A DNA stretch of 64,000 bases from contig PCXA01000001.1 of NCBI GenBank assembly GCA_002796325.1, positions 62,001-126,000 on the forward strand. Reading direction: 5' to 3'. The stretch comes from Deltaproteobacteria bacterium CG11_big_fil_rev_8_21_14_0_20_47_16 (GTDB lineage Bacteria; UBA10199; GCA-002796325; 1-14-0-20-47-16). Shown here one piece after another: positions 1-64,000 of this stretch. Each line of letters starts with the position of its first letter. Position 1 is the stretch's first letter. The position numbers and the translations under genes are program-made. The notes under the pieces were generated by a model. It saw nothing but the letters and a program-made list of their open reading frames with translations. It did no database searches and had not been told where the DNA came from.

Positions 1-953
1 CAGAACGGCTTTCTGAATTATTGCCAAAGGTCGAAGTTGTTTTTCCAGAAGACTGTGTTGGCGACGGCATTCGCAAACTTACTCACGATTTAACTCCCGG
101 AAAATTAATGTTGTTGGAGAACCTTCGATTCCACGCCGGCGAGGAAAAGAATGATCCTGCATTTTCAAAAGAATTGGCAAGCCTTGCGGATATTTATGTG
201 AACGATGCGTTTGGGACTGCCCATCGCGCACATGCATCCACCGTTGGCATGGTTCAGTATTTCAAAGAAAAGGCAGCAGGCTTCTTGCTTCAAAAAGAGG
301 TCGATTTCCTTTCTCAAATCACCAAAAATCCAACCAAACCGTACGTGGGAATCTTGGGAGGGGCGAAGATCACGGACAAATTGCCGGTTATTGAAAACCT
401 ATTGGACCACGTCACAGCCCTCTGCATTGGTGGCGGCATGGCCTACACCTTTTTGAAGGCCAAGGGTGTTAACGTCGGCGCTTCGCTGGTTGATGACACC
501 AAAGTCCACTCGGCCACCAAGGTTTTAAGGCGTGCGGACACCAAAGGTGTGCCCATCTACCTGCCCGTTGATAATGTTGTGGCATCTGGCCTGGAATCCG
601 CTGACCCTCAAACCACGGCTGGCACCGATATTCCGGCAGGGATGATGGGCTTGGATATTGGCCCCAAAACGATCGCCCAATTTACTGAAGCTCTCAAATC
701 TGCCAAAACTGTCTTTTGGAACGGGCCCTTAGGGGTTTTTGAAAATCCGAATTTTGCGGCGGGCACCCTGGCCATTGCACAAGTCTTGGCCACATTAACC
801 GATGCCACCACGGTTGTGGGTGGGGGGGATTCTATCGCCGCCATTCACCAAGCGGGTGTGGCGGATAAAATCACCCACATCTCAACCGGTGGCGGCGCAA
901 GCCTTGAATTTGTCGAAGGAAAATCCTTGCCGGGTATTAGGGCGTTGGGCTAG
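1..953 (+). CDS. pgk: phosphoglycerate kinase, 5'-truncated by window edge
   Basis: Frame is open to the window start (ERLSELLPKVEVVF...). PGK motifs LLENLRFHAGEEKNDPAF, VNDAFGTAHRAHAST, GGAKITDKLPVIENLL, GGGDSIAAIHQAG, STGGGASLEFVEGKSLPGI. Confidence 0.97.
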   Translation, partial: ERLSELLPKVEVVFPEDCVGDGIRKLTHDLTPGKLMLLENLRFHAGEEKNDPAFSKELASLADIYVNDAFGTAHRAHASTVGMVQYFKEKAAGFLLQKEVDFLSQITKNPTKPYVGILGGAKITDKLPVIENLLDHVTALCIGGGMAYTFLKAKGVNVGASLVDDTKVHSATKVLRRADTKGVPIYLPVDNVVASGLESADPQTTAGTDIPAGMMGLDIGPKTIAQFTEALKSAKTVFWNGPLGVFENPNFAAGTLAIAQVLATLTDATTVVGGGDSIAAIHQAGVADKITHISTGGGASLEFVEGKSLPGIRALG

Positions 954-966
954 AAACTTGCGCCTT

Positions 967-1755
967 ATGGCGACCGCACCTCGGACACCCTTAATTATTG
1001 GGAACTGGAAAATGAATGGTACCATTGGCGAATCTTTAAAACTCGTCACGGTGCTGATGCAATCATTAAAGGCCCCTATCGGATGTGAAGCGGCTGTCGC
1101 ACCTCCTTTCACCGCTTTGTACTCAGTTGGCGTCACACTACAAGAATCGGAATACCAGCTCGCGGCGCAAGATTGCTTTTGGGAAAATGCTGGTGCTTAC
1201 ACAGGCGAGATCTCGCCCGTTTTTTTAAAAGATTTAAGCTGTAGCTACGTTTTGGTGGGGCATTCTGAACGTCGTCAGTTTTTTGGTGAAACGGATGCAG
1301 CTGTTAATCGCAAAATTGATGCAGCACTGCGCAACGACTTAAAGCCGGTGTGCTGCGTGGGTGAAACGCTCGATCAATACAATGCAAAGGAAACGTACAC
1401 AGTAATTGAGCGTCAAATAAAGCAGGCGCTTGTTGGCATTGGTGCGCGCGATCTGGAGTCCATTGTCATTGCATACGAACCCATTTGGGCCATTGGCACA
1501 GGAAAAACAGCCACATCCGGATATGCCGCAGAGGTACATGCCTTTATTCGCAACCTCTTGGGCAAACTCTATGATGCGCCCACAGCAGATTTGGTTCGCA
1601 TTATCTATGGGGGCAGCGTGAAGACCTCCAACGCTGAAGAACTTTTAAGAGAATCTCAGATTGATGGATTACTAGTTGGTGGTGCCAGTCTCGATGGTGA
1701 GCAGTTTGCACAAATTATAAAGGCAGCCGAAGTCAAGGCTGTCGCAGCACAGTAA
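967..1755 (+). CDS. tpiA: triosephosphate isomerase
   Basis: ATG at 967 gives MATAPRTPLIIGNWKMNGT; VGHSERRQFFGETD, AYEPIWAIGTGKTA, IIYGGSVK, LLVGGASLDGEQFAQI. The track ORF extends further upstream inside pgk. Confidence 0.97.
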   Translation: MATAPRTPLIIGNWKMNGTIGESLKLVTVLMQSLKAPIGCEAAVAPPFTALYSVGVTLQESEYQLAAQDCFWENAGAYTGEISPVFLKDLSCSYVLVGHSERRQFFGETDAAVNRKIDAALRNDLKPVCCVGETLDQYNAKETYTVIERQIKQALVGIGARDLESIVIAYEPIWAIGTGKTATSGYAAEVHAFIRNLLGKLYDAPTADLVRIIYGGSVKTSNAEELLRESQIDGLLVGGASLDGEQFAQIIKAAEVKAVAAQ

Positions 1756-1765
1756 AGGAATTGTT

Positions 1766-2167
1766 ATGGAAACCATTGTAACCGTTATTCACTATATCGT
1801 GTGCACATTCATGATTGGTGCAATTTTAATGCAGGCAGGAAAAGGCGCTGACATTGGTGCCGCATTCGGGTCGGGCGGATCCCAAACTGTTTTTGGTGCA
1901 CGCGGTCCTGCGACCTTTTTAAATAAAATTACAATTGGCGCAGCGATTATCTTTTTGTTTACGTCGCTCACGCTGGCACAGTTGGCAAAAAAAGAGTCTG
2001 TCTCTTCCGTCGTTGATTCTGCAGCACCTGTGAGCGCACCCGCACAAGCTGGTGCCACAGATACCGCACCAGACGCAACAGATAATAGTGCAACACAACA
2101 AGCAGCACCAACAGACGGATCAGCAAAGCCAGCAACACAAAATGCTGCGCCTGCTGAAAAGAAGTAA
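1766..2167 (+). CDS. secG: preprotein translocase subunit SecG
   Basis: METIVTVIHYIVCTFMIGAILMQAGKGADIGAAFGSGGSQTVFGARGPATFLNKIT; pgk-tpiA-secG order; Ala/Pro/Thr-rich tail. Confidence 0.93.
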   Translation: METIVTVIHYIVCTFMIGAILMQAGKGADIGAAFGSGGSQTVFGARGPATFLNKITIGAAIIFLFTSLTLAQLAKKESVSSVVDSAAPVSAPAQAGATDTAPDATDNSATQQAAPTDGSAKPATQNAAPAEKK

Positions 2168-2180
2168 GGATAGAAAATTA

Positions 2181-2262
2181 GCTCGGGTGGTGGAATTGGT
2201 ATACACGTACGCTTGAGGTGCGTATTCCGAAAGGATTGCGGGTTCGAGTCCCGCCCCGAGCA
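2181..2262 (+). tRNA. tRNA-Leu, anticodon GAG
   Basis: Acceptor GCTCGGG/CCCGAGC, anticodon stem TACGC/GCGTA with loop TTGAGGT, T-arm GCGGGTTCGAGTCCCGC, long variable arm; 3' CCA not encoded. Confidence 0.93.
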
Positions 2263-2290
2263 CAGAATGACTAAAGGAGAAATACACCGT

Positions 2291-4174
2291 ATGACTACAG
2301 CAGGAACTTCAACATCAGGCCGCACCAGAACCGTTACACCGAAACACGATGTGGTTATTCGTTTTGCGGGTGACTCTGGGGACGGCATGCAGTTAACAGG
2401 CGCTCAATTTACAGCAGAAGCCGCCATTGCCGGGAATGACATTGCAACATTTCCAGACTACCCCGCCGAAATTCGCGCCCCTGCCGGAACCATTCACGGC
2501 GTTAGCGGATACCAACTCAATTTCTCCGACCATGAAGTCTTCACCGCGGGCGACGAACCCAGCGTTTTGGTTGTCATGAATCCTGCTGCGTTAAAAGCCA
2601 ACATTAAAGACCTTGCACAAAACGGTATCTTGATCGTCGACACCGACAGCTTTACTGAACAGAATTTGAAAAAAGTAAAATACGAGGCCAACCCACTCGA
2701 AGACGGCTCACTTGATAAGTACCAACTGTTCAAAATTGATATTACAAAACTCACAACAGCCGCGCTAAACGACATGGGGCTTTCAACCAAAGAAGCCACA
2801 CGTTGCAAAAACTTTTTCTGCCTCGGGTTGGTGTCTTGGCTCTTCCACCGCCCTACTGAAATTACCATTCAACACATTGAAAAGAAATTTAAGAACAAAC
2901 CAGGGCTTGCTGAGGCAAACCGCCGCGCCTTTATGGCGGGTTATAATTACGCGGATACGACTGAGCTTTTTGCAGAATCTTACGAAGTAAAATCTGCACC
3001 CATTACAGCCGGCACGTACCGCAACATTACTGGAAATGCGGCAACGGCGCTGGGATTTGTTGCGGCAGCTCAGCGCGCGGGTCGTCCCCTATTTTTAGGA
3101 TCTTACCCGATCACACCTGCAAGCGATGTCTTGCATGAGCTTTCAAAATATAAGGCGTTGGACGTGGTGACATACCAAGCTGAAGATGAAATTGCCGGCA
3201 TTGGTTCCGCAATCGGTGCGGCCTTTGGTGGTGCCATTGGCATCACCACAACAAGCGGGCCTGGATTGGACTTGAAGGCTGAGGCCTTGGGGCTTGCTGC
3301 AAAGGTAGAGCTACCACTTGTTGTGGCCGATATTCAGCGTGCAGGCCCCTCAACAGGATTGCCCACTAAAACGGAACAATCCGATCTATTGCTCGCAATG
3401 TTTGGCCGCCATGGTGAAAGCCCACTACCTGTGATTGCGGCCGCCTCACCGGCCGACTGCTTCATGTGCGCTTACACAGCTGTTCGAATTGCAGTTAAAT
3501 ACATGACGCCGGTTATCCTCTTGACCGATGGCTATATTGCCAACGGCTCTGAGCCATGGAAGCTGCCTGAAGTAGATCAGCTACCTGACATCACCGTTAA
3601 ATTTGCAACGGATGCTGCTACATACAAGCCTTATTCCCGTGACGAAAAGACGCTCGCACGTCCATGGGCCATTCCGGGAACACCGGGACTAGAACATCGC
3701 CTTGGGGGACTTGAAGGACAAAATGGGAGTGGCAATATTAGCTCAGATCCCGACAATCATGAACTCATGACCAAGCTTCGTGCAGAAAAGGTGCAGCGCA
3801 TTGCGCAAGAAATTCCACCCATGCGTGTCATGGGTCCCAAGAGCGGTGACGCCATCGTTGTGGGTTGGGGTTCTACATTTGGTCCCATCCATGCAGCCGT
3901 TAAACAGCTGCAGAAGGAAGGGCGCTCCGTTGCCCATAGCCACATTAGTTATATCAATCCACTACCATCGGACTTGGGCGACCTCTTAAAGAACTATAAG
4001 AAGGTGATTATTCCCGAAATGAATATGGGGCAACTCCGCATGCTCATTCGTGCAAACTTTCTTGTGGATGCCATTGGTATTAATAAAATGAAGGGCAAGC
4101 CCTTTACAATCAGTGAATTGGTTACCAAAATTTCAGCAATTATGGATGGTCGTAAACTGGAGGCTGTACAATGA
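2291..4174 (+). CDS. korA: 2-oxoacid:ferredoxin oxidoreductase, fused gamma/alpha subunit (KorA-type)
   Basis: DVVIRFAGDSGDGMQLTGAQFT (gamma domain), LGSYPITPASDVLHELSKYK, QAEDEIAGIGSAIGAAFGGA, TTTSGPGLDLKAEALGLA. ATG 2291 preceded by AAAGGAG. Confidence 0.92.
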   Translation: MTTAGTSTSGRTRTVTPKHDVVIRFAGDSGDGMQLTGAQFTAEAAIAGNDIATFPDYPAEIRAPAGTIHGVSGYQLNFSDHEVFTAGDEPSVLVVMNPAALKANIKDLAQNGILIVDTDSFTEQNLKKVKYEANPLEDGSLDKYQLFKIDITKLTTAALNDMGLSTKEATRCKNFFCLGLVSWLFHRPTEITIQHIEKKFKNKPGLAEANRRAFMAGYNYADTTELFAESYEVKSAPITAGTYRNITGNAATALGFVAAAQRAGRPLFLGSYPITPASDVLHELSKYKALDVVTYQAEDEIAGIGSAIGAAFGGAIGITTTSGPGLDLKAEALGLAAKVELPLVVADIQRAGPSTGLPTKTEQSDLLLAMFGRHGESPLPVIAAASPADCFMCAYTAVRIAVKYMTPVILLTDGYIANGSEPWKLPEVDQLPDITVKFATDAATYKPYSRDEKTLARPWAIPGTPGLEHRLGGLEGQNGSGNISSDPDNHELMTKLRAEKVQRIAQEIPPMRVMGPKSGDAIVVGWGSTFGPIHAAVKQLQKEGRSVAHSHISYINPLPSDLGDLLKNYKKVIIPEMNMGQLRMLIRANFLVDAIGINKMKGKPFTISELVTKISAIMDGRKLEAVQ

Positions 4175-5190
4175 CAACCGAAGCAACGGCAGCTGTTAAA
4201 CTCACACGTAAAGATTTCGTAACTGACCAAGACGTTCGCTGGTGTCCCGGTTGCGGTGACTACGCCATTTTGTCTCAGGTACAACGCGTTTTACCAGAGC
4301 TGGGCGTGCCGCGTGAAAAGATCGTCTTTATTTCAGGCATTGGTTGCTCCAGCCGCTTTCCCTATTACATCAATACATATGGGTTTCATACCATACACGG
4401 TCGCGCGCCAACACTTGCTTCTGGTCTTAAAATTTCGCGCCCAGATTTATGTGTCTGGATCGCAACAGGTGATGGTGACGGTCTCTCCATCGGCGGTAAC
4501 CACTTAATTCATATTTTACGTCGCAACTTGAACGTTCAAATTCTTCTCTTTAACAACCGCATTTATGGGCTAACTAAGGGGCAGTATTCTCCAACCTCGG
4601 AAGAGGGTAAGATCACCAAGTCAACACCCTATGGATCCCCTGATCATCCATTTAACCCCATTGGTATCGCTCTTGGTGCGGGCGCCACCTTTGTAGCTCG
4701 CTCAATTGACGTCGAAAACCAGCATATGCCCGGAGTTCTCTTGCGTGCAGCACAGCACAAAGGTGCTTCATTTGTTGAGGTGTTTCAGAACTGCAACATC
4801 TTTAACGATGGCGCGTTTGACTACACCACCGACAAAGAAAACAAACTGGATCGTCAGCTTCGTTTGGAAAATGGCAAGCCTATGGTCTTTGGAAAGAACA
4901 ACGACAAGGGCATTCGCATGAACAGTCAAATGCAGGCTGAAGTCATTGAATTTAAGGATGGGCTGTCCGAAAAAGATTGTCTTATTCATGATGAGACCAA
5001 CCCAGCCATTGCCTACATGCTCAGCCAAATGGTTGCTCCAAAATTCCCAACGCCCATGGGCGTCTTCTTTGCCATTCAAAAAACCACCTACGAAGAGGTG
5101 GCAACAGAGCAAATTAATACTGCGAAGAAGACACGTCCACTGACGATTGAACAGCTGCTCAAGTCGGGCGACGTTTGGACTGTTAAATAG
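4171..5190 (+). CDS. korB: 2-oxoacid:ferredoxin oxidoreductase, beta subunit (TPP-binding)
   Basis: DVRWCPGCGDYAILSQVQ, SGIGCSSRFPYYINTYGFHTIHGRAPTLASGLK, GDGDGLSIGGNHLIHILRRN; ATGA overlap with korA. Confidence 0.94.
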   Translation: MTTEATAAVKLTRKDFVTDQDVRWCPGCGDYAILSQVQRVLPELGVPREKIVFISGIGCSSRFPYYINTYGFHTIHGRAPTLASGLKISRPDLCVWIATGDGDGLSIGGNHLIHILRRNLNVQILLFNNRIYGLTKGQYSPTSEEGKITKSTPYGSPDHPFNPIGIALGAGATFVARSIDVENQHMPGVLLRAAQHKGASFVEVFQNCNIFNDGAFDYTTDKENKLDRQLRLENGKPMVFGKNNDKGIRMNSQMQAEVIEFKDGLSEKDCLIHDETNPAIAYMLSQMVAPKFPTPMGVFFAIQKTTYEEVATEQINTAKKTRPLTIEQLLKSGDVWTVK

Positions 5191-5216
5191 AAAGCCTGCG
5201 GCAGGCCCCCAACTTT

Positions 5217-6389
5217 ATGATGCAAGTCCAGCCCATATTTTTGAAGACGCTACTTGCATACATCAAGTCAACCTACTTGCCTGCAAAGCGCCATAACCCG
5301 AAGTATCCAGATTCGTTTACGTCGGGCGATCTTCATTTCTTTGCGCCGGCGGTTGCTGAGCTTTCTGCAGCATTTACCAGTGAGCGCAATTCCCGACACG
5401 CCAACTACTTTAACACAAAAGAAGCGCGCTCCAGCTACCTGCTCTATTTTCTTGTGCCCAATATGCTAAAGGTTCAATGGATTTTTGAGCAGCAACATTT
5501 TGCCGACCTCTTTTCTGAGGAAACAGAGGTTCGCATTGCCGATATTGGCTGTGGTCCGTGTACCGGAATTTTGGCGGCAGCCCAGTATTGGCAATCCCAC
5601 GCACCGCAACAAAAACTCTCCTGCGTTGCAGTCGATCAAAATACGGCTATGCTTAAAGATGGTCGCAACCTTCTCAACAAGCTCACTGAGCACAATTCAA
5701 AAGATGGCACCACACTTACAACCCATGCCGCAACACTCGCACAGTTACGAAAAGCGCTTGGAAACAACCGCTTTCACATCTTAATCGTTGCCAATGTATT
5801 AAATGAACTGAGGTCCACTGAAGAACGCTTCGATTTTGTCAGCCGCCTTATGTCCCAACACCTAACACCCAACGGACGGCTTGTTATTATTGATCCCGCA
5901 CTACAACGCTCTACTCGTGATCTAATGTTGTTGCGTGACCAACTCGTCACCGAACAAAAGGTGGCGCGTGTTTTGGCGCCATGCTTACACCAACAACTAT
6001 GCCCCATGCGCATCGCCAACCCACGCGACTGGTGCCACAGCTATCTGGAGTGGGAACGCCCACAGGTGATCGCGGATCTCGACATGCTTGTGGGAAATCG
6101 AAAAGAATATTTAAAGATGTCGTATATGGTTATGAGTGCTGTCCAAAATGTTCCGAAACAAAAAATCGGGGACACGTGGCGCGTTGTCTCTGCCCCCATG
6201 AAGAGCAAGGGTAAGGTTGAAATTTTGTTCTGCGGTGAAAATGGAAAGATGCTTCGCGTCACCCGACTGGACAAGGACCGCAGCAAAGAAAACTCCGGGT
6301 TAGACCAACTCCAACGCGGAGACGTCGTGCGATATGGCGGCGACGAACGATGCCTGCCAAATACCGTCGTTGCCATTCAAATACCTTAA
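5217..6389 (+). CDS. Rsm22-like / class I SAM-methyltransferase-fold protein
   Basis: VRIADIGCGPCTGILAAAQYW (motif I), NGRLVIIDPALQRSTRDLMLLRDQL, Cys-containing CLHQQLCPMRIANPRDWCHSYLEWERP typical of the Rsm22 family. Confidence 0.7.
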   Translation: MMQVQPIFLKTLLAYIKSTYLPAKRHNPKYPDSFTSGDLHFFAPAVAELSAAFTSERNSRHANYFNTKEARSSYLLYFLVPNMLKVQWIFEQQHFADLFSEETEVRIADIGCGPCTGILAAAQYWQSHAPQQKLSCVAVDQNTAMLKDGRNLLNKLTEHNSKDGTTLTTHAATLAQLRKALGNNRFHILIVANVLNELRSTEERFDFVSRLMSQHLTPNGRLVIIDPALQRSTRDLMLLRDQLVTEQKVARVLAPCLHQQLCPMRIANPRDWCHSYLEWERPQVIADLDMLVGNRKEYLKMSYMVMSAVQNVPKQKIGDTWRVVSAPMKSKGKVEILFCGENGKMLRVTRLDKDRSKENSGLDQLQRGDVVRYGGDERCLPNTVVAIQIP

Positions 6390-6392
6390 AAT

Positions 6393-7490
6393 TTATACAT
6401 TAAATCGGAAGTGGCAGATGTCGCCGTCTTTCATAATATAGTCTTTGCCTTCGCTGCGGAGTAGGCCCTTTTCCTTGATGGCCTGTTCATTCTTGTACTG
6501 CATCAAATCATTATAGTGATAGATCTCGGCGCGAATAAACCCTCGCTCAAAATCACTGTGAATGACACCAGCGGCTTGGGGCGCGGTCATTCCCTTGTGA
6601 ATCGTCCACGCACGCACTTCTTTTTCACCGGCCGTAAAATAGGTGGCCAAGTTGAGTAGTTCATAACCTGCACGTGCCAAGCGATCCAATCCTGACTCGG
6701 TTAATCCCAAATCTTTCAGGAACATCTCTTTATCTTCACCAGACAGCTGTGCAATTTCGGATTCGATTTTGCCGCAAATAGGCACAACATGCGTGCCTTC
6801 ACTGGCCGCAATTTTTTCAACTGCTGCAATCGCGGGATCATCCTCTTTACCCACTTGTGATTCAGAAATATTGGCAACATAGAGAACGGGCTTCATGGTA
6901 ATCAAGAACAGCTCTCGCACCAGCTCCTTTTCCTTGTCATCCAGACCAACATTACGTGCGAGCTTTCCTTCATTAAAAGCTGCACGCAGTTTCTCCAAAA
7001 CGGGCAACTCTTCTTTGGCTTTTTTGTCGCCGGTTTTCGCCGCACGTTCGGTGCGCACAAATCGCTTTTCTACTGCGTCCAAATCCGCCAACATTAGTTC
7101 GGTATTAATGATATCAATATCATGCGCTGGATTAATACCCCCATGCACATGCACCACATCTGGATTTTCAAAACACCGCACCACATGCACAATCGCATCT
7201 ACCTGCCGAATATGCCCCAGAAATTGGTTGCCCAGGCCTTCGCCTTTGCTGGCGTCTTTAACAAGACCAGCAATATCGACAAACTCTACCGCTGCGGGCA
7301 CTACCTTTTGCGGTTTGATATATTGAGTAATATCCTTCAGTCGCGTGTCTGGAACCTCCACAACACCCACATTGGGATCAATTGTACAAAAGGGATAATT
7401 TTCCGCCGCCACACCCACCGCTGTGAGCGCATTAAAGAGTGTTGATTTTCCAACGTTGGGCAATCCAACAATTCCACATTGCAATGCCAT
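6393..7490 (-). CDS. ychF: redox-regulated ATPase YchF (Obg-family)
   Basis: MALQCGIVGLPNVGKSTLFNALT, DIAGLVKDASKGEGLGNQFL, GDICHFRFNV C-terminus. Confidence 0.97.
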   Translation of the reverse strand: MALQCGIVGLPNVGKSTLFNALTAVGVAAENYPFCTIDPNVGVVEVPDTRLKDITQYIKPQKVVPAAVEFVDIAGLVKDASKGEGLGNQFLGHIRQVDAIVHVVRCFENPDVVHVHGGINPAHDIDIINTELMLADLDAVEKRFVRTERAAKTGDKKAKEELPVLEKLRAAFNEGKLARNVGLDDKEKELVRELFLITMKPVLYVANISESQVGKEDDPAIAAVEKIAASEGTHVVPICGKIESEIAQLSGEDKEMFLKDLGLTESGLDRLARAGYELLNLATYFTAGEKEVRAWTIHKGMTAPQAAGVIHSDFERGFIRAEIYHYNDLMQYKNEQAIKEKGLLRSEGKDYIMKDGDICHFRFNV

Positions 7491-8411
7491 TTAGCACCTC
7501 TCCCGACAGTCATCGATCATCTGTTTCATATCTTCCGGGAGTGGCGCACGACACTCCACTTTTTTTCCGGAGTCTGGCAGATAAAATTTTAGAAACTCTG
7601 AATGCAGCGCCAGACGTGATCCTTTAATATCGTTTGGCCCTCCGTATAATTTGTCACCTACAATAGGATGTCCCAGAGACGCAAGGTGAACGCGAATTTG
7701 ATGAGTACGGCCCGTCTCCACGCGCAGCTTAAGCAAGGTTGCATCCGTGTACCGCTCTTCCACATTAAAGTGGGTGATGGCGACCTTGCCTTCTCCAAGC
7801 GCTGCGGGGGCCACTTTTTTACCATGACCAAATTCGCCCTTTTCAAGCGACATAGAAATAGTGCCGGCTTCTTCATTAATTACACCCGTCACAATTGCAA
7901 TGTAGCGGCGATCGATTGAGTGCATTTTGAATTGTTTGGAAATTTGTTCACCCACTTTGGATTTGGCCAGAACAACTGCCCCCGAGGTGTCCACATCCAG
8001 GCGATGAAGCGCTTTGATATAGGTGCCTCGCGCGCTTGGATATTTACGGCGCAAGTAAGACCGCACCATGTCCACAACGGTGAGTGTAGCGCTATGTCCA
8101 GTTGCCACAACAGCCACACCTGCCGGCTTATTAATGCAAATCAGATTGGCATCTTCGTAAAGGACCTGCAGTGGCTTTTCTCCCGCAATCTTCTCACGAG
8201 ACCGATTAGACAGCTGTTTCTTAGAAACAGCAACGGCGTCTCCCGCTTTCAATTCCCACTTGGCGATCACCACACGACGACTACCCACCCGCACGAGACC
8301 CGCATCCAAGGCGGCCTTGGCAGCGTGGCGCGAGGCAAAGACCTTGCGTTTAACCAGCCACTGGTCCAACCGCATTCCAGCCTCTGACTTTTCTACAATT
8401 GTTTGGCTCAT
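7491..8411 (-). CDS. RluA-family pseudouridine synthase
   Basis: S4-like N-terminus (RLDQWLVKRKVFASRHAAKAALDAGLVRVG), LHRLDVDTSGAVVLAKSK catalytic motif, TGRTHQIRVHLASLGHPIVGDKLYG. Confidence 0.93.
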   Translation of the reverse strand: MSQTIVEKSEAGMRLDQWLVKRKVFASRHAAKAALDAGLVRVGSRRVVIAKWELKAGDAVAVSKKQLSNRSREKIAGEKPLQVLYEDANLICINKPAGVAVVATGHSATLTVVDMVRSYLRRKYPSARGTYIKALHRLDVDTSGAVVLAKSKVGEQISKQFKMHSIDRRYIAIVTGVINEEAGTISMSLEKGEFGHGKKVAPAALGEGKVAITHFNVEERYTDATLLKLRVETGRTHQIRVHLASLGHPIVGDKLYGGPNDIKGSRLALHSEFLKFYLPDSGKKVECRAPLPEDMKQMIDDCRERC

Positions 8412-8456
8412 AAAAACATTGCTCCTATCCTACGTCCCTGCTAGTGGGCGTCCACT

Positions 8457-8945
8457 ATGACAACACACATCAACATTGGTGGCCTCGAGGCCGATCTTCC
8501 ACAAGACTGGCAATCCCAGGGCATGCTCACGCTGACCCTGCCTAGCCCAGACAAAAACGTCCGTCCGAACGTGATCCTAACCAAGGAATACCTTCCGGCG
8601 CCAACAGGGCTTAATGAATACTTTGGCCGAATTAAAGATTCGATCACCAAGCGGGGTATTCAAGACCTTAAAATCACGGACGAGCGCGACTTAGCGATTT
8701 CCGGCGTGAAAGGCAAGTTAATGATCTGCCAATGGGATGTGTCTGCCATGGCCGCCATGATGAGCAAAGAAAACCCGGGTCAACCTGCACCGCAGGTCAA
8801 GCCGGGTCAAATGGTGAAGCAAATTCAGGTCACCTTGCTCAAAGACACCCTGGCCATCAACATGACCGCCAGCTTCCCTGCGGATCAGTTTGAAACCTAC
8901 TACAAGCCATTTCAGGCATTCTTGAAGTCGCTAAAAATTTCCTAA
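8457..8945 (+). CDS. hypothetical protein, possibly DcrB/DUF1795-like
   Basis: 162 aa ORF filling the gap between the rlu and gyrB genes; weak resemblance to DcrB-like proteins. Confidence 0.6.
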   Translation: MTTHINIGGLEADLPQDWQSQGMLTLTLPSPDKNVRPNVILTKEYLPAPTGLNEYFGRIKDSITKRGIQDLKITDERDLAISGVKGKLMICQWDVSAMAAMMSKENPGQPAPQVKPGQMVKQIQVTLLKDTLAINMTASFPADQFETYYKPFQAFLKSLKIS

Positions 8946-11447
<2,502 letters not shown>

Positions 11448-11453
11448 TTAACG

Positions 11454-12569
11454 CTATTTTTTAAGGAAATCGATCTGACCACTGCTCACGGAAAACCAGC
11501 GTGCTTCCTGCGTTTCCGGGAGGTCAACATCCTCGGCGCTCACCGCCGAGATGAACACTTGGCCAGTGTGTGCCAAAAGTTGACTAAAGTAAGCATGATT
11601 GCGGCTTGGGTCGAGTTCGCTTGCAACATCATCCAATAATAAAATGGGTGGATGGCCCAACACCTCTTCTAAAAGACGGATTTCACATCGTTTCAGCGCC
11701 AAAACCACACTGCGGTGTTCTCCTTGAGATGCAAAGTGCCGCACCTCCTTGTTGCCAATGTGGGCGGCAAGGTCGTCTCGGTGTGGACCCACAAGTGTTG
11801 TGCGGCGGCGCATTTCATCATCACGCCGATCATGAAATGCCTTTGCCAAACAACCCACAACAACATCCTTTCCGAGAAGCGCTTCTTCAGCACCATAGCG
11901 TGGGAGGTATTGAAGTCTTAACGGTGCCTCTTGCTTCGATATAGCCCCATACGCCTCTGGTAAGTGGCGATTGATGTCCGCAACACCCTGTGATCGCAGA
12001 ACCGTTAATTCAGCACCCAGATCGATCAGCTGAGTTTTCCATCCATCCAGCTGACGCGCCATGTCTCCGTAGGTCATCTCTTCATTTCGGAGCAGGCGGT
12101 TGTGGTTCAACAGCGCCTGAGTATACCGACGCAATGCAACGCGATAGCTGGGATAGAGCTGTCCCAATAAGTGGTCTAAAAATTGGCGGCGCTCCGATGG
12201 GCCTTCTTTGGTAAGTCGCAAGGCCTCGGGAGCAAACAAAACCGTCGTTAGCTCTGGGATATTTCGAACTTTCTTTCCGTTTCGGAAAAAATTCCGGCGA
12301 CTTGCTAATACCTCAACTGCAATTTCATCCATCAAGTCGTCGCGCATCAGCTCAGTACCAATTTGCGCACGATCCTCACCCCACTGGAGCAAGTCCGCCG
12401 CTGTACTGGTTCTAAATGAGTGTCCTTCCGATAAAAAGTAAACCGCCTCCACAATATTGGTCTTGCCTTGGGCATTATTGCCCACAAAAATATTAAGACG
12501 GGGATGAAGCTGGAGATCCAGATGAGGGTAGTTCCGAAACTGCTGTAATCGTAAATAGGTGAGATGCAC
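11454..12569 (-). CDS. recF: DNA replication and repair protein RecF
   Basis: MHLTYLRLQQFRNY, IFVGNNAQGKTNIVEAVYFLSEGHSFRT, LLLDDVASELDPSR; syntenic with gyrB/dnaN. Confidence 0.96.
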   Translation of the reverse strand: MHLTYLRLQQFRNYPHLDLQLHPRLNIFVGNNAQGKTNIVEAVYFLSEGHSFRTSTAADLLQWGEDRAQIGTELMRDDLMDEIAVEVLASRRNFFRNGKKVRNIPELTTVLFAPEALRLTKEGPSERRQFLDHLLGQLYPSYRVALRRYTQALLNHNRLLRNEEMTYGDMARQLDGWKTQLIDLGAELTVLRSQGVADINRHLPEAYGAISKQEAPLRLQYLPRYGAEEALLGKDVVVGCLAKAFHDRRDDEMRRRTTLVGPHRDDLAAHIGNKEVRHFASQGEHRSVVLALKRCEIRLLEEVLGHPPILLLDDVASELDPSRNHAYFSQLLAHTGQVFISAVSAEDVDLPETQEARWFSVSSGQIDFLKK

Positions 12570-12577
12570 GAGATTGT

Positions 12578-13693
12578 TTATAAGCGTCTTGGCATGACCA
12601 TACTTAAGAAGCCACGATCAAACTCAGAACGAATCACACAGGGGCTCACATTGTTTTTAAGCCCCATCACCACAGATTCATCACTGATGACGGCTAATAG
12701 GTCTAAGAAATATTTGGCATTAAAGCCGACATCAAAGGTTTCACCCTTGTAAGTGGCTGCCATTTCTTCATGAACCTCGCCCACATCTGGATTTGTGGTG
12801 CTGATTTCGATCATTCCGGGTGAAAATGTCATCTTCACCGCATGGGACATGTCACTTGCAACAAGTGATGCGCGCTTCAGTGAATCAATAAATTGCTTAC
12901 GATCCGCCGTAACCACTTTGGGCAAATCTTTAGGAATCACCTGTTCATATGGAGGGAATTGGCCGTCGATCAAACGGACCAGCATGGTGACGGCACCACG
13001 TGCCGCCACCAGCTGTTTTCCGTCGAAGTACAGCGAAACTGGAGCGTCTCCGCCACTATCACAGAGACGCTTCAACTCCCCCACTCCTTTGCGCGGTATA
13101 ATGACACCCTTTGGCAACGCAAACTTGCCGGGTGTTGGTCGTTCACAATACGCCATGCGGTGACCATCAGTTGCCACAAAGCGAATGCCTGGCTTTCCTT
13201 CAACGTCGCGCGCCTCACAATAGATACCATTCAGGTTGTAGCGCACTTCATCGGTCGACATGGCGTATGCTGTTTTAGAAATCATCTCTAAAACGGTATC
13301 GGTTGGAACTGATTGCACTTCTTTTCCTTCAGAAAACGATAACTTGGGAAATTCATCTGCAGACATGCCCACAATCTTAAAGCGCGACTTACCACTGACG
13401 ATTTCAACCCAATGATTGGCTTTGACGGTAAGTTTTACTTTTTCATCGGGCAATTGACGGATGATTTCATACAAGTTTTTGGCATGAACAGTTACTTTTC
13501 CAGGTGTTGCCACATCTGCTGTGTGTGTGGATCGAACGCCCACCTCTAAATCGGTTGCGGTAATGGTAAGCGTTTTGGGAGTTGCTTCTAAAAGCGCATT
13601 TGAAAGAACAGGCATTGTGACTTTTCGTTCGACAACGCTTTGTGTCCAGAAAAGTCCGCTCAAGAGTTCTGATTTAGTAATCTTGATTTCCAT
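12578..13693 (-). CDS. dnaN: DNA polymerase III beta sliding clamp
   Basis: MEIKITKSELLSGLFWTQSVVERKVTMPVLSNALLEA, FVATDGHRMAYCE, C-terminal VMPRRL. Confidence 0.97.
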   Translation of the reverse strand: MEIKITKSELLSGLFWTQSVVERKVTMPVLSNALLEATPKTLTITATDLEVGVRSTHTADVATPGKVTVHAKNLYEIIRQLPDEKVKLTVKANHWVEIVSGKSRFKIVGMSADEFPKLSFSEGKEVQSVPTDTVLEMISKTAYAMSTDEVRYNLNGIYCEARDVEGKPGIRFVATDGHRMAYCERPTPGKFALPKGVIIPRKGVGELKRLCDSGGDAPVSLYFDGKQLVAARGAVTMLVRLIDGQFPPYEQVIPKDLPKVVTADRKQFIDSLKRASLVASDMSHAVKMTFSPGMIEISTTNPDVGEVHEEMAATYKGETFDVGFNAKYFLDLLAVISDESVVMGLKNNVSPCVIRSEFDRGFLSMVMPRRL

Positions 13694-13931
13694 GAATGTC
13701 TCCTGCCCTTATAGTTTTATATAAATATATAAATAAACAGTAGTAGTACTAGTGCCTGTGGATTTGGGGATAACCCACTTAACTCATTAATCCCTCTGGC
13801 AAAATCCTTGTGGCCAGACTGTGAATTCTTATCCCCATCCACCCACAGTTACCTTGGCCTACGCCCCGCTCCGACACTTGTCAACCGCAGATTCCCACAG
13901 GATGCCCAGGAAATCCACAGGGTATTCCACA
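13694..13931. promoter_or_regulatory. oriC: candidate oriC / unwinding region between dnaA and dnaN
   Basis: DnaA-box-like 9-mers TGTGGATTT (13757), TTATCCCCA (13829), AAATCCACA (13911), TATTCCACA (13923); TAG-repeat tract CAGTAGTAGTACTAG (13738-13752) next to AT-rich TTTTATATAAATATATAAATAAA. Confidence 0.7.
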
Positions 13932-15305
13932 CTAATTCTTTAAACTCTTTTCAAGGAAAGCAACATCGTCCCGCATTTTTGTGTTGTTGGGAATCAGCGC
14001 CTCAATTTTTCGTACGGCGTGCATAACGGTTGTATGATCCTTGCCGCCAAACTTGTGACCAATTTCAGGGAACGATGAATGCAGGTGTTTTTTGCAAAGA
14101 TACATCGCAACCTGGCGGGGTTCCACAAGGCTGCGCACGCGTCTGGCCGATTTCAAATCGCTAACCTTGATTTGGTAGTAGTCTGAAACGAGCTTTTGAA
14201 TGGATTCAATGGAGCACGCGGACATTTGATCCCGCAAAATATGGCGGAAGACGTCTTGAGTCAGTTCCAGCGTGATGGGGCGCCCATTCAATGAAGAAAA
14301 TGCAGAGAGTCGAATCAGCGCACCCTCCAACTCACGAATATTGGATTTGATGGCGGTGGCCAAAAACATCGCAACATCATCATCGATCGGAATTCGGTCA
14401 TTTTCAGCCTTCTTTTTGAGAATGGCCACACGGGTTTCCAGATCAGGTGGCTGAATATCAGCAATCAACCCCCACTCAAAGCGACTGCGAAGCCGTTCTT
14501 CGAGACCCGTCATATCTTTAGGGAGGCGGTCGCTGGTCAGTACAATCTGCTTTTGGGCGCCGTGAAGTGTGTTGAATGTATGGAAGAACTCTTCTTGAGT
14601 TCGTTCTTTTCCAGCAATGAACTGAATATCGTCAATAAGGAGTAAGTCGCATCCTTCGCGGAACTTGGCTCGGAATTCTTCCATTTTGCCAAAGCGAATG
14701 GTGTTGATGAGTTCGTTCATGAAACGCTCACCAGACACATAGATGCACCGACATTGGGGGTAGCGTTGTGTGACATGAATACCAATGGCGTTGAGCAAGT
14801 GGGTCTTACCCAGACCCACCCCACCATATATAAAGAGCGGGTTGTACTGGCCGCCTGGGAGGTCAGCCACCGCTTTGGCAGCGGCATGGGCGAACTGGTT
14901 GGCACTTCCAACGACAAATTTATCGAAATCATATTTGGGATTAAGCTGTTCGGGAATCGGGGCCTTAACTGCTTCAACAGCAATAACAGGCGAAACTGCG
15001 CTGGGCGCTGTTGTGATAAGAGGAGTCGCGGCAAGGCCCGGGACCTCTTCTATCGATTGACCTGTAAGCACCTGATATTCAACGCGAAAAGGCTTTTGCC
15101 CCTGTTCGGTGACCGACTTTACAATAAGATCATGATAGTAGTCGTTGATCCAATTCTTAATAAAGCCATTCGGAAGCCCCAAATGAATGGTTGCCCCCTC
15201 TTCATCCACGTCAATGCACTGAATCCCGGAAAACCAGGCATTGAAGGTTGATTCACTGATGTTTTCACGAATTTGGTTAAGCGTTGATTGCCATAAAGCA
15301 GACAT
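13932..15305 (-). CDS. dnaA: chromosomal replication initiator DnaA
   Basis: MSALWQSTLNQIRENISESTFNAWFSGI start at 15305; NPLFIYGGVGLGKTHLLNAIG, LLIDDIQFIAGKERTQEEFFHTFN, FPEIGHKFGGKDHTTVMHAVRKIE. Confidence 0.97.
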   Translation of the reverse strand: MSALWQSTLNQIRENISESTFNAWFSGIQCIDVDEEGATIHLGLPNGFIKNWINDYYHDLIVKSVTEQGQKPFRVEYQVLTGQSIEEVPGLAATPLITTAPSAVSPVIAVEAVKAPIPEQLNPKYDFDKFVVGSANQFAHAAAKAVADLPGGQYNPLFIYGGVGLGKTHLLNAIGIHVTQRYPQCRCIYVSGERFMNELINTIRFGKMEEFRAKFREGCDLLLIDDIQFIAGKERTQEEFFHTFNTLHGAQKQIVLTSDRLPKDMTGLEERLRSRFEWGLIADIQPPDLETRVAILKKKAENDRIPIDDDVAMFLATAIKSNIRELEGALIRLSAFSSLNGRPITLELTQDVFRHILRDQMSACSIESIQKLVSDYYQIKVSDLKSARRVRSLVEPRQVAMYLCKKHLHSSFPEIGHKFGGKDHTTVMHAVRKIEALIPNNTKMRDDVAFLEKSLKN

Positions 15306-15380
15306 GTATACATTTCCACAAGGTTTTCCACAGCTGTGGACAAACCAAAACCACACAATATGATTGTGTGGGTTAAATGG
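15306..15380. promoter_or_regulatory. dnaA upstream region with DnaA-box-like repeats and a perfect palindrome
   Basis: Head-to-head TTTTCCACA-GC-TGTGGACAA (15324-15343) and CCACACAAT-ATG-ATTGTGTGG (15351-15371). Confidence 0.6.
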
Positions 15381-15707
15381 GATTGTTGGCCAAGCAAGCA
15401 GAAGTAACAGGAGGAGTTTACAGTGGTTGTGAAAACAACCCTTTGCTGTGTCTTCACAGTCCTTTGTAAACAAGCGCCTGATTGAGAGATTGGCAACAGC
15501 CCATCGGTTTATGAATGAACAATAGAACTGAGACTCTCTATGAGACGCTTGCTTAATCTGGCAAGACAAATTTGTTAGGCACACCTAACATCCTGTGTTT
15601 ACTTGTAAAAAAAATTGCAATTGACACTTACGGCATGAATACAGTAGCGACGCGCATCACAAAACAGTTAGAAATCAACGAGAAACATCACAGAAGGAAG
15701 TATTCAC

Positions 15708-15854
15708 ATGAAACGCACACTGCAACCTAAGAAAAAACGCCGCAAAAAAACGCACGGCTTTCGCAAGCGTTCTAAAACTGTTGGTGGTCGCAAGACTTTG
15801 AAACGCCGTCGTGCTAAAGGACGTAAGCGCCTGTCTGCCAGCACCAAGGTTTAG
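15708..15854 (+). CDS. rpmH: 50S ribosomal protein L34
   Basis: Read by hand, not in ORF track: [48 protein letters not shown]. Confidence 0.96.
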
Positions 15855-15857
15855 TGA

Positions 15858-16184
15858 ATGCGGCCGCGACTGGGGCGCATTACACATCCGTCTGATTTCA
15901 GCGACATTTTAAAACAGGGGGAGCGATCTTCTCGCCAGGGCATCGTTTTGATCTCACGGCCAAACAGCGGCTTTGCACGCCTTGGGTTTGCAGTTGGTCG
16001 TGCCGCTGGGAACGCGGTGCAGCGCAATCGCTTTCGTCGTGTTATTCGTGAATTTCTCAGACATCAGTCATTGCCAAATATTGACATGGTGATTATGGTG
16101 CGCGCACCAATTTCTAAGAGTGGCAATGCTGAATTGCGCGACGCGATGCGCGCGCTGTTACAAAAAAGAGGATGGATTGAGTGA
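15858..16184 (+). CDS. rnpA: ribonuclease P protein component
   Basis: RITHPSDFSDILKQGERSSRQGIVLI, GFAVGRAAGNAVQRNRFRRVIREFLR; position after rpmH. Confidence 0.94.
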   Translation: MRPRLGRITHPSDFSDILKQGERSSRQGIVLISRPNSGFARLGFAVGRAAGNAVQRNRFRRVIREFLRHQSLPNIDMVIMVRAPISKSGNAELRDAMRALLQKRGWIE

Positions 16185-16384
16185 CGTTGCTGATTCGTTT
16201 ATATCAACTTTTTGTTTCGCCCGTTTTTTTATCATTAGGCTGTCAGTGCCGCTTTTATCCTAGCTGTTCTGCGTATGCTCGGACGGCATTTGAGAAATAT
16301 TCTTGGTGGACGGCGATGCGGCTTTCAATGCAGCGCATCTTACGATGTCATCCTGGCCACCCCGGCGGTATCGATCCCGTATAA
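16181..16384 (+). CDS. yidD: membrane protein insertion efficiency factor YidD
   Basis: LIRLYQLFVSPVFLSLGCQCRFYPSCSAYARTAFEKYS...RCHPGHPGGIDPV; between rnpA and yidC. Confidence 0.95.
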   Translation: MTLLIRLYQLFVSPVFLSLGCQCRFYPSCSAYARTAFEKYSWWTAMRLSMQRILRCHPGHPGGIDPV

Positions 16385-16399
16385 CTTTGGAGGAGTACT

Positions 16400-18043
16400 A
16401 TGGAACAAGATAAGCGAAGTTTAATAGCGGTTGTTTTGTCTGTTGCGGTGATGGGTGTGTGGTACTTTTTCTTTGCACCACATCCAGATGCCGAAAATCA
16501 AACACCTCCTGTGGCCCAAGAAGCACCATCAAGCCCCTCTGCATCCAGCGTTGTAACATCTACGACACCACCACCTCCTCCCGTTGCAGTTGCGCCGACA
16601 ACCCCACCAGTTTTGGATAGCTTTGATTTAGGTGTGGCGCGCGTGGAACTCAGTACGTTGGGCGGTGCGCCTGTTGCGTGGCATATGACAAAGTATCTCA
16701 CAACCAAGGGTGATGATACTGTCAATATGGTTTCCGCAGAGAGCGCTCCACCGCTAAGCACCCAGTTCGAAAATGCGAATATCTCTTTGCCCGCAGTAAT
16801 TCCGTTTCATGTTGCCTCGAAAACAGCGAACAGTATTCGCTATGAGTGGGCGTCTGCAGACGTTTCCATCATCAAAACATACACGTTTCACCCCGATCAA
16901 TATTCCGTCGATGTTAATTTGGACGTTGTGAATACGAGTAACCACCCCGTGCAGGCGAAGCCCGTAGTTGCGTGGACGGCGGTGCAACCACAGCAGGCGG
17001 GCGGATTTCTTCACTTGCTGAGGGGGCCGCCCAATCTGTGGACCCCCCTTTATGATTTGGGTGGCAGCGTTACGCGGGAGACAAGCCTCGATAAACTGAC
17101 AACCCCGGAAGAAGACAAAGGCCTTGTGTGGGCGGGCGTGGAAAATCGCTACTTTATTGCCGCCATAATTCCGCGCAGCAATGTCGGGAGCAAAGTCTTT
17201 TTAAAAACACTCCCCGCACCTAAAAACTCAGGTGGTGCTGCTGAAAGCGGCATTGTCATGCCAGAGTTGGTAATTCCTCCCGGTGGAACCGCCAGCAACC
17301 TCACAACGCTTTACGTTGGCCCTAAAGAAGCGCCATTACTTCGGGCAATGGGTGTGGGCTTGGAAAAGGCTATCGACTATGGTTGGTTCTCTACAATTGC
17401 TGTTCCAATTCTGATGGCGTTGCAGTTCTTTAACACCTTTCTGCACAATTACGGATTGGCAATTATCTTGTTAACCATTGTTATTAAGTTGCTGCTGCAC
17501 CCCATTAATAAGAAGGCGATGAAGTCCATGAAAGCGATGAAGGATTTGCAGCCTAAAATCGCAGCGCTCAAAGAAAAATATGGTAATGATCGTGAGAGAT
17601 TGAACTTGGAAACCATGCAACTCTTCAAGAGCCATGGTGTCAATCCCATGGGCGGATGTTTGCCAATGTTGATTCAGATGCCCATTTACTTTGCTCTTTA
17701 TCGGGTGCTTTGGAATGCGATCGAACTCTATCGCGCGCCGTTCTTGGGCTATTACAAAGATCTCTCTGCGCCAGACCCCTATTTTATCGGACCAGTTTTG
17801 TTGGGAATTTTTATGTTCTTGCAACAAAAGCTGACGCCATCAGCGTCCGCCGATCCCGCACAGCAAAAAATGATGCTCATTATGCCAGTCATGTTTACAT
17901 CATTCATGCTCTTTTTGCCGGCAGGATTAGTTCTCTACATTTTAGTGAATACGGTGATGGGCGTTGTCCAACAATGGATGATCTCACAGGATATCGGATG
18001 GCGTGATGTCTTGCGCGGTCGGTTTTCTGCAAACCAAAGCTGA
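16400..18043 (+). CDS. yidC: membrane protein insertase YidC
   Basis: MEQDKRSLIAVVLSVAVMGVWYFFF, IILLTIVIKLLLHPINKKAMKSMKAMKDLQPKIAALKEKYG, MGGCLPMLIQMPIYFALYRVL. Confidence 0.97.
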   Translation: MEQDKRSLIAVVLSVAVMGVWYFFFAPHPDAENQTPPVAQEAPSSPSASSVVTSTTPPPPPVAVAPTTPPVLDSFDLGVARVELSTLGGAPVAWHMTKYLTTKGDDTVNMVSAESAPPLSTQFENANISLPAVIPFHVASKTANSIRYEWASADVSIIKTYTFHPDQYSVDVNLDVVNTSNHPVQAKPVVAWTAVQPQQAGGFLHLLRGPPNLWTPLYDLGGSVTRETSLDKLTTPEEDKGLVWAGVENRYFIAAIIPRSNVGSKVFLKTLPAPKNSGGAAESGIVMPELVIPPGGTASNLTTLYVGPKEAPLLRAMGVGLEKAIDYGWFSTIAVPILMALQFFNTFLHNYGLAIILLTIVIKLLLHPINKKAMKSMKAMKDLQPKIAALKEKYGNDRERLNLETMQLFKSHGVNPMGGCLPMLIQMPIYFALYRVLWNAIELYRAPFLGYYKDLSAPDPYFIGPVLLGIFMFLQQKLTPSASADPAQQKMMLIMPVMFTSFMLFLPAGLVLYILVNTVMGVVQQWMISQDIGWRDVLRGRFSANQS

Positions 18044-18045
18044 TA

Positions 18046-19104
18046 CTAGAACAATAATTTTTGGGTGGTTGTTGCGGTAATGGTGGGTTGGTTTTCCGTG
18101 CGGCTGCCGTCACTGCTTGGGCGGCGCTCTGTGCCTGAGACCTGGCTATCGCGCGCAATATAAATCATAGCCGCAGCTGTTGCGTCATCCATCCAGTCGC
18201 CACTGAAGTTATCGTAGACAACTTCAAGTTGAATAGACTCATCCTTTTTAATGGGTGCGCCCTTTGAGCTTTCAAAAGACTCTAAAGAGATAATTTGGTG
18301 GGCATCGTTGAGTTGCGACATTGTGCTCCAAGTAAATGCAGTCTTATCTTTCCCCGCATCAATGGCTACGGACATGCCGTAATTTTGCAAAAGGCCAACC
18401 GCTTTAATTAAGCCGCCATCTTCTGGAATTACAGACGATGCCTTCTTTTGAATCATTCCGCCCGGAGGTACCGAAATAGGTGTATGATCGCAGGGATCAG
18501 TGTCTAAAAGTAGGGGCATGACATCTTTCTTTTGACTCGCGACATCCATAGGTTCTGCGGTGAGCGTGAAAGAAAAGTAAATATCTCGTAGGTCTTCTTC
18601 GCTAGAGTTGCGCAACACAATCTTTGCTTCAAGCACATCTTCAGGAAGCAGTGGGTAGCCGTAACCATCCGGTAGAGCCACCTTTTGTAATAGGGATGTT
18701 GTTGCTGCAAATGGGTTGCCTGTTTGGCGGGTTGTACAGAGCGGGTTGGCCTCACTGTTGTTGGATAGAACCACAAGTTGAACAACGTCGCCTGAAATGG
18801 CATTGCCCTTCGCATCCACAACATGCGGCTCAAATCCCGTCATCCAAACAGGCGTATCGACACGAAAACTCAGCTTACCATCTTTATTGGCCATTGGGGT
18901 GGCGCCAGATTTGGCGGAAAGTTTAAATGGCCCAAAGGTATAATTGAATTTTTGGACGGTGGTTTTGGGACCTGGGGCCTGGGACACGTCAGGAGTGGTT
19001 TCGCTGGACAAATTGGGGCCTTGCCCGGTTGCGCCATTACAGGCGCTCAGGGTTGCGGCCAGCAAAAGTCCGGTGGCCAAACGATAGAAAGAGGTCTTTT
19101 TCAT
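18046..19104 (-). CDS. putative lipoprotein, unknown function
   Basis: Signal peptide with lipobox: MKKTSFYRLATGLLLAATLSACNGATG. Confidence 0.75.
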   Translation of the reverse strand: MKKTSFYRLATGLLLAATLSACNGATGQGPNLSSETTPDVSQAPGPKTTVQKFNYTFGPFKLSAKSGATPMANKDGKLSFRVDTPVWMTGFEPHVVDAKGNAISGDVVQLVVLSNNSEANPLCTTRQTGNPFAATTSLLQKVALPDGYGYPLLPEDVLEAKIVLRNSSEEDLRDIYFSFTLTAEPMDVASQKKDVMPLLLDTDPCDHTPISVPPGGMIQKKASSVIPEDGGLIKAVGLLQNYGMSVAIDAGKDKTAFTWSTMSQLNDAHQIISLESFESSKGAPIKKDESIQLEVVYDNFSGDWMDDATAAAMIYIARDSQVSGTERRPSSDGSRTENQPTITATTTQKLLF

Positions 19105-19215
19105 CCTGCCGAGCTTCTAGCATCGTATAATGTGGGTCAAAATACGCAGTGCGGCAAAGCAAATGACGCAACGGGCCAGTAAAATCAGCAGTTTACAAGC
19201 AGAGATCCCCGCGCT

Positions 19216-20640
19216 ATGGGCTCACCGCCCATGAAAACGCCACTCACACAGGATACCATTGCCGCAATTGCCACCCCTCCTGGGGTTGGGGCAATTGCTA
19301 TTGTGCGCCTTTCGGGGCCCCAGTCGCGTCGGATTTTGGGAGAGCTGTGGATAAGTAGCTGCCGGTCTGTGGAAAATATGGAAACCCACCGTTTTTATTA
19401 TGGAAAAATCAGAAAACCAGCCTTAGAAATTCAGGCTATTTCCCCAGATATCCACACGCCAGAAGATGCACCCTCTATAATAGATGAGGTCATGGTGGTC
19501 TGTTTTGAAGCACCACGCTCCTATACGGGTGAGGATATGGTGGAGCTCTATTGCCACGGGGGGAGTGTTGTTGTTCAGGAGGTTCTGGCCGCATGTTTGG
19601 ATGCCGGGACGCGCCTGGCCCATCCCGGTGAATTTACACGCCGTGCCTTTTTGAATGGCAAAATGGATTTAGCCCAAGCCGAAGCTGTTGCTAGCATTAT
19701 CCATGCGGGAAGTGAATCCGCCAGACGCCATGCCACCGAGCAGTTGTCGGGACGGCTGTCTCAAATCATTCATCAATCAATGTCGTCGCTGACCCAATTG
19801 CGTGCATTTGTGGAAGCGACGATTGATTTTCCTGAAGAAGATATTGAGATGATTGCACATGCAGGAATCAAGGAGAGGCTTCTACCCATCCAAAGTCAAC
19901 TCGGTCGTCTGGCAGAAACGTATCATGCGGGACGATTGTTAAAGGATGGGGCACGCGTTGTGCTGGTGGGCGCACCCAATGTGGGTAAATCTTCTTTGAT
20001 GAATGCGCTTCTGGGGCAAGATAGATCCATTGTTCATGATGTTCCTGGAACGACACGTGATTATGTTGATGCGGCATGGAACTTAAATGGGATCGTTGTT
20101 CATCTAACGGATACCGCGGGCCTTCGCAGTGCAGATGAAACGGTTGAACGAATTGGCATCGAACGCAGCCATCAAAAAATGGAAGAAGCGGATTTGGTGT
20201 TGGTGATCTGCGATGGGTCGCGCCCATTAAACGCTTCTGAGACGGAGTTCATTAAGCAGCTGGATCCAGAGCGCAGTTTGGTTGTTATGAATAAAAGCGA
20301 TTTGCCAAAGCAATGTGAATTGTCGGAGACAATTTCAATTTCGGCACAAACAGGCGCGGGAATGCCTGAGCTGCAAGAGGCGCTTTGTGCGCGCTTGTTG
20401 GGTTCGGGGCCCCAAGATGTTGAAGGTGTTACAATTACGGCGCTACGGCACAAACAGGCGCTGGACGAGGCGCTTGAGGCGTTGACTGCAGCCTCAAATG
20501 CAGTGATTGAAGCGTCTTCCTCGGAGTTTGTAGCACACCATCTTACACAGGCGTCGCAGGCGTTGGGCGAAATTGTGGGCGAGGTGACAACGGACGAATT
20601 GTTGGGCGAAATTTTTGGAAAATTCTGCATTGGAAAATAA
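19216..20640 (+). CDS. mnmE: tRNA-5-carboxymethylaminomethyl-2-thiouridine GTPase MnmE
   Basis: [72 protein letters not shown]-terminus. Start could be 19231. Confidence 0.97.
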
Positions 20641-20641
20641 A

Positions 20642-22522
20642 ATGAGAATCTATGAGCGAAATTTTGATGTGATTGTTGTGGGTGCGGGACATGCAGGCAT
20701 CGAGGCCACCATGGCAGCGGCTCGGATGGGCATGCAGGTGCTCATGTTGACCGGAAATGCGGATACCATTGGGCACATGAGCTGTAATCCCGCGATTGGT
20801 GGTCTGGCCAAGGGACATTTGGTGAAAGAGATTGATGCGTTGGGCGGCCAGATGGGCATTGCAGCAGACTTGAACGGTATTCAATTCCGACGACTTAATG
20901 CTAGCAAGGGACCTGCTGTTCGCGCAACACGCATTCAATGTGATCGTTGGCGCTACCGCGATTATATGAAGTCGTTGGTAGAGGCGGAACCCAATGTCAC
21001 CATTAAGCAAGCCAACGTAGAAGATTTGGTGGTTGAAAATGATGCAGTAACGGGTGTTGTGACACATCTGCAGCAAATTTATTGTGCGAAGACGGTGATT
21101 ATTACGACTGGCACATTTTTGAATGGGTTGCTTCACTATGGGATGAACAATGTGTCTGGTGGACGAGCGGGCGATCACGCAGCACGCGGCCTGTCGGCGA
21201 GCCTTTTGCGCCTCGGATTTGAAATGGGGCGGCTGAAGACAGGAACGGTGCCAAGGGTGGATGCTGACACAATTGATTTTTCCCAATTGGAAGTTCAGCA
21301 CAGCGATTCTCCCACACCACTCTTTTCATTTTGGGGAACGGCGCCGACACTAAAACAAGCCCCCTGCTATATTACGTACACGAACACGGCGTCGCACGAA
21401 ATTATCCGTAACAATTTGCATGAATCGCCCATGTACTCTGGAAAAATTACAGGTGTGGGCCCGCGCTACTGCCCATCGATCGAAGATAAGGTTGTGCGCT
21501 TTGCAGAAAAAGAGCGGCACCAAATTTTTCTGGAACCCGAGGGATTAAGCACCCGCGAAATTTATGTAAATGGTGTGAGCACGTCGTTGCCCGCACATGT
21601 GCAGTTGGAAATGTTACGCACTGTTCCAGGTTTGGAAAATGTTGAGATTATTCGTCCTGGCTATGCGGTCGAATATGATTATGTTCCTTCGGTTCAGTTA
21701 AAGCATTCACTGGAAACCAAACGGGTACGCGGCTTATTTTTGGCGGGTCAAATTAATGGTACTTCCGGATATGAAGAGGCCGCAGCCCAAGGGTTGATAG
21801 CAGGAATTAATGCTGCACGACAAATTCAAGGCAGTGACGAATTTGTATTAAGCCGCGGTGAAGCTTATATTGGTGTTTTAATTGACGATCTGGTGACCAA
21901 GGGTTCGGATGAACCTTATCGCATGTTTACATCACGCGCAGAATATCGGTTACTCTTGCGCGAAGATAATGCAGATCGCAGATTGTCCCAAAGGGGTTAT
22001 GACCTCGGACTGTTATCTGGCGAGTGTTATGAAAAATATTCGACAAAAGTGGCGGCTGTGGATGCCTTACGAACATATTGTGATACGACGTTCGTATTTC
22101 CGACCGCTACAACGAATGCGGCGTTGGCAAAGTTGGGATCGGCTGCCCTCAAAAAGAGTGTTTCACTCAGTGAATTGGTGCGGCGTCCGGAGCTTGGTTT
22201 GCAAGATGTCATGAGGCTCGAAGCTGGCAGCTCGCATCAACAGTATGACTCCGAAGTTGTGCAACAGGTTGAAACAGATGTTAAGTTTCAAGGCTATATT
22301 TCAGCTCAGGAAGAAAGTCTTGTGCAGCTTCGAAAGATGGAGTCGATTCAGATTCCAGAATCTTTATCTTATGACACTATTTCCAGTTTATCGCGCGAAG
22401 TGGTAGAAAAGCTAAATCGCATTCGCCCGCCCAACCTAGGTCATGCCATGCGTATTTCAGGTGTAACACCAGCCGCCATCTCAGTGTTGATGGTACACCT
22501 CAAGACAGCAAACAAATCCTAG
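20642..22522 (+). CDS. mnmG: tRNA uridine-5-carboxymethylaminomethyl modification enzyme MnmG
   Basis: [91 protein letters not shown] 20642 is 1 nt past the mnmE stop. Confidence 0.97.
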
Positions 22523-24024
22523 CTCTTAATGAAGTCCCAAATTTTATTGAGGAGTTGTACGGCGGCATTTTCGGTTGCAACGTGCTTCTTTTGCGTTTGA
22601 AGTGAGTCAAGCTCCGCTTGTCGCTGCGCGAGCACTTTGCTCAGCTCTTGGGCGATCTCGGGTTTTGCCAGGAGCAGATCCTTAACATCATCTTTAGAAA
22701 CAACAATACACTCGGTATCCTCTTCTGCAATGACGGTGGCTGTGCGCACAGCCCCAGTTAAGAGCGACATTTCTCCAAAGAAGTCACCTGCCTGTAGTTC
22801 AGCGACAGGTCTTTGTTCTGTTGATCCAGAAGGTGTAACAAAGATGCGGCAGCTACCATGAACTATGACATAAAGTGAGTTGCCCGGATCATTTTGTTGT
22901 ACAATTTCTTCCTGGGAACCAAACAGCTCGGTGCGAACGCGTTTCGCTAAAATCTTACGTCCATCGTCACCCAGGGCATCAAACAGATCAATGCTGTCCA
23001 GGAGCTCTTCTACTCTTGAGATGGGAGTAACGTGAGGCGCTGTTTGGGTTTGGATAATTTCTCGTACGGGGAATGGTATGCGAATGCCCGCACGTCGAAG
23101 ATGATACCAAGCATGATTTAGAATATCGCTTTTGATCTTGTTCTCAAGGGCATAATTGTTGATCCAAAATCGAATTTGATAGGTAACCGAAAAATCACTA
23201 AATGCACGAACACGAACTTCTTGGCGGCGTTGCTGCAAAATTTGGGGATGAATGCTCAGCACATCTAAAAGAATGGTTCTCACCTTATTGGGCGGTGCAT
23301 CGTACGCCAATCCAAGCTCAAGGGTGGCAATGTATTCGGGCGTTGGTTTTGAATAATTAAAAACAGCTGATTTAGAAATAATTGAGTTGGGAATGTCGAT
23401 ACTTTCGCGTTTTGTTGTGAGCACTCGCGTTGAGCGCCAGCTAATTCCCATAACCTCACCGGTATGCTGCTCAATTTGAACCCAATCCCCAATTTGATAC
23501 GGTTGCTCTGCCTGAATGGCGAGCCCAGCAAAGAAGTTGCCCAAAGTATCCTGCATGGCAAACCCAATAACAGCGGTTAGGACGGCAGACGTGGTGACGA
23601 GAGACGTTAAATCAAAATTGAGTCGTTGGCGCAAAATGACCATAACAGTGAAAAACCATAAGATGCCGAGAACCAGATCAGTGGTAATGGTGGGAACTTT
23701 AACTTTGCGTCGCTGTTCTAAAAAGTAGTTGATTACCAAATAAACCACTATTCGAATAGTACCGAGACATAGGGCTACGAGCGCTGCAACTTCTATGAAA
23801 AGCTCTAGGGGTGCATTTTCCAGCGGTCTTACAAGATGATTAAGTATGTATAGAAGCAATGCAATGGTGATGAGGCCCGTTGGAATTTTCGGCAGATATG
23901 GAAAGGGTTTACAGAGCTTTTTGTATAACCACACAAGTAGGAGTATGCCAAAGAGGGTTAAAGGATGTGTGCTGAATACTTCATAAGAAAGTAAATTGAA
24001 ATTCATGGCGCGCGTATAGCACAC
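22519..24024 (-). CDS. MscS-family mechanosensitive channel with C-terminal cyclic-nucleotide-binding domain
   Basis: [41 protein letters not shown] (MscS), then [16 protein letters not shown]...[33 protein letters not shown] (cNMP). Confidence 0.9.
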
Positions 24025-24070
24025 TGTTTGTTGGCTGTCATCAGTCGCTGCACTTTAGATAATACAAAAA

Positions 24071-24106
24071 GCAAACCCCCTGCCGGTTTCCCGACAGGGG
24101 GTTTGC
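24071..24106 (-). terminator. rho-independent terminator of the outer-membrane protein gene
   Basis: GCAAACCCCCTGCCGG-TTTC-CCGACAGGGGGTTTGC; minus-strand transcript followed by TTTTTG. Confidence 0.88.
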
Positions 24107-24129
24107 AACTTCATATTAACAACGTTCTA

Positions 24130-25419
24130 TTAGAACGCGTAGGCGAAGTTCAAGATTGGGCCGTATGACATGCCCCACTTCTTGCTTGCAGTACCTTGCT
24201 GTGAGCTTGGTACTTGCATCCAATCCAAGCGGAATTCAGCTTGGAGCTTGGCGCCGTCGGCGATCTGATATTGTGTTGCCAAGGAACCTTGCACCACGTT
24301 GGTGCGAAGGCCTGTGGCGTTCACAAGACCACCGATACCGTTGTAGTTTTGAACTGTACCCAAAGAACCTGCTGCACCACTGGTGTTGTTCTGGTGGGCA
24401 TAAGCCACTTTAAGAGTACCATCCCACACGTCTGTGAAGGAGTAGTTGAAGTCTACGAGGCCCGCGAATACCTTAGCGGCACCTGCGGAACCAGCTGTTG
24501 AGGTGCTGTCTGCTTTATCAATGCGGTACAGACCTTCGAAACCAATGACGAAGGTGTCTGTGGCATGGATGTTACCACTGACATCACCCATGAATGTCCA
24601 GTTACCAGCTTTATCTTTCGTGCCGGTAGAAACGTTACCTTGTGATTCAGCACTGGCCAAACCGGTGACGTTCACATTGCTCTTCATACCTTCATCACCC
24701 CAATTGAAATCGAGGGTTAAGCCGAAGCCTGGGTAGTTCTTGCCAACAGCAAGTCCTGCTCCAAGATCATCAGCCATATTGTTGTAAGCATAAGCGTGCA
24801 AGCCGACCAAATCACTGAAGGCATAGTAGAACTTGACACCAGTGAGTGTGACAGGACGCACATCGAATACCACCGAGTGTGTCGCGGTGTTATTTTCGTT
24901 GCGGAACAGTCTTTCGTAACCAAATGGCACGAAGAAGTGACCGACCAAGAATTCCAAACCGTTACCGGCTGGGATGTTGGCGGTGACATAAGCCTGGGCC
25001 ACGTTGGCATTGTTACCAATACCGTTAAACGATGAACCCAATGCTGCTGCACCAAACACCAAATCTGTACGGGCACGGATGTTTTCGCCAAAGCTCTTGC
25101 TGAGGCTCAAGATCACACCGTCTGTATAGAATTGGAACAACTTCTGGTTGTTACCCCATGTGGCTTGACCACCTGGTGCTGCGTTGGAGTAGTTCGTGAA
25201 CTCACCCAATGGACCTGACAAAACGGGACCATAGGGGTTGGCAACGTTGGCGCCGTTCATTGTGCCGAAGTTGCCCATGCTGGCAGTACTTGCTTGCCAG
25301 CCCAAACCTGTGTTGATGATACCTGACATTTCAAAACCGCCCTTGACGTATTCGTCGGCGAAAGCGCTTGCAGCGCTTGCCATTACGAGTACCAAGGCGA
25401 GTGTAATTAATTTACGCAT
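24130..25419 (-). CDS. putative outer-membrane beta-barrel / porin-like protein
   Basis: Signal peptide MRKLITLALVLVMASAASAFADEYVKGGFEMSGIINTGLGWQ; alternating beta-type segments; C-terminal GPILNFAYAF. Confidence 0.75.
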   Translation of the reverse strand: MRKLITLALVLVMASAASAFADEYVKGGFEMSGIINTGLGWQASTASMGNFGTMNGANVANPYGPVLSGPLGEFTNYSNAAPGGQATWGNNQKLFQFYTDGVILSLSKSFGENIRARTDLVFGAAALGSSFNGIGNNANVAQAYVTANIPAGNGLEFLVGHFFVPFGYERLFRNENNTATHSVVFDVRPVTLTGVKFYYAFSDLVGLHAYAYNNMADDLGAGLAVGKNYPGFGLTLDFNWGDEGMKSNVNVTGLASAESQGNVSTGTKDKAGNWTFMGDVSGNIHATDTFVIGFEGLYRIDKADSTSTAGSAGAAKVFAGLVDFNYSFTDVWDGTLKVAYAHQNNTSGAAGSLGTVQNYNGIGGLVNATGLRTNVVQGSLATQYQIADGAKLQAEFRLDWMQVPSSQQGTASKKWGMSYGPILNFAYAF

Positions 25420-25815
25420 GTTAATTCTCTCCTGAAGTGTATTGTTCGGTACGATAAAGTCGACGGCTCACAATTGTCCGCCCACCCGTACCTTTGGGAT
25501 TAGCTGTCTTCAAGACAGCTTCAAAGCAGCGTGGCCAACCCGGAGAGACACCCCCTTCCCTGACCTGTTTGCTGCATCGTACTACTCGCCAACCGACACT
25601 TCGACGGTCGGCGAAATCTTATGTTTTTATGTTTGAATGTCCCCCAGTGGGACAAACTTGAAAGTCGTGGCTACCTAGTGAACGGGGAATCGTTAGTCAA
25701 TTAAGGGATTCGTAAAACGTGTCATCACCCACGCTGCCCCCAGCAACCAACTGCCCCCATGTTTTCAAGTAGATACAAACTACCTTTCAAGTTCGGCCGC
25801 AGTGTACGGATGCTA
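25420..25815 (-). promoter_or_regulatory. candidate structured 5' leader of the porin-like gene
   Basis: Several hairpins: AGCTGTCTT-C-AAGACAGCT (25502-25520), 9-bp stem with one G-U on the minus strand (25587-25613), long-range AACTTGAAAG/CTTTCAAGTT. Confidence 0.4.
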
Positions 25816-25993
25816 AGTGCTTGAAGCAATTATTTTTTCCACACCGCACACCTCGAAAGCCTTGAAAGGAGCGGAAAGCTGATTTTTATGGAAAATATCT
25901 AAAACTTGGCACGACAATTGCGTTATAAAATATGTATATATTTTATGTGGTTATGTGATCCAATTTTGAAGCAGGGGATATTGCTGGAACAAT

Positions 25994-27214
25994 TTACTGA
26001 CTAAATCGCTTTTCGATGTAGTTCATCAACATTTGTTTGAATTCGGGGACGATGGCGGCGCCTTGTAGAGTGGCGACCTTCTCTCCATCGATGTAAACCG
26101 GGGCCTTGGGGTCTTCGCCGGTGCCTGGAAGACTGATGCCAATATTGGCGTGCTTACTTTCGCCAGGCCCATTCACAATGCATCCCATGACGGCAATTTG
26201 TAGTGTTTCGACGCCAGGATATTTTTTGCGCCAGCTCGGCATTTCAGTTCGAATATAGGTCTGAATTTGATCCGCCAGTTCCTGGAAGAATGTGGAAGTG
26301 GTGCGACCACAGCCAGGGCATGATGTCACCATGGGTGAAAATGCGCGGAAGCCCATGGTTTGGAGGATTTGCTGGGCAACAATGACTTCTTCAGTGCGTG
26401 ATGCGCCCGGTGCGGGTGTGAGTGAGACACGAATGGTGTCCCCGATCCCTTGTTGCAGGATAACGCCGAGCGCGGCACTCGATGCAACAATACCCTTGCT
26501 GCCCATGCCGGCTTCGGTAAGTCCGAGGTGCAATGGAAAATCACATCGCTTGGCAATTTCTTGATAGACGGCAATTAAGTCCTGCACTTCGGAAATCTTA
26601 ACGCTCAATATAATATGATCGTGGGGCAATCCGTAGCCTTCGGCCATTTTGGCGGACGAGAGCGCACTTTCAATCATGGCCTCGCGCATCACGCTGCGGG
26701 CATCTTTGGGCTTGGGAAGTTTGGCATTCTCGTCCATCATGCGCGCCAGGATTGCTTGATCGAGTGAGCCCCAATTGACGCCGATGCGCACAGGCTTATC
26801 ATTGGCAATGGCCACATCGATCATGGCCTTGAAGTTGGCGTCGTGTTTGGCGCCGAAGCCGACGTTGCCCGGATTGATGCGGTACTTGCTGAGCGCCTTG
26901 GCACATTCCGGGAATTCGGTAAGCAGGGTATGTCCATTATAATGAAAGTCACCAATAATTGGTACGTGGCAACCTGCCGCGCGCAGCTTTTCGACAATTT
27001 TTGGAACGGCTGCTGCCGCCTCTTTGACGTTCACCGTCCAGCGGACGAGTTCGGAGCCAGCTTCAGCCAATTCTATGGTTTGCTTAAAAGTCGATTCGAC
27101 GTCGGCCGTATCCGTATTGGTCATGGATTGGACCACTACAGGGTGAGACCCCCCAACTGGGATATGCCCCACTTTAACTGTAATCGATTGTCGGCGCGGA
27201 ATTCGTATTTGCAT
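25994..27214 (-). CDS. ispG: 4-hydroxy-3-methylbut-2-en-1-yl diphosphate synthase
   Basis: [74 protein letters not shown]. Confidence 0.97.
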
Positions 27215-27261
27215 AGGGACAGCGGTGTATCAATCCAATACCGTTGCGGACAAGGGGAAAG

Positions 27262-28179
27262 TTATTTTTTCCGATGTTTTGCGGGCAATAAGGCCTCTGG
27301 ATCGTCGGAAAATACGGCATTTGCGCCCAACCTGCGAGCGGCAGTAAAGTCTGCTGGGGTGTTAATCCCAAAGAAAACGATTTTGGCGCCTGTCATGTGG
27401 CGTGTGCAACGAATTGTGTCGGGTGTCCAAACTGTAAATGCCAAGTTCTCGACACAGGTTTTGCCCAGCTTGGTTTTATCACAAACATCCATTGTTCGAA
27501 TAAGCTCATATCCCACCCATTTCTGGGGAGTTTTCAATGTGCACTCGTGTGAAGTAATCATCTTAAGGTTGCGCGAAAATGTGGCGCCGCGATCTTCAAA
27601 AATCAGAGCATCCGGCTTTCTTTCCCGAAGCAGTTTGGTGTGTTCGGCGTTGGTAGAATAAAATAGTAATCGCTTCCACTGATCGTCCGGAATGGTTTTG
27701 ATCAATGCGGTTACAAGATCTTTTGCAGGAAGTGACTTCATGTCGATAATAATGGGCGTTTTAGTTGGGATAATTGCCAACACATCTTCTAATTTTGGGA
27801 TACCCAATTCATCTGGATTGCACTGCGTCTTGTAGGCGTCGGGTCCTTTGTACTTGGAGGTTGTGTCGAGCCCCACAATATTTTTGGCTACCTTGGTGGC
27901 AACAGCCCCTTTGGATGTTGTCCAAACCCACAAATCATCTGGATGATAAACAACGACTTCGCCATCTTGTGTTACCTGTACATCCATTTCAATGGCCGCC
28001 ACGCCGCGAGCAATGTTGTGGCGAAAGGCGCAGATAGTATTTTCGGGCCAATTGGCCTTACCGCCGCGATGGGCGATCACCTGTGGCGAGTTGTTTTGTG
28101 AAGCTGTGTGTGCTGTTGAGCATATTGCGGTTAGCGAAAACCACACGCCCACTGCGAGGATAACACCCTTTTTCATCAT
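27262..28179 (-). CDS. glycerophosphodiester phosphodiesterase family protein, exported
   Basis: Signal peptide; VIAHRGGKANWPENTICAFRHNIARGVAAIEMDVQVTQDGEVVVYHPDDL. Confidence 0.92.
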   Translation of the reverse strand: MMKKGVILAVGVWFSLTAICSTAHTASQNNSPQVIAHRGGKANWPENTICAFRHNIARGVAAIEMDVQVTQDGEVVVYHPDDLWVWTTSKGAVATKVAKNIVGLDTTSKYKGPDAYKTQCNPDELGIPKLEDVLAIIPTKTPIIIDMKSLPAKDLVTALIKTIPDDQWKRLLFYSTNAEHTKLLRERKPDALIFEDRGATFSRNLKMITSHECTLKTPQKWVGYELIRTMDVCDKTKLGKTCVENLAFTVWTPDTIRCTRHMTGAKIVFFGINTPADFTAARRLGANAVFSDDPEALLPAKHRKK

Positions 28180-28184
28180 TCCCC

Positions 28185-28652
28185 CTATTTTAACGCGACG
28201 ACCAAATCCACCATGATTGGAGCACTTTTAGCGAGCGCTGCAACACCCACAATACTGCGTGCATGGCGCCCGGAAGATCCAAAAAGATCGTGTAATAAGT
28301 GGCTGGCACTATCGAAGAGTCGATCAAATTCGTGAAAGTCGGCAGTGCAGGCAACATAGCCCGTTAGTTTAATAACCTGTTTAACGGTATTGAGGCTGCC
28401 GCCCAGTTCTTCGCGCAACATGGCAAGCGCGCAAACGGTTGCTTGCTTGGCGGAGTTGCGGGCCTTGTCAACGAGAGCGACATCGGTGCCCACAAGTCCT
28501 TTTTGGGAGAGGCGCGCATCTTGGACAGGTAACGCCCCGCTAATAAACGCCAACTTATTATAGATAACCACACGGGCGGTATGGGGTGCGGGCGGCGCAG
28601 GTTCTGCAAACTCAATTCCAATATCGGATGCGCGTTGATCGAAAGTGGTCAT
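28185..28652 (-). CDS. RidA/YjgF-family protein
   Basis: FISGALPVQDARL, QATVCALAMLREELGGSLNTVKQVIKLTGYV, GRHARSIVGVAALAKSAPIMVDLVVAL. Confidence 0.88.
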   Translation of the reverse strand: MTTFDQRASDIGIEFAEPAPPAPHTARVVIYNKLAFISGALPVQDARLSQKGLVGTDVALVDKARNSAKQATVCALAMLREELGGSLNTVKQVIKLTGYVACTADFHEFDRLFDSASHLLHDLFGSSGRHARSIVGVAALAKSAPIMVDLVVALK

Positions 28653-28655
28653 GAT

Positions 28656-29438
28656 TTATTTTACACTCCCCAACTTTTTGCCGCGAAAGACAACGACGAG
28701 GGGACTGCCCTTAATTTGGCGATATAGTTGTTTTTCGTGGGGTGTTACAAAAAATGCGGCCGACTTCTCATCGCAATACCCTTCGCGAATATCGGTAATG
28801 GTAATGCCGGCAGTTTGCGCCATGCGATAGTAGTCCTCAATGCCATTAGCGAATGATGCGCGCATGCGATGCGATCCCCGGCGGGCATAATTGCCAAATG
28901 GATGAAAGTCCGCCAAGAGTAAATCGCCGCCCACAACAAGTGTGCGTGATAATTCTTGAATGACCAAATCCAACTCTCCTTGAAAAGGAGCGGCGAGCAT
29001 GGCGATAACCGCATCAAAGCTGTTGTTTTGAACGGCAATTCGTTGGGGCTGACAGTGAATGCGTAACGATTGTGTTGGGTCAATGGGCGCTGTTTCGGTG
29101 GTGCCAAAATCGACTTCTACTAAAGTGGATGCCCCCTTTTCACGACACATGGATGTAGCGACATCGACACCGTCGCCAATTAAAAGCGTGGTCTTGTCGA
29201 TGAGGGGAGGTGTCATATCGTTGAGCAGGCGCAGTGAGACGTGGCTGACCAGCTCTTTGACTTTGGGTGTGGGAAGTTGCCCTTCGATGGAAAGTACAGG
29301 CGTTACTTTGGGCAGTTTTTGAACGGCGCGGGATTTTTTAACGCGATCAATCAGGGATTCTAGGTGTCTACCCACCCAGACAACGCCACGTCGCAAATTC
29401 TCTTCCCATTCGGGTTTGAGTTTCATAAAGGGAGTCAT
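28656..29438 (-). CDS. SAM-dependent methyltransferase-like protein (BioC-like)
   Basis: TTLLIGDGVDVATSM, NNSFDAVIAMLAAPFQGELDLVIQELSRTLVVGGDLLLADFHPFG. Confidence 0.7.
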   Translation of the reverse strand: MTPFMKLKPEWEENLRRGVVWVGRHLESLIDRVKKSRAVQKLPKVTPVLSIEGQLPTPKVKELVSHVSLRLLNDMTPPLIDKTTLLIGDGVDVATSMCREKGASTLVEVDFGTTETAPIDPTQSLRIHCQPQRIAVQNNSFDAVIAMLAAPFQGELDLVIQELSRTLVVGGDLLLADFHPFGNYARRGSHRMRASFANGIEDYYRMAQTAGITITDIREGYCDEKSAAFFVTPHEKQLYRQIKGSPLVVVFRGKKLGSVK

Positions 29439-29472
29439 ACTTTAAGGTTTCAGTACATTCAAGGAGGAAGCG

Positions 29473-30981
29473 GTGAGTCTATCAGTCAAGTTTGTGGGTG
29501 GAAATGTGGTCGAACTCAAGGCAGACATGGTGGCGATTGGGGTTTTGGCGCCGTCGGATGATGCCAAACACGGCAATTTGTCCAAATTTGATGGTGGCGC
29601 GCAGCTAGATGATGCGCTGGAGGGCTGGCTTTCGCAACTGATTGCCCGGGAGCAATTCCGTGGAGATGTGGGGACCACCCGTGTGGTGCCACTCCCCTCT
29701 GATGCAGGTACTCAATATATTTTACTGGTGGGCAACGGAAGACCCAACGAGCTGACCTTGCAAGACATGCGCATCATTGGTGCCAAGGTGGGTCAGGCGG
29801 CTGAGTGTCTGCGCTTGAAAAGTATTGGTGGTGTATTGATAGCAAGCACGTTGAATAACTTAGGTCCGGCAGCGCGTCTACAGGCGCTGGTGGAGGGTAT
29901 TATTTTGGGAACGTATCGGTTTACAAAATACAAAACATCAACGGAACCCAGCACACTCAAAACCGTGACGCTGATTGCAGGTGGCAATCGCAGCAGTTTG
30001 GAAAAGGCGGCGGCAACGGCGATTATTACAGCAGAAGCAACCTGCTTGGCGCGCGACTTGGTGAATACAACGGCCGCTGATTTAACGCCTCATGCATTGG
30101 CGGATGTGGCAAAGAAAGTAGCGAAGACTAATAAGTTGGGTGTTTCAGTCTTAACAGGAAAGGCGCTTGAGAAAGAACGCATGCGTCTTATCTTGGCCGT
30201 TGGCCAAGGCAGCCCCAACTCACCAGCGTTTATTCATCTGAGCTACAAGCCTAAGGGAAAAGCAAAACGCAAAATTGCACTCGTGGGTAAAGGGATTACA
30301 TTTGATACGGGCGGCCTGGATTTGAAGCCGGCTGCGTCGATGATTACGATGAAAGATGACATGGGTGGTTCGGCGGCAGTTTTGGGTGCGATGCAGGCAA
30401 TTGCACAACTCAAGCCCAACGTGGCGGTGGATGCCTATATTGCCACTGCGGAAAATGCCATTGATGGTGATGCATTTCGACCGAGTGATATTGTGAAGTC
30501 TCGCAATGGAAAAACAGTTGAGGTGGCGAACACCGATGCAGAAGGTCGATTGGTTTTGGCCGATGCATTGGATTATGCGGTAGAGCGGAAGCCGGATGTG
30601 GTGGTTGATGTTGCAACACTTACTGGCGGTGTTGTTGTCGCCTTAGGTGAGCAGTGTACCGGACTATTTTCTAATACCGAATCAATGGCAGAGAAGATGA
30701 TGGCCGCCGCTGATACCGCGGGTGAGCTGATGTGGCAAATGCCACTTTTGAAGGCCTATGAAGACGGACTGAAAAGTAAGGTTGCAGATTTATCCAGCAT
30801 GGGCAAATCACGTGCATCGTCCATTACTGCAGCGCTCTTTTTGAAACAATTTGTGAAAGGTACCCCGTGGGTACACTTGGATATTGCCGGCAGTGCGTGG
30901 ACAAGTGAAAGTATGACGCTTGCGCCTTATGGTGGAACAGGTGCTGCGGTGCGAACACTGATTGAATTTTGTCGGGGATAA
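29473..30981 (+). CDS. pepA: leucyl aminopeptidase (M17)
   Basis: KITFDTGGLDLKPAASMITMKDDMGGSAAVLG, VEVANTDAEGRLVLADALDYA, signature NTDAEGRL. Confidence 0.96.
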   Translation: MSLSVKFVGGNVVELKADMVAIGVLAPSDDAKHGNLSKFDGGAQLDDALEGWLSQLIAREQFRGDVGTTRVVPLPSDAGTQYILLVGNGRPNELTLQDMRIIGAKVGQAAECLRLKSIGGVLIASTLNNLGPAARLQALVEGIILGTYRFTKYKTSTEPSTLKTVTLIAGGNRSSLEKAAATAIITAEATCLARDLVNTTAADLTPHALADVAKKVAKTNKLGVSVLTGKALEKERMRLILAVGQGSPNSPAFIHLSYKPKGKAKRKIALVGKGITFDTGGLDLKPAASMITMKDDMGGSAAVLGAMQAIAQLKPNVAVDAYIATAENAIDGDAFRPSDIVKSRNGKTVEVANTDAEGRLVLADALDYAVERKPDVVVDVATLTGGVVVALGEQCTGLFSNTESMAEKMMAAADTAGELMWQMPLLKAYEDGLKSKVADLSSMGKSRASSITAALFLKQFVKGTPWVHLDIAGSAWTSESMTLAPYGGTGAAVRTLIEFCRG

Positions 30982-30982
30982 T

Positions 30983-31225
30983 TTAGGCCTTGCGCCACAG
31001 GCCACCGATGGCGGCTTTGGGTGCTTGGGCAATTTCTTGTTCGACGGGTGTTTTGGTAGCAGCAGTGGTGTAGCCACCCGTACTGGATGTACGTGCAGCA
31101 TGTAAATTAAGAAGCTCTGCAGAATTTTCTGTGAGAAGTGATTTAAAGTTTGTGGATGAGGCTCTGCTGGCAGGTTGAGATGTCTGCAAATTGGCGGGCG
31201 AATTTGGGTTAACTTTTGCCGTCAT
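30983..31225 (-). CDS. small hypothetical protein
   Basis: MTAKVNPNSPANLQTSQPAS...; fills the gap after pepA; low-complexity Ser/Ala/Thr-rich sequence. Confidence 0.5.
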   Translation of the reverse strand: MTAKVNPNSPANLQTSQPASRASSTNFKSLLTENSAELLNLHAARTSSTGGYTTAATKTPVEQEIAQAPKAAIGGLWRKA

Positions 31226-31304
31226 ATAGTAGGTATCGGCAGGCCCCCCCCCCAAAGTTGCGTGGCCCAGCCACTATTTTGCAACCTATTGATTTTAAAC
31301 AACT

Positions 31305-31949
31305 ATGTCAGGACTTTTTATTACATTTGAAGGCGTGGAAGGCTGTGGCAAGTCCACCCAGGTGCGGCTTTTGGTCGATGCCTTGGAGGCCGCTGGCCAT
31401 AGCGTTCACGTGACCCGTGAGCCGGGCGGAACCCCTATTGGTGAGGATATTCGGTCCATTCTGTTAAGCCCCGCCAATAAAGTTATGTGCAAAGAGGCAG
31501 AGATTCTGTTGTACGCAGCGGCGCGCGCGCAACATGTGGCGGAAGTGATTCGACCCAAGATGGCGGAAGGCACCATTGTGATTTCGGATCGTTATGCGGA
31601 TGCCACAGCGGCGTATCAGGGAGCGGCGCGCGGATTTTCACCTGAGCAGTTGGCCGCCGTCCACAAATTGGCAACAAACGATTTGCAGCCGGACGCGACG
31701 ATTTTGATCGATGTACCTGTTGCCAAAGGCTTGGCGAGAGTATTGCAACGATCAATCGATGAAGGACGCCGCGGGTACGATCGATTGGAAGCAGAGGCCT
31801 TAGAATTTCACGAAGCGGTGCAAGCGGCCTATTTGAAATTGGCAAAGGCCAATCCCAAGCGCATTCATGTGATGGATGGCATGCAGTCGATCGACGACAT
31901 TCACCAACAAATTATGGCAGTGATATTACCATTATGTGGAACCAAATAA
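31305..31949 (+). CDS. tmk: thymidylate kinase
   Basis: MSGLFITFEGVEGCGKSTQVRLLVDALEAAGHSVHVTREPGGTPIGEDIRSILL; ISDRYADATAAYQGAARG. Confidence 0.96.
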   Translation: MSGLFITFEGVEGCGKSTQVRLLVDALEAAGHSVHVTREPGGTPIGEDIRSILLSPANKVMCKEAEILLYAAARAQHVAEVIRPKMAEGTIVISDRYADATAAYQGAARGFSPEQLAAVHKLATNDLQPDATILIDVPVAKGLARVLQRSIDEGRRGYDRLEAEALEFHEAVQAAYLKLAKANPKRIHVMDGMQSIDDIHQQIMAVILPLCGTK

Positions 31950-32827
31950 TTGGACATGAGTTAACGGTTGCACCGCTTAAGCGCGCGATTGAAAATAGCG
32001 CCTTGGCACAGGCGTATTTGCTCACAGGCCCCCAAGGTGTTGGGAAATCGCTCATTGCACAAACATTGGCAATGGCAGCGTTGTGCGAGGCATCCAAGAA
32101 ACCCTGTGGCACCTGTGCGACATGTCAGCGTATCATTAATGATCAACATCCCGATGTTATTGGGTTGCGCGTGCTTCCAGATAAATCCGAAATTGGTATT
32201 GAGCAGTGGCGTGGTGTTGAGGCCAAGGTGCAGTTTCAGGCGCTGGAAGGCGACCGTAAATTTATTATTATTGATGATGCTGAACGCATGAGCATGTCGG
32301 TGGCCAATGCCTGTTTGAAAACGCTGGAAGAGCCGCCGTCGAACACCCACTTTGTTTTGATTGCACATGATGCAGATCGATTATTGCCCACCATTCGCTC
32401 GCGGTGTCAGCATTTGGTGGTGTCCCCCCTTCCTCAGTCCGTTGTGGAGTCCTGGTTGGTAAAACAGGGATCGGATGCGGTGGTGGCCAAGCGTGTGGCG
32501 GCCCTGGCGCAAGGTAGCTTGCAGCGCGCGCAGCGACTTGCGAAGCCTGAAGTGTTGGGGGTGTTGGATGTGATGACACGCGATATTCAAAAGGGATACA
32601 CGCCGTTGCAAGTCCTGGAGCATGCAGCGAGTCTTGCCATATTGCCCGAGGCGCCAGAGGTGTTGGATGGTCTGGCGGTTGCGCTGCGGAACATGGCTGT
32701 GGCCCAGCCCACAGTTCGCGTGCTACAACGCATGCGCGCAGTTGAAGAGGCAAGTCAGTACCTGTCCACCAAGGGCGCCAATAAAGAGTTGATACTAAAC
32801 GAACTATTCATTACGCTCGCCCCATGA
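31934..32827 (+). CDS. holB: DNA polymerase III subunit delta'
   Basis: IIGHELTVAPLKRAIENSALAQAYLLTGPQGVGKSLIAQTLA, CGTCATCQRI, ACLKTLEEPPSNTHFVLIAHDADRLLPTIRSRCQ. Confidence 0.93.
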   Translation: MWNQIIGHELTVAPLKRAIENSALAQAYLLTGPQGVGKSLIAQTLAMAALCEASKKPCGTCATCQRIINDQHPDVIGLRVLPDKSEIGIEQWRGVEAKVQFQALEGDRKFIIIDDAERMSMSVANACLKTLEEPPSNTHFVLIAHDADRLLPTIRSRCQHLVVSPLPQSVVESWLVKQGSDAVVAKRVAALAQGSLQRAQRLAKPEVLGVLDVMTRDIQKGYTPLQVLEHAASLAILPEAPEVLDGLAVALRNMAVAQPTVRVLQRMRAVEEASQYLSTKGANKELILNELFITLAP

Positions 32828-34785
32828 AAAAGAAGATCTACATTACAACTGCAATTGATTACGTGAACAGCACGCCGCATATCGGCACGGCCTATGAAAA
32901 AATTGGCGCTGATGCGTTGGCGCGATTCTATAAACTTGATGGTCACGATGTGCGTTTGCAAATGGGGAATGATGAACATTCAACGAATGTGCGCAAGGCG
33001 GCAGAGGCCAAGGGCCTTGATCCCCAAAAATACTGCGACGAGATGGAAATTAAGTTTAAATCCGCGTGGGATAAGTTGGGAATTGATTACGATGACTTTG
33101 TGCGCACAACAAATCCAACTCATAAGGCTGGCGTTCAAAAACTATTTCAAACACTCTTTGATAAGGGCGATGTTTACAAAGGCACTTACAAGGGCTGGTA
33201 CTGCGATGGATGTGAAGCCTATTATTTAGATAAGGATTTGGTTGATGGGGTTTGCCCTCACCACAAGTCGAAACCCAAATGGGTGGAACAGGTTAACTAT
33301 TTTTTCAAGCTCTCCAAGTATCAAGACTGGCTCAAAAATCATATTCAGACAATTCCCGAATTTATCCTGCCCGTGATTCGCAAAAATGAAATCATGAAGG
33401 TCGTTGAAGGTGGCTTGATTGATGTGAGTGTGTCACGCGAGGGCGAAAGTTGGGGTGTGCCTGTTCCATTTGATCCCACACATTCTGTTTATGTGTGGTT
33501 TGATGCGCTCATTAATTACATCACCGGTATTGGCTATGGCACCGACGCCAAGAAGTTTAAGACATGGTGGGATGATGCGCGCGTGGTGCACGTGATTGGC
33601 AAAGACATTACACGCTTCCACTGCGTGATCTGGCCCTGCATGTTACATGCGGCGGGCATTAAGGTGCCGGATTCCATTTTTGGTCACGGCTTTGTGTACA
33701 CGCGCGGTGAACGCATGAGCAAGACGCTGGGTAATGTGGTGGATCCGTTGGATGTGGTGAATCAATTTGGTCCCGATCCACTGCGCTACTATTTGCTGCG
33801 TACGTCTAGCTTTGGCAGCGATGGGGATTTCACCTGGGATGCGTTTATTGAACGTTACAATTCGGACCTGGCCAATGGGATTGGGAACTTGGTGGCGCGG
33901 ACAGTAGGCATGTTGCACCAGTATTGTAATGGGGAGATTCCTGAGAATCATGGCCCACGAGATATATTACGGTCTGATCCAATAGGCGAAATAGTAAGGA
34001 TTCCAAGTGTGGTTCGTAGATCACTTGATTGTTCAATGAATGACGACATTTTATTCCATGTGGCCCTTCAAATTATTTGGGATGGTATAGCTAAGCTGGA
34101 TCAATTCATAACCGAAAAGAAACCATGGAGACTGGCCAAGGAAGGCAATCAAGAGTCTGTTCGGGACGTGTTGCACGAAGTTTGTGAGGGCATTTTCAAA
34201 ATTGCAATTATGATTTCTCCCTTCATGCCCGCAACTGCTGAAAAAATTTGGAGCCAGATGGGATTTGATACAATTATCAAACTGAAGGACACGAGGATTT
34301 CGGATGCCGAAAATGCACACCACCACATTATCCAGCCGGTGCGTGTGAAAGAAGCAGCCGTGATTTTCCCGCGAATTGAAAAGCCAAAAGAAGAACCCAA
34401 ACCCAAAGAACCGAAAAAGGATAAAAAAATGGAACAGTCAAATGCAGCAACGACCACAACAGATGGGCTCATCTCCATTGATGACTTTGCGAAGATTGAG
34501 CTGCGCGTTGCTGAAATTACATCTGCGGAAAAAGTGGAAGGTGCGGACAAGCTACTCAAACTGCAAGTAAGTCTGGGCGATTCCACGCGTCAGATTGTTG
34601 CGGGAATTGCCAAGCATTATGATCCTGCAACACTTGTGGGTAAGAAGATTGTTGTTGTAGCGAATTTAAAGCCCGCCAAACTTCGTGGCGTGGAATCCCA
34701 AGGCATGCTGCTTGCGGCAAGTGATGATACGGGGCTTTGTTTGGTAGACCCAGGAAGTATTAGTGTGGGTGGTAAGGTTAAATAG
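32824..34785 (+). CDS. metG: methionyl-tRNA synthetase with C-terminal EMAPII-like tRNA-binding domain
   Basis: KKIYITTAIDYVNSTPHIGTAYEKIGADALARF, GERMSKTLGNVVDP, IDDFAKIELRVAEITSAEKVEGADKLLKLQVSLG. Confidence 0.97.
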   Translation: MKKKIYITTAIDYVNSTPHIGTAYEKIGADALARFYKLDGHDVRLQMGNDEHSTNVRKAAEAKGLDPQKYCDEMEIKFKSAWDKLGIDYDDFVRTTNPTHKAGVQKLFQTLFDKGDVYKGTYKGWYCDGCEAYYLDKDLVDGVCPHHKSKPKWVEQVNYFFKLSKYQDWLKNHIQTIPEFILPVIRKNEIMKVVEGGLIDVSVSREGESWGVPVPFDPTHSVYVWFDALINYITGIGYGTDAKKFKTWWDDARVVHVIGKDITRFHCVIWPCMLHAAGIKVPDSIFGHGFVYTRGERMSKTLGNVVDPLDVVNQFGPDPLRYYLLRTSSFGSDGDFTWDAFIERYNSDLANGIGNLVARTVGMLHQYCNGEIPENHGPRDILRSDPIGEIVRIPSVVRRSLDCSMNDDILFHVALQIIWDGIAKLDQFITEKKPWRLAKEGNQESVRDVLHEVCEGIFKIAIMISPFMPATAEKIWSQMGFDTIIKLKDTRISDAENAHHHIIQPVRVKEAAVIFPRIEKPKEEPKPKEPKKDKKMEQSNAATTTTDGLISIDDFAKIELRVAEITSAEKVEGADKLLKLQVSLGDSTRQIVAGIAKHYDPATLVGKKIVVVANLKPAKLRGVESQGMLLAASDDTGLCLVDPGSISVGGKVK

Positions 34786-34788
34786 GTG

Positions 34789-37116
34789 TTATCGCGCTGA
34801 TCTTAGAACAGTTTTAATACGGTCTAAAAGTTCTATCAGCTGGCTTGTGTCGGCATCTGTTAAAAATTCAAACTGACTCCGTCCGTTTTCCGTCGTTTGT
34901 TTCACTATACCGTATTTGGCTCGTATTAGTGCCTGTTCAACATAATTAATAGCAGCCCGAATCATTTCGAATGCCTCTGCCCCAGCAATCAATGAGGGCT
35001 GCACGATTAGTTCAATCGCTGGATCCAACATGCGTTGGAGGTGTGTGGGGTATTCCCGTAAGACTGCTTTGAGTCTGGGGTATAAATATGTCGACATGCC
35101 TTGAACGTCTGAAGAAGACTCTTCCCATTGCAGTGCGTGCCAAACATCATGCATCACCATGGTGTAGCCATGAGCATTGCCCTTAATATCGTCTAGGTAA
35201 ACACTGCGTCTCAGATCCACTTGTACAGGCGAGTTGCCATTTGAGTGGTGGTGATGAAAATCGTCGGCGGAGAGATTTCCAACTGCAAACCGCAACTTTG
35301 CAGAAAGCCGAGGGAAGGTATTGAGTATATATTCTTTAGAGGGGATGAGTTGGAAAGTATTATCACCAACAACGTTCACAGGAACTAAGTCATCACATAG
35401 TGCCTTAAAGGCAGGGATGATTCGGGAATAGGGGTCTTGCAATATACCCACCTCACGATGCAGTTTTGTTCCTGCCGCAATGTCAATACCATAGACGGGC
35501 CCTTTGTCTGTTGGAATGGTTCTAATCGAACCCCCATGGATCTTCATTTCGTGCAGAAATGCGTCTTCTAAAAAATCCCAAGCCAGAAACCCCAAGTCCG
35601 ATTCGCTGGCGGCTGAATTCTGCAGCTGATGTGCCTCGCTTGTAAACAGGGCCAGTTGGCCCAGTGGAATACTGGCAATGTGAGCTGTTAGCGCGCTGGA
35701 AAGTCGACGGAAATTGGATGTGCCTGCATCAATAATTGCACTTCTCACGTGTTGGAGCATTTCTGTGAGTTGTGTTTGATCAGTGTCTGAAAGTGAGGGG
35801 TAATCCAGCCCGTCTTTTGCCTTGGGTGCCAATCCTAACGACACTGTGTATATCATGGGGTCAAGTATACCAACACACTGCTGAACCATTCGGGCGGCGT
35901 TGGCACCTTGTTCAAGCGGGGGTTGTACAATGGTTTCAATAAGTTGTTCAAAATACGTTTGAAGATGTTCTGGGTATCTTCGCATAATGCGCTTAACGAT
36001 GGGGTAGAGATAGATGGAAAAATCTTTAATTTCAGGGGAAGAACCGTCCCACATTAAGGTATGCCAAACATCGTGCAATAGCATGACGAATCCATGGACG
36101 TTACTTTGTACGTCGTCTAGCCAAACGTCGAGACGTGGAGTGGCTTGTATAGGAGAGAGACCCTGTTCATGATGGTCGTGAAAGATGTCACTATTTAAAT
36201 TCCCTGTTAAAAAACGAAGGTTCCATCGAAGTGGGGGGTGGGTGTTCAAAAGATAGTCGACTGTTGGTAGAATGAAGAGACCGTCATTTATATGATTTAC
36301 AAAATAATGATTAAAGTGGGGAATAATGCGCGAAAATGCCAACTGCGTAATATCCAACTGGCGATGCATGTCTGTGTTACCCTGTTGGATAGTGTAGATA
36401 GGTCCAGCCTGTGTATCAAAAAAATCAACTTCAAATCCCATTGCTGAAATGCGTGTTAAAAAATCATATTCAAGTTGTTCCCAAGCGAGCCGTGCAAAGT
36501 CGAACTCGGTGGCCTCCCCTTGCCTAACCCTTTCGGCCATTGCGAGCTGATCTTGTTTTTGTTCCGCGGTAAGAATTGTTTCTGCATCAATAAAGTCATC
36601 CATGAATCGACTTGCAGTGCTCTCCGTTCGTCCCCCACCACCAATACTGCCACCAGCCATTGAAATGACTTTGAGTAGGCGCCCCATATTAGGGTGACTG
36701 GCAGAAATAAAATGTGTTTGATCGTGGAGTTGTTGCAGTTGAGTTTTTAGTCGATCGATTTCATGGACATTTCCCAGTCGTGACTGCTCTGCAATCTGCA
36801 TTTCAATAGATAGAATTTCACCCATCATGCGAACGGCATCTTCATATTCACTGTAGGTTTGTTGAATGGTTTTTCCAAAGCGATCAATGCCAATTGGAAT
36901 TCGGAATGTGTGTGGGGAACGTATTGGGGCTCGGCTTGGCGAGTCACTAGGGATAGATAGTGCAACGCCCACAATGCTGCCCCATCGGAGTAGTGCAGTA
37001 GGAATCAAAGGTGTTGGCTTGGGCGCACTGGGCACGTTGTCGTTAGCCGCAGGCATTGACCGTAGCCAGTCAAACGGACTGGTTTCAGGTAGCCGAATGG
37101 GTGCCAGTTTGGACAT
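34789..37116 (-). CDS. large hypothetical protein with two tandem copies of a His-rich HDVWH domain
   Basis: 775 aa; repeat 1 (aa ~207-462) and repeat 2 (aa ~508-771) align by eye: YSRIIP/FSRIIP, LRF..GNL..D.FH.HH, HG..M..HDVWH.L.W..SS, YLYP..K...R.YP.HLQ, IV.P.L..GA.A. N-terminus shared with the 52138-54648 product. Confidence 0.85.
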   Translation of the reverse strand: MSKLAPIRLPETSPFDWLRSMPAANDNVPSAPKPTPLIPTALLRWGSIVGVALSIPSDSPSRAPIRSPHTFRIPIGIDRFGKTIQQTYSEYEDAVRMMGEILSIEMQIAEQSRLGNVHEIDRLKTQLQQLHDQTHFISASHPNMGRLLKVISMAGGSIGGGGRTESTASRFMDDFIDAETILTAEQKQDQLAMAERVRQGEATEFDFARLAWEQLEYDFLTRISAMGFEVDFFDTQAGPIYTIQQGNTDMHRQLDITQLAFSRIIPHFNHYFVNHINDGLFILPTVDYLLNTHPPLRWNLRFLTGNLNSDIFHDHHEQGLSPIQATPRLDVWLDDVQSNVHGFVMLLHDVWHTLMWDGSSPEIKDFSIYLYPIVKRIMRRYPEHLQTYFEQLIETIVQPPLEQGANAARMVQQCVGILDPMIYTVSLGLAPKAKDGLDYPSLSDTDQTQLTEMLQHVRSAIIDAGTSNFRRLSSALTAHIASIPLGQLALFTSEAHQLQNSAASESDLGFLAWDFLEDAFLHEMKIHGGSIRTIPTDKGPVYGIDIAAGTKLHREVGILQDPYSRIIPAFKALCDDLVPVNVVGDNTFQLIPSKEYILNTFPRLSAKLRFAVGNLSADDFHHHHSNGNSPVQVDLRRSVYLDDIKGNAHGYTMVMHDVWHALQWEESSSDVQGMSTYLYPRLKAVLREYPTHLQRMLDPAIELIVQPSLIAGAEAFEMIRAAINYVEQALIRAKYGIVKQTTENGRSQFEFLTDADTSQLIELLDRIKTVLRSAR

Positions 37117-37154
37117 GGGTATATATCGGTGAATGACTAAAAAGGTTGCGTAAA

Positions 37155-37182
37155 AAAAAGGTCCCCAGTTGGGGACCTTTTT
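37155..37182 (-). terminator. rho-independent terminator of the 60-aa gene
   Basis: AAAAAGGTCCCCA-GT-TGGGGACCTTTTT; minus-strand transcript ends in a T-run. Confidence 0.88.
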
Positions 37183-37197
37183 GAGGGCATTTTTTGC

Positions 37198-37380
37198 TTA
37201 CCACTCCTTCAATTCACCCTTCTTGATCTTATCGACCAAGATATTCCACTCTTCGCGCTTCAACGTGACGACGTTGTCGTCTTCGCCAATGGTGACCTTT
37301 TGGGTCGTTACATCAGCATCAACGGTGGGACAGCATTTACTGCCGCCACAGAGTACGATGGCTTCAAATGGCTTCTTCAT
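37198..37380 (-). CDS. small Cys-containing hypothetical protein (60 aa)
   Basis: MKKPFEAIVLCGGSKCCPTVDADVTTQKVTIGEDDNVVTLKREEWNILVDKIKKGELKEW; strong RBS (AAGGGGGGAG) upstream and its own terminator. Confidence 0.78.
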   Translation of the reverse strand: MKKPFEAIVLCGGSKCCPTVDADVTTQKVTIGEDDNVVTLKREEWNILVDKIKKGELKEW

Positions 37381-37409
37381 ATGACTCCCCCCTTTCGTGG
37401 GTATTATGG

Positions 37410-38159
37410 TTAGAAGTTCAAATCTTCCAAATCGGGAATGAAATCTTCCACGGGTCCGGTGTCTTCGGGTTCCGGTGGTGGTGTGGGGCGCAAGTTGTGC
37501 GGTGCAGGCCTTTGAAACCCATGACGCCCCAGCGACATATCGGGGCTGTTGCCGCGGACCACATCAATCCGACGTCCGGTTTGACGCTCCCATTTTTTCA
37601 ACGCCTTCTCTAGTAAGGGTTGGTTAACCGACCACAACTCGACTCCGCCTGCATTGATCATGGGGCGCGTGCTAAAGAGTGTGGCGCTAATGGTAAATGT
37701 TTGAAACCCCGATTCATCAGGGCCGCCCCACACTGTAAAGCTTGCGGGTTCTTGGATACGCACGCGAATTGGATTGTCGGGATTCCAATCGCTGCGTAAA
37801 AAACCGACAACGCTGAGTTTGAGTTTGAGTGTCCAAATGCGCTCTTTCAGATTTTTGAGAATGAGCATCAACTCATCCAAGAATGTCATTTGATCAAGGT
37901 TGCCGCGGTTGATTTGTTGGGTCGCATTAACGGTGGTGATTTCAATTGAATCTGGCATGACCACGCCAAAGAAGCTGCGTAAAAAGTTAAATACTTGTTC
38001 AAAGAACCAGACGTTATTTTCTTCCTGGCTCATACGCGTAAAATTGATGTTAGATGAAAAACCCCACGAGCCTACCGCATCCCCGCGTGCAGCGTGGTGC
38101 CGGTGCTGGTCATCCAGGTCCAAATCGAGGTCAAAGCCTTGTTTTTGAGGGGCAGGCAT
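37410..38159 (-). CDS. hypothetical protein
   Basis: 249 aa ORF (MPAPQKQGFDLDLDLDDQHRHH...), same strand as and about 50 nt downstream of nuoN. Confidence 0.7.
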   Translation of the reverse strand: MPAPQKQGFDLDLDLDDQHRHHAARGDAVGSWGFSSNINFTRMSQEENNVWFFEQVFNFLRSFFGVVMPDSIEITTVNATQQINRGNLDQMTFLDELMLILKNLKERIWTLKLKLSVVGFLRSDWNPDNPIRVRIQEPASFTVWGGPDESGFQTFTISATLFSTRPMINAGGVELWSVNQPLLEKALKKWERQTGRRIDVVRGNSPDMSLGRHGFQRPAPHNLRPTPPPEPEDTGPVEDFIPDLEDLNF

Positions 38160-38208
38160 AGTGGTAATGCTAGCGCTAAATATCCAATTTGTCGAGGAGA
38201 TCTGGTTT

Positions 38209-39738
38209 TTACAGCAGAACGGAATTTTGAATGAAGCTCATCAGGCGATCGGGGAAAATACCAGCGACTAATACCGCAAGCGCTGCAAAGAAAATGACAA
38301 GCCGAATAGGGACGCCCACATTCATTGAGTTGTGTGGTGTTTGATTGGCAACGGGTCTGAAATACATCACGACAATGGGATATGAATAATATCCAACAGA
38401 AATCAAGCTGCTGATGATGGCGGCAATGGTGAGACCCCAATGTCCGGCAGCAACCAAGTTAGCCAGCAGGTAGTACTTTGCCATGAAGCCCACTGTGGGG
38501 GGAAGGCCTGCTAACGAAAGTAAGAAAATGGATAAGCATGCAGCTAGCCATGGATGTCGTTCACCCAAGCCAGCCAATGCGCCCACAGACGTTAGTTCTT
38601 CGCCATCGCGACCCAACAACTGCACAACCGCAAATGCACCGATGGTCATGACGGAATACGACATGAGGTACCAGAGTAAGCTGGTGATTCCGGCCTCTGG
38701 TATGGTGGCCATTGTTACAAGTGCCAATGCTGCATAGCCTGCATGCGCAATACTCGAATATGCCAAAAGACGTTTGATGTTGTCTTGCCATAGTGCAGCC
38801 ATATTTCCGATGAACATGGTGGCGATTGCGAGGCCCGCAATGAGTTGGGTACCCAGTGCAGGCATGAGTGGCAACACGACAAGCATGACGCGTGCAAAGA
38901 GTAAAAAAGCGGCGGCTTTAACGGCAGATGCAAACCAGGCGGTAACTGGAATCGGTGCGCCTTCGTAAACATCGGGTGTCCAGGTATGAAATGGAGCGAG
39001 CGCCACTTTAAAGCCAATGCCAACCAAGAAAAATGCGGTGCCCAGAATCAAATAGAATTGGCTTGTTGGGGCTTGCATAATACCATCGTTGGTAAATCCA
39101 ACAAGGCTGAGTGTGCCAGTCGCGCCATAGAAGAAAGCGATGCCAAACAATAAAAACGCGGATGCAACCGCGCCGAGCAAAAAGTATTTGAGGCCTGATT
39201 CGACTGAGAGACGATTTTTGGTATCCATGCCCGCCAAGACGTAGGCAGAAATAGACAAAATTTCGATGCCCACAAAGGCAAGTAATAAGTTGGCGCTACT
39301 AATCATACACCACGCACCTGCTGTCGCAAAGAGCATGAGCACGGTGTATTCGCCAATCGGCAATTTATGTTGGAATAGATAGCCCCAACCCAACGCAAGC
39401 CCTGCAATGGTGGAGCCAATAATCATCATGCCACCCACAAGCGAAAAGCGGTCGATGACCAACATGCCCATTTGATTGGGCATTTCGTGTTGTACCCAAA
39501 GCCGCCAACAGGCGATGAAGGCAACGAGCGCTGCAAGCATGCCGAACAATAATAAAGGCGTGCGGTCAGGAACGTGGACGTCGACAGTTGCTGATTTACG
39601 GCGCGCCCATCGTGGCAGAATATGTTGCGGCCACCACAGGTCAGCTAAAAGAACGAGGGTGCCACCCACAATGAGCAGCAATAACGGCAGTTCATTATAA
39701 GCCAGTGCCAACCAATCTGTATTAAGTAAGCTTTCCAT
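38209..39738 (-). CDS. nuoN: NADH-quinone oxidoreductase subunit N
   Basis: Multi-TM antiporter-like subunit: LLAFVGIEILSISAYVLAG, GIGFKVALAPFHTWTPDVYEGAPIPVTAWFASAVKAAAF, SIAHAGYAALA. Confidence 0.95.
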   Translation of the reverse strand: MESLLNTDWLALAYNELPLLLLIVGGTLVLLADLWWPQHILPRWARRKSATVDVHVPDRTPLLLFGMLAALVAFIACWRLWVQHEMPNQMGMLVIDRFSLVGGMMIIGSTIAGLALGWGYLFQHKLPIGEYTVLMLFATAGAWCMISSANLLLAFVGIEILSISAYVLAGMDTKNRLSVESGLKYFLLGAVASAFLLFGIAFFYGATGTLSLVGFTNDGIMQAPTSQFYLILGTAFFLVGIGFKVALAPFHTWTPDVYEGAPIPVTAWFASAVKAAAFLLFARVMLVVLPLMPALGTQLIAGLAIATMFIGNMAALWQDNIKRLLAYSSIAHAGYAALALVTMATIPEAGITSLLWYLMSYSVMTIGAFAVVQLLGRDGEELTSVGALAGLGERHPWLAACLSIFLLSLAGLPPTVGFMAKYYLLANLVAAGHWGLTIAAIISSLISVGYYSYPIVVMYFRPVANQTPHNSMNVGVPIRLVIFFAALAVLVAGIFPDRLMSFIQNSVLL

Positions 39739-39741
39739 AAA

Positions 39742-41226
39742 TCAGCGTCCCATCAGTTGCAAAAATGTGCTGATGGATCCCATGCATGGATCCAGCAACA
39801 GTTTTGGATAAACCCCAAAAACCACCATGAGTAGCATGAGTGGAATCAGCAATGTGAGTTCTCTGGGGTTTAAATCTTTCAATGTTTTGTTATGTTCATT
39901 GGTGACTTGGCCAAAGAACACGCGCTCTACTAACCATAATAGATAGGCGGCGCCCAAGATAACGCCAATCGCAGCAATCACGCCATAGACCTTGCCATAT
40001 GCAAAGCCACCCATGAGTGTTAAAAACTCACCTACGAAATTGTTAAGCCCTGGAAGTCCTGCAGAGGAAAGCGCTACAAATATGAATGCGGCAGAAAACC
40101 ACGGCACGACCTTGGCGATTCCACCGTAGTCGGAAATTTGTCGTGTGTGGGTGCGACTATAGATAATGCCAATGAGCAAAAATAGCGCGCCAGTTGAAAT
40201 GCCGTGGTTAACCAGTTGCAGAACGGCGCCTTCGACACCTTCGGTTGTCAGTGATGCCAACCCCAACATGACAAAGCCCATGTGGGAAACAGAAGAGTAT
40301 GCAATCAATCGCTTCATGTCAGGTTGGATCATGGCAACGAGTGCACCTACAACAATACCAATGACAGAGAGCGACATGAGTAGGGGTTGTGCTTGGAGGA
40401 CGGCGTCTGGAAAGAGCGGCATGGCAATGCGATAGAACCCATATGCGCCCACTTTCAAAAAGACGCCGGCTAGAATGACGCTACCCGCTGTAGGGGCTTC
40501 GGTGTGGGCATCAGGCAGCCATGTGTGCACGGGCCATAGTGGGACTTTGATGGCAAATGCCAATGCAAAAGCCATGAAGCACCACAGTTGAATGCCAGGA
40601 TCGAGTTTCATTTGATAGAGATCAATCAGGTTCATTTGGTAGCCGCTCTTGGCGTAGACTACGAAGATTGCAACCAGCATGAGCAAGCTGCCAAAGAGGG
40701 TATAAATCAAAAGCTTCATGGCAGCCATGATGCGGTGTTTGCCGCCCCAAATGCCAACCAAGAAATACATGGGGATGAGCATGAGTTCCCAGAAGACATA
40801 GAACAAGAATAAATCAAGTGCGGCAAAAGCGCCGAGCAAACCCACTTCGGTGAGCAGAATTAATCCCATAAATTCTTTACGGCGGGTTTTAATTTCGTTC
40901 CATGCGCCCAAGATAGCGAGTGGAATGAGTAGTGTCGTGAGCACTATCATCAAAAGGCTCACACCATCGATACCCACAAAGTACTGGAAGTTGAGTGTTG
41001 GGATCCATGGATGCTGTTCAATCAGAGTGAACCCGTTATCAACGGCATTAATTTGGTAGAGCCACCACATGGCGAGCGATGCAATGAAGGTGATGAGTGA
41101 AAAGAAAAGTGCAATGGCGCGACTACCCTCTTCAAAGCGGCGTGGCAACATCATGATGGGCAAAACCCCAACCAGCGGCAAGAAAATGGTAATCGTTAAG
41201 ATGTGTGACGCAATCCAAGGTATCAT
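39742..41226 (-). CDS. nuoM: NADH-quinone oxidoreductase subunit M
   Basis: FYVFWELMLIPMYFLVGIWGG, KVPLWPVHTWLPDAHTEAPTAGSVILAGVFLKVGAYG, YSSVSHMGFVMLG. Confidence 0.96.
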   Translation of the reverse strand: MIPWIASHILTITIFLPLVGVLPIMMLPRRFEEGSRAIALFFSLITFIASLAMWWLYQINAVDNGFTLIEQHPWIPTLNFQYFVGIDGVSLLMIVLTTLLIPLAILGAWNEIKTRRKEFMGLILLTEVGLLGAFAALDLFLFYVFWELMLIPMYFLVGIWGGKHRIMAAMKLLIYTLFGSLLMLVAIFVVYAKSGYQMNLIDLYQMKLDPGIQLWCFMAFALAFAIKVPLWPVHTWLPDAHTEAPTAGSVILAGVFLKVGAYGFYRIAMPLFPDAVLQAQPLLMSLSVIGIVVGALVAMIQPDMKRLIAYSSVSHMGFVMLGLASLTTEGVEGAVLQLVNHGISTGALFLLIGIIYSRTHTRQISDYGGIAKVVPWFSAAFIFVALSSAGLPGLNNFVGEFLTLMGGFAYGKVYGVIAAIGVILGAAYLLWLVERVFFGQVTNEHNKTLKDLNPRELTLLIPLMLLMVVFGVYPKLLLDPCMGSISTFLQLMGR

Positions 41227-41237
41227 AGTTTATCCCG

Positions 41238-43205
41238 TTACAAAATCATCCAACCCAATACGACAACTGATCCCAATACCAATAGGAAAACATAGTGAGG
41301 CACCAAGCCTGTTTCCATAGCTGTTCCAACGCGCCCAAAGAGACGTGCGATGCGTGCGCTGCCACCCACTAAAATTTTATCAATCAATACGGCGTCAACG
41401 GTTTGCCACAACACTGATCGTGAGAACCACAGAAGTGGTTGCACAACAACGGCATCATAAATTTGATCCACATAATATAGGTTAACCAACAACGTGTAGC
41501 AGCGTTTGAAGCGTGCGGCCATTTGATCGGCCCATCCACGATGCTGCGAATATAAAATCCAAGCGATGATGGCCCAGATAGCGCCCCACGTCATACTGCC
41601 CAATCCCATGAAGAGTTCGGTAGATTCATTGCCCGCTTCGTGCAGTGCGGTTGGAAAGAGTGGTGCGAGCCATGTCATAATGTGGTCGTGGCCACCCATG
41701 GCGTGGGGCACTCCAACCCATCCCCCTATAATAGATAGAACGGCCAATACGACGAGCGGCAAAAGCATAGTGACAGAGTTTTCGGGGTGAACATGGTGTG
41801 GACCAGCGGGGTTGCGTTTGCCGAAGAAGGCCAGGCCCACCAATCGGAACATGTAGAATGCCGTGAGACCTGCAGCGAGAGTAGCAATCAACCACAACCA
41901 GAAGTGTCCACTGCTATAGACGTGCCAGAGAATGGCATCTTTGCTGAAGAATCCTGCGAACGGCCAGATACCTGCGATGGCAAGAGTACCGATTAAGAAT
42001 GTGGTAAATGTTACGGGCAAGTGCTTGCGCAGACCGCCATACATGGAGAGACGTTGTTCGCCGTCCATGGCATGAATAACGCTGCCGGAACCCAAGAAGA
42101 GTAGTGCCTTAAAGAAGGCGTGGGTCATGACGTGGAAAATAGCAACGGAGAATGCGCCGACACCCAATGCCAAGAACATGAATCCCAACTGTGAAACGGT
42201 GGAGTAAGCGAGCACTTTTTTAATGTCGTCTTGTACAAGTCCCATCGTTGCAGCAAAAAATGCCGTCGCGCAGCCCACAATGGCAATAACGTTTAATGTG
42301 GTAGGCGCTAAAACAAACAAAAAGTTAAGGCGTGCTACCATGTAGATACCGGCGGTCACCATTGTGGCGGCGTGGATCAATGCTGAAACGGGCGTGGGAC
42401 CTGCCATGGCATCGGGCAGCCAGACATAGAGCGGAATCTGTGCTGATTTTCCGGTGGCGCCCAAGAACAAAAGAAGTGTGGCTGCCGTTGCGACAGGTGC
42501 CAAAAATGCAGCGTGAGTAGAGATGTAGCTAAACGACAAGATGGCGTCACCAGGCTGAGCGGTGGGCTGCAAGGCCTGCCAGATAAAGAAGATACCCAAG
42601 ACAAATCCAAAGTCACCAATGCGGTTTACGATAAAAGCTTTTTTACCAGCTTTAGCCTTTTCAATGTCGGTAAACCAAAATCCAATGAGCAGGTAAGAGC
42701 AAAGCCCTACCCCTTCCCAGCCCACAAACATGAGTGGGAGGCTGTCACCCAAGATGAGGAGCAACATGAAGAATAGGAATAAGTTTAAGTACGCGAAGTA
42801 TTTGGCAAAGCCATCATCGTGCGACATGTAACCAACGGAATACAAGTGAATGAGGGAGCCCACCCCGGTGACAACAAGCGCCATGATAAGAGAGAGTTGG
42901 TCGAGCTTGAGTCCAATGGTCACAGCCCATTGCGTACCGCCGAACCATGTAAAGAGTGGGCCAGTGGATACAGAGTGTGAGTCTTCCAGTCCCATCGCAA
43001 TATAAAAGAGCACAGCAACAATCAGGAATGAAATGAGCGGCATCACGACGGCGATGGTACCAGACAATGCATGTGATGGTTTCCACTGACTACGTGTTGA
43101 GAATAAATACATTTTGCCGTTGGCGATGGCACCTAGGAGCGGCAATAACGGAATCAAACACATGAGTGTCGGAATAGAGATGTGTTGTAAAAGTTGTTCA
43201 ATCAT
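41238..43205 (-). CDS. nuoL: NADH-quinone oxidoreductase subunit L
   Basis: FVGWEGVGLCSYLLIGFWF, KSAQIPLYVWLPDAMAGPTPVSALIHAATMVTAGIYMVAR. Confidence 0.96.
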   Translation of the reverse strand: MIEQLLQHISIPTLMCLIPLLPLLGAIANGKMYLFSTRSQWKPSHALSGTIAVVMPLISFLIVAVLFYIAMGLEDSHSVSTGPLFTWFGGTQWAVTIGLKLDQLSLIMALVVTGVGSLIHLYSVGYMSHDDGFAKYFAYLNLFLFFMLLLILGDSLPLMFVGWEGVGLCSYLLIGFWFTDIEKAKAGKKAFIVNRIGDFGFVLGIFFIWQALQPTAQPGDAILSFSYISTHAAFLAPVATAATLLLFLGATGKSAQIPLYVWLPDAMAGPTPVSALIHAATMVTAGIYMVARLNFLFVLAPTTLNVIAIVGCATAFFAATMGLVQDDIKKVLAYSTVSQLGFMFLALGVGAFSVAIFHVMTHAFFKALLFLGSGSVIHAMDGEQRLSMYGGLRKHLPVTFTTFLIGTLAIAGIWPFAGFFSKDAILWHVYSSGHFWLWLIATLAAGLTAFYMFRLVGLAFFGKRNPAGPHHVHPENSVTMLLPLVVLAVLSIIGGWVGVPHAMGGHDHIMTWLAPLFPTALHEAGNESTELFMGLGSMTWGAIWAIIAWILYSQHRGWADQMAARFKRCYTLLVNLYYVDQIYDAVVVQPLLWFSRSVLWQTVDAVLIDKILVGGSARIARLFGRVGTAMETGLVPHYVFLLVLGSVVVLGWMIL

Positions 43206-43209
43206 TCAC

Positions 43210-43515
43210 TTAGCCCTTTAGTTCTTTCCATGATGTCACGCGCACGCCGCTGGTATGGCGGAATGCGGCGATGACAATGCCTAAGCCTACAGCCGCTTCT
43301 GCTGCCGCAATAATAAAGACAAAAAGTACGGCAACTTGCCCGTCCAAGTGACTGCTAAATCGCGAAAATGCAACGAGTGCTAAGTTGGCAGCAGACAACA
43401 TTAACTCCACCGACATTAAAATAATCAGCAAGTTGCGACGTGTGAGTACGCCAAAGATGCCTATAATGAATAGTAGGCAGCTGATGACAATGTAGTGATG
43501 AACTGTAATTTCCAT
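43210..43515 (-). CDS. nuoK: NADH-quinone oxidoreductase subunit K
   Basis: HHYIVISCLLFIIGIFGVLTRRNLLIILMSVELMLSAANLALVAFSR; VFIIAAAEAAVGLGIVIA. Confidence 0.95.
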   Translation of the reverse strand: MEITVHHYIVISCLLFIIGIFGVLTRRNLLIILMSVELMLSAANLALVAFSRFSSHLDGQVAVLFVFIIAAAEAAVGLGIVIAAFRHTSGVRVTSWKELKG

Positions 43516-43517
43516 TC

Positions 43518-44024
43518 TTACTCCACTGGTTTGCGAGCCAAAATGACCGCACCAATAATTGCAACCAACAACAAGACAGATGTCATTTCAAATGGAACCA
43601 AATAGTCGGTGAGTAGCAATTTGCCGACAGCCTCAATGGTGCCTTCCATTTCATTCGCAACAACACCTTGTGTAAAAAATTGCCGCCATCCAAAGAAGGC
43701 CAATGCAATTACGCCGGCCAAATAGAGTGCAGCACTTCCCTGTACCAATCGATTGCCAGCGATAGTGCGGAGTTTAACTTTTTCAGGTTCTAAATTGAGA
43801 AGCATGATGACGAAAATAAACAGCACCATGATGGCGCCGGCATACAAGATGATTTGCATGATCGCGACAAAGTGGGCGTGGAGTAGTACAAAGAGTGCCG
43901 CAAGAGAGAAGAATGTGCCCACAAGTGATACTGCAGCGCCAATGGGGTTGGGTTGCACAACGACAGTTACCGCCAGGAGGACGGTTGTCACTGCAAAGAA
44001 ATAGAATAGGTAAGCTTCAATCAT
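43518..44024 (-). CDS. nuoJ: NADH-quinone oxidoreductase subunit J
   Basis: MIEAYLFYFFAVTTVLLAVTVVVQPNPIGAAVSLV; QIILYAGAIMVLFIFVIMLLN. Confidence 0.94.
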   Translation of the reverse strand: MIEAYLFYFFAVTTVLLAVTVVVQPNPIGAAVSLVGTFFSLAALFVLLHAHFVAIMQIILYAGAIMVLFIFVIMLLNLEPEKVKLRTIAGNRLVQGSAALYLAGVIALAFFGWRQFFTQGVVANEMEGTIEAVGKLLLTDYLVPFEMTSVLLLVAIIGAVILARKPVE

Positions 44025-44028
44025 AAGT

Positions 44029-45279
44029 TTAATGTACAAACACAAGCCATGCGCTTGTGATAACAATGTTAAATAACGCCACCGGAATCATGCCCTTCCA
44101 ACCCAAGTCCATGAGTTGGTCATAGCGAAACCGTGGCAGTGTCCAGCGCACCCAAATAAAGAATGCGCAGAAGAATAATGTTTTTGCGAGTACCACACCC
44201 ATTTGCAATGCGGCTACTAAAACAGGCCCCACCCAAGTGGGTAACGTTGTGCCGTGAAGAAGTAGTGTGGCACCAATCATCAAGAAACCAATCAACACAT
44301 GGGGAACACCGAAGATCAAAACTTCGTAATCGCGCGCATCGTTATATTTGTGGCGGCGGAATTTGCTGCACAGGAAAAGTCCAAAGGCAATGGCACCCAC
44401 AGCCAATGCGGGTAGGCCCATGCTGAGTGCGGCTTCGGGGTACACGCGAATCCAGTCGAAGTCTAAGCCGGGAAGGTTCCATCCCCCAAAAAAGAGGAGC
44501 GATACAATGAGTGAACCCACAGCGATGTGTGCGTATTCCGCCATGAAGAAGAGTGCAAACTTCATGCTGCTGTATTCAGTGTGGAACCCTGCAACCAGTT
44601 CGGATTCGCCTTCGGCCAAGTCAAATGGGTTGCGGTTGGTTTCGGCAAACAGCGACGTTAAGAATAGGACAAATGCAATCGGTTGTGTGAAAGCGTACCA
44701 GTGGAAGCCTGTTTGCTGAGACACAATTTCGGTGATGCGGACAGTGCCGGTTACTAAAAAGAGCCCGATCAGCGCGAGTCCCATGGCAATTTCATACGAT
44801 ACCATTTGGGCGGATGCGCGCAGTGTGCCCAAGAGTGAGTAGCTGTTGTTAGATGACCAACCGCCCAACATGACACCATAGACGCCAAGAGAACCGATAC
44901 CCAATATATAAAGGATGCCGATATTTAAGTCCGCTACTTGCATGGGGATAGTGAGTCCACCCAAGTGCAGTGGTTCGGCAAATGGCACCACACCAACCGT
45001 TGCGGATGCGACAAAAATGGCAATCATGGGGGCAACCACATAAATGATGCGACTGGCTTTTGTGGGGATGATGTCTTGCTTGCAAAATAGTTTTACCACA
45101 TCGGCCAAGTTGTGGATCATGCCGCCTAAGCGAATCCCTAAAATCTGGGCGCGATTGGGACCACGGCGATCTTGAATGTAAGCACTGCCCTTGCGCTCAA
45201 ACCAGATGAGAACAGGAATGAGTTGCAGAATAAGTGCAACGATGACAATCGCTTTGATGGCAGCAATAATGAGTTCCAT
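44029..45279 (-). CDS. nuoH: NADH-quinone oxidoreductase subunit H
   Basis: ERKGSAYIQDRRGPNRAQILG, FAETNRNPFDLAEGESELVAGFHTEYSSMKFALFFMAEYAH. Confidence 0.96.
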   Translation of the reverse strand: MELIIAAIKAIVIVALILQLIPVLIWFERKGSAYIQDRRGPNRAQILGIRLGGMIHNLADVVKLFCKQDIIPTKASRIIYVVAPMIAIFVASATVGVVPFAEPLHLGGLTIPMQVADLNIGILYILGIGSLGVYGVMLGGWSSNNSYSLLGTLRASAQMVSYEIAMGLALIGLFLVTGTVRITEIVSQQTGFHWYAFTQPIAFVLFLTSLFAETNRNPFDLAEGESELVAGFHTEYSSMKFALFFMAEYAHIAVGSLIVSLLFFGGWNLPGLDFDWIRVYPEAALSMGLPALAVGAIAFGLFLCSKFRRHKYNDARDYEVLIFGVPHVLIGFLMIGATLLLHGTTLPTWVGPVLVAALQMGVVLAKTLFFCAFFIWVRWTLPRFRYDQLMDLGWKGMIPVALFNIVITSAWLVFVH

Positions 45280-46796
45280 TAGTCGACGAGCTTCCCTTCA
45301 TCACCCAACTCATCCCAACGTAGGGACTTATAAGCGGGTACGGATTTGGCCAATAGGTCGAAACAGTCACGTGCGGTGTCTGGAATTTTGCCACCCTCTA
45401 AAAGCGAGATGTGAGAGGCAATGTTCCAAGCGGCCTTGGCTTCGCCGCGCGGTGCAATGGCTTTATGGAAACGCTGCACACGGCCTTGATAGTTGGTGAA
45501 TGTGCCATCTTGTTCGGCAAATGTTGCAAGTGGTAACACTACATCTGCAAATTCAAACTTGGTAGAGCTATTGCTGGAAATAACCACAACCACTTCAGGT
45601 TTTTTGGTGGCAATCGTGTGTAAGTCTGTTTCGCTCGCTTCACCCACAACAAAGAGCAGTTTACATTTTCCAAGGTCGAGCGGCTTAAGGCCCAGCGCCC
45701 TGGTTGTATAGCTGTTGGGATTTTTGTCAGCGCGTCGCAATAGCGTGTCTTCGCTGGGGCTTTCAACAACTTTACCCGTTCCGTATTGAGCAGCACCTGT
45801 CCACTGGGTGGTAACGAGTGAATGCCATGCGGCCAGGTCTTCGTTGCTGAGTTGCGCAGAAAGCAACGCCGCACGTTGATCGGGTGAATAATTTTGCAGG
45901 AGCATGCGTACTTGGTTCCAGGCGTTTTCCCATGTGGTGCGTTCAAGCCCACCTTCTTTGCGAACGAGTGGTGATAAAATACGATCATCATTAATATATT
46001 TATAAGTCACGCGGCCTTCGTCGCACATCCAACATTGGTTTACCGCTTCGTTGTCCCGGGGACGGTAGCGGTACACAACCCCACCTTCGTGATCCATGGT
46101 GATGTTGCAGCCTGTTGAACAGCCCGTGCAAACGGACTTGGTCTTTTGCAAGAACCAGACGCGCTTATTAAATCGGAAGTCGGTAGAGGTCAATGCACCT
46201 ACGGGACAGATATCAACCGTGTTAATACTGTAGGCGTTCTTCATGGGTTGGCCGTTGAACGTTGAAACCGTTGAATGGTCGCCACGGTTATCGATGCATA
46301 ACTCGGCATCACCCGCCACTTCATCGCAGAAGCGCACGCAGCGTGAACAGAGAATGCAGCGTTCATCATCGAGCATCACGCGTTCGCCCAATGGTTTGGC
46401 TTTAGGTTTGTGAACCTTTTCTTCCTTAAAGCGCGAAGGAACAGACGAATATTGGAAGTAGTAGTCTTGCAACTTGCACTCACCGGCTTGATCGCAGATG
46501 GGGCAATCCAGTGGATGGTTAACCAAAATGAATTCGAGCACACTCTTTTGGGCATCAACCACCGCTTGCGATTTGGTGCGGACTTTCATGCCTTCGGCAA
46601 CTGGGGTGTTGCAGGAAATTTCTAACTTTGGGCGGCCTTCGATTTCCACCAAACACATGCGGCAGTTGCCTGCGATAGACAGTTTAGGGTGATAGCAGTA
46701 ATGCGGCACAAACAGGCCCTTGTCCAAACAGACCTGCAAGACCGTTTGGCCTGCTTCAACTTCAAATTCTTTGTCATCAATCGTAATCTTTGGCAT
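45279..46796 (-). CDS. nuoG: NADH-quinone oxidoreductase subunit G (short, 505 aa)
   Basis: 2Fe-2S/4Fe-4S N-terminus (HYCYHPKLSIAGNCRMCLVEIEG, HPLDCPICDQAGECKLQDYY, CILCSRCVRFCDEVAG, CTGCSTGCN) followed by a shortened molybdopterin-oxidoreductase-like part. Confidence 0.93.
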   Translation of the reverse strand: MPKITIDDKEFEVEAGQTVLQVCLDKGLFVPHYCYHPKLSIAGNCRMCLVEIEGRPKLEISCNTPVAEGMKVRTKSQAVVDAQKSVLEFILVNHPLDCPICDQAGECKLQDYYFQYSSVPSRFKEEKVHKPKAKPLGERVMLDDERCILCSRCVRFCDEVAGDAELCIDNRGDHSTVSTFNGQPMKNAYSINTVDICPVGALTSTDFRFNKRVWFLQKTKSVCTGCSTGCNITMDHEGGVVYRYRPRDNEAVNQCWMCDEGRVTYKYINDDRILSPLVRKEGGLERTTWENAWNQVRMLLQNYSPDQRAALLSAQLSNEDLAAWHSLVTTQWTGAAQYGTGKVVESPSEDTLLRRADKNPNSYTTRALGLKPLDLGKCKLLFVVGEASETDLHTIATKKPEVVVVISSNSSTKFEFADVVLPLATFAEQDGTFTNYQGRVQRFHKAIAPRGEAKAAWNIASHISLLEGGKIPDTARDCFDLLAKSVPAYKSLRWDELGDEGKLVD

Positions 46797-46799
46797 CGT

Positions 46800-48080
46800 T
46801 TATTCCCACGTTTGAATCTGTTGCCCTTTACGTAACCCTAATTTTCCAGCGTCTTCGAATTCGTGTCTGAATTTTTGAATGTAACTTTTAACCGGCATGG
46901 CTAGCGCGTCTGAAAATACGCAAATGGTGCGGCCTTGCATGTTGGTAGCAACACTTAATAATAAATCACAATCGCCAGGGCGAACTTCGCCGCGCACCAC
47001 GCGGGCCAAAACTTTTTGAATCCAACCGGTGCCTTCACGGCACGGGGTGCACTGTCCGCAAGATTCGTGGTGGTAGAAGTCGCCCAAAATTTTGAGTGCG
47101 GTGACCATGCACGTTTGGTCATCCATAATGACCATACCACCGGAACCCAACATGGTGCCCGCGGCACCAAGTGATTCGTAATCCAAATTCACTTTCATCG
47201 CTTCTTCGGCAGTGAGGATTGGAACAGACGAACCACCCATAATGACGGCCTTCAACTTGCGACCTTTCCACACACCACCGCATTGCTTCTCTAAAAATTC
47301 TGAGAATGGCAGGCCCAACGGTATTTCATAGTTGCCGGGCTTGTTGATGTGGCCACTTACGCTAAAGAGTTTTGTGCCGGTGGACTTGCCCACGCCGATT
47401 TTGGCGTACTCGGCGGCACCCTTCTCTATTATATAAGGAACCGCCATGAGTGTTTCGACATTGTTCACAACAGTTGGGCATCCAAAGACACCGACAACAG
47501 CTGGGAACGGCGGCTTGATACGTGGCTGGCCCTTTTTACCTTCGAGTGATTCAATGAGCGCGGTTTCTTCACCGCAGATGTAGGCGCCCGCACCACGATG
47601 CATGTAGACGTCTAATTTAAAATCGTGACCGGCAACTTTGTTACCCAAAAATCCTTTGGCGTAGGCTTCGTCGATTGCCCTTTGTAGAATTTGTAGTTCT
47701 TGGAACATTTCACCGCGGATGTAGATGTAGGCCGTGTGAGATTCCAGCGCATAACAGGTGATGATGATGCCTTCGAGCAGCGCATGTGGATCTTTGGTCA
47801 TGAGCTCGCGGTCTTTAAATGTACCTGGCTCTCCTTCGTCGGCATTCACGCACAGGTAAATGGGTTTGCCGGTGGTCTTGGGAACGAACCCCCACTTCAC
47901 ACCTGCCGGAAATCCTGCGCCACCACGGCCTCGCAAGCCACTTGCCTTGACTTCGTCGATGACTTGCGCCGGCGTCATGGTAAACAACTTGCTTAATGTG
48001 GAATAACCACCGGTGGCCATGTAGCCATCAATGGTTGCCGCATTTGAAACTGCAAAGCGTTTGGTTAAAATAGGTTCCAT
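46800..48080 (-). CDS. nuoF: NADH-quinone oxidoreductase subunit F
   Basis: SGLRGRGGAGFPAGVKWGF, CVNADEGEPGTFKDRELM, GAGAYICGEETALIESLEGKKGQPRIKPPFPA, ESCGQCTPCREGTGW. Confidence 0.97.
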   Translation of the reverse strand: MEPILTKRFAVSNAATIDGYMATGGYSTLSKLFTMTPAQVIDEVKASGLRGRGGAGFPAGVKWGFVPKTTGKPIYLCVNADEGEPGTFKDRELMTKDPHALLEGIIITCYALESHTAYIYIRGEMFQELQILQRAIDEAYAKGFLGNKVAGHDFKLDVYMHRGAGAYICGEETALIESLEGKKGQPRIKPPFPAVVGVFGCPTVVNNVETLMAVPYIIEKGAAEYAKIGVGKSTGTKLFSVSGHINKPGNYEIPLGLPFSEFLEKQCGGVWKGRKLKAVIMGGSSVPILTAEEAMKVNLDYESLGAAGTMLGSGGMVIMDDQTCMVTALKILGDFYHHESCGQCTPCREGTGWIQKVLARVVRGEVRPGDCDLLLSVATNMQGRTICVFSDALAMPVKSYIQKFRHEFEDAGKLGLRKGQQIQTWE

Positions 48081-48560
48081 TTATTTCAAATCCTTTAACA
48101 ACTTATCAATGCTTTCACGTGTTAAGTTCAATTGGTAGTCGTCATTCACTTGCATCATGGGCCCGCCACCGCATGCCGCCAAACATTCGACTTCGGATAA
48201 TTTGAATTTACGATCTTCCGTCATTTCACCTGGCTTGATGCCCAATTTTTCTTCTAAGTATTGGGTGGTCTCACCTGCACCGCGCAACCAACAGCAAATG
48301 TTGCGGCAGACTTGCAAATGATATTTGGCAGGTGGTTCCTGATTGTACATGGTGTAGAAGGTGACAACTTCTTGAACATGCGCCGGTGTGCATCCACAAA
48401 TTCGCGCCACTTCAACCATAGCCTCTTTTGAAATCCAGCCCTCTTGATATTGGACTTCCCACAAAATAGGCAGCAACGCCGCTTGCTTATGGTCTGCAGG
48501 ATAATGCGTCAGCAGCTCTTCCACATTTTTCATGCGTTCATTTGTAAATTTAAAACTCAT
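48081..48560 (-). CDS. nuoE: NADH-quinone oxidoreductase subunit E
   Basis: 2Fe-2S thioredoxin-like: VVTFYTMYNQEPPAKYHLQVCRNICCWLRGAGE, EVECLAACGGGPMMQVND. Confidence 0.95.
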   Translation of the reverse strand: MSFKFTNERMKNVEELLTHYPADHKQAALLPILWEVQYQEGWISKEAMVEVARICGCTPAHVQEVVTFYTMYNQEPPAKYHLQVCRNICCWLRGAGETTQYLEEKLGIKPGEMTEDRKFKLSEVECLAACGGGPMMQVNDDYQLNLTRESIDKLLKDLK

Positions 48561-49738
48561 CGATCCAACTCCCCGGCAACGACGTTCAGTGTTCCTAAGA
48601 TAGCAACGGCGTCCGCGATCATTTGTCCCTTAATTAGTTCGGGAAACGCTTGGTAAATGGCAAAGCATGGTGGACGCACTTTGATGCGATAGGGTTTTCC
48701 GCTGCCATCGCTGACAATATAAAAACCCAGTTCACCGTTTGCGGCTTCGGTATATGAATAGACTTCACCCGGTTCCACTTTAATTCCGAACATGATGAGT
48801 TCAAAGTGGCGGATTAAGCCTTCAATTGAATTGTAAACTTCGTGTTTGGGTGGCAACACCACCTGATTGTTGGCCACTTCGATGGGGCCATCTGGTAATT
48901 TGTCGAGCGCTTGTTCAATGATGCGTGTGGATTGCACCATTTCTTCGAAGCGCACAAACAGGCGATCGTAGCAATCGCCCACCACACCCACAGGAACATC
49001 CCAGCTAAAGCGATCGTAATCATAATACGGTGCTGCTTTGCGCACGTCGTAGTCTACACCACAGGCGCGCAAACACGGACCGGTAAATCCCCAGTTGATG
49101 GCGTCTTCTGCGGAAATCACGCCCACGTTTTGGGTGCGATCCATAAAGATGCGATTCTTTTTGAGTAAACCTGTAACATCTTTAACGGCTTTGTTGAGTT
49201 CTTTGAGGCAGCTGCGCAATTCTTTGTCGGAACCCGCTGGCAAGTCTTTGGCAAGTCCACCGACACGCACATAGGTGTTGGTAAGTCGCGCGCCACAGAG
49301 GCGTTCCACCCAGTTGGTCATGGTCTCACGCACATTGAAGAAATACCAGAAGTTGGTGAGCGCGCCCAAGTCGACCAAGTTGGTGCCGATACAGACCAGG
49401 TGGTCCATGATGCGGGACAGTTCGCTAATAATGACGCGAATGTATTGGCAGCGCGGTGGAATTTGCAGTCCCAACAGCTTTTCGACCGCCATGGCATAAC
49501 CCACGTTATTCATAAGTGCAGATAAATAATTCAGGCGATCGGTGTATGGAAAAATTTGGGTGTAAGTATGGTCTTCGGATTCTTTTTCAAAGCAGCGGTG
49601 CAAGTATCCAATTTCAGGGTTGGCATCGACAATGGTTTCACCATCGAGCGTGAGCAATACACGCAGCGTTCCGTGCATGGTGGGATGCGACGGGCCCAGA
49701 TTCAAGTGCATCTTATGTGTGTGTAGCGATAGATCCAT
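48557..49738 (-). CDS. nuoD: NADH-quinone oxidoreductase subunit D
   Basis: LNLGPSHPTMHGTLRVLLTLDGETIVDANPEIGYLHRCFEKESEDHTYTQIFPYTDRLNY. Confidence 0.97.
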   Translation of the reverse strand: MDLSLHTHKMHLNLGPSHPTMHGTLRVLLTLDGETIVDANPEIGYLHRCFEKESEDHTYTQIFPYTDRLNYLSALMNNVGYAMAVEKLLGLQIPPRCQYIRVIISELSRIMDHLVCIGTNLVDLGALTNFWYFFNVRETMTNWVERLCGARLTNTYVRVGGLAKDLPAGSDKELRSCLKELNKAVKDVTGLLKKNRIFMDRTQNVGVISAEDAINWGFTGPCLRACGVDYDVRKAAPYYDYDRFSWDVPVGVVGDCYDRLFVRFEEMVQSTRIIEQALDKLPDGPIEVANNQVVLPPKHEVYNSIEGLIRHFELIMFGIKVEPGEVYSYTEAANGELGFYIVSDGSGKPYRIKVRPPCFAIYQAFPELIKGQMIADAVAILGTLNVVAGELDR

Positions 49739-49741
49739 TGT

Positions 49742-50221
49742 TTAGTCCAATAGTGAAATGGGTGTCGGAATTTGCTGCCGTTTATTCACTGGGTAATCCT
49801 TGCGTAGCGCATGGCCTTCAAACCCTTCGTACGTGAGAAGTCTTCGCAAATACGGATGCCCATCAAAAATAATTCCAAATAAGTCAAATGCCTCGCGCTC
49901 AAACCAATTGGCAGACTTCCAAATTCCAATCACTGTGGGAACGTGGGGATCGGCTTCGGTAACCCGCACCTTGAGACGAATGCGTTTGCGCGTGGATTGG
50001 CTGTACATGTGATACACCACTTCAAAACGATCCTTGCGTTCGGGGTAATCCACACCGCAGACATCCATTAAAAAGTTCATGCTGCAGCTCTCTTGAAGAT
50101 AGCGACAGACATCAATCAAGTGACTGACTTTGATAACAGCAGTATCGTCACCACGAAACGAACTGGTTTCAATAACGGCATCACCAAACTGCTGTTTGAG
50201 TTGATCTAAAAGTTGCTGCAT
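49742..50221 (-). CDS. nuoC: NADH-quinone oxidoreductase subunit C
   Basis: YHMYSQSTRKRIRLKVRV...WKSANWFEREAFDLFGIIFDGHPYLRRLLTYEGFEGHALRKDYPV. Confidence 0.96.
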   Translation of the reverse strand: MQQLLDQLKQQFGDAVIETSSFRGDDTAVIKVSHLIDVCRYLQESCSMNFLMDVCGVDYPERKDRFEVVYHMYSQSTRKRIRLKVRVTEADPHVPTVIGIWKSANWFEREAFDLFGIIFDGHPYLRRLLTYEGFEGHALRKDYPVNKRQQIPTPISLLD

Positions 50222-51051
50222 TATTTATCCCGTTTGCGCTGAAAACCAACATCACCTGACGTGACGGCATCACTGACAATGCCGTACAAAATGCCGTCAT
50301 CGACGTTATTTTTGACATTGGCCAGTTCGGTGCGTGCTGTTTTGCCCACATCGCTGCTGCCGGCCTTTTTAATCAATTCTTCATATGCGGTAATAGCTGC
50401 CTTGCGATATTTTTCGCCGCGCACGATCAGCTCGTCTTCTGCCACACTTCCGTTATAGAGCATCCATGCCCATTTGCGATGGATCCACCAAATGTCTTCG
50501 TTTAAACGTGCGTATAAGAGGCGTGCCTTCAAATTCCACTCACCTTTATACTTATTGATGTAATCTTGTACGCGACCCAAGACATCTTCGGGAGCACCCA
50601 ACAAATTCTTTTCCAATTGAAAATAGGCAGCTTCTGCTGCGGCATCGCTCTTGGGATAGTCGGTGGCAACCTGTTGGTAATGTGTTCCCATGTAGCGAAT
50701 GATGATTTGTGTGGGGAAAAATTGGAACGCGCCGGCACCATAATGCGCATTCATCTTTTCAGCGTATTGTCCCATGCATGCGGGTGTTTTGGGTGAGCCC
50801 TTTTTGCGGTAACATTCTTGTTCGGCGTCGTTATTGACCTGTTCCGCATATTTGTCGAGCGAGCGCCCTAGCCACAAAAGCGCTTCCGGCTTTGTTTTGC
50901 TGTCGGCTGACTTTGTAGCATCTACAAAGAAATCAGCCGCTTCTTTATACTGTCCCTGATTGTAAAGCGATTGTCCTTGCGCAAAATCCACCTTATCTTT
51001 GGCCAATGCGACAGCGGAAACCATCATGAGTGCAATCAGAATGTGTTTCAT
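50221..51051 (-). CDS. exported TPR-like protein of unknown function, embedded in the nuo operon
   Basis: Signal peptide [20 protein letters not shown]; helical-repeat-like [28 protein letters not shown] overlap with nuoB and 1-nt overlap with nuoC. Confidence 0.82.
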
Positions 51052-51569
51052 GAGTTGCGGACCTCGCGTGCAGGTAAAATGGGAATGACACGGTCATATT
51101 TGGGACGATCTTTGCCTGTAATTTTATCCTGCAACCGTAAAACGGCATGCAACACCTGCTCGGGTCGTGGTGGGCAGCCTGGAATATACACATCCACCGG
51201 AATAATTTCGTCAATACCCTGCAAGGTGCTGTAATTGTCGTAGAATCCGCCGCTGGAGGCGCAGGCGCCCATGGCAATGCACCACTTGGGTGGGCTCATT
51301 TGTTCCCAAACGCGCTTTAGAATGGGCGCCATTTTATAGGTGATGGTGCCCATGACCATCATGAGGTCGGCTTGGCGCGGGGAAAAGCGCACGAGTTCAG
51401 CGCCAAAACGGGAAATATCAAAGTGTGAAGATACAACACCCATGAATTCAATGGCGCAGCAGGCCGTACCAAAGGGCATGGGCCATAGGGAGTTTTTCTG
51501 CCCCCATGCCACGACTTCATCGAGTCGGGTGGTTAAAAAACCATCTGTAAATTCGTTACCACGTGCCAT
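51048..51569 (-). CDS. nuoB: NADH-quinone oxidoreductase subunit B
   Basis: [93 protein letters not shown]. Confidence 0.97.
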
Positions 51570-51590
51570 ATGTGTTTACCTGTAATCCTG

Positions 51591-51713
51591 TTGCGGGTCC
51601 TGTCACCGAATTACCCCATTTGTCGGCATCGCCTTCGTTCAATCAAGGAGATTAACCTATCCCGAAGCTCGGCTGCTGGCGAAAATGGGGTCCCCATTCG
51701 GCGCCACCCGCAA
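51591..51713. repeat. nested inverted-repeat element between nuoA and nuoB
   Basis: Three concentric perfect arm pairs: TTGCGGGT/ACCCGCAA (51591-51598/51706-51713), CCGAAT/ATTCGG (51606-51611/51696-51701), CCCCATTT/AAATGGGG (51614-51621/51683-51690). Confidence 0.7.
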
Positions 51714-51724
51714 TCACATCAAAG

Positions 51725-52114
51725 CTATTCCCACTTGAGTGCGCCTTTGCGCACGACATAGAGCCAACCAATCACCAAAACAGCGATAAAGAGCAATCCT
51801 TCAATGAAAATAAATACGCCTAAACCGCTGGCGATGAATTGTTTGAAGAGTGTGGCCCAAGGGAAGAGGAGTGTGACTTCGACGTCAAAGAGTAAAAAGA
51901 CCATGGCCACCATAAAGAACTTAACCGAAAAGCGTTTGCGGGGTGAGTCAGCTGGCTCTAACCCGCATTCATAGGGCTCTAGCCGGACTTTGTTGTATGG
52001 ACGACGACCGATCCATGCAGACAAGCCCACAAACACGCCACCCAAAATCAGCGCAAAAATAAAAAGGACGGCAATTGGAAAATAAGAGGAAAGCACGCGG
52101 GGCTTTTCAGTCAA
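51725..52114 (-). CDS. nuoA: NADH-quinone oxidoreductase subunit A
   Basis: [48 protein letters not shown]. Confidence 0.96.
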
Positions 52115-52137
52115 ACCCTATGAGATGTCAATGAATT

Positions 52138-54648
52138 TTAGGGCGTGGGAAAGTTGTCCCACGTGAATTGATAGCCAAATGTGAGCACACGGCGGACGAG
52201 GGGAAGTGGCAGGTTGCCGGTATATGCAGACGTGACGTTAGGGAGATTTTGCAACCACTCCTCTGGAAAGATCTGTGCTGCCGCAGCGGTGCGCAAAAGA
52301 TCGATGCGGTGGTGACCGTCCAGTAAGAGTGCAGGTTCGCCTGCGCCGAGGCGAAGAACGTGTAACCCAGGGCGGGGATCTACATCCATTGGCGTTGCCA
52401 GGACGTCCGTTCGGAAATCCTCAATGGCAGAGGTTAAAAAGAGGTCTGGGCCAACATTACTGCGTCTTAGTTGACGAAGTCTTTCAATCTCTTGTGTAAA
52501 GAGGTCGGTGTTATATCGGTATGGGCCATGCATGGGGCGGATGTTCCCCAGTGCAATGGGTCGGCCTGCGTTTATTCTCAGGTTATTGCATTCTTGTGTC
52601 TGTGGATCACGGCCTATAACTTGATCAAACAGTTGCCAGTCATTTTGAGTCAACACTGCCTTTGTATAGTCTAATGCGGGTCCCGACATGATTTGGTAGT
52701 GAAACATGTCATCGGTAATTTCGTCCGGTTGCATGGCGCCACTGGTTTTTAATAGTTTCCACGCAGCCATGACGACCTCAGTGCTGGTATCTTTAAATCC
52801 CATCAGAATGAGGGGTCTTATCTGTTGGCGTTGTGCTTCAGTGTCATGGGGAAGCTGCTGTGCCCGTTGCAATGCATAGAGCCGCTGCTGCTGGCCAGGG
52901 GAGTATCTTAAAATGGTGGTAATATCCTGCCAGGCATCTGGTGAGGTTTGTAAGTGGTCATCTGCCCTTAATCGATTACGGGCCGCATCGGGATCTGGAA
53001 ATTGCAAAAGTCCTTTTGGAAGATGGAGCTTCACCGTTGTGCCATGCCCCACTTGGGATTCAATCTCAGGCGTGATGCCGAGTGCGGCGCAGGCGGTGCG
53101 AATACGTTGCCATCCGAAGCCGTGAAACTCATTGGGGTTGTTGTGATTAACCGGCGCACCATCATGAACAGGGGCACCATTTAAGAGCATCGCTGCCACA
53201 TCTTGCGACATGCCCGCACCACGATCTGTCACTTTAATCACAAGTGCCTGATGCTTGGCGCTATATGTCAGCTTAATGTGAATGTGTGCACGTGGTCGAA
53301 GGGGGCCCTTATGTTGTACAGCGTTATTCACCAGATTTCGCAAGATGATAGCGAGCTGTTGGCAATCCACATCATTGGCCAGTGTTACATTGTCGAAACC
53401 TTCGAATGTAATATCAGCGGTTAATTGCCATCGGGAACGAAGATTGTGAGTGATGTCTGCGAGGTTGTGAGGAATTTGTGCCTGTTGCATCTGCTCTAAA
53501 AGGTCTATCCATGAAGTTCCTTCTTCAACAAGTGTTACCCTCTCTGCGGCGTGGCCCAAAAGACTCATGATATCATGGATCAGCTGGCGCTGTTCCGGAC
53601 TTGTCGATAATTGACGTGTGGCTTCGGCAAAGCGTCTGATTTGAAAGGCAATTGCAATGTCGAGTTGGTAAGGGCGTGACCAGTAACCTACAACACGACG
53701 GCGTAATGCAATGGCGTAGGCTAAAACCGCATTTGCGGCCTCGTCCGCCAAGACCTCATCTCCATGCTCAATGGCGTAGCGCATATGGGTCATAAGCAGT
53801 TCTGGAAATTTGATCTCTTGTATGCGGTTCATGACGCGATCAGTGCTGCGCTCAATGAGCGGCTTCATTTCACCTGAAAAGTGGTGTGTGTATTGCCGTG
53901 CCAATGTGATGAATGTAACATCTCCCGTAATAAGTGCTGCACGTTGTGCAAGGGTTGTGGTGCGGATCCAGTTGGCATCGTGCTGTATTGGAAGAGTTTC
54001 GAGTTGTGCTGCTAACGCCGTGAGCTTTTGATAAAGCACTTCGGGATCGGGAAAAGCGCCTTGCCGTTCTAGCAATTCATCCAAGTCATCCATGCGCTCA
54101 TGGGGGTCGATGTCGGCAGTTGCGGGACCCATACTGCTGCTGCCAGCGGAGGCGACAATGCGGAGGCCGCCACCGATGATGGGGTGGACCGTTGCAATGA
54201 AACTTGCTTGCTCATGGAGTGAATTGAGTTGCGCTTGCAGCTGATCGATGGCCGTTCGATTTCCAAGGCGCGTTTGTTCCCAAAGTTGCATTTCGATGGA
54301 CAGGATTTGTTGCATGATCTTGGCCATCTCTTGAAACTCGCTGAAAACTTGTTGGATGGTTTTACCAAAGCGATCAATGCCAATGGGGAAGCGAAGTGGC
54401 TGCGCTGGTTTGGGTCTGAGGTGGTGATGTGGTTCGGAGTCTTGTGAGACCGATAGCGCAAGCCCAATGAAGGTGCAGGCATGTCCGGCGATTCCCAAAA
54501 AGCGTGAAAATGCAGAGGGCGATTCTACAGGAATCGGTTCTACGAGTCGTAGTTGCGGCCGCACCATATTGTCATTGGCGGCAGGAGTCTCTTGTAAATG
54601 AGTCCACAGGTTAACAACGGGAGCGGGTAGCTTGGGCGCAATCGTCAT
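52138..54648 (-). CDS. histidine-kinase-like protein: shared N-terminal module, HATPase domain, C-terminal ParB/Srx-like DGHHR motif
   Basis: 836 aa; N-box NLVNNAVQH (aa 438-446), G1 VTDRGAGM, G2 GFGWQRI, VGHGTTVKLHLPKG; putative phosphoacceptor LIHDIMSLLG; LLLDGHHRIDLLRTAAA (aa 774-790). N-terminus matches the 34789-37116 protein. Confidence 0.85.
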   Translation of the reverse strand: MTIAPKLPAPVVNLWTHLQETPAANDNMVRPQLRLVEPIPVESPSAFSRFLGIAGHACTFIGLALSVSQDSEPHHHLRPKPAQPLRFPIGIDRFGKTIQQVFSEFQEMAKIMQQILSIEMQLWEQTRLGNRTAIDQLQAQLNSLHEQASFIATVHPIIGGGLRIVASAGSSSMGPATADIDPHERMDDLDELLERQGAFPDPEVLYQKLTALAAQLETLPIQHDANWIRTTTLAQRAALITGDVTFITLARQYTHHFSGEMKPLIERSTDRVMNRIQEIKFPELLMTHMRYAIEHGDEVLADEAANAVLAYAIALRRRVVGYWSRPYQLDIAIAFQIRRFAEATRQLSTSPEQRQLIHDIMSLLGHAAERVTLVEEGTSWIDLLEQMQQAQIPHNLADITHNLRSRWQLTADITFEGFDNVTLANDVDCQQLAIILRNLVNNAVQHKGPLRPRAHIHIKLTYSAKHQALVIKVTDRGAGMSQDVAAMLLNGAPVHDGAPVNHNNPNEFHGFGWQRIRTACAALGITPEIESQVGHGTTVKLHLPKGLLQFPDPDAARNRLRADDHLQTSPDAWQDITTILRYSPGQQQRLYALQRAQQLPHDTEAQRQQIRPLILMGFKDTSTEVVMAAWKLLKTSGAMQPDEITDDMFHYQIMSGPALDYTKAVLTQNDWQLFDQVIGRDPQTQECNNLRINAGRPIALGNIRPMHGPYRYNTDLFTQEIERLRQLRRSNVGPDLFLTSAIEDFRTDVLATPMDVDPRPGLHVLRLGAGEPALLLDGHHRIDLLRTAAAAQIFPEEWLQNLPNVTSAYTGNLPLPLVRRVLTFGYQFTWDNFPTP

Positions 54649-55544
54649 GGTGTATATTGAAGTGTTACCTTCACAAGAGAAGGTTTGATTTCCGCAAAGG
54701 CGTTGTAGTTAATACCATTCTGTTCAGTAATATTGTGTGCCATCATGATTGTTGCAGGCTTATTGGGACTCATAATCCAAAGCGGTGCTTGTAAAAGAAC
54801 AGTGTCATCTGCAAAGTGATCGCTTTCCATGAGTCGCACGCAATACTGCGCACCCCGGTTGTTGGGTGGCAACGTGGCTGTGTCTACAATGAGTTTGGGT
54901 GGCACATATTCAATCGCTTGGTGATGCATGCCAAACTCACACTGGTTGTATGTTGCATCCTCATTGGGTTTGTGTGTGGGATAAGGTCCCGGCAGAATAC
55001 TGACAGCAGCAGTGGCGTCCTTGTAGTCGCTAATATCATTTTTGCAGAATACTTGATCGCGGTCGATAATATCTTCCTTAACAGAATAGCCGTAACGAAG
55101 ATTTTTGAGGTGTTCGCGAAAAGGATCTGAGCCTACGGCGTCTGGAACAGGCGACCATGGATTGCAACTTTCGGCAGTAATGATGATGTAAATATTGCCG
55201 TATTTGGCAACGTCTAACCAGAACCAATTCCAACGTTCTTCTTCGCCATTGCCAACAAGTTCAATAGACTTAACAGCGATGGTGCCATGATGATCGGTTA
55301 GATCCTTTGTGAAGCCAAGCATTTCGCCATTTTGGTAATTTTCTGCAGGATGATGTGTGTAGCGCGTAGTATCCAATATCCATTTTGGAAAGCGCGGTGA
55401 TATGTCGGCCGCCATTGAAATGCCGATACATTCACCCGGATAATCTCTTGGATAGGTATAAGTCCCTTGAATTTGTAGTATCTCGTTCAAGGTTTCGCGT
55501 AGATAGTTGTTGGTATTAAAACGATTTAAAACGCTATTAAACAT
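54645..55544 (-). CDS. hypothetical protein, translationally coupled to the HATPase/DGHHR gene
   Basis: 299 aa ORF (MFNSVLNRFNTNNYLRETLNEI...), 4-nt overlap with the next gene; no recognised domain. Confidence 0.78.
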   Translation of the reverse strand: MFNSVLNRFNTNNYLRETLNEILQIQGTYTYPRDYPGECIGISMAADISPRFPKWILDTTRYTHHPAENYQNGEMLGFTKDLTDHHGTIAVKSIELVGNGEEERWNWFWLDVAKYGNIYIIITAESCNPWSPVPDAVGSDPFREHLKNLRYGYSVKEDIIDRDQVFCKNDISDYKDATAAVSILPGPYPTHKPNEDATYNQCEFGMHHQAIEYVPPKLIVDTATLPPNNRGAQYCVRLMESDHFADDTVLLQAPLWIMSPNKPATIMMAHNITEQNGINYNAFAEIKPSLVKVTLQYTP

Positions 55545-55632
55545 ATCGTGTCCTTAATGGCGTTGAGCCTATGAGTGTATCGGCGGATTCACTTAAAGGT
55601 TGCCTTATTTGGGGTGACGATTGTGTGACAAA

Positions 55633-55667
55633 AATGGGGTGTCTATGATAACCACAGACACCCCATT
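55633..55667 (-). terminator. rho-independent terminator of the Nif11-like gene
   Basis: AATGGGGTGTCT ... AGACACCCCATT 12-bp perfect arms; minus-strand transcript followed by TTTTTG. Confidence 0.88.
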
Positions 55668-55692
55668 CATAATGGCTTAATGTCTAACGAGA

Positions 55693-55932
55693 CTACTGCT
55701 TGTTGACAAGATTATTAAGCGACTGATCGCTTACATCATCACTACCTTGACTGCGGAAATACGCTTCCACGTCGGTGGCGCTGCATGGAAACCCTGCCGC
55801 TGTGGCAATCTTGGCAATCACTTCCGCTGCCGCATGCGGGTTTTTGGCCTTACGCATGCCTCCCAGTTGACCCCTTAATTTTGGGTTCGCTCGGAGCTGT
55901 TGGATAAATCCCATTACGGTTTGCGTGGACAT
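55693..55932 (-). CDS. Nif11-like (RiPP leader-type) small protein
   Basis: MSTQTVMGFIQQLRANPKLRGQLGGMRKAKNPHAAAEVIAKIATAAGFPCSATDVEAYFRSQGSDDVSDQSLNNLVNKQ; RBS AAAGGGGGA before the ATG at 55932; own terminator. Confidence 0.72.
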   Translation of the reverse strand: MSTQTVMGFIQQLRANPKLRGQLGGMRKAKNPHAAAEVIAKIATAAGFPCSATDVEAYFRSQGSDDVSDQSLNNLVNKQ

Positions 55933-56057
55933 ATGATGTCCCCCTTTCAGTGTGTCCTGTAATGGTACGGGACAGGGGGAACAGCGCAAAGCCAAGAATA
56001 TGACGTCATTAAATGAGGCGCCCTATTTTATTGAAAATAGTGTTTTAATACAGTGGA

Positions 56058-57740
56058 TTACATCTCTGTGTATTCTGGACCGCTGCCGCCTTCGGGAATG
56101 GTGAGGCGCGCGCCCTTGGCGGTGATGGCGCCACACTGTACACAGTTCGATGGGTTGATCATAATCTCGGTTTTACCCTCATTTTTCCACTCATAAACGC
56201 CTGCGGGACACATGCTGATCCATGCCTGACCCACGGGTTCGGATACCTTGGTCTGGATGCGGATATGATTGGGCTGATCGTCGCGGCTACGATTACCTGC
56301 CAAGTAAACACTCGAGAGTTTGTCGAATGTTAAGACATTGTCGGGCTTGGGATAGACGCGATTGCCATTGAAGACTGCCTCGGCTGAATCCGCTGGCAAA
56401 CTCATCTTCCATCCAGGGAAGGTGCCTTTGGTTAGTGTCATGAGGCTGGCCAAAAATCCGCCCACAAAAAATCCGTGGTGGAATGCCTGACGCATATTGC
56501 GGACTTCATGCAGATCTTTCACAATAATGCTATCCCGTACGCGCTTGCTATATGCAACTAATGCGTTTGGTGCTTGCAGGTTGGCGCCTGCCTTGAGTTG
56601 TTCGAAGATGGTTTCAGCAGCCAAAATGCCGGACTCCATGGCATAGTGGATTCCCTTCAACGCAGGCACATTGACCATGCCAGCGGCATCCCCCAAAATC
56701 AGCGCGCCTGGTAGGTGCAGCTGATTGGGTAGTGCGTAGAAGCCGCCTTCTGGAATGGCCTTGGCCCCCCATTGAAGTCGTTTGCCACCCTCCAATACTT
56801 TCTTGAACAAGGGGTGTAGCTTCATTTCTTGCAGCAAGTCGTGAACAGATAGTGTGTCATCAGCAAAGTCAGTGCCAACGACCAATCCCACTGCCACCTT
56901 GTTATCACCCATGGGGTACATAAAGCTGCCACCAAACTCGCGATATTTTTTGGCGAGTTTCAATGGCCAACCCATGGTGTGGATGATGCGATCGAGTGGC
57001 TTGGTGACTTCCCAAACTTCTTTGACACCGAGTGCATAAATTTGTGGCGCGCCACGCTTGATGTTGAAGTGTTCAAGTGCTGCTTGGGTTAAGTGTCCAA
57101 TGCAGCCTTCGCCCAATGCGGTGACCTTGGCGAGCATTTCACTGCCAGGTGTATAGTTGGCCAAATGCTCCCCTTCTCGTCCGCGCCCCATGTCGCCTGT
57201 GCGCACACCTACAACGGCGTGGTCGTCTACCAACAACTTGCTCCCCGCTGTTTCTGGTAGAATGGTAACACCTAGCGCTTCGGCTTGTTGGGCGAGCCAG
57301 GTTCCCACTTTGGAAAGTGAGGCAATGACATTGCCATGGTTTTTCATGGTGGGTGGTACGGGCAATGGGAATGAGGTGGATTGGGTTAAGAAGTAAACCG
57401 ATTCACCTGGGACTTCACCGTAGAATGGCAATTCGGCGTTGCTTAAATTGGGAAATAAGCTGCGAAATGGTGCTGGATTAATAACGGCGCCTGACAAAAG
57501 GTGCGCCCCCACGTATTTCCCCTTCTCTATTATAGCAATCGGAAAATCACCCAGACCGGCTTTGATCTCCGGTGTTGTTTCTAAAAGTTGAGCGAGTCGA
57601 ATGGCCCCTGCAAGGCTTGCGGGCCCCCCACCGACAAACAAAACCCCAACATTTAACTGGCTATCAGCGGGTCCTTCGGGTTTGGAAACAAATTCGCCGG
57701 GTTGAACGGGTGGTTTATAGTCAGCAGGAATGTTGGACAT
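56058..57740 (-). CDS. electron transfer flavoprotein-ubiquinone oxidoreductase-like protein
   Basis: VGVLFVGGGPASLAGAIRLAQLL, LSGAVINPAPFRSLFPN, ALILGDAAGMVNVPALKGIHYAMESGILAAE, C-terminal ferredoxin-like CPAGVYEW...INPSNCVQCGAITAKGA. Confidence 0.92.
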   Translation of the reverse strand: MSNIPADYKPPVQPGEFVSKPEGPADSQLNVGVLFVGGGPASLAGAIRLAQLLETTPEIKAGLGDFPIAIIEKGKYVGAHLLSGAVINPAPFRSLFPNLSNAELPFYGEVPGESVYFLTQSTSFPLPVPPTMKNHGNVIASLSKVGTWLAQQAEALGVTILPETAGSKLLVDDHAVVGVRTGDMGRGREGEHLANYTPGSEMLAKVTALGEGCIGHLTQAALEHFNIKRGAPQIYALGVKEVWEVTKPLDRIIHTMGWPLKLAKKYREFGGSFMYPMGDNKVAVGLVVGTDFADDTLSVHDLLQEMKLHPLFKKVLEGGKRLQWGAKAIPEGGFYALPNQLHLPGALILGDAAGMVNVPALKGIHYAMESGILAAETIFEQLKAGANLQAPNALVAYSKRVRDSIIVKDLHEVRNMRQAFHHGFFVGGFLASLMTLTKGTFPGWKMSLPADSAEAVFNGNRVYPKPDNVLTFDKLSSVYLAGNRSRDDQPNHIRIQTKVSEPVGQAWISMCPAGVYEWKNEGKTEIMINPSNCVQCGAITAKGARLTIPEGGSGPEYTEM

Positions 57741-57844
57741 GGTAAATCTCCTTTTCAAAGGCCCTATATTGTTGGTTTGGGTCTTGTCAATCGTGCAGGC
57801 ATGTGGTTTTAAGTTTTTTCACACTTTAATATACAGGAGGCATC

Positions 57845-58969
57845 ATGGGTTGTCGGCGGTTGTTGAGTGTTCTGGCGTTGGTTTTTCTGGCGGCATGTTC
57901 CAAAACCAACCAAAATGAAATTGTAATTGGGGAATTCTCGTCACTCACCGGCAATACCGCATCATTTGGAATCGCATCACATAATGGATTTGCGATGGCG
58001 ACCGAGGAACGCAACGCCAATGGCGGTGTGTTGGGTAAGCAAATCAAATTGGTTACCGAAGATGATCAAGGCAAGTCCGAAGAAGCGCGCTCCTCCGTAC
58101 TAAAATTGATTCGCTATCACAAAGCAAAGGCGCTCCTGGGAGAGTTTGCATCATCACGCAGTATTGCAGCAGCTCCCGAAGCTCAGAAGTTCCACGTTCC
58201 CATGGTTTCCCATGGTTCTACCAACCCCAAAGTCACAGAGTTTGGTGATTACATCTTCCGCACCTGCTTTATTGATCCTTTCCAAGGCAAAGCCATGGCC
58301 AAGTTTGCGTATAATACATTGGGGATTCGCCGTGCGGCCATTCTGCGTGACGTGAAAAATGATTATAGTGTTGGTTTGGCCAAATACTTTCAAGAAACGT
58401 TTCAAGCGTTGGACGGTACCATTGTTGCAGATGAATCGTATAGTGAAGGCGATGTGGAGTTTCGGTCACAGCTCACTGCAATGAAGGCGCTCAAGCCACA
58501 AGCAGTATTCATTCCTGGTTACTATACTGAAGTAGGGTTGATTGCGCGTCAGGCACGTGAGTTGGGAATTGATGTGCCGCTTCTGGGCGGCGATGGTTGG
58601 GATTCGCCCAAGACGGCTGAGATTGGTGGTAAGGCAATTGATGGGTCTTATTTCAGTAATCACTATGCGCAGGACGATCCCGATCCCAAGGTCCAAAACT
58701 TTATTAAAAAATACAAAGCCAAATATGGCAGCGTTCCAGACTCACAAGCGGTTTTGGCGTATGATGCAGCGAATCTTCTTTTTGATGCCATTCAGCGTGC
58801 AGGTTCAACCGATGGCGACAAGATTCGTGCAGCGCTTGCTGCAACCAATGGCTTTCCGGGTATTACTGGCAGCATTACGATTGATCCCAATCGCAATGCT
58901 CAAAAATCCTTGGTGATTGTGCAATACAGCAATGGCAAACCAATATTTAAGGATCGGGTGGGCTCATGA
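57845..58969 (+). CDS. branched-chain amino-acid ABC transporter substrate-binding lipoprotein (copy 1)
   Basis: Lipobox ALVFLAACSKT; IVIGEFSSLTGNTASFGIASHNGFAMATEERNANGGVLGKQIKLVTEDDQ; Liv operon context. Confidence 0.92.
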   Translation: MGCRRLLSVLALVFLAACSKTNQNEIVIGEFSSLTGNTASFGIASHNGFAMATEERNANGGVLGKQIKLVTEDDQGKSEEARSSVLKLIRYHKAKALLGEFASSRSIAAAPEAQKFHVPMVSHGSTNPKVTEFGDYIFRTCFIDPFQGKAMAKFAYNTLGIRRAAILRDVKNDYSVGLAKYFQETFQALDGTIVADESYSEGDVEFRSQLTAMKALKPQAVFIPGYYTEVGLIARQARELGIDVPLLGGDGWDSPKTAEIGGKAIDGSYFSNHYAQDDPDPKVQNFIKKYKAKYGSVPDSQAVLAYDAANLLFDAIQRAGSTDGDKIRAALAATNGFPGITGSITIDPNRNAQKSLVIVQYSNGKPIFKDRVGS

Positions 58970-60087
58970 TGAAACGATTCGTCATTCCAGTGGTGCTTCT
59001 TGGACTTGTGGCGTGCCACAAGTCATCCACGAACGAAATTCGCATTGGTGAATATAATTCACTCACCGGTGGGACGGCCACATTTGGTCAAGACTCTCAC
59101 GATGGCATCGCTTTGGCGATTGAAGAGGCCAATGCGGCAGGCGGTGTGTTGGGGAAAAAGATCGTGCTCATTACCGAAGATGACCAGAGTCGTCCCGAAG
59201 AAGCGAAGGCAGCAGTACTTAAATTAATCCAGCGTGAAAAAGTTGTCGCACTCTTGGGTGAAGCGGCCTCCGGTCGATCTTTGGCTGCGGCCCCCGAGGC
59301 CCAACGCTACAAGGTGCCCATGATTGCACCGTCCGCAACCAACCCAAAGGTCACTCAAATCGGCGATTTTATTTTCCGCGCCTGCTACATCGATCCGTTC
59401 CAGGGTGAGCAGGTGGCGCGGTTTGCAGTCGAGTCACTCAAACTTAAGAAGTTTGCCATTCTGAAAGACGTCAAAAATGACTACAGCGTGGGTCTAGCCA
59501 AAGTGTTTGAAGATGCAGTTAAAAAAATGGGCGGTGAAATTGTTGATGTCGCATCTTACAGTGAAGGTGATGTGGAATTTCGCTCACAACTTACCGCCAT
59601 TAAGGCCACACACCCGGAAGCAATTTTTATCCCTGGGTATTACACCGAAGTTGGGTTGATTGCGCGTCAGGCACGTGAATTGGGAATCGACGTTCCCTTG
59701 TTGGGCACGGATGGTTGGGATTCGCCAAAAACGGTCGAGATTGGTGGCAAGGCGGTTAACAACAGCTACTTCAGTGCGTCATTTATGGCGGACGATCCTG
59801 ATCCCTCGGTGCAAACATTCATCAAAAAATTTAAAGCCAAGTACGGTCACGTCCCCTCGGGCATTGCTGTTTCGGGGTATGATGCGGCACAACTCTTGTT
59901 AAATGCCATGACGCGTGCAGGATCGACCGATTCCCAAAAAATTCGGGATGCCTTGGCGACCACCAAAAATTTCGAAACAGTGACGGGTAGTATCAGTGTT
60001 GGACCAGATCGTAATCTTCGCAAACGTTTGGTTATTGTCAAAATTGATGAAGAACAACCCAAATTTTATACAGCAGTAAATCCATAA
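58966..60087 (+). CDS. branched-chain amino-acid ABC transporter substrate-binding lipoprotein (copy 2)
   Basis: Lipobox LLGLVACHKS; IRIGEYNSLTGGTATFGQDSHDGIALAIEEANAAGGVLGKKIVLITEDDQ; paralogue of the preceding CDS. Confidence 0.92.
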   Translation: MMKRFVIPVVLLGLVACHKSSTNEIRIGEYNSLTGGTATFGQDSHDGIALAIEEANAAGGVLGKKIVLITEDDQSRPEEAKAAVLKLIQREKVVALLGEAASGRSLAAAPEAQRYKVPMIAPSATNPKVTQIGDFIFRACYIDPFQGEQVARFAVESLKLKKFAILKDVKNDYSVGLAKVFEDAVKKMGGEIVDVASYSEGDVEFRSQLTAIKATHPEAIFIPGYYTEVGLIARQARELGIDVPLLGTDGWDSPKTVEIGGKAVNNSYFSASFMADDPDPSVQTFIKKFKAKYGHVPSGIAVSGYDAAQLLLNAMTRAGSTDSQKIRDALATTKNFETVTGSISVGPDRNLRKRLVIVKIDEEQPKFYTAVNP

Positions 60088-60102
60088 TCAGAGGAGGCTG
60101 TC

Positions 60103-60342
60103 ATGAAAAAGCAGACATCGATAGTTGTTGTGCTACTGGCAATGAGTGTGGGGATCGCGGCGTTTGCGGGTGAGCCTGCATATAAGCCCAATGAGAAGGT
60201 GAAGGTGCAGTGGAAAGGCGCATGGTATGACGCAACAATCAAGGGCTTCAATAATCAAAAAAAATGTTTTCAGATTCATTATGATAATTACAGCAGTTCT
60301 TGGGATGAATGCGTGCGCAAGAAGCGCATCAAGAGTCGCTAA
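60103..60342 (+). CDS. small exported protein with Tudor/chromo-barrel-like domain
   Basis: Signal peptide MKKQTSIVVVLLAMSVGIAAFAGEP, then YKPNEKVKVQWKGAWYDATIKGFNNQKKCFQIHYDNYSSSWDECVRKKRIKSR. Confidence 0.72.
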   Translation: MKKQTSIVVVLLAMSVGIAAFAGEPAYKPNEKVKVQWKGAWYDATIKGFNNQKKCFQIHYDNYSSSWDECVRKKRIKSR

Positions 60343-60345
60343 TTC

Positions 60346-61248
60346 ATGGAGATTTTCTTACAACAACTTGTGAACGGCATTTCGTGGGGCAGCGTTTATG
60401 CGCTGATCGCCATTGGTTATACAATGGTCTATGGCGTGTTGAAACTTATCAACTTTGCCCACGGTGATGTTTATATGATTGGTGCCATGACGGGCTATTA
60501 TGTGGCGCTGACGTTGGGTGTCACAGAGTCTCACCCTCTTTGGCACTTGGGGGTAGTGATTTTGGGCGCCATGGTAGTGTGTGCACTCTTGGGTGTGGCC
60601 ATCGAAAAGATTGCATATAAGCCATTACGCAAGGCGCCGCGCATTACCGCGCTGATTACAGCTATTGGTGTGTCCTTTTTTCTGGAATATGCCGGACAAT
60701 TGATCTTTGGTGCGGATCCCAAGTTTTTCCCCCAGCTGATTGAATCCCGTCCACTATTTCATATTGGTGATGTTGCCATTACAACTATTCCAGCGATTAT
60801 TGTTGTCGTGAGTTTAATTTTAATGGGCATTTTGCGGCATATCGTGATGCACACCAATGTAGGGCGTGCCATGCGGGCTGTGGCGTTTTCGCCCGATGCG
60901 GCACAGATGGTTGGTGTTCCCGTTGACCGTATTATTTCCATCACATTTATCATTGGTTCGGCGCTTGCGGGAGCCGCAGGTGTGTTGGTGGGACTGAATA
61001 CACCCAAGATTGATCCTCTCATGGGAATTATGGCTGGTCTCAAGGCCTTTGTAGCAGCAGTTATTGGTGGTATTGGTAATGTGCCTGGCGCGTTAATCGG
61101 CGGGTTTTTCATTGGGATTTCTGAATCAATGGTGTCAGGATATTTGTCATCCACGTATCGCGATGCGTTCAGTTTTTTATTGCTGATTATTATTTTATTG
61201 GTTCGTCCTGAAGGTCTCTTGGGTAAACGGAGTGTTGAAAAAGTATGA
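60346..61248 (+). CDS. livH: branched-chain amino-acid ABC transporter permease LivH-type
   Basis: LQQLVNGISWGSVYALIAIGYTMVYGVLKLINFAHGDVYMIGAMTGYY. Confidence 0.94.
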   Translation: MEIFLQQLVNGISWGSVYALIAIGYTMVYGVLKLINFAHGDVYMIGAMTGYYVALTLGVTESHPLWHLGVVILGAMVVCALLGVAIEKIAYKPLRKAPRITALITAIGVSFFLEYAGQLIFGADPKFFPQLIESRPLFHIGDVAITTIPAIIVVVSLILMGILRHIVMHTNVGRAMRAVAFSPDAAQMVGVPVDRIISITFIIGSALAGAAGVLVGLNTPKIDPLMGIMAGLKAFVAAVIGGIGNVPGALIGGFFIGISESMVSGYLSSTYRDAFSFLLLIIILLVRPEGLLGKRSVEKV

Positions 61249-62111
61249 TTGATCCCTATTTTCAACTGATTCTTCTACGCTGCGGCGTGGCGGCCATTAT
61301 GGCGGTCTCGCTGAATCTGATTAATGGTTTTACGGGTCAGTTCTCATTGGGTCATGCGGGCTTCATGGCCATTGGGGCGTATGTCTCTGCGGCGGTCAGT
61401 GTTTTTTTGGCACCGCATGCTGGGGAATTTGTCACCCAAGTTTGGTTTTTAATCGCACTTTTGTCAGGTGGGATTGCAGCAGGTCTGATGGGCTTACTCG
61501 TGGGACTGCCTACCTTGCGACTTCGTGGCGACTATCTGGCCATTGCAACACTCGGGTTTGCTGTGATTATCCGCGTGGTGATTTTAAATCTGGACGTGGT
61601 GGGCGGTGCGCGCGGGATGACTGATATTCCAGAGCTTTCCAATGGCTATTGGATCTTCGGAACACTCGCCATTACCGTTTGGATCATTAATAATTTGGTA
61701 TATTCCATCAAGGGGTATGCCCTGACCGCAATCAGTGAAGATGAAATTGCAACTGCATCAATCGGTATTTCTACAACCAAATATAAAGTGATGGCATTCG
61801 TGGTGGGTGCGTTCTTTGCCGGCATTGGTGGTGGGTTGTATGCGCATTTGGAATCATATCTTAATACCAACTCATTCACATTTTTGCGCTCATTTGAATT
61901 TGTGGCCATGGTAGTTTTGGGTGGTATGGGGAGTATCACGGGATCCATTGTTGCGGCATTTATTCTGACCATCCTTCCCGAAGCCTTGCGTGGATTTGAT
62001 CAGTATCGCATGATTATTTATTCACTCATGTTGATTGTTCTGATGTTAACACGTCCCACCGGCATCTTTGGCCGTCGCGAATTGTGGCGCTGGAATCGGG
62101 GAAAAACATAA
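61245..62111 (+). CDS. livM: branched-chain amino-acid ABC transporter permease LivM-type
   Basis: NLINGFTGQFSLGHAGFMAIGAYVSAA, GLPTLRLRGDYLAIATLGFAVIIRV. Confidence 0.94.
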   Translation: MIDPYFQLILLRCGVAAIMAVSLNLINGFTGQFSLGHAGFMAIGAYVSAAVSVFLAPHAGEFVTQVWFLIALLSGGIAAGLMGLLVGLPTLRLRGDYLAIATLGFAVIIRVVILNLDVVGGARGMTDIPELSNGYWIFGTLAITVWIINNLVYSIKGYALTAISEDEIATASIGISTTKYKVMAFVVGAFFAGIGGGLYAHLESYLNTNSFTFLRSFEFVAMVVLGGMGSITGSIVAAFILTILPEALRGFDQYRMIIYSLMLIVLMLTRPTGIFGRRELWRWNRGKT

Positions 62112-62881
62112 TGGCGTTACTCTCGATTCGCGATTGTACAATCCAGTTTGGTGGCCTCACGGCACTTAATCAATTTACGTGTCGTATGCGATCGGGCGAA
62201 CTGTTGGGTGTCATTGGTCCCAACGGGGCTGGTAAGACAACGTTGTTCAACGTGTTAACGGGTATTTATGCGCCGACCTCTGGTGCCGTTGAGTTTGAAA
62301 ATACATCACTCGCTCAGTTGAAGCCGCATCAAATCAACCGTTTGGGAATTGCACGTACCTTTCAAAACATTCGTCTCTTTGGAGATTTAACAGTCGAAGA
62401 CAATGTATTGCTGGCCATGCATCGCAGTATTCAGACAAATCTTTTTGCAATTAGCCTGGGATCGCGCCGATATGCACGCGAGGCCAATCTGGCGCATCGG
62501 CGTGCGCGCCAATTGTTATCCGAATTTCGCCTGGATGCCTTTGCAAACCGTCCTTCCAAATCCTTGCCCTATGGGGATCAGCGCAAGGTGGAGATTATTC
62601 GCGCCATGGCTACACAACCGCGACTATTGCTGTTAGATGAACCTGCGGCAGGCATGAACGCTACCGAAAAACGTGAGTTGATGACCTTTATTCGGCACAT
62701 TAACAAAGACTATGGCCTGGCAATTGTTTTGATTGAGCATGACATGCATGTGGTGATGAATTTGTGCCCGCGCATTATTGTGTTGGATCACGGACAGCAA
62801 ATTGCAGAAGGTCCTCCAGAGGCGGTTCGACGTAACCCCAAGGTGATTGAAGCGTATTTAGGAGTGCAGCCAACACCATGA
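62111..62881 (+). CDS. livG: branched-chain amino-acid ABC transporter ATP-binding protein LivG-type
   Basis: [67 protein letters not shown] overlap with livM. Confidence 0.95.
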   Translation: MALLSIRDCTIQFGGLTALNQFTCRMRSGELLGVIGPNGAGKTTLFNVLTGIYAPTSGAVEFENTSLAQLKPHQINRLGIARTFQNIRLFGDLTVEDNVLLAMHRSIQTNLFAISLGSRRYAREANLAHRRARQLLSEFRLDAFANRPSKSLPYGDQRKVEIIRAMATQPRLLLLDEPAAGMNATEKRELMTFIRHINKDYGLAIVLIEHDMHVVMNLCPRIIVLDHGQQIAEGPPEAVRRNPKVIEAYLGVQPTP

Positions 62882-63600
62882 CACTATTATCAATACGAAA
62901 TTTGCATGTGCATTATGGTGCGATTCACGCGATTAAGGGCATCTCTCTAGATGTGAATGAAGGTGAAATTGTGACATTGATTGGTTCCAACGGTGCAGGC
63001 AAAACAACATTGCTACGCACTATTTCAGGCCTACTTCGCCCTTCCCAAGGAACAATTGAATATAACGATGATGGTTTAAAGCCTCTGCATCGGATGAAGT
63101 CTCATGAAATTGTGCGGTGTGGTGTGGTGCAGTCACCTGAAGGGCGCATGATTTTTAATACGCTCACGGTGGAAGAAAATTTACTGCTGGGTGCCTACTC
63201 TCAAAAAGACGCTGCCAAGATTCAAGAATCGAGAGAGATGGTTTTCACACTCTTTCCCCGCTTAAAGGAGCGTCGACGTCAAGTGGGTGGAACATTATCA
63301 GGCGGCGAACAGCAAATGTTGGCGATTGGCCGTGCGCTCATGGCGCGACCGAAACTTTTATTATTGGATGAGCCATCGTTGGGGATTGCGCCGGCCTTGG
63401 TGCAACAAATTTTTACAACACTTCGGCAGATTAATAAGCGTGGCGTGACCATTTTGTTGGTGGAGCAAGATGCTTACCTTGCGCTTGAGACTGCAAACCG
63501 CGGCTATGTGTTGGAAACAGGAAAAATTGTGAATGAGGGCGCCGCTAAAGAGCTTATCGCCAACCCTGCAGTACAGCAGGCGTATCTTGGGATGGCATAG
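62878..63600 (+). CDS. livF: branched-chain amino-acid ABC transporter ATP-binding protein LivF-type
   Basis: [82 protein letters not shown]. Confidence 0.95.
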
Positions 63601-63646
63601 TTGTGAGACAAGTCATGCGCACCATTGTTGTGATAGGAGATTTCCA

Positions 63647-64000
63647 ATGAACAAGGTTTGTACATCGGCCGCTGAGGCCATTCGCGACATTCCCGACGGT
63701 GCCACGATTATGGTGGGTGGCTTCGGGCTTTGCGGTATTCCAGAAAATTTGATTTTGGCTCTTCGGGATAAGGGTGTGAAAAATTTAACAGTCATCAGTA
63801 ATAACGCGGGTGTGGATGATTTTGGTCTGGGACTTCTACTGCAAACACGGCAGATTAAAAAGATGGTTGCGAGTTATGTGGGCGAGAACAAAACGTTTGA
63901 GAAACAGTTTTTAGATGGATCGTTGCAGGTGGATTTAACGCCACAGGGAACGCTAGCCGAGCGCATTCGCGCGGGTGGTGCGGGTATTGGCGGATTCTTT
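63647..64000 (+). CDS. 3-oxoacid CoA-transferase subunit A, 3'-truncated by window edge
   Basis: Read by hand, not in ORF track: [85 protein letters not shown]. Confidence 0.92.

Follow-up and report, generated by a model that had tools for sequence, protein, structure and literature searches.

A tandemly duplicated, lineage-restricted orphan domain family with a candidate HDxxH active site

Among the closest described systems is COQ4 (PF05019; structure 6E12), which acts in the oxidative decarboxylation of CoQ precursors (PMC12938788) and contains the motif HDxxH-(X)10-13-E, described as metal-liganding (PMC9774615). The M78/ImmA-IrrE zincins (PF06114) resemble the domain reported here in having H-acid-x-x-H on a helix and a later acidic residue; however, their motif acid is Glu where the present family has Asp, and no profile similarity is found between the two. 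HD-domain phosphohydrolases show the same order of His...His-Asp...Asp but differ in the spacing of the first His. Finally, the constant-module proteins of another family of the host phylum, here called f12, likewise carry HDxxH domains C-terminal to a shared module. We compare with these systems a gene found in a window of 64,000 nucleotides, the whole stretch of DNA analyzed, from Deltaproteobacteria bacterium CG11_big_fil_rev_8_21_14_0_20_47_16.

The gene is an open reading frame of 775 aa on the minus strand, with an ATG start and without internal stop (Table 1). It converges with a neighbor that we take to encode a methionyl-tRNA synthetase and whose end lies 3 bases from its own. Upstream, two short ORFs on the same strand (37198-37380 and 37410-38159), neither of which gave a significant Pfam match, are followed by NADH-dehydrogenase genes. 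The initial annotation had described the protein as containing two copies of a domain of roughly 260 aa. A self-comparison recovered both copies close to the positions given there, with 37% identity (107/288) at 200 bits and an E value of 4e-67, and the Smith-Waterman score of copy 1 against copy 2 (512) lies far above the scores of 500 shuffles (mean 33, sd 5, maximum 56). The duplicated domain is therefore well established, although the conserved unit is closer to 280 aa than to the length first proposed.

Table 1. Coordinates of the features discussed, in positions of the window.
Feature	Position	Strand	Remark
775-aa ORF	34789..37116	-	N-terminal module and two HDxxH domains
N-terminal module	36592..37116	-	residues 1-175
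HDxxH domain, copy 1	35725..36549	-	residues 190-464; self-comparison
FHDHH, copy 1	36169..36183	-	residue 312; one His only recurs in near relatives
HDVWH core, copy 1	36061..36075	-	residues 348-352
IETIVQP, copy 1	35920..35940	-	Glu394, conserved acidic position, 46 residues after HD motif
HDxxH domain, copy 2	34795..35658	-	residues 487-774; self-comparison
FHHHH, copy 2	35245..35259	-	residue 620; one His only recurs in near relatives
HDVWH core, copy 2	35137..35151	-	residues 656-660
IELIVQP, copy 2	34996..35016	-	Glu702, conserved acidic position, 46 residues after HD motif
836-aa protein	52138..54648	-	same N-terminal module, histidine-kinase-type ATPase C-terminus, without HDxxH domain

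The initial annotation had not recognized the family, and likewise no significant match to the 775-aa protein or its family was obtained in Pfam, NCBIfam, PHROGs, PADLOC or the PDB sequences. The source genome (1.95 Mb, 99.75% complete) contains no second full copy of the protein, and a scan of genome contigs with the whole protein as query yielded no relative. The search of 61 related genomes gave two weak matches, which are free-standing proteins of 433 aa in G015 (Deltaproteobacteria bacterium RIFCSPHIGHO2_01_FULL_43_49) and of 354 aa in G011 that both contain the core of the 775-aa protein. Searches with profiles derived from these two proteins led to further members, namely two proteins of isolate OFTM19 (G014) as well as, in G016, an ORF of 1484 aa that carries four domains and another of 710 aa. 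Two-domain proteins are encoded in G043 (1115 aa) and G026 (906 aa), and single HDxxH domains are found both in several ORFs of up to about 1740 aa and in free-standing members of 300-430 aa. A three-member profile matched only two named relatives; the final profile, which comprises 28 sequences and was run over 385 genomes, gave 39 matches in 11 of the 47 genomes covered from the host phylum (UBA10199 in GTDB) and none in the 338 genomes from outside it. No relatives were found on viral contigs, phages or plasmids. The single weak phage match, to Acinetobacter phage Ab9 (E 0.03), was attributed to chance, because it lacks the motif and is located among structural genes. We conclude that the HDxxH family is genuine, that it is duplicated and restricted to one lineage, and that this orphan has a clear candidate for an active site.

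The core alignment has 41 rows, corresponding to 38 distinct copies once overlapping loci are removed. The two His residues are aligned in all 38 copies, with an insertion to be bridged in one protein. The Asp of HDxxH is kept in 34 copies, the exceptions being two with Glu, one with His and one with Gly. These counts are biased toward conservation by the anchoring of the alignment on the motif. For this reason, a separate check was made on nine members that were found later and had no part in the profile: seven of them keep HD-x(2-3)-H, although profile searching itself favors the motif, so that selection accounts for some of its conservation. The core of the family can be written as H-[D, rarely E]-x(2-3)-H, the form with one residue inserted, HD-x(3)-H, being present in 14 copies. 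About 45-55 residues after the core, an Asp or Glu is found in 30 of the 31 rows extending that far. A Tyr or Phe about 20 residues after the core (the Y of YLYP) is conserved family-wide, and most copies have a "VHP" turn ([VA]HP-like) before the core, the His of which is kept in 20 of 27. Outside the core, identity falls to about 20% among members.

The initial annotation had made its case depend on the conservation of the His and Asp residues among homologues, and these are kept in nearly all copies. It had also taken the invariant His/Asp clusters to suggest a metal site or catalytic center. This interpretation is supported in part: a putative role in metal binding or catalysis is reasonable for HD-x(2-3)-H, but the FHxHH cluster is mostly a local feature, only one of its His residues recurring in the nearest relatives, with Arg or other residues elsewhere. 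Similarly, the motifs listed there are all present in the protein (SRIIP at residues 262 and 564 and YLYP at 369 and 677 of copies 1 and 2, respectively), but SRIIP, FHHHH and the P of YLYP are confined to the 775-aa protein or its closest relatives and do not extend through the family. In two members of one genome (L032 and L070 of G027), HExxH replaces HDxxH, the motifs reading HERFH and HERYH. Two neighboring members of about 300 aa (L114 and L073, at G014:C357) stop a few to about 20 residues after HDxxH and have no downstream acidic region; their genes may be truncated, or the two may form a subtype of their own.

A tree of the core pairs the two copies of the 775-aa protein as sisters (support 0.996) and joins them to the single-domain protein of G015 (support 0.84). 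The repeated copies of f12 form a group of their own. Since the former are sisters and the latter separate, the tandem duplication occurred at least twice and independently. Every copy in the multi-copy proteins keeps the core (2 in the 775-aa protein, 4 in that of G016); this speaks against the view that some copies are redundant and decaying.

With COQ4, both copies and nearly all of their relatives have the HDxxH core in common. The likeness is collinear and weak, and extends over about 50-65 columns, including a preceding G-x-[IL]-x-R...G-x-x-P segment. However, the Glu that follows HDxxH by 10-13 residues in COQ4 is missing in the family: no conserved acid is present at this distance, where the copies of the 775-aa protein read HDVWHTLMWDGSSPEIKD and HDVWHALQWEESSSDVQG, and the acid about 45-55 residues on is found instead. 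The HD-x(3)-H variants further set the family apart from COQ4. An hhalign comparison with 39 bacterial COQ4 domains gave a score of 28.5 and a probability of 22% (18-22% with full profiles), the probability ranging from 2.5 to 25% on random subsets of 15 COQ4 sequences. The maximal score of 100 column shuffles that preserve HDxxH was 20.9, in a control that is lenient because it also destroys local sequence patterns. Single COQ4 sequences took the top ranks, above 315 control ORFs. None of the 28 members matched PF05019 at E values up to 10, and COQ4 itself was not found in the source genome.

Structure prediction with AlphaFold gave one model of copy 2 at medium confidence (pLDDT 72.7, pTM 0.68, four sequences in the alignment); the other four models had pLDDT values of 57-63, and the full-length model (pLDDT 44.6, pTM 0.28) was left out of fold searching. 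A Foldseek search with the medium-confidence model returned no PDB match at E 0.001 and no BFVD match, and no COQ4 entry was present among its 50 best PDB matches. Because the Glu is absent, Pfam gave no COQ4 match and the copy-2 model has no PDB relative, we did not file the family as COQ4. That the HDxxH core operates in the manner of the metal site of COQ4 is kept as a hypothesis.

The N-terminal module of the 775-aa protein has a Pro-rich start, a weak hydrophobic stretch at residues 37-55, an RFGKTIQQ motif and predicted long helices. Its N-terminal ~155 aa are common to exactly three proteins of the source genome, which have unrelated C-termini. One of the other two carriers is the 836-aa protein of the window, whose module shows 44% identity over residues 9-175 of the 775-aa query; the other lies on a different contig (L003; G000:C5:116354 onward) and has no recognized domain. 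Elsewhere in the phylum, no convincing match to this module was found. The f12 module, for which residues 94-301 of L027 were used as query, also precedes some HDxxH domains but is unrelated in sequence, and in contrast to it the module of the 775-aa protein is present on three proteins only. The f12 module has a hydrophobic Gly/Ala-rich part of about 200 aa behind a helical lead-in. In each of five genomes (G016, G021, G026, G043 and G031; e.g., L202, L206 and L209) it was found between 27 and at least 67 times, often in tandem, and the open frames that contain it range from about 190 to 2556 aa. In a sample of 37 carriers, Pfam identified parts of acetyl-CoA carboxylase/biotin carboxylase and of fungal-type fatty-acid synthase as well as sigma-70 regions, amine oxidase, PAS and histidine-kinase domains. 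As the module of the 775-aa protein is common to three proteins with unrelated C-termini, the HDxxH domain is, judging by its sequence context, one of several cargoes carried on constant modules. Since the recognized cargoes are enzymes and regulators, targeting or assembly is favored over toxin delivery as the putative role of these modules. The C-terminus of the 836-aa protein contains a DGHHR segment that appears ParB-like by eye.

The conserved residues are few, namely two near-invariant His, an Asp and a distal acid, and this pattern suggests that they form a center for a divalent metal. Our main reading, to which we assign a probability of about 40%, is that the proteins constitute a new, phylum-restricted family of metal-dependent enzymes. 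HDxxH on an active-site helix and the Asp/Glu one or two helices later would hold the divalent metal, perhaps with a contribution from the His of the VHG/VHP turn in front of the motif. As both copies of the 775-aa protein keep the core His, Asp and acid residues, activity is probable for each of them, and their tandem arrangement might raise the copy number or form an internal dimer. The substrate may be lipid- or quinone-like, by weak analogy with COQ4, and the N-terminal module would bring the enzyme to the location of the two other proteins that carry it. The duplication, the conserved residues, the confinement to one phylum and the common N-terminal module are established by the data, whereas metal binding, catalysis, class of substrate and localization are inferred. 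Among the observations that count against a metal enzyme are the insertion in the 14 copies with HD-x(3)-H, which shifts the helix register, and the two short members that end just after HDxxH, without the acidic residue.

The same core could instead hold a structural ion or a ligand, as is often the case in large repeat proteins, and the domains would then be non-catalytic binding or scaffold repeats. The presence of one, two or four domains per protein, in ORFs of up to about 1740 aa, agrees with this, as do the tolerance of the motif for a one-residue insertion and for rare changes of Asp to Glu, His or Gly, and the low identity outside the core. Conversely, a sequence in which hardly anything but H, D, H and a distal acid is near-invariant shows the usual pattern of a catalytic center, and single-domain members of 300-430 aa are free-standing; we regard such repeats as possible but doubtful. 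That the proteins are polymorphic effectors or toxins, in which a constant N-terminal module delivers variable C-termini including HDxxH, is suggested by the three unrelated C-termini behind the module in the source genome and by the many places of the f12 module, some of which are followed by HDxxH domains. It is nevertheless unlikely, given that the recognized cargoes of the f12 module are housekeeping and regulatory enzymes and sigma-70 factors with no toxins among them, that PADLOC gave no match, and that no obvious immunity partner was identified beside the 775-aa gene.

Compared with known metal-dependent hydrolases, a zincin-like metallopeptidase, with HDxxH (or HExxH, as in two members) as its motif and a distant acidic residue as third ligand, would account for the two HExxH motifs and for the downstream acidic residue. 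However, Asp replaces the catalytic Glu in almost all copies (HD in 34/38, HE in 2/38), no Pfam peptidase was matched, hhalign against the M78 HExxH family gave a score of 11.1 and a probability of 0.1%, which is background level, and the fold search of the medium-confidence copy-2 model returned no zincin, so that we consider this assignment very unlikely. The order of His, His-Asp and Asp/Glu along the chain would also fit a divergent phosphohydrolase of the HD superfamily (H...HD...D). HD domains need their first His on a separate preceding helix, whereas in the present family the upstream His precedes HD by just 7 residues and varies among members; moreover, no Pfam HD match was obtained and no HD-domain entry is present among the PDB matches listed, which makes this reading most improbable.

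The family is a well-delimited orphan, with about 40 copies in 11 genomes, and its candidate active site is evident enough to be probed directly by mutation and metal analysis. If the weak link to COQ4 were true, the family would serve as a bacterial outgroup in the continuing debate on the metal and the mechanism of that enzyme. The occurrence of the domain on modules common to unrelated enzymes points to an unstudied protein-sorting or multi-enzyme organization in the phylum. A wider claim, that H-D-x(2-3)-H and a distal Asp/Glu define a new class of metalloenzymes in one uncultured phylum, duplicated independently and borne on modules that send many enzymes to one place, is speculative and rather doubtful at present.

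Two further arrangements were observed in the window. In the NADH-dehydrogenase run on the minus strand (41238-51569), an additional, uncharacterized gene of 276 aa (50221-51051) lies between the genes of the 159-aa and 173-aa subunits. On the plus strand, two tandem genes for ABC-transporter substrate-binding lipoproteins of 374 and 373 aa (57845-60087), which are clearly alike by eye, precede permease and ATPase genes of the branched-chain amino-acid type.
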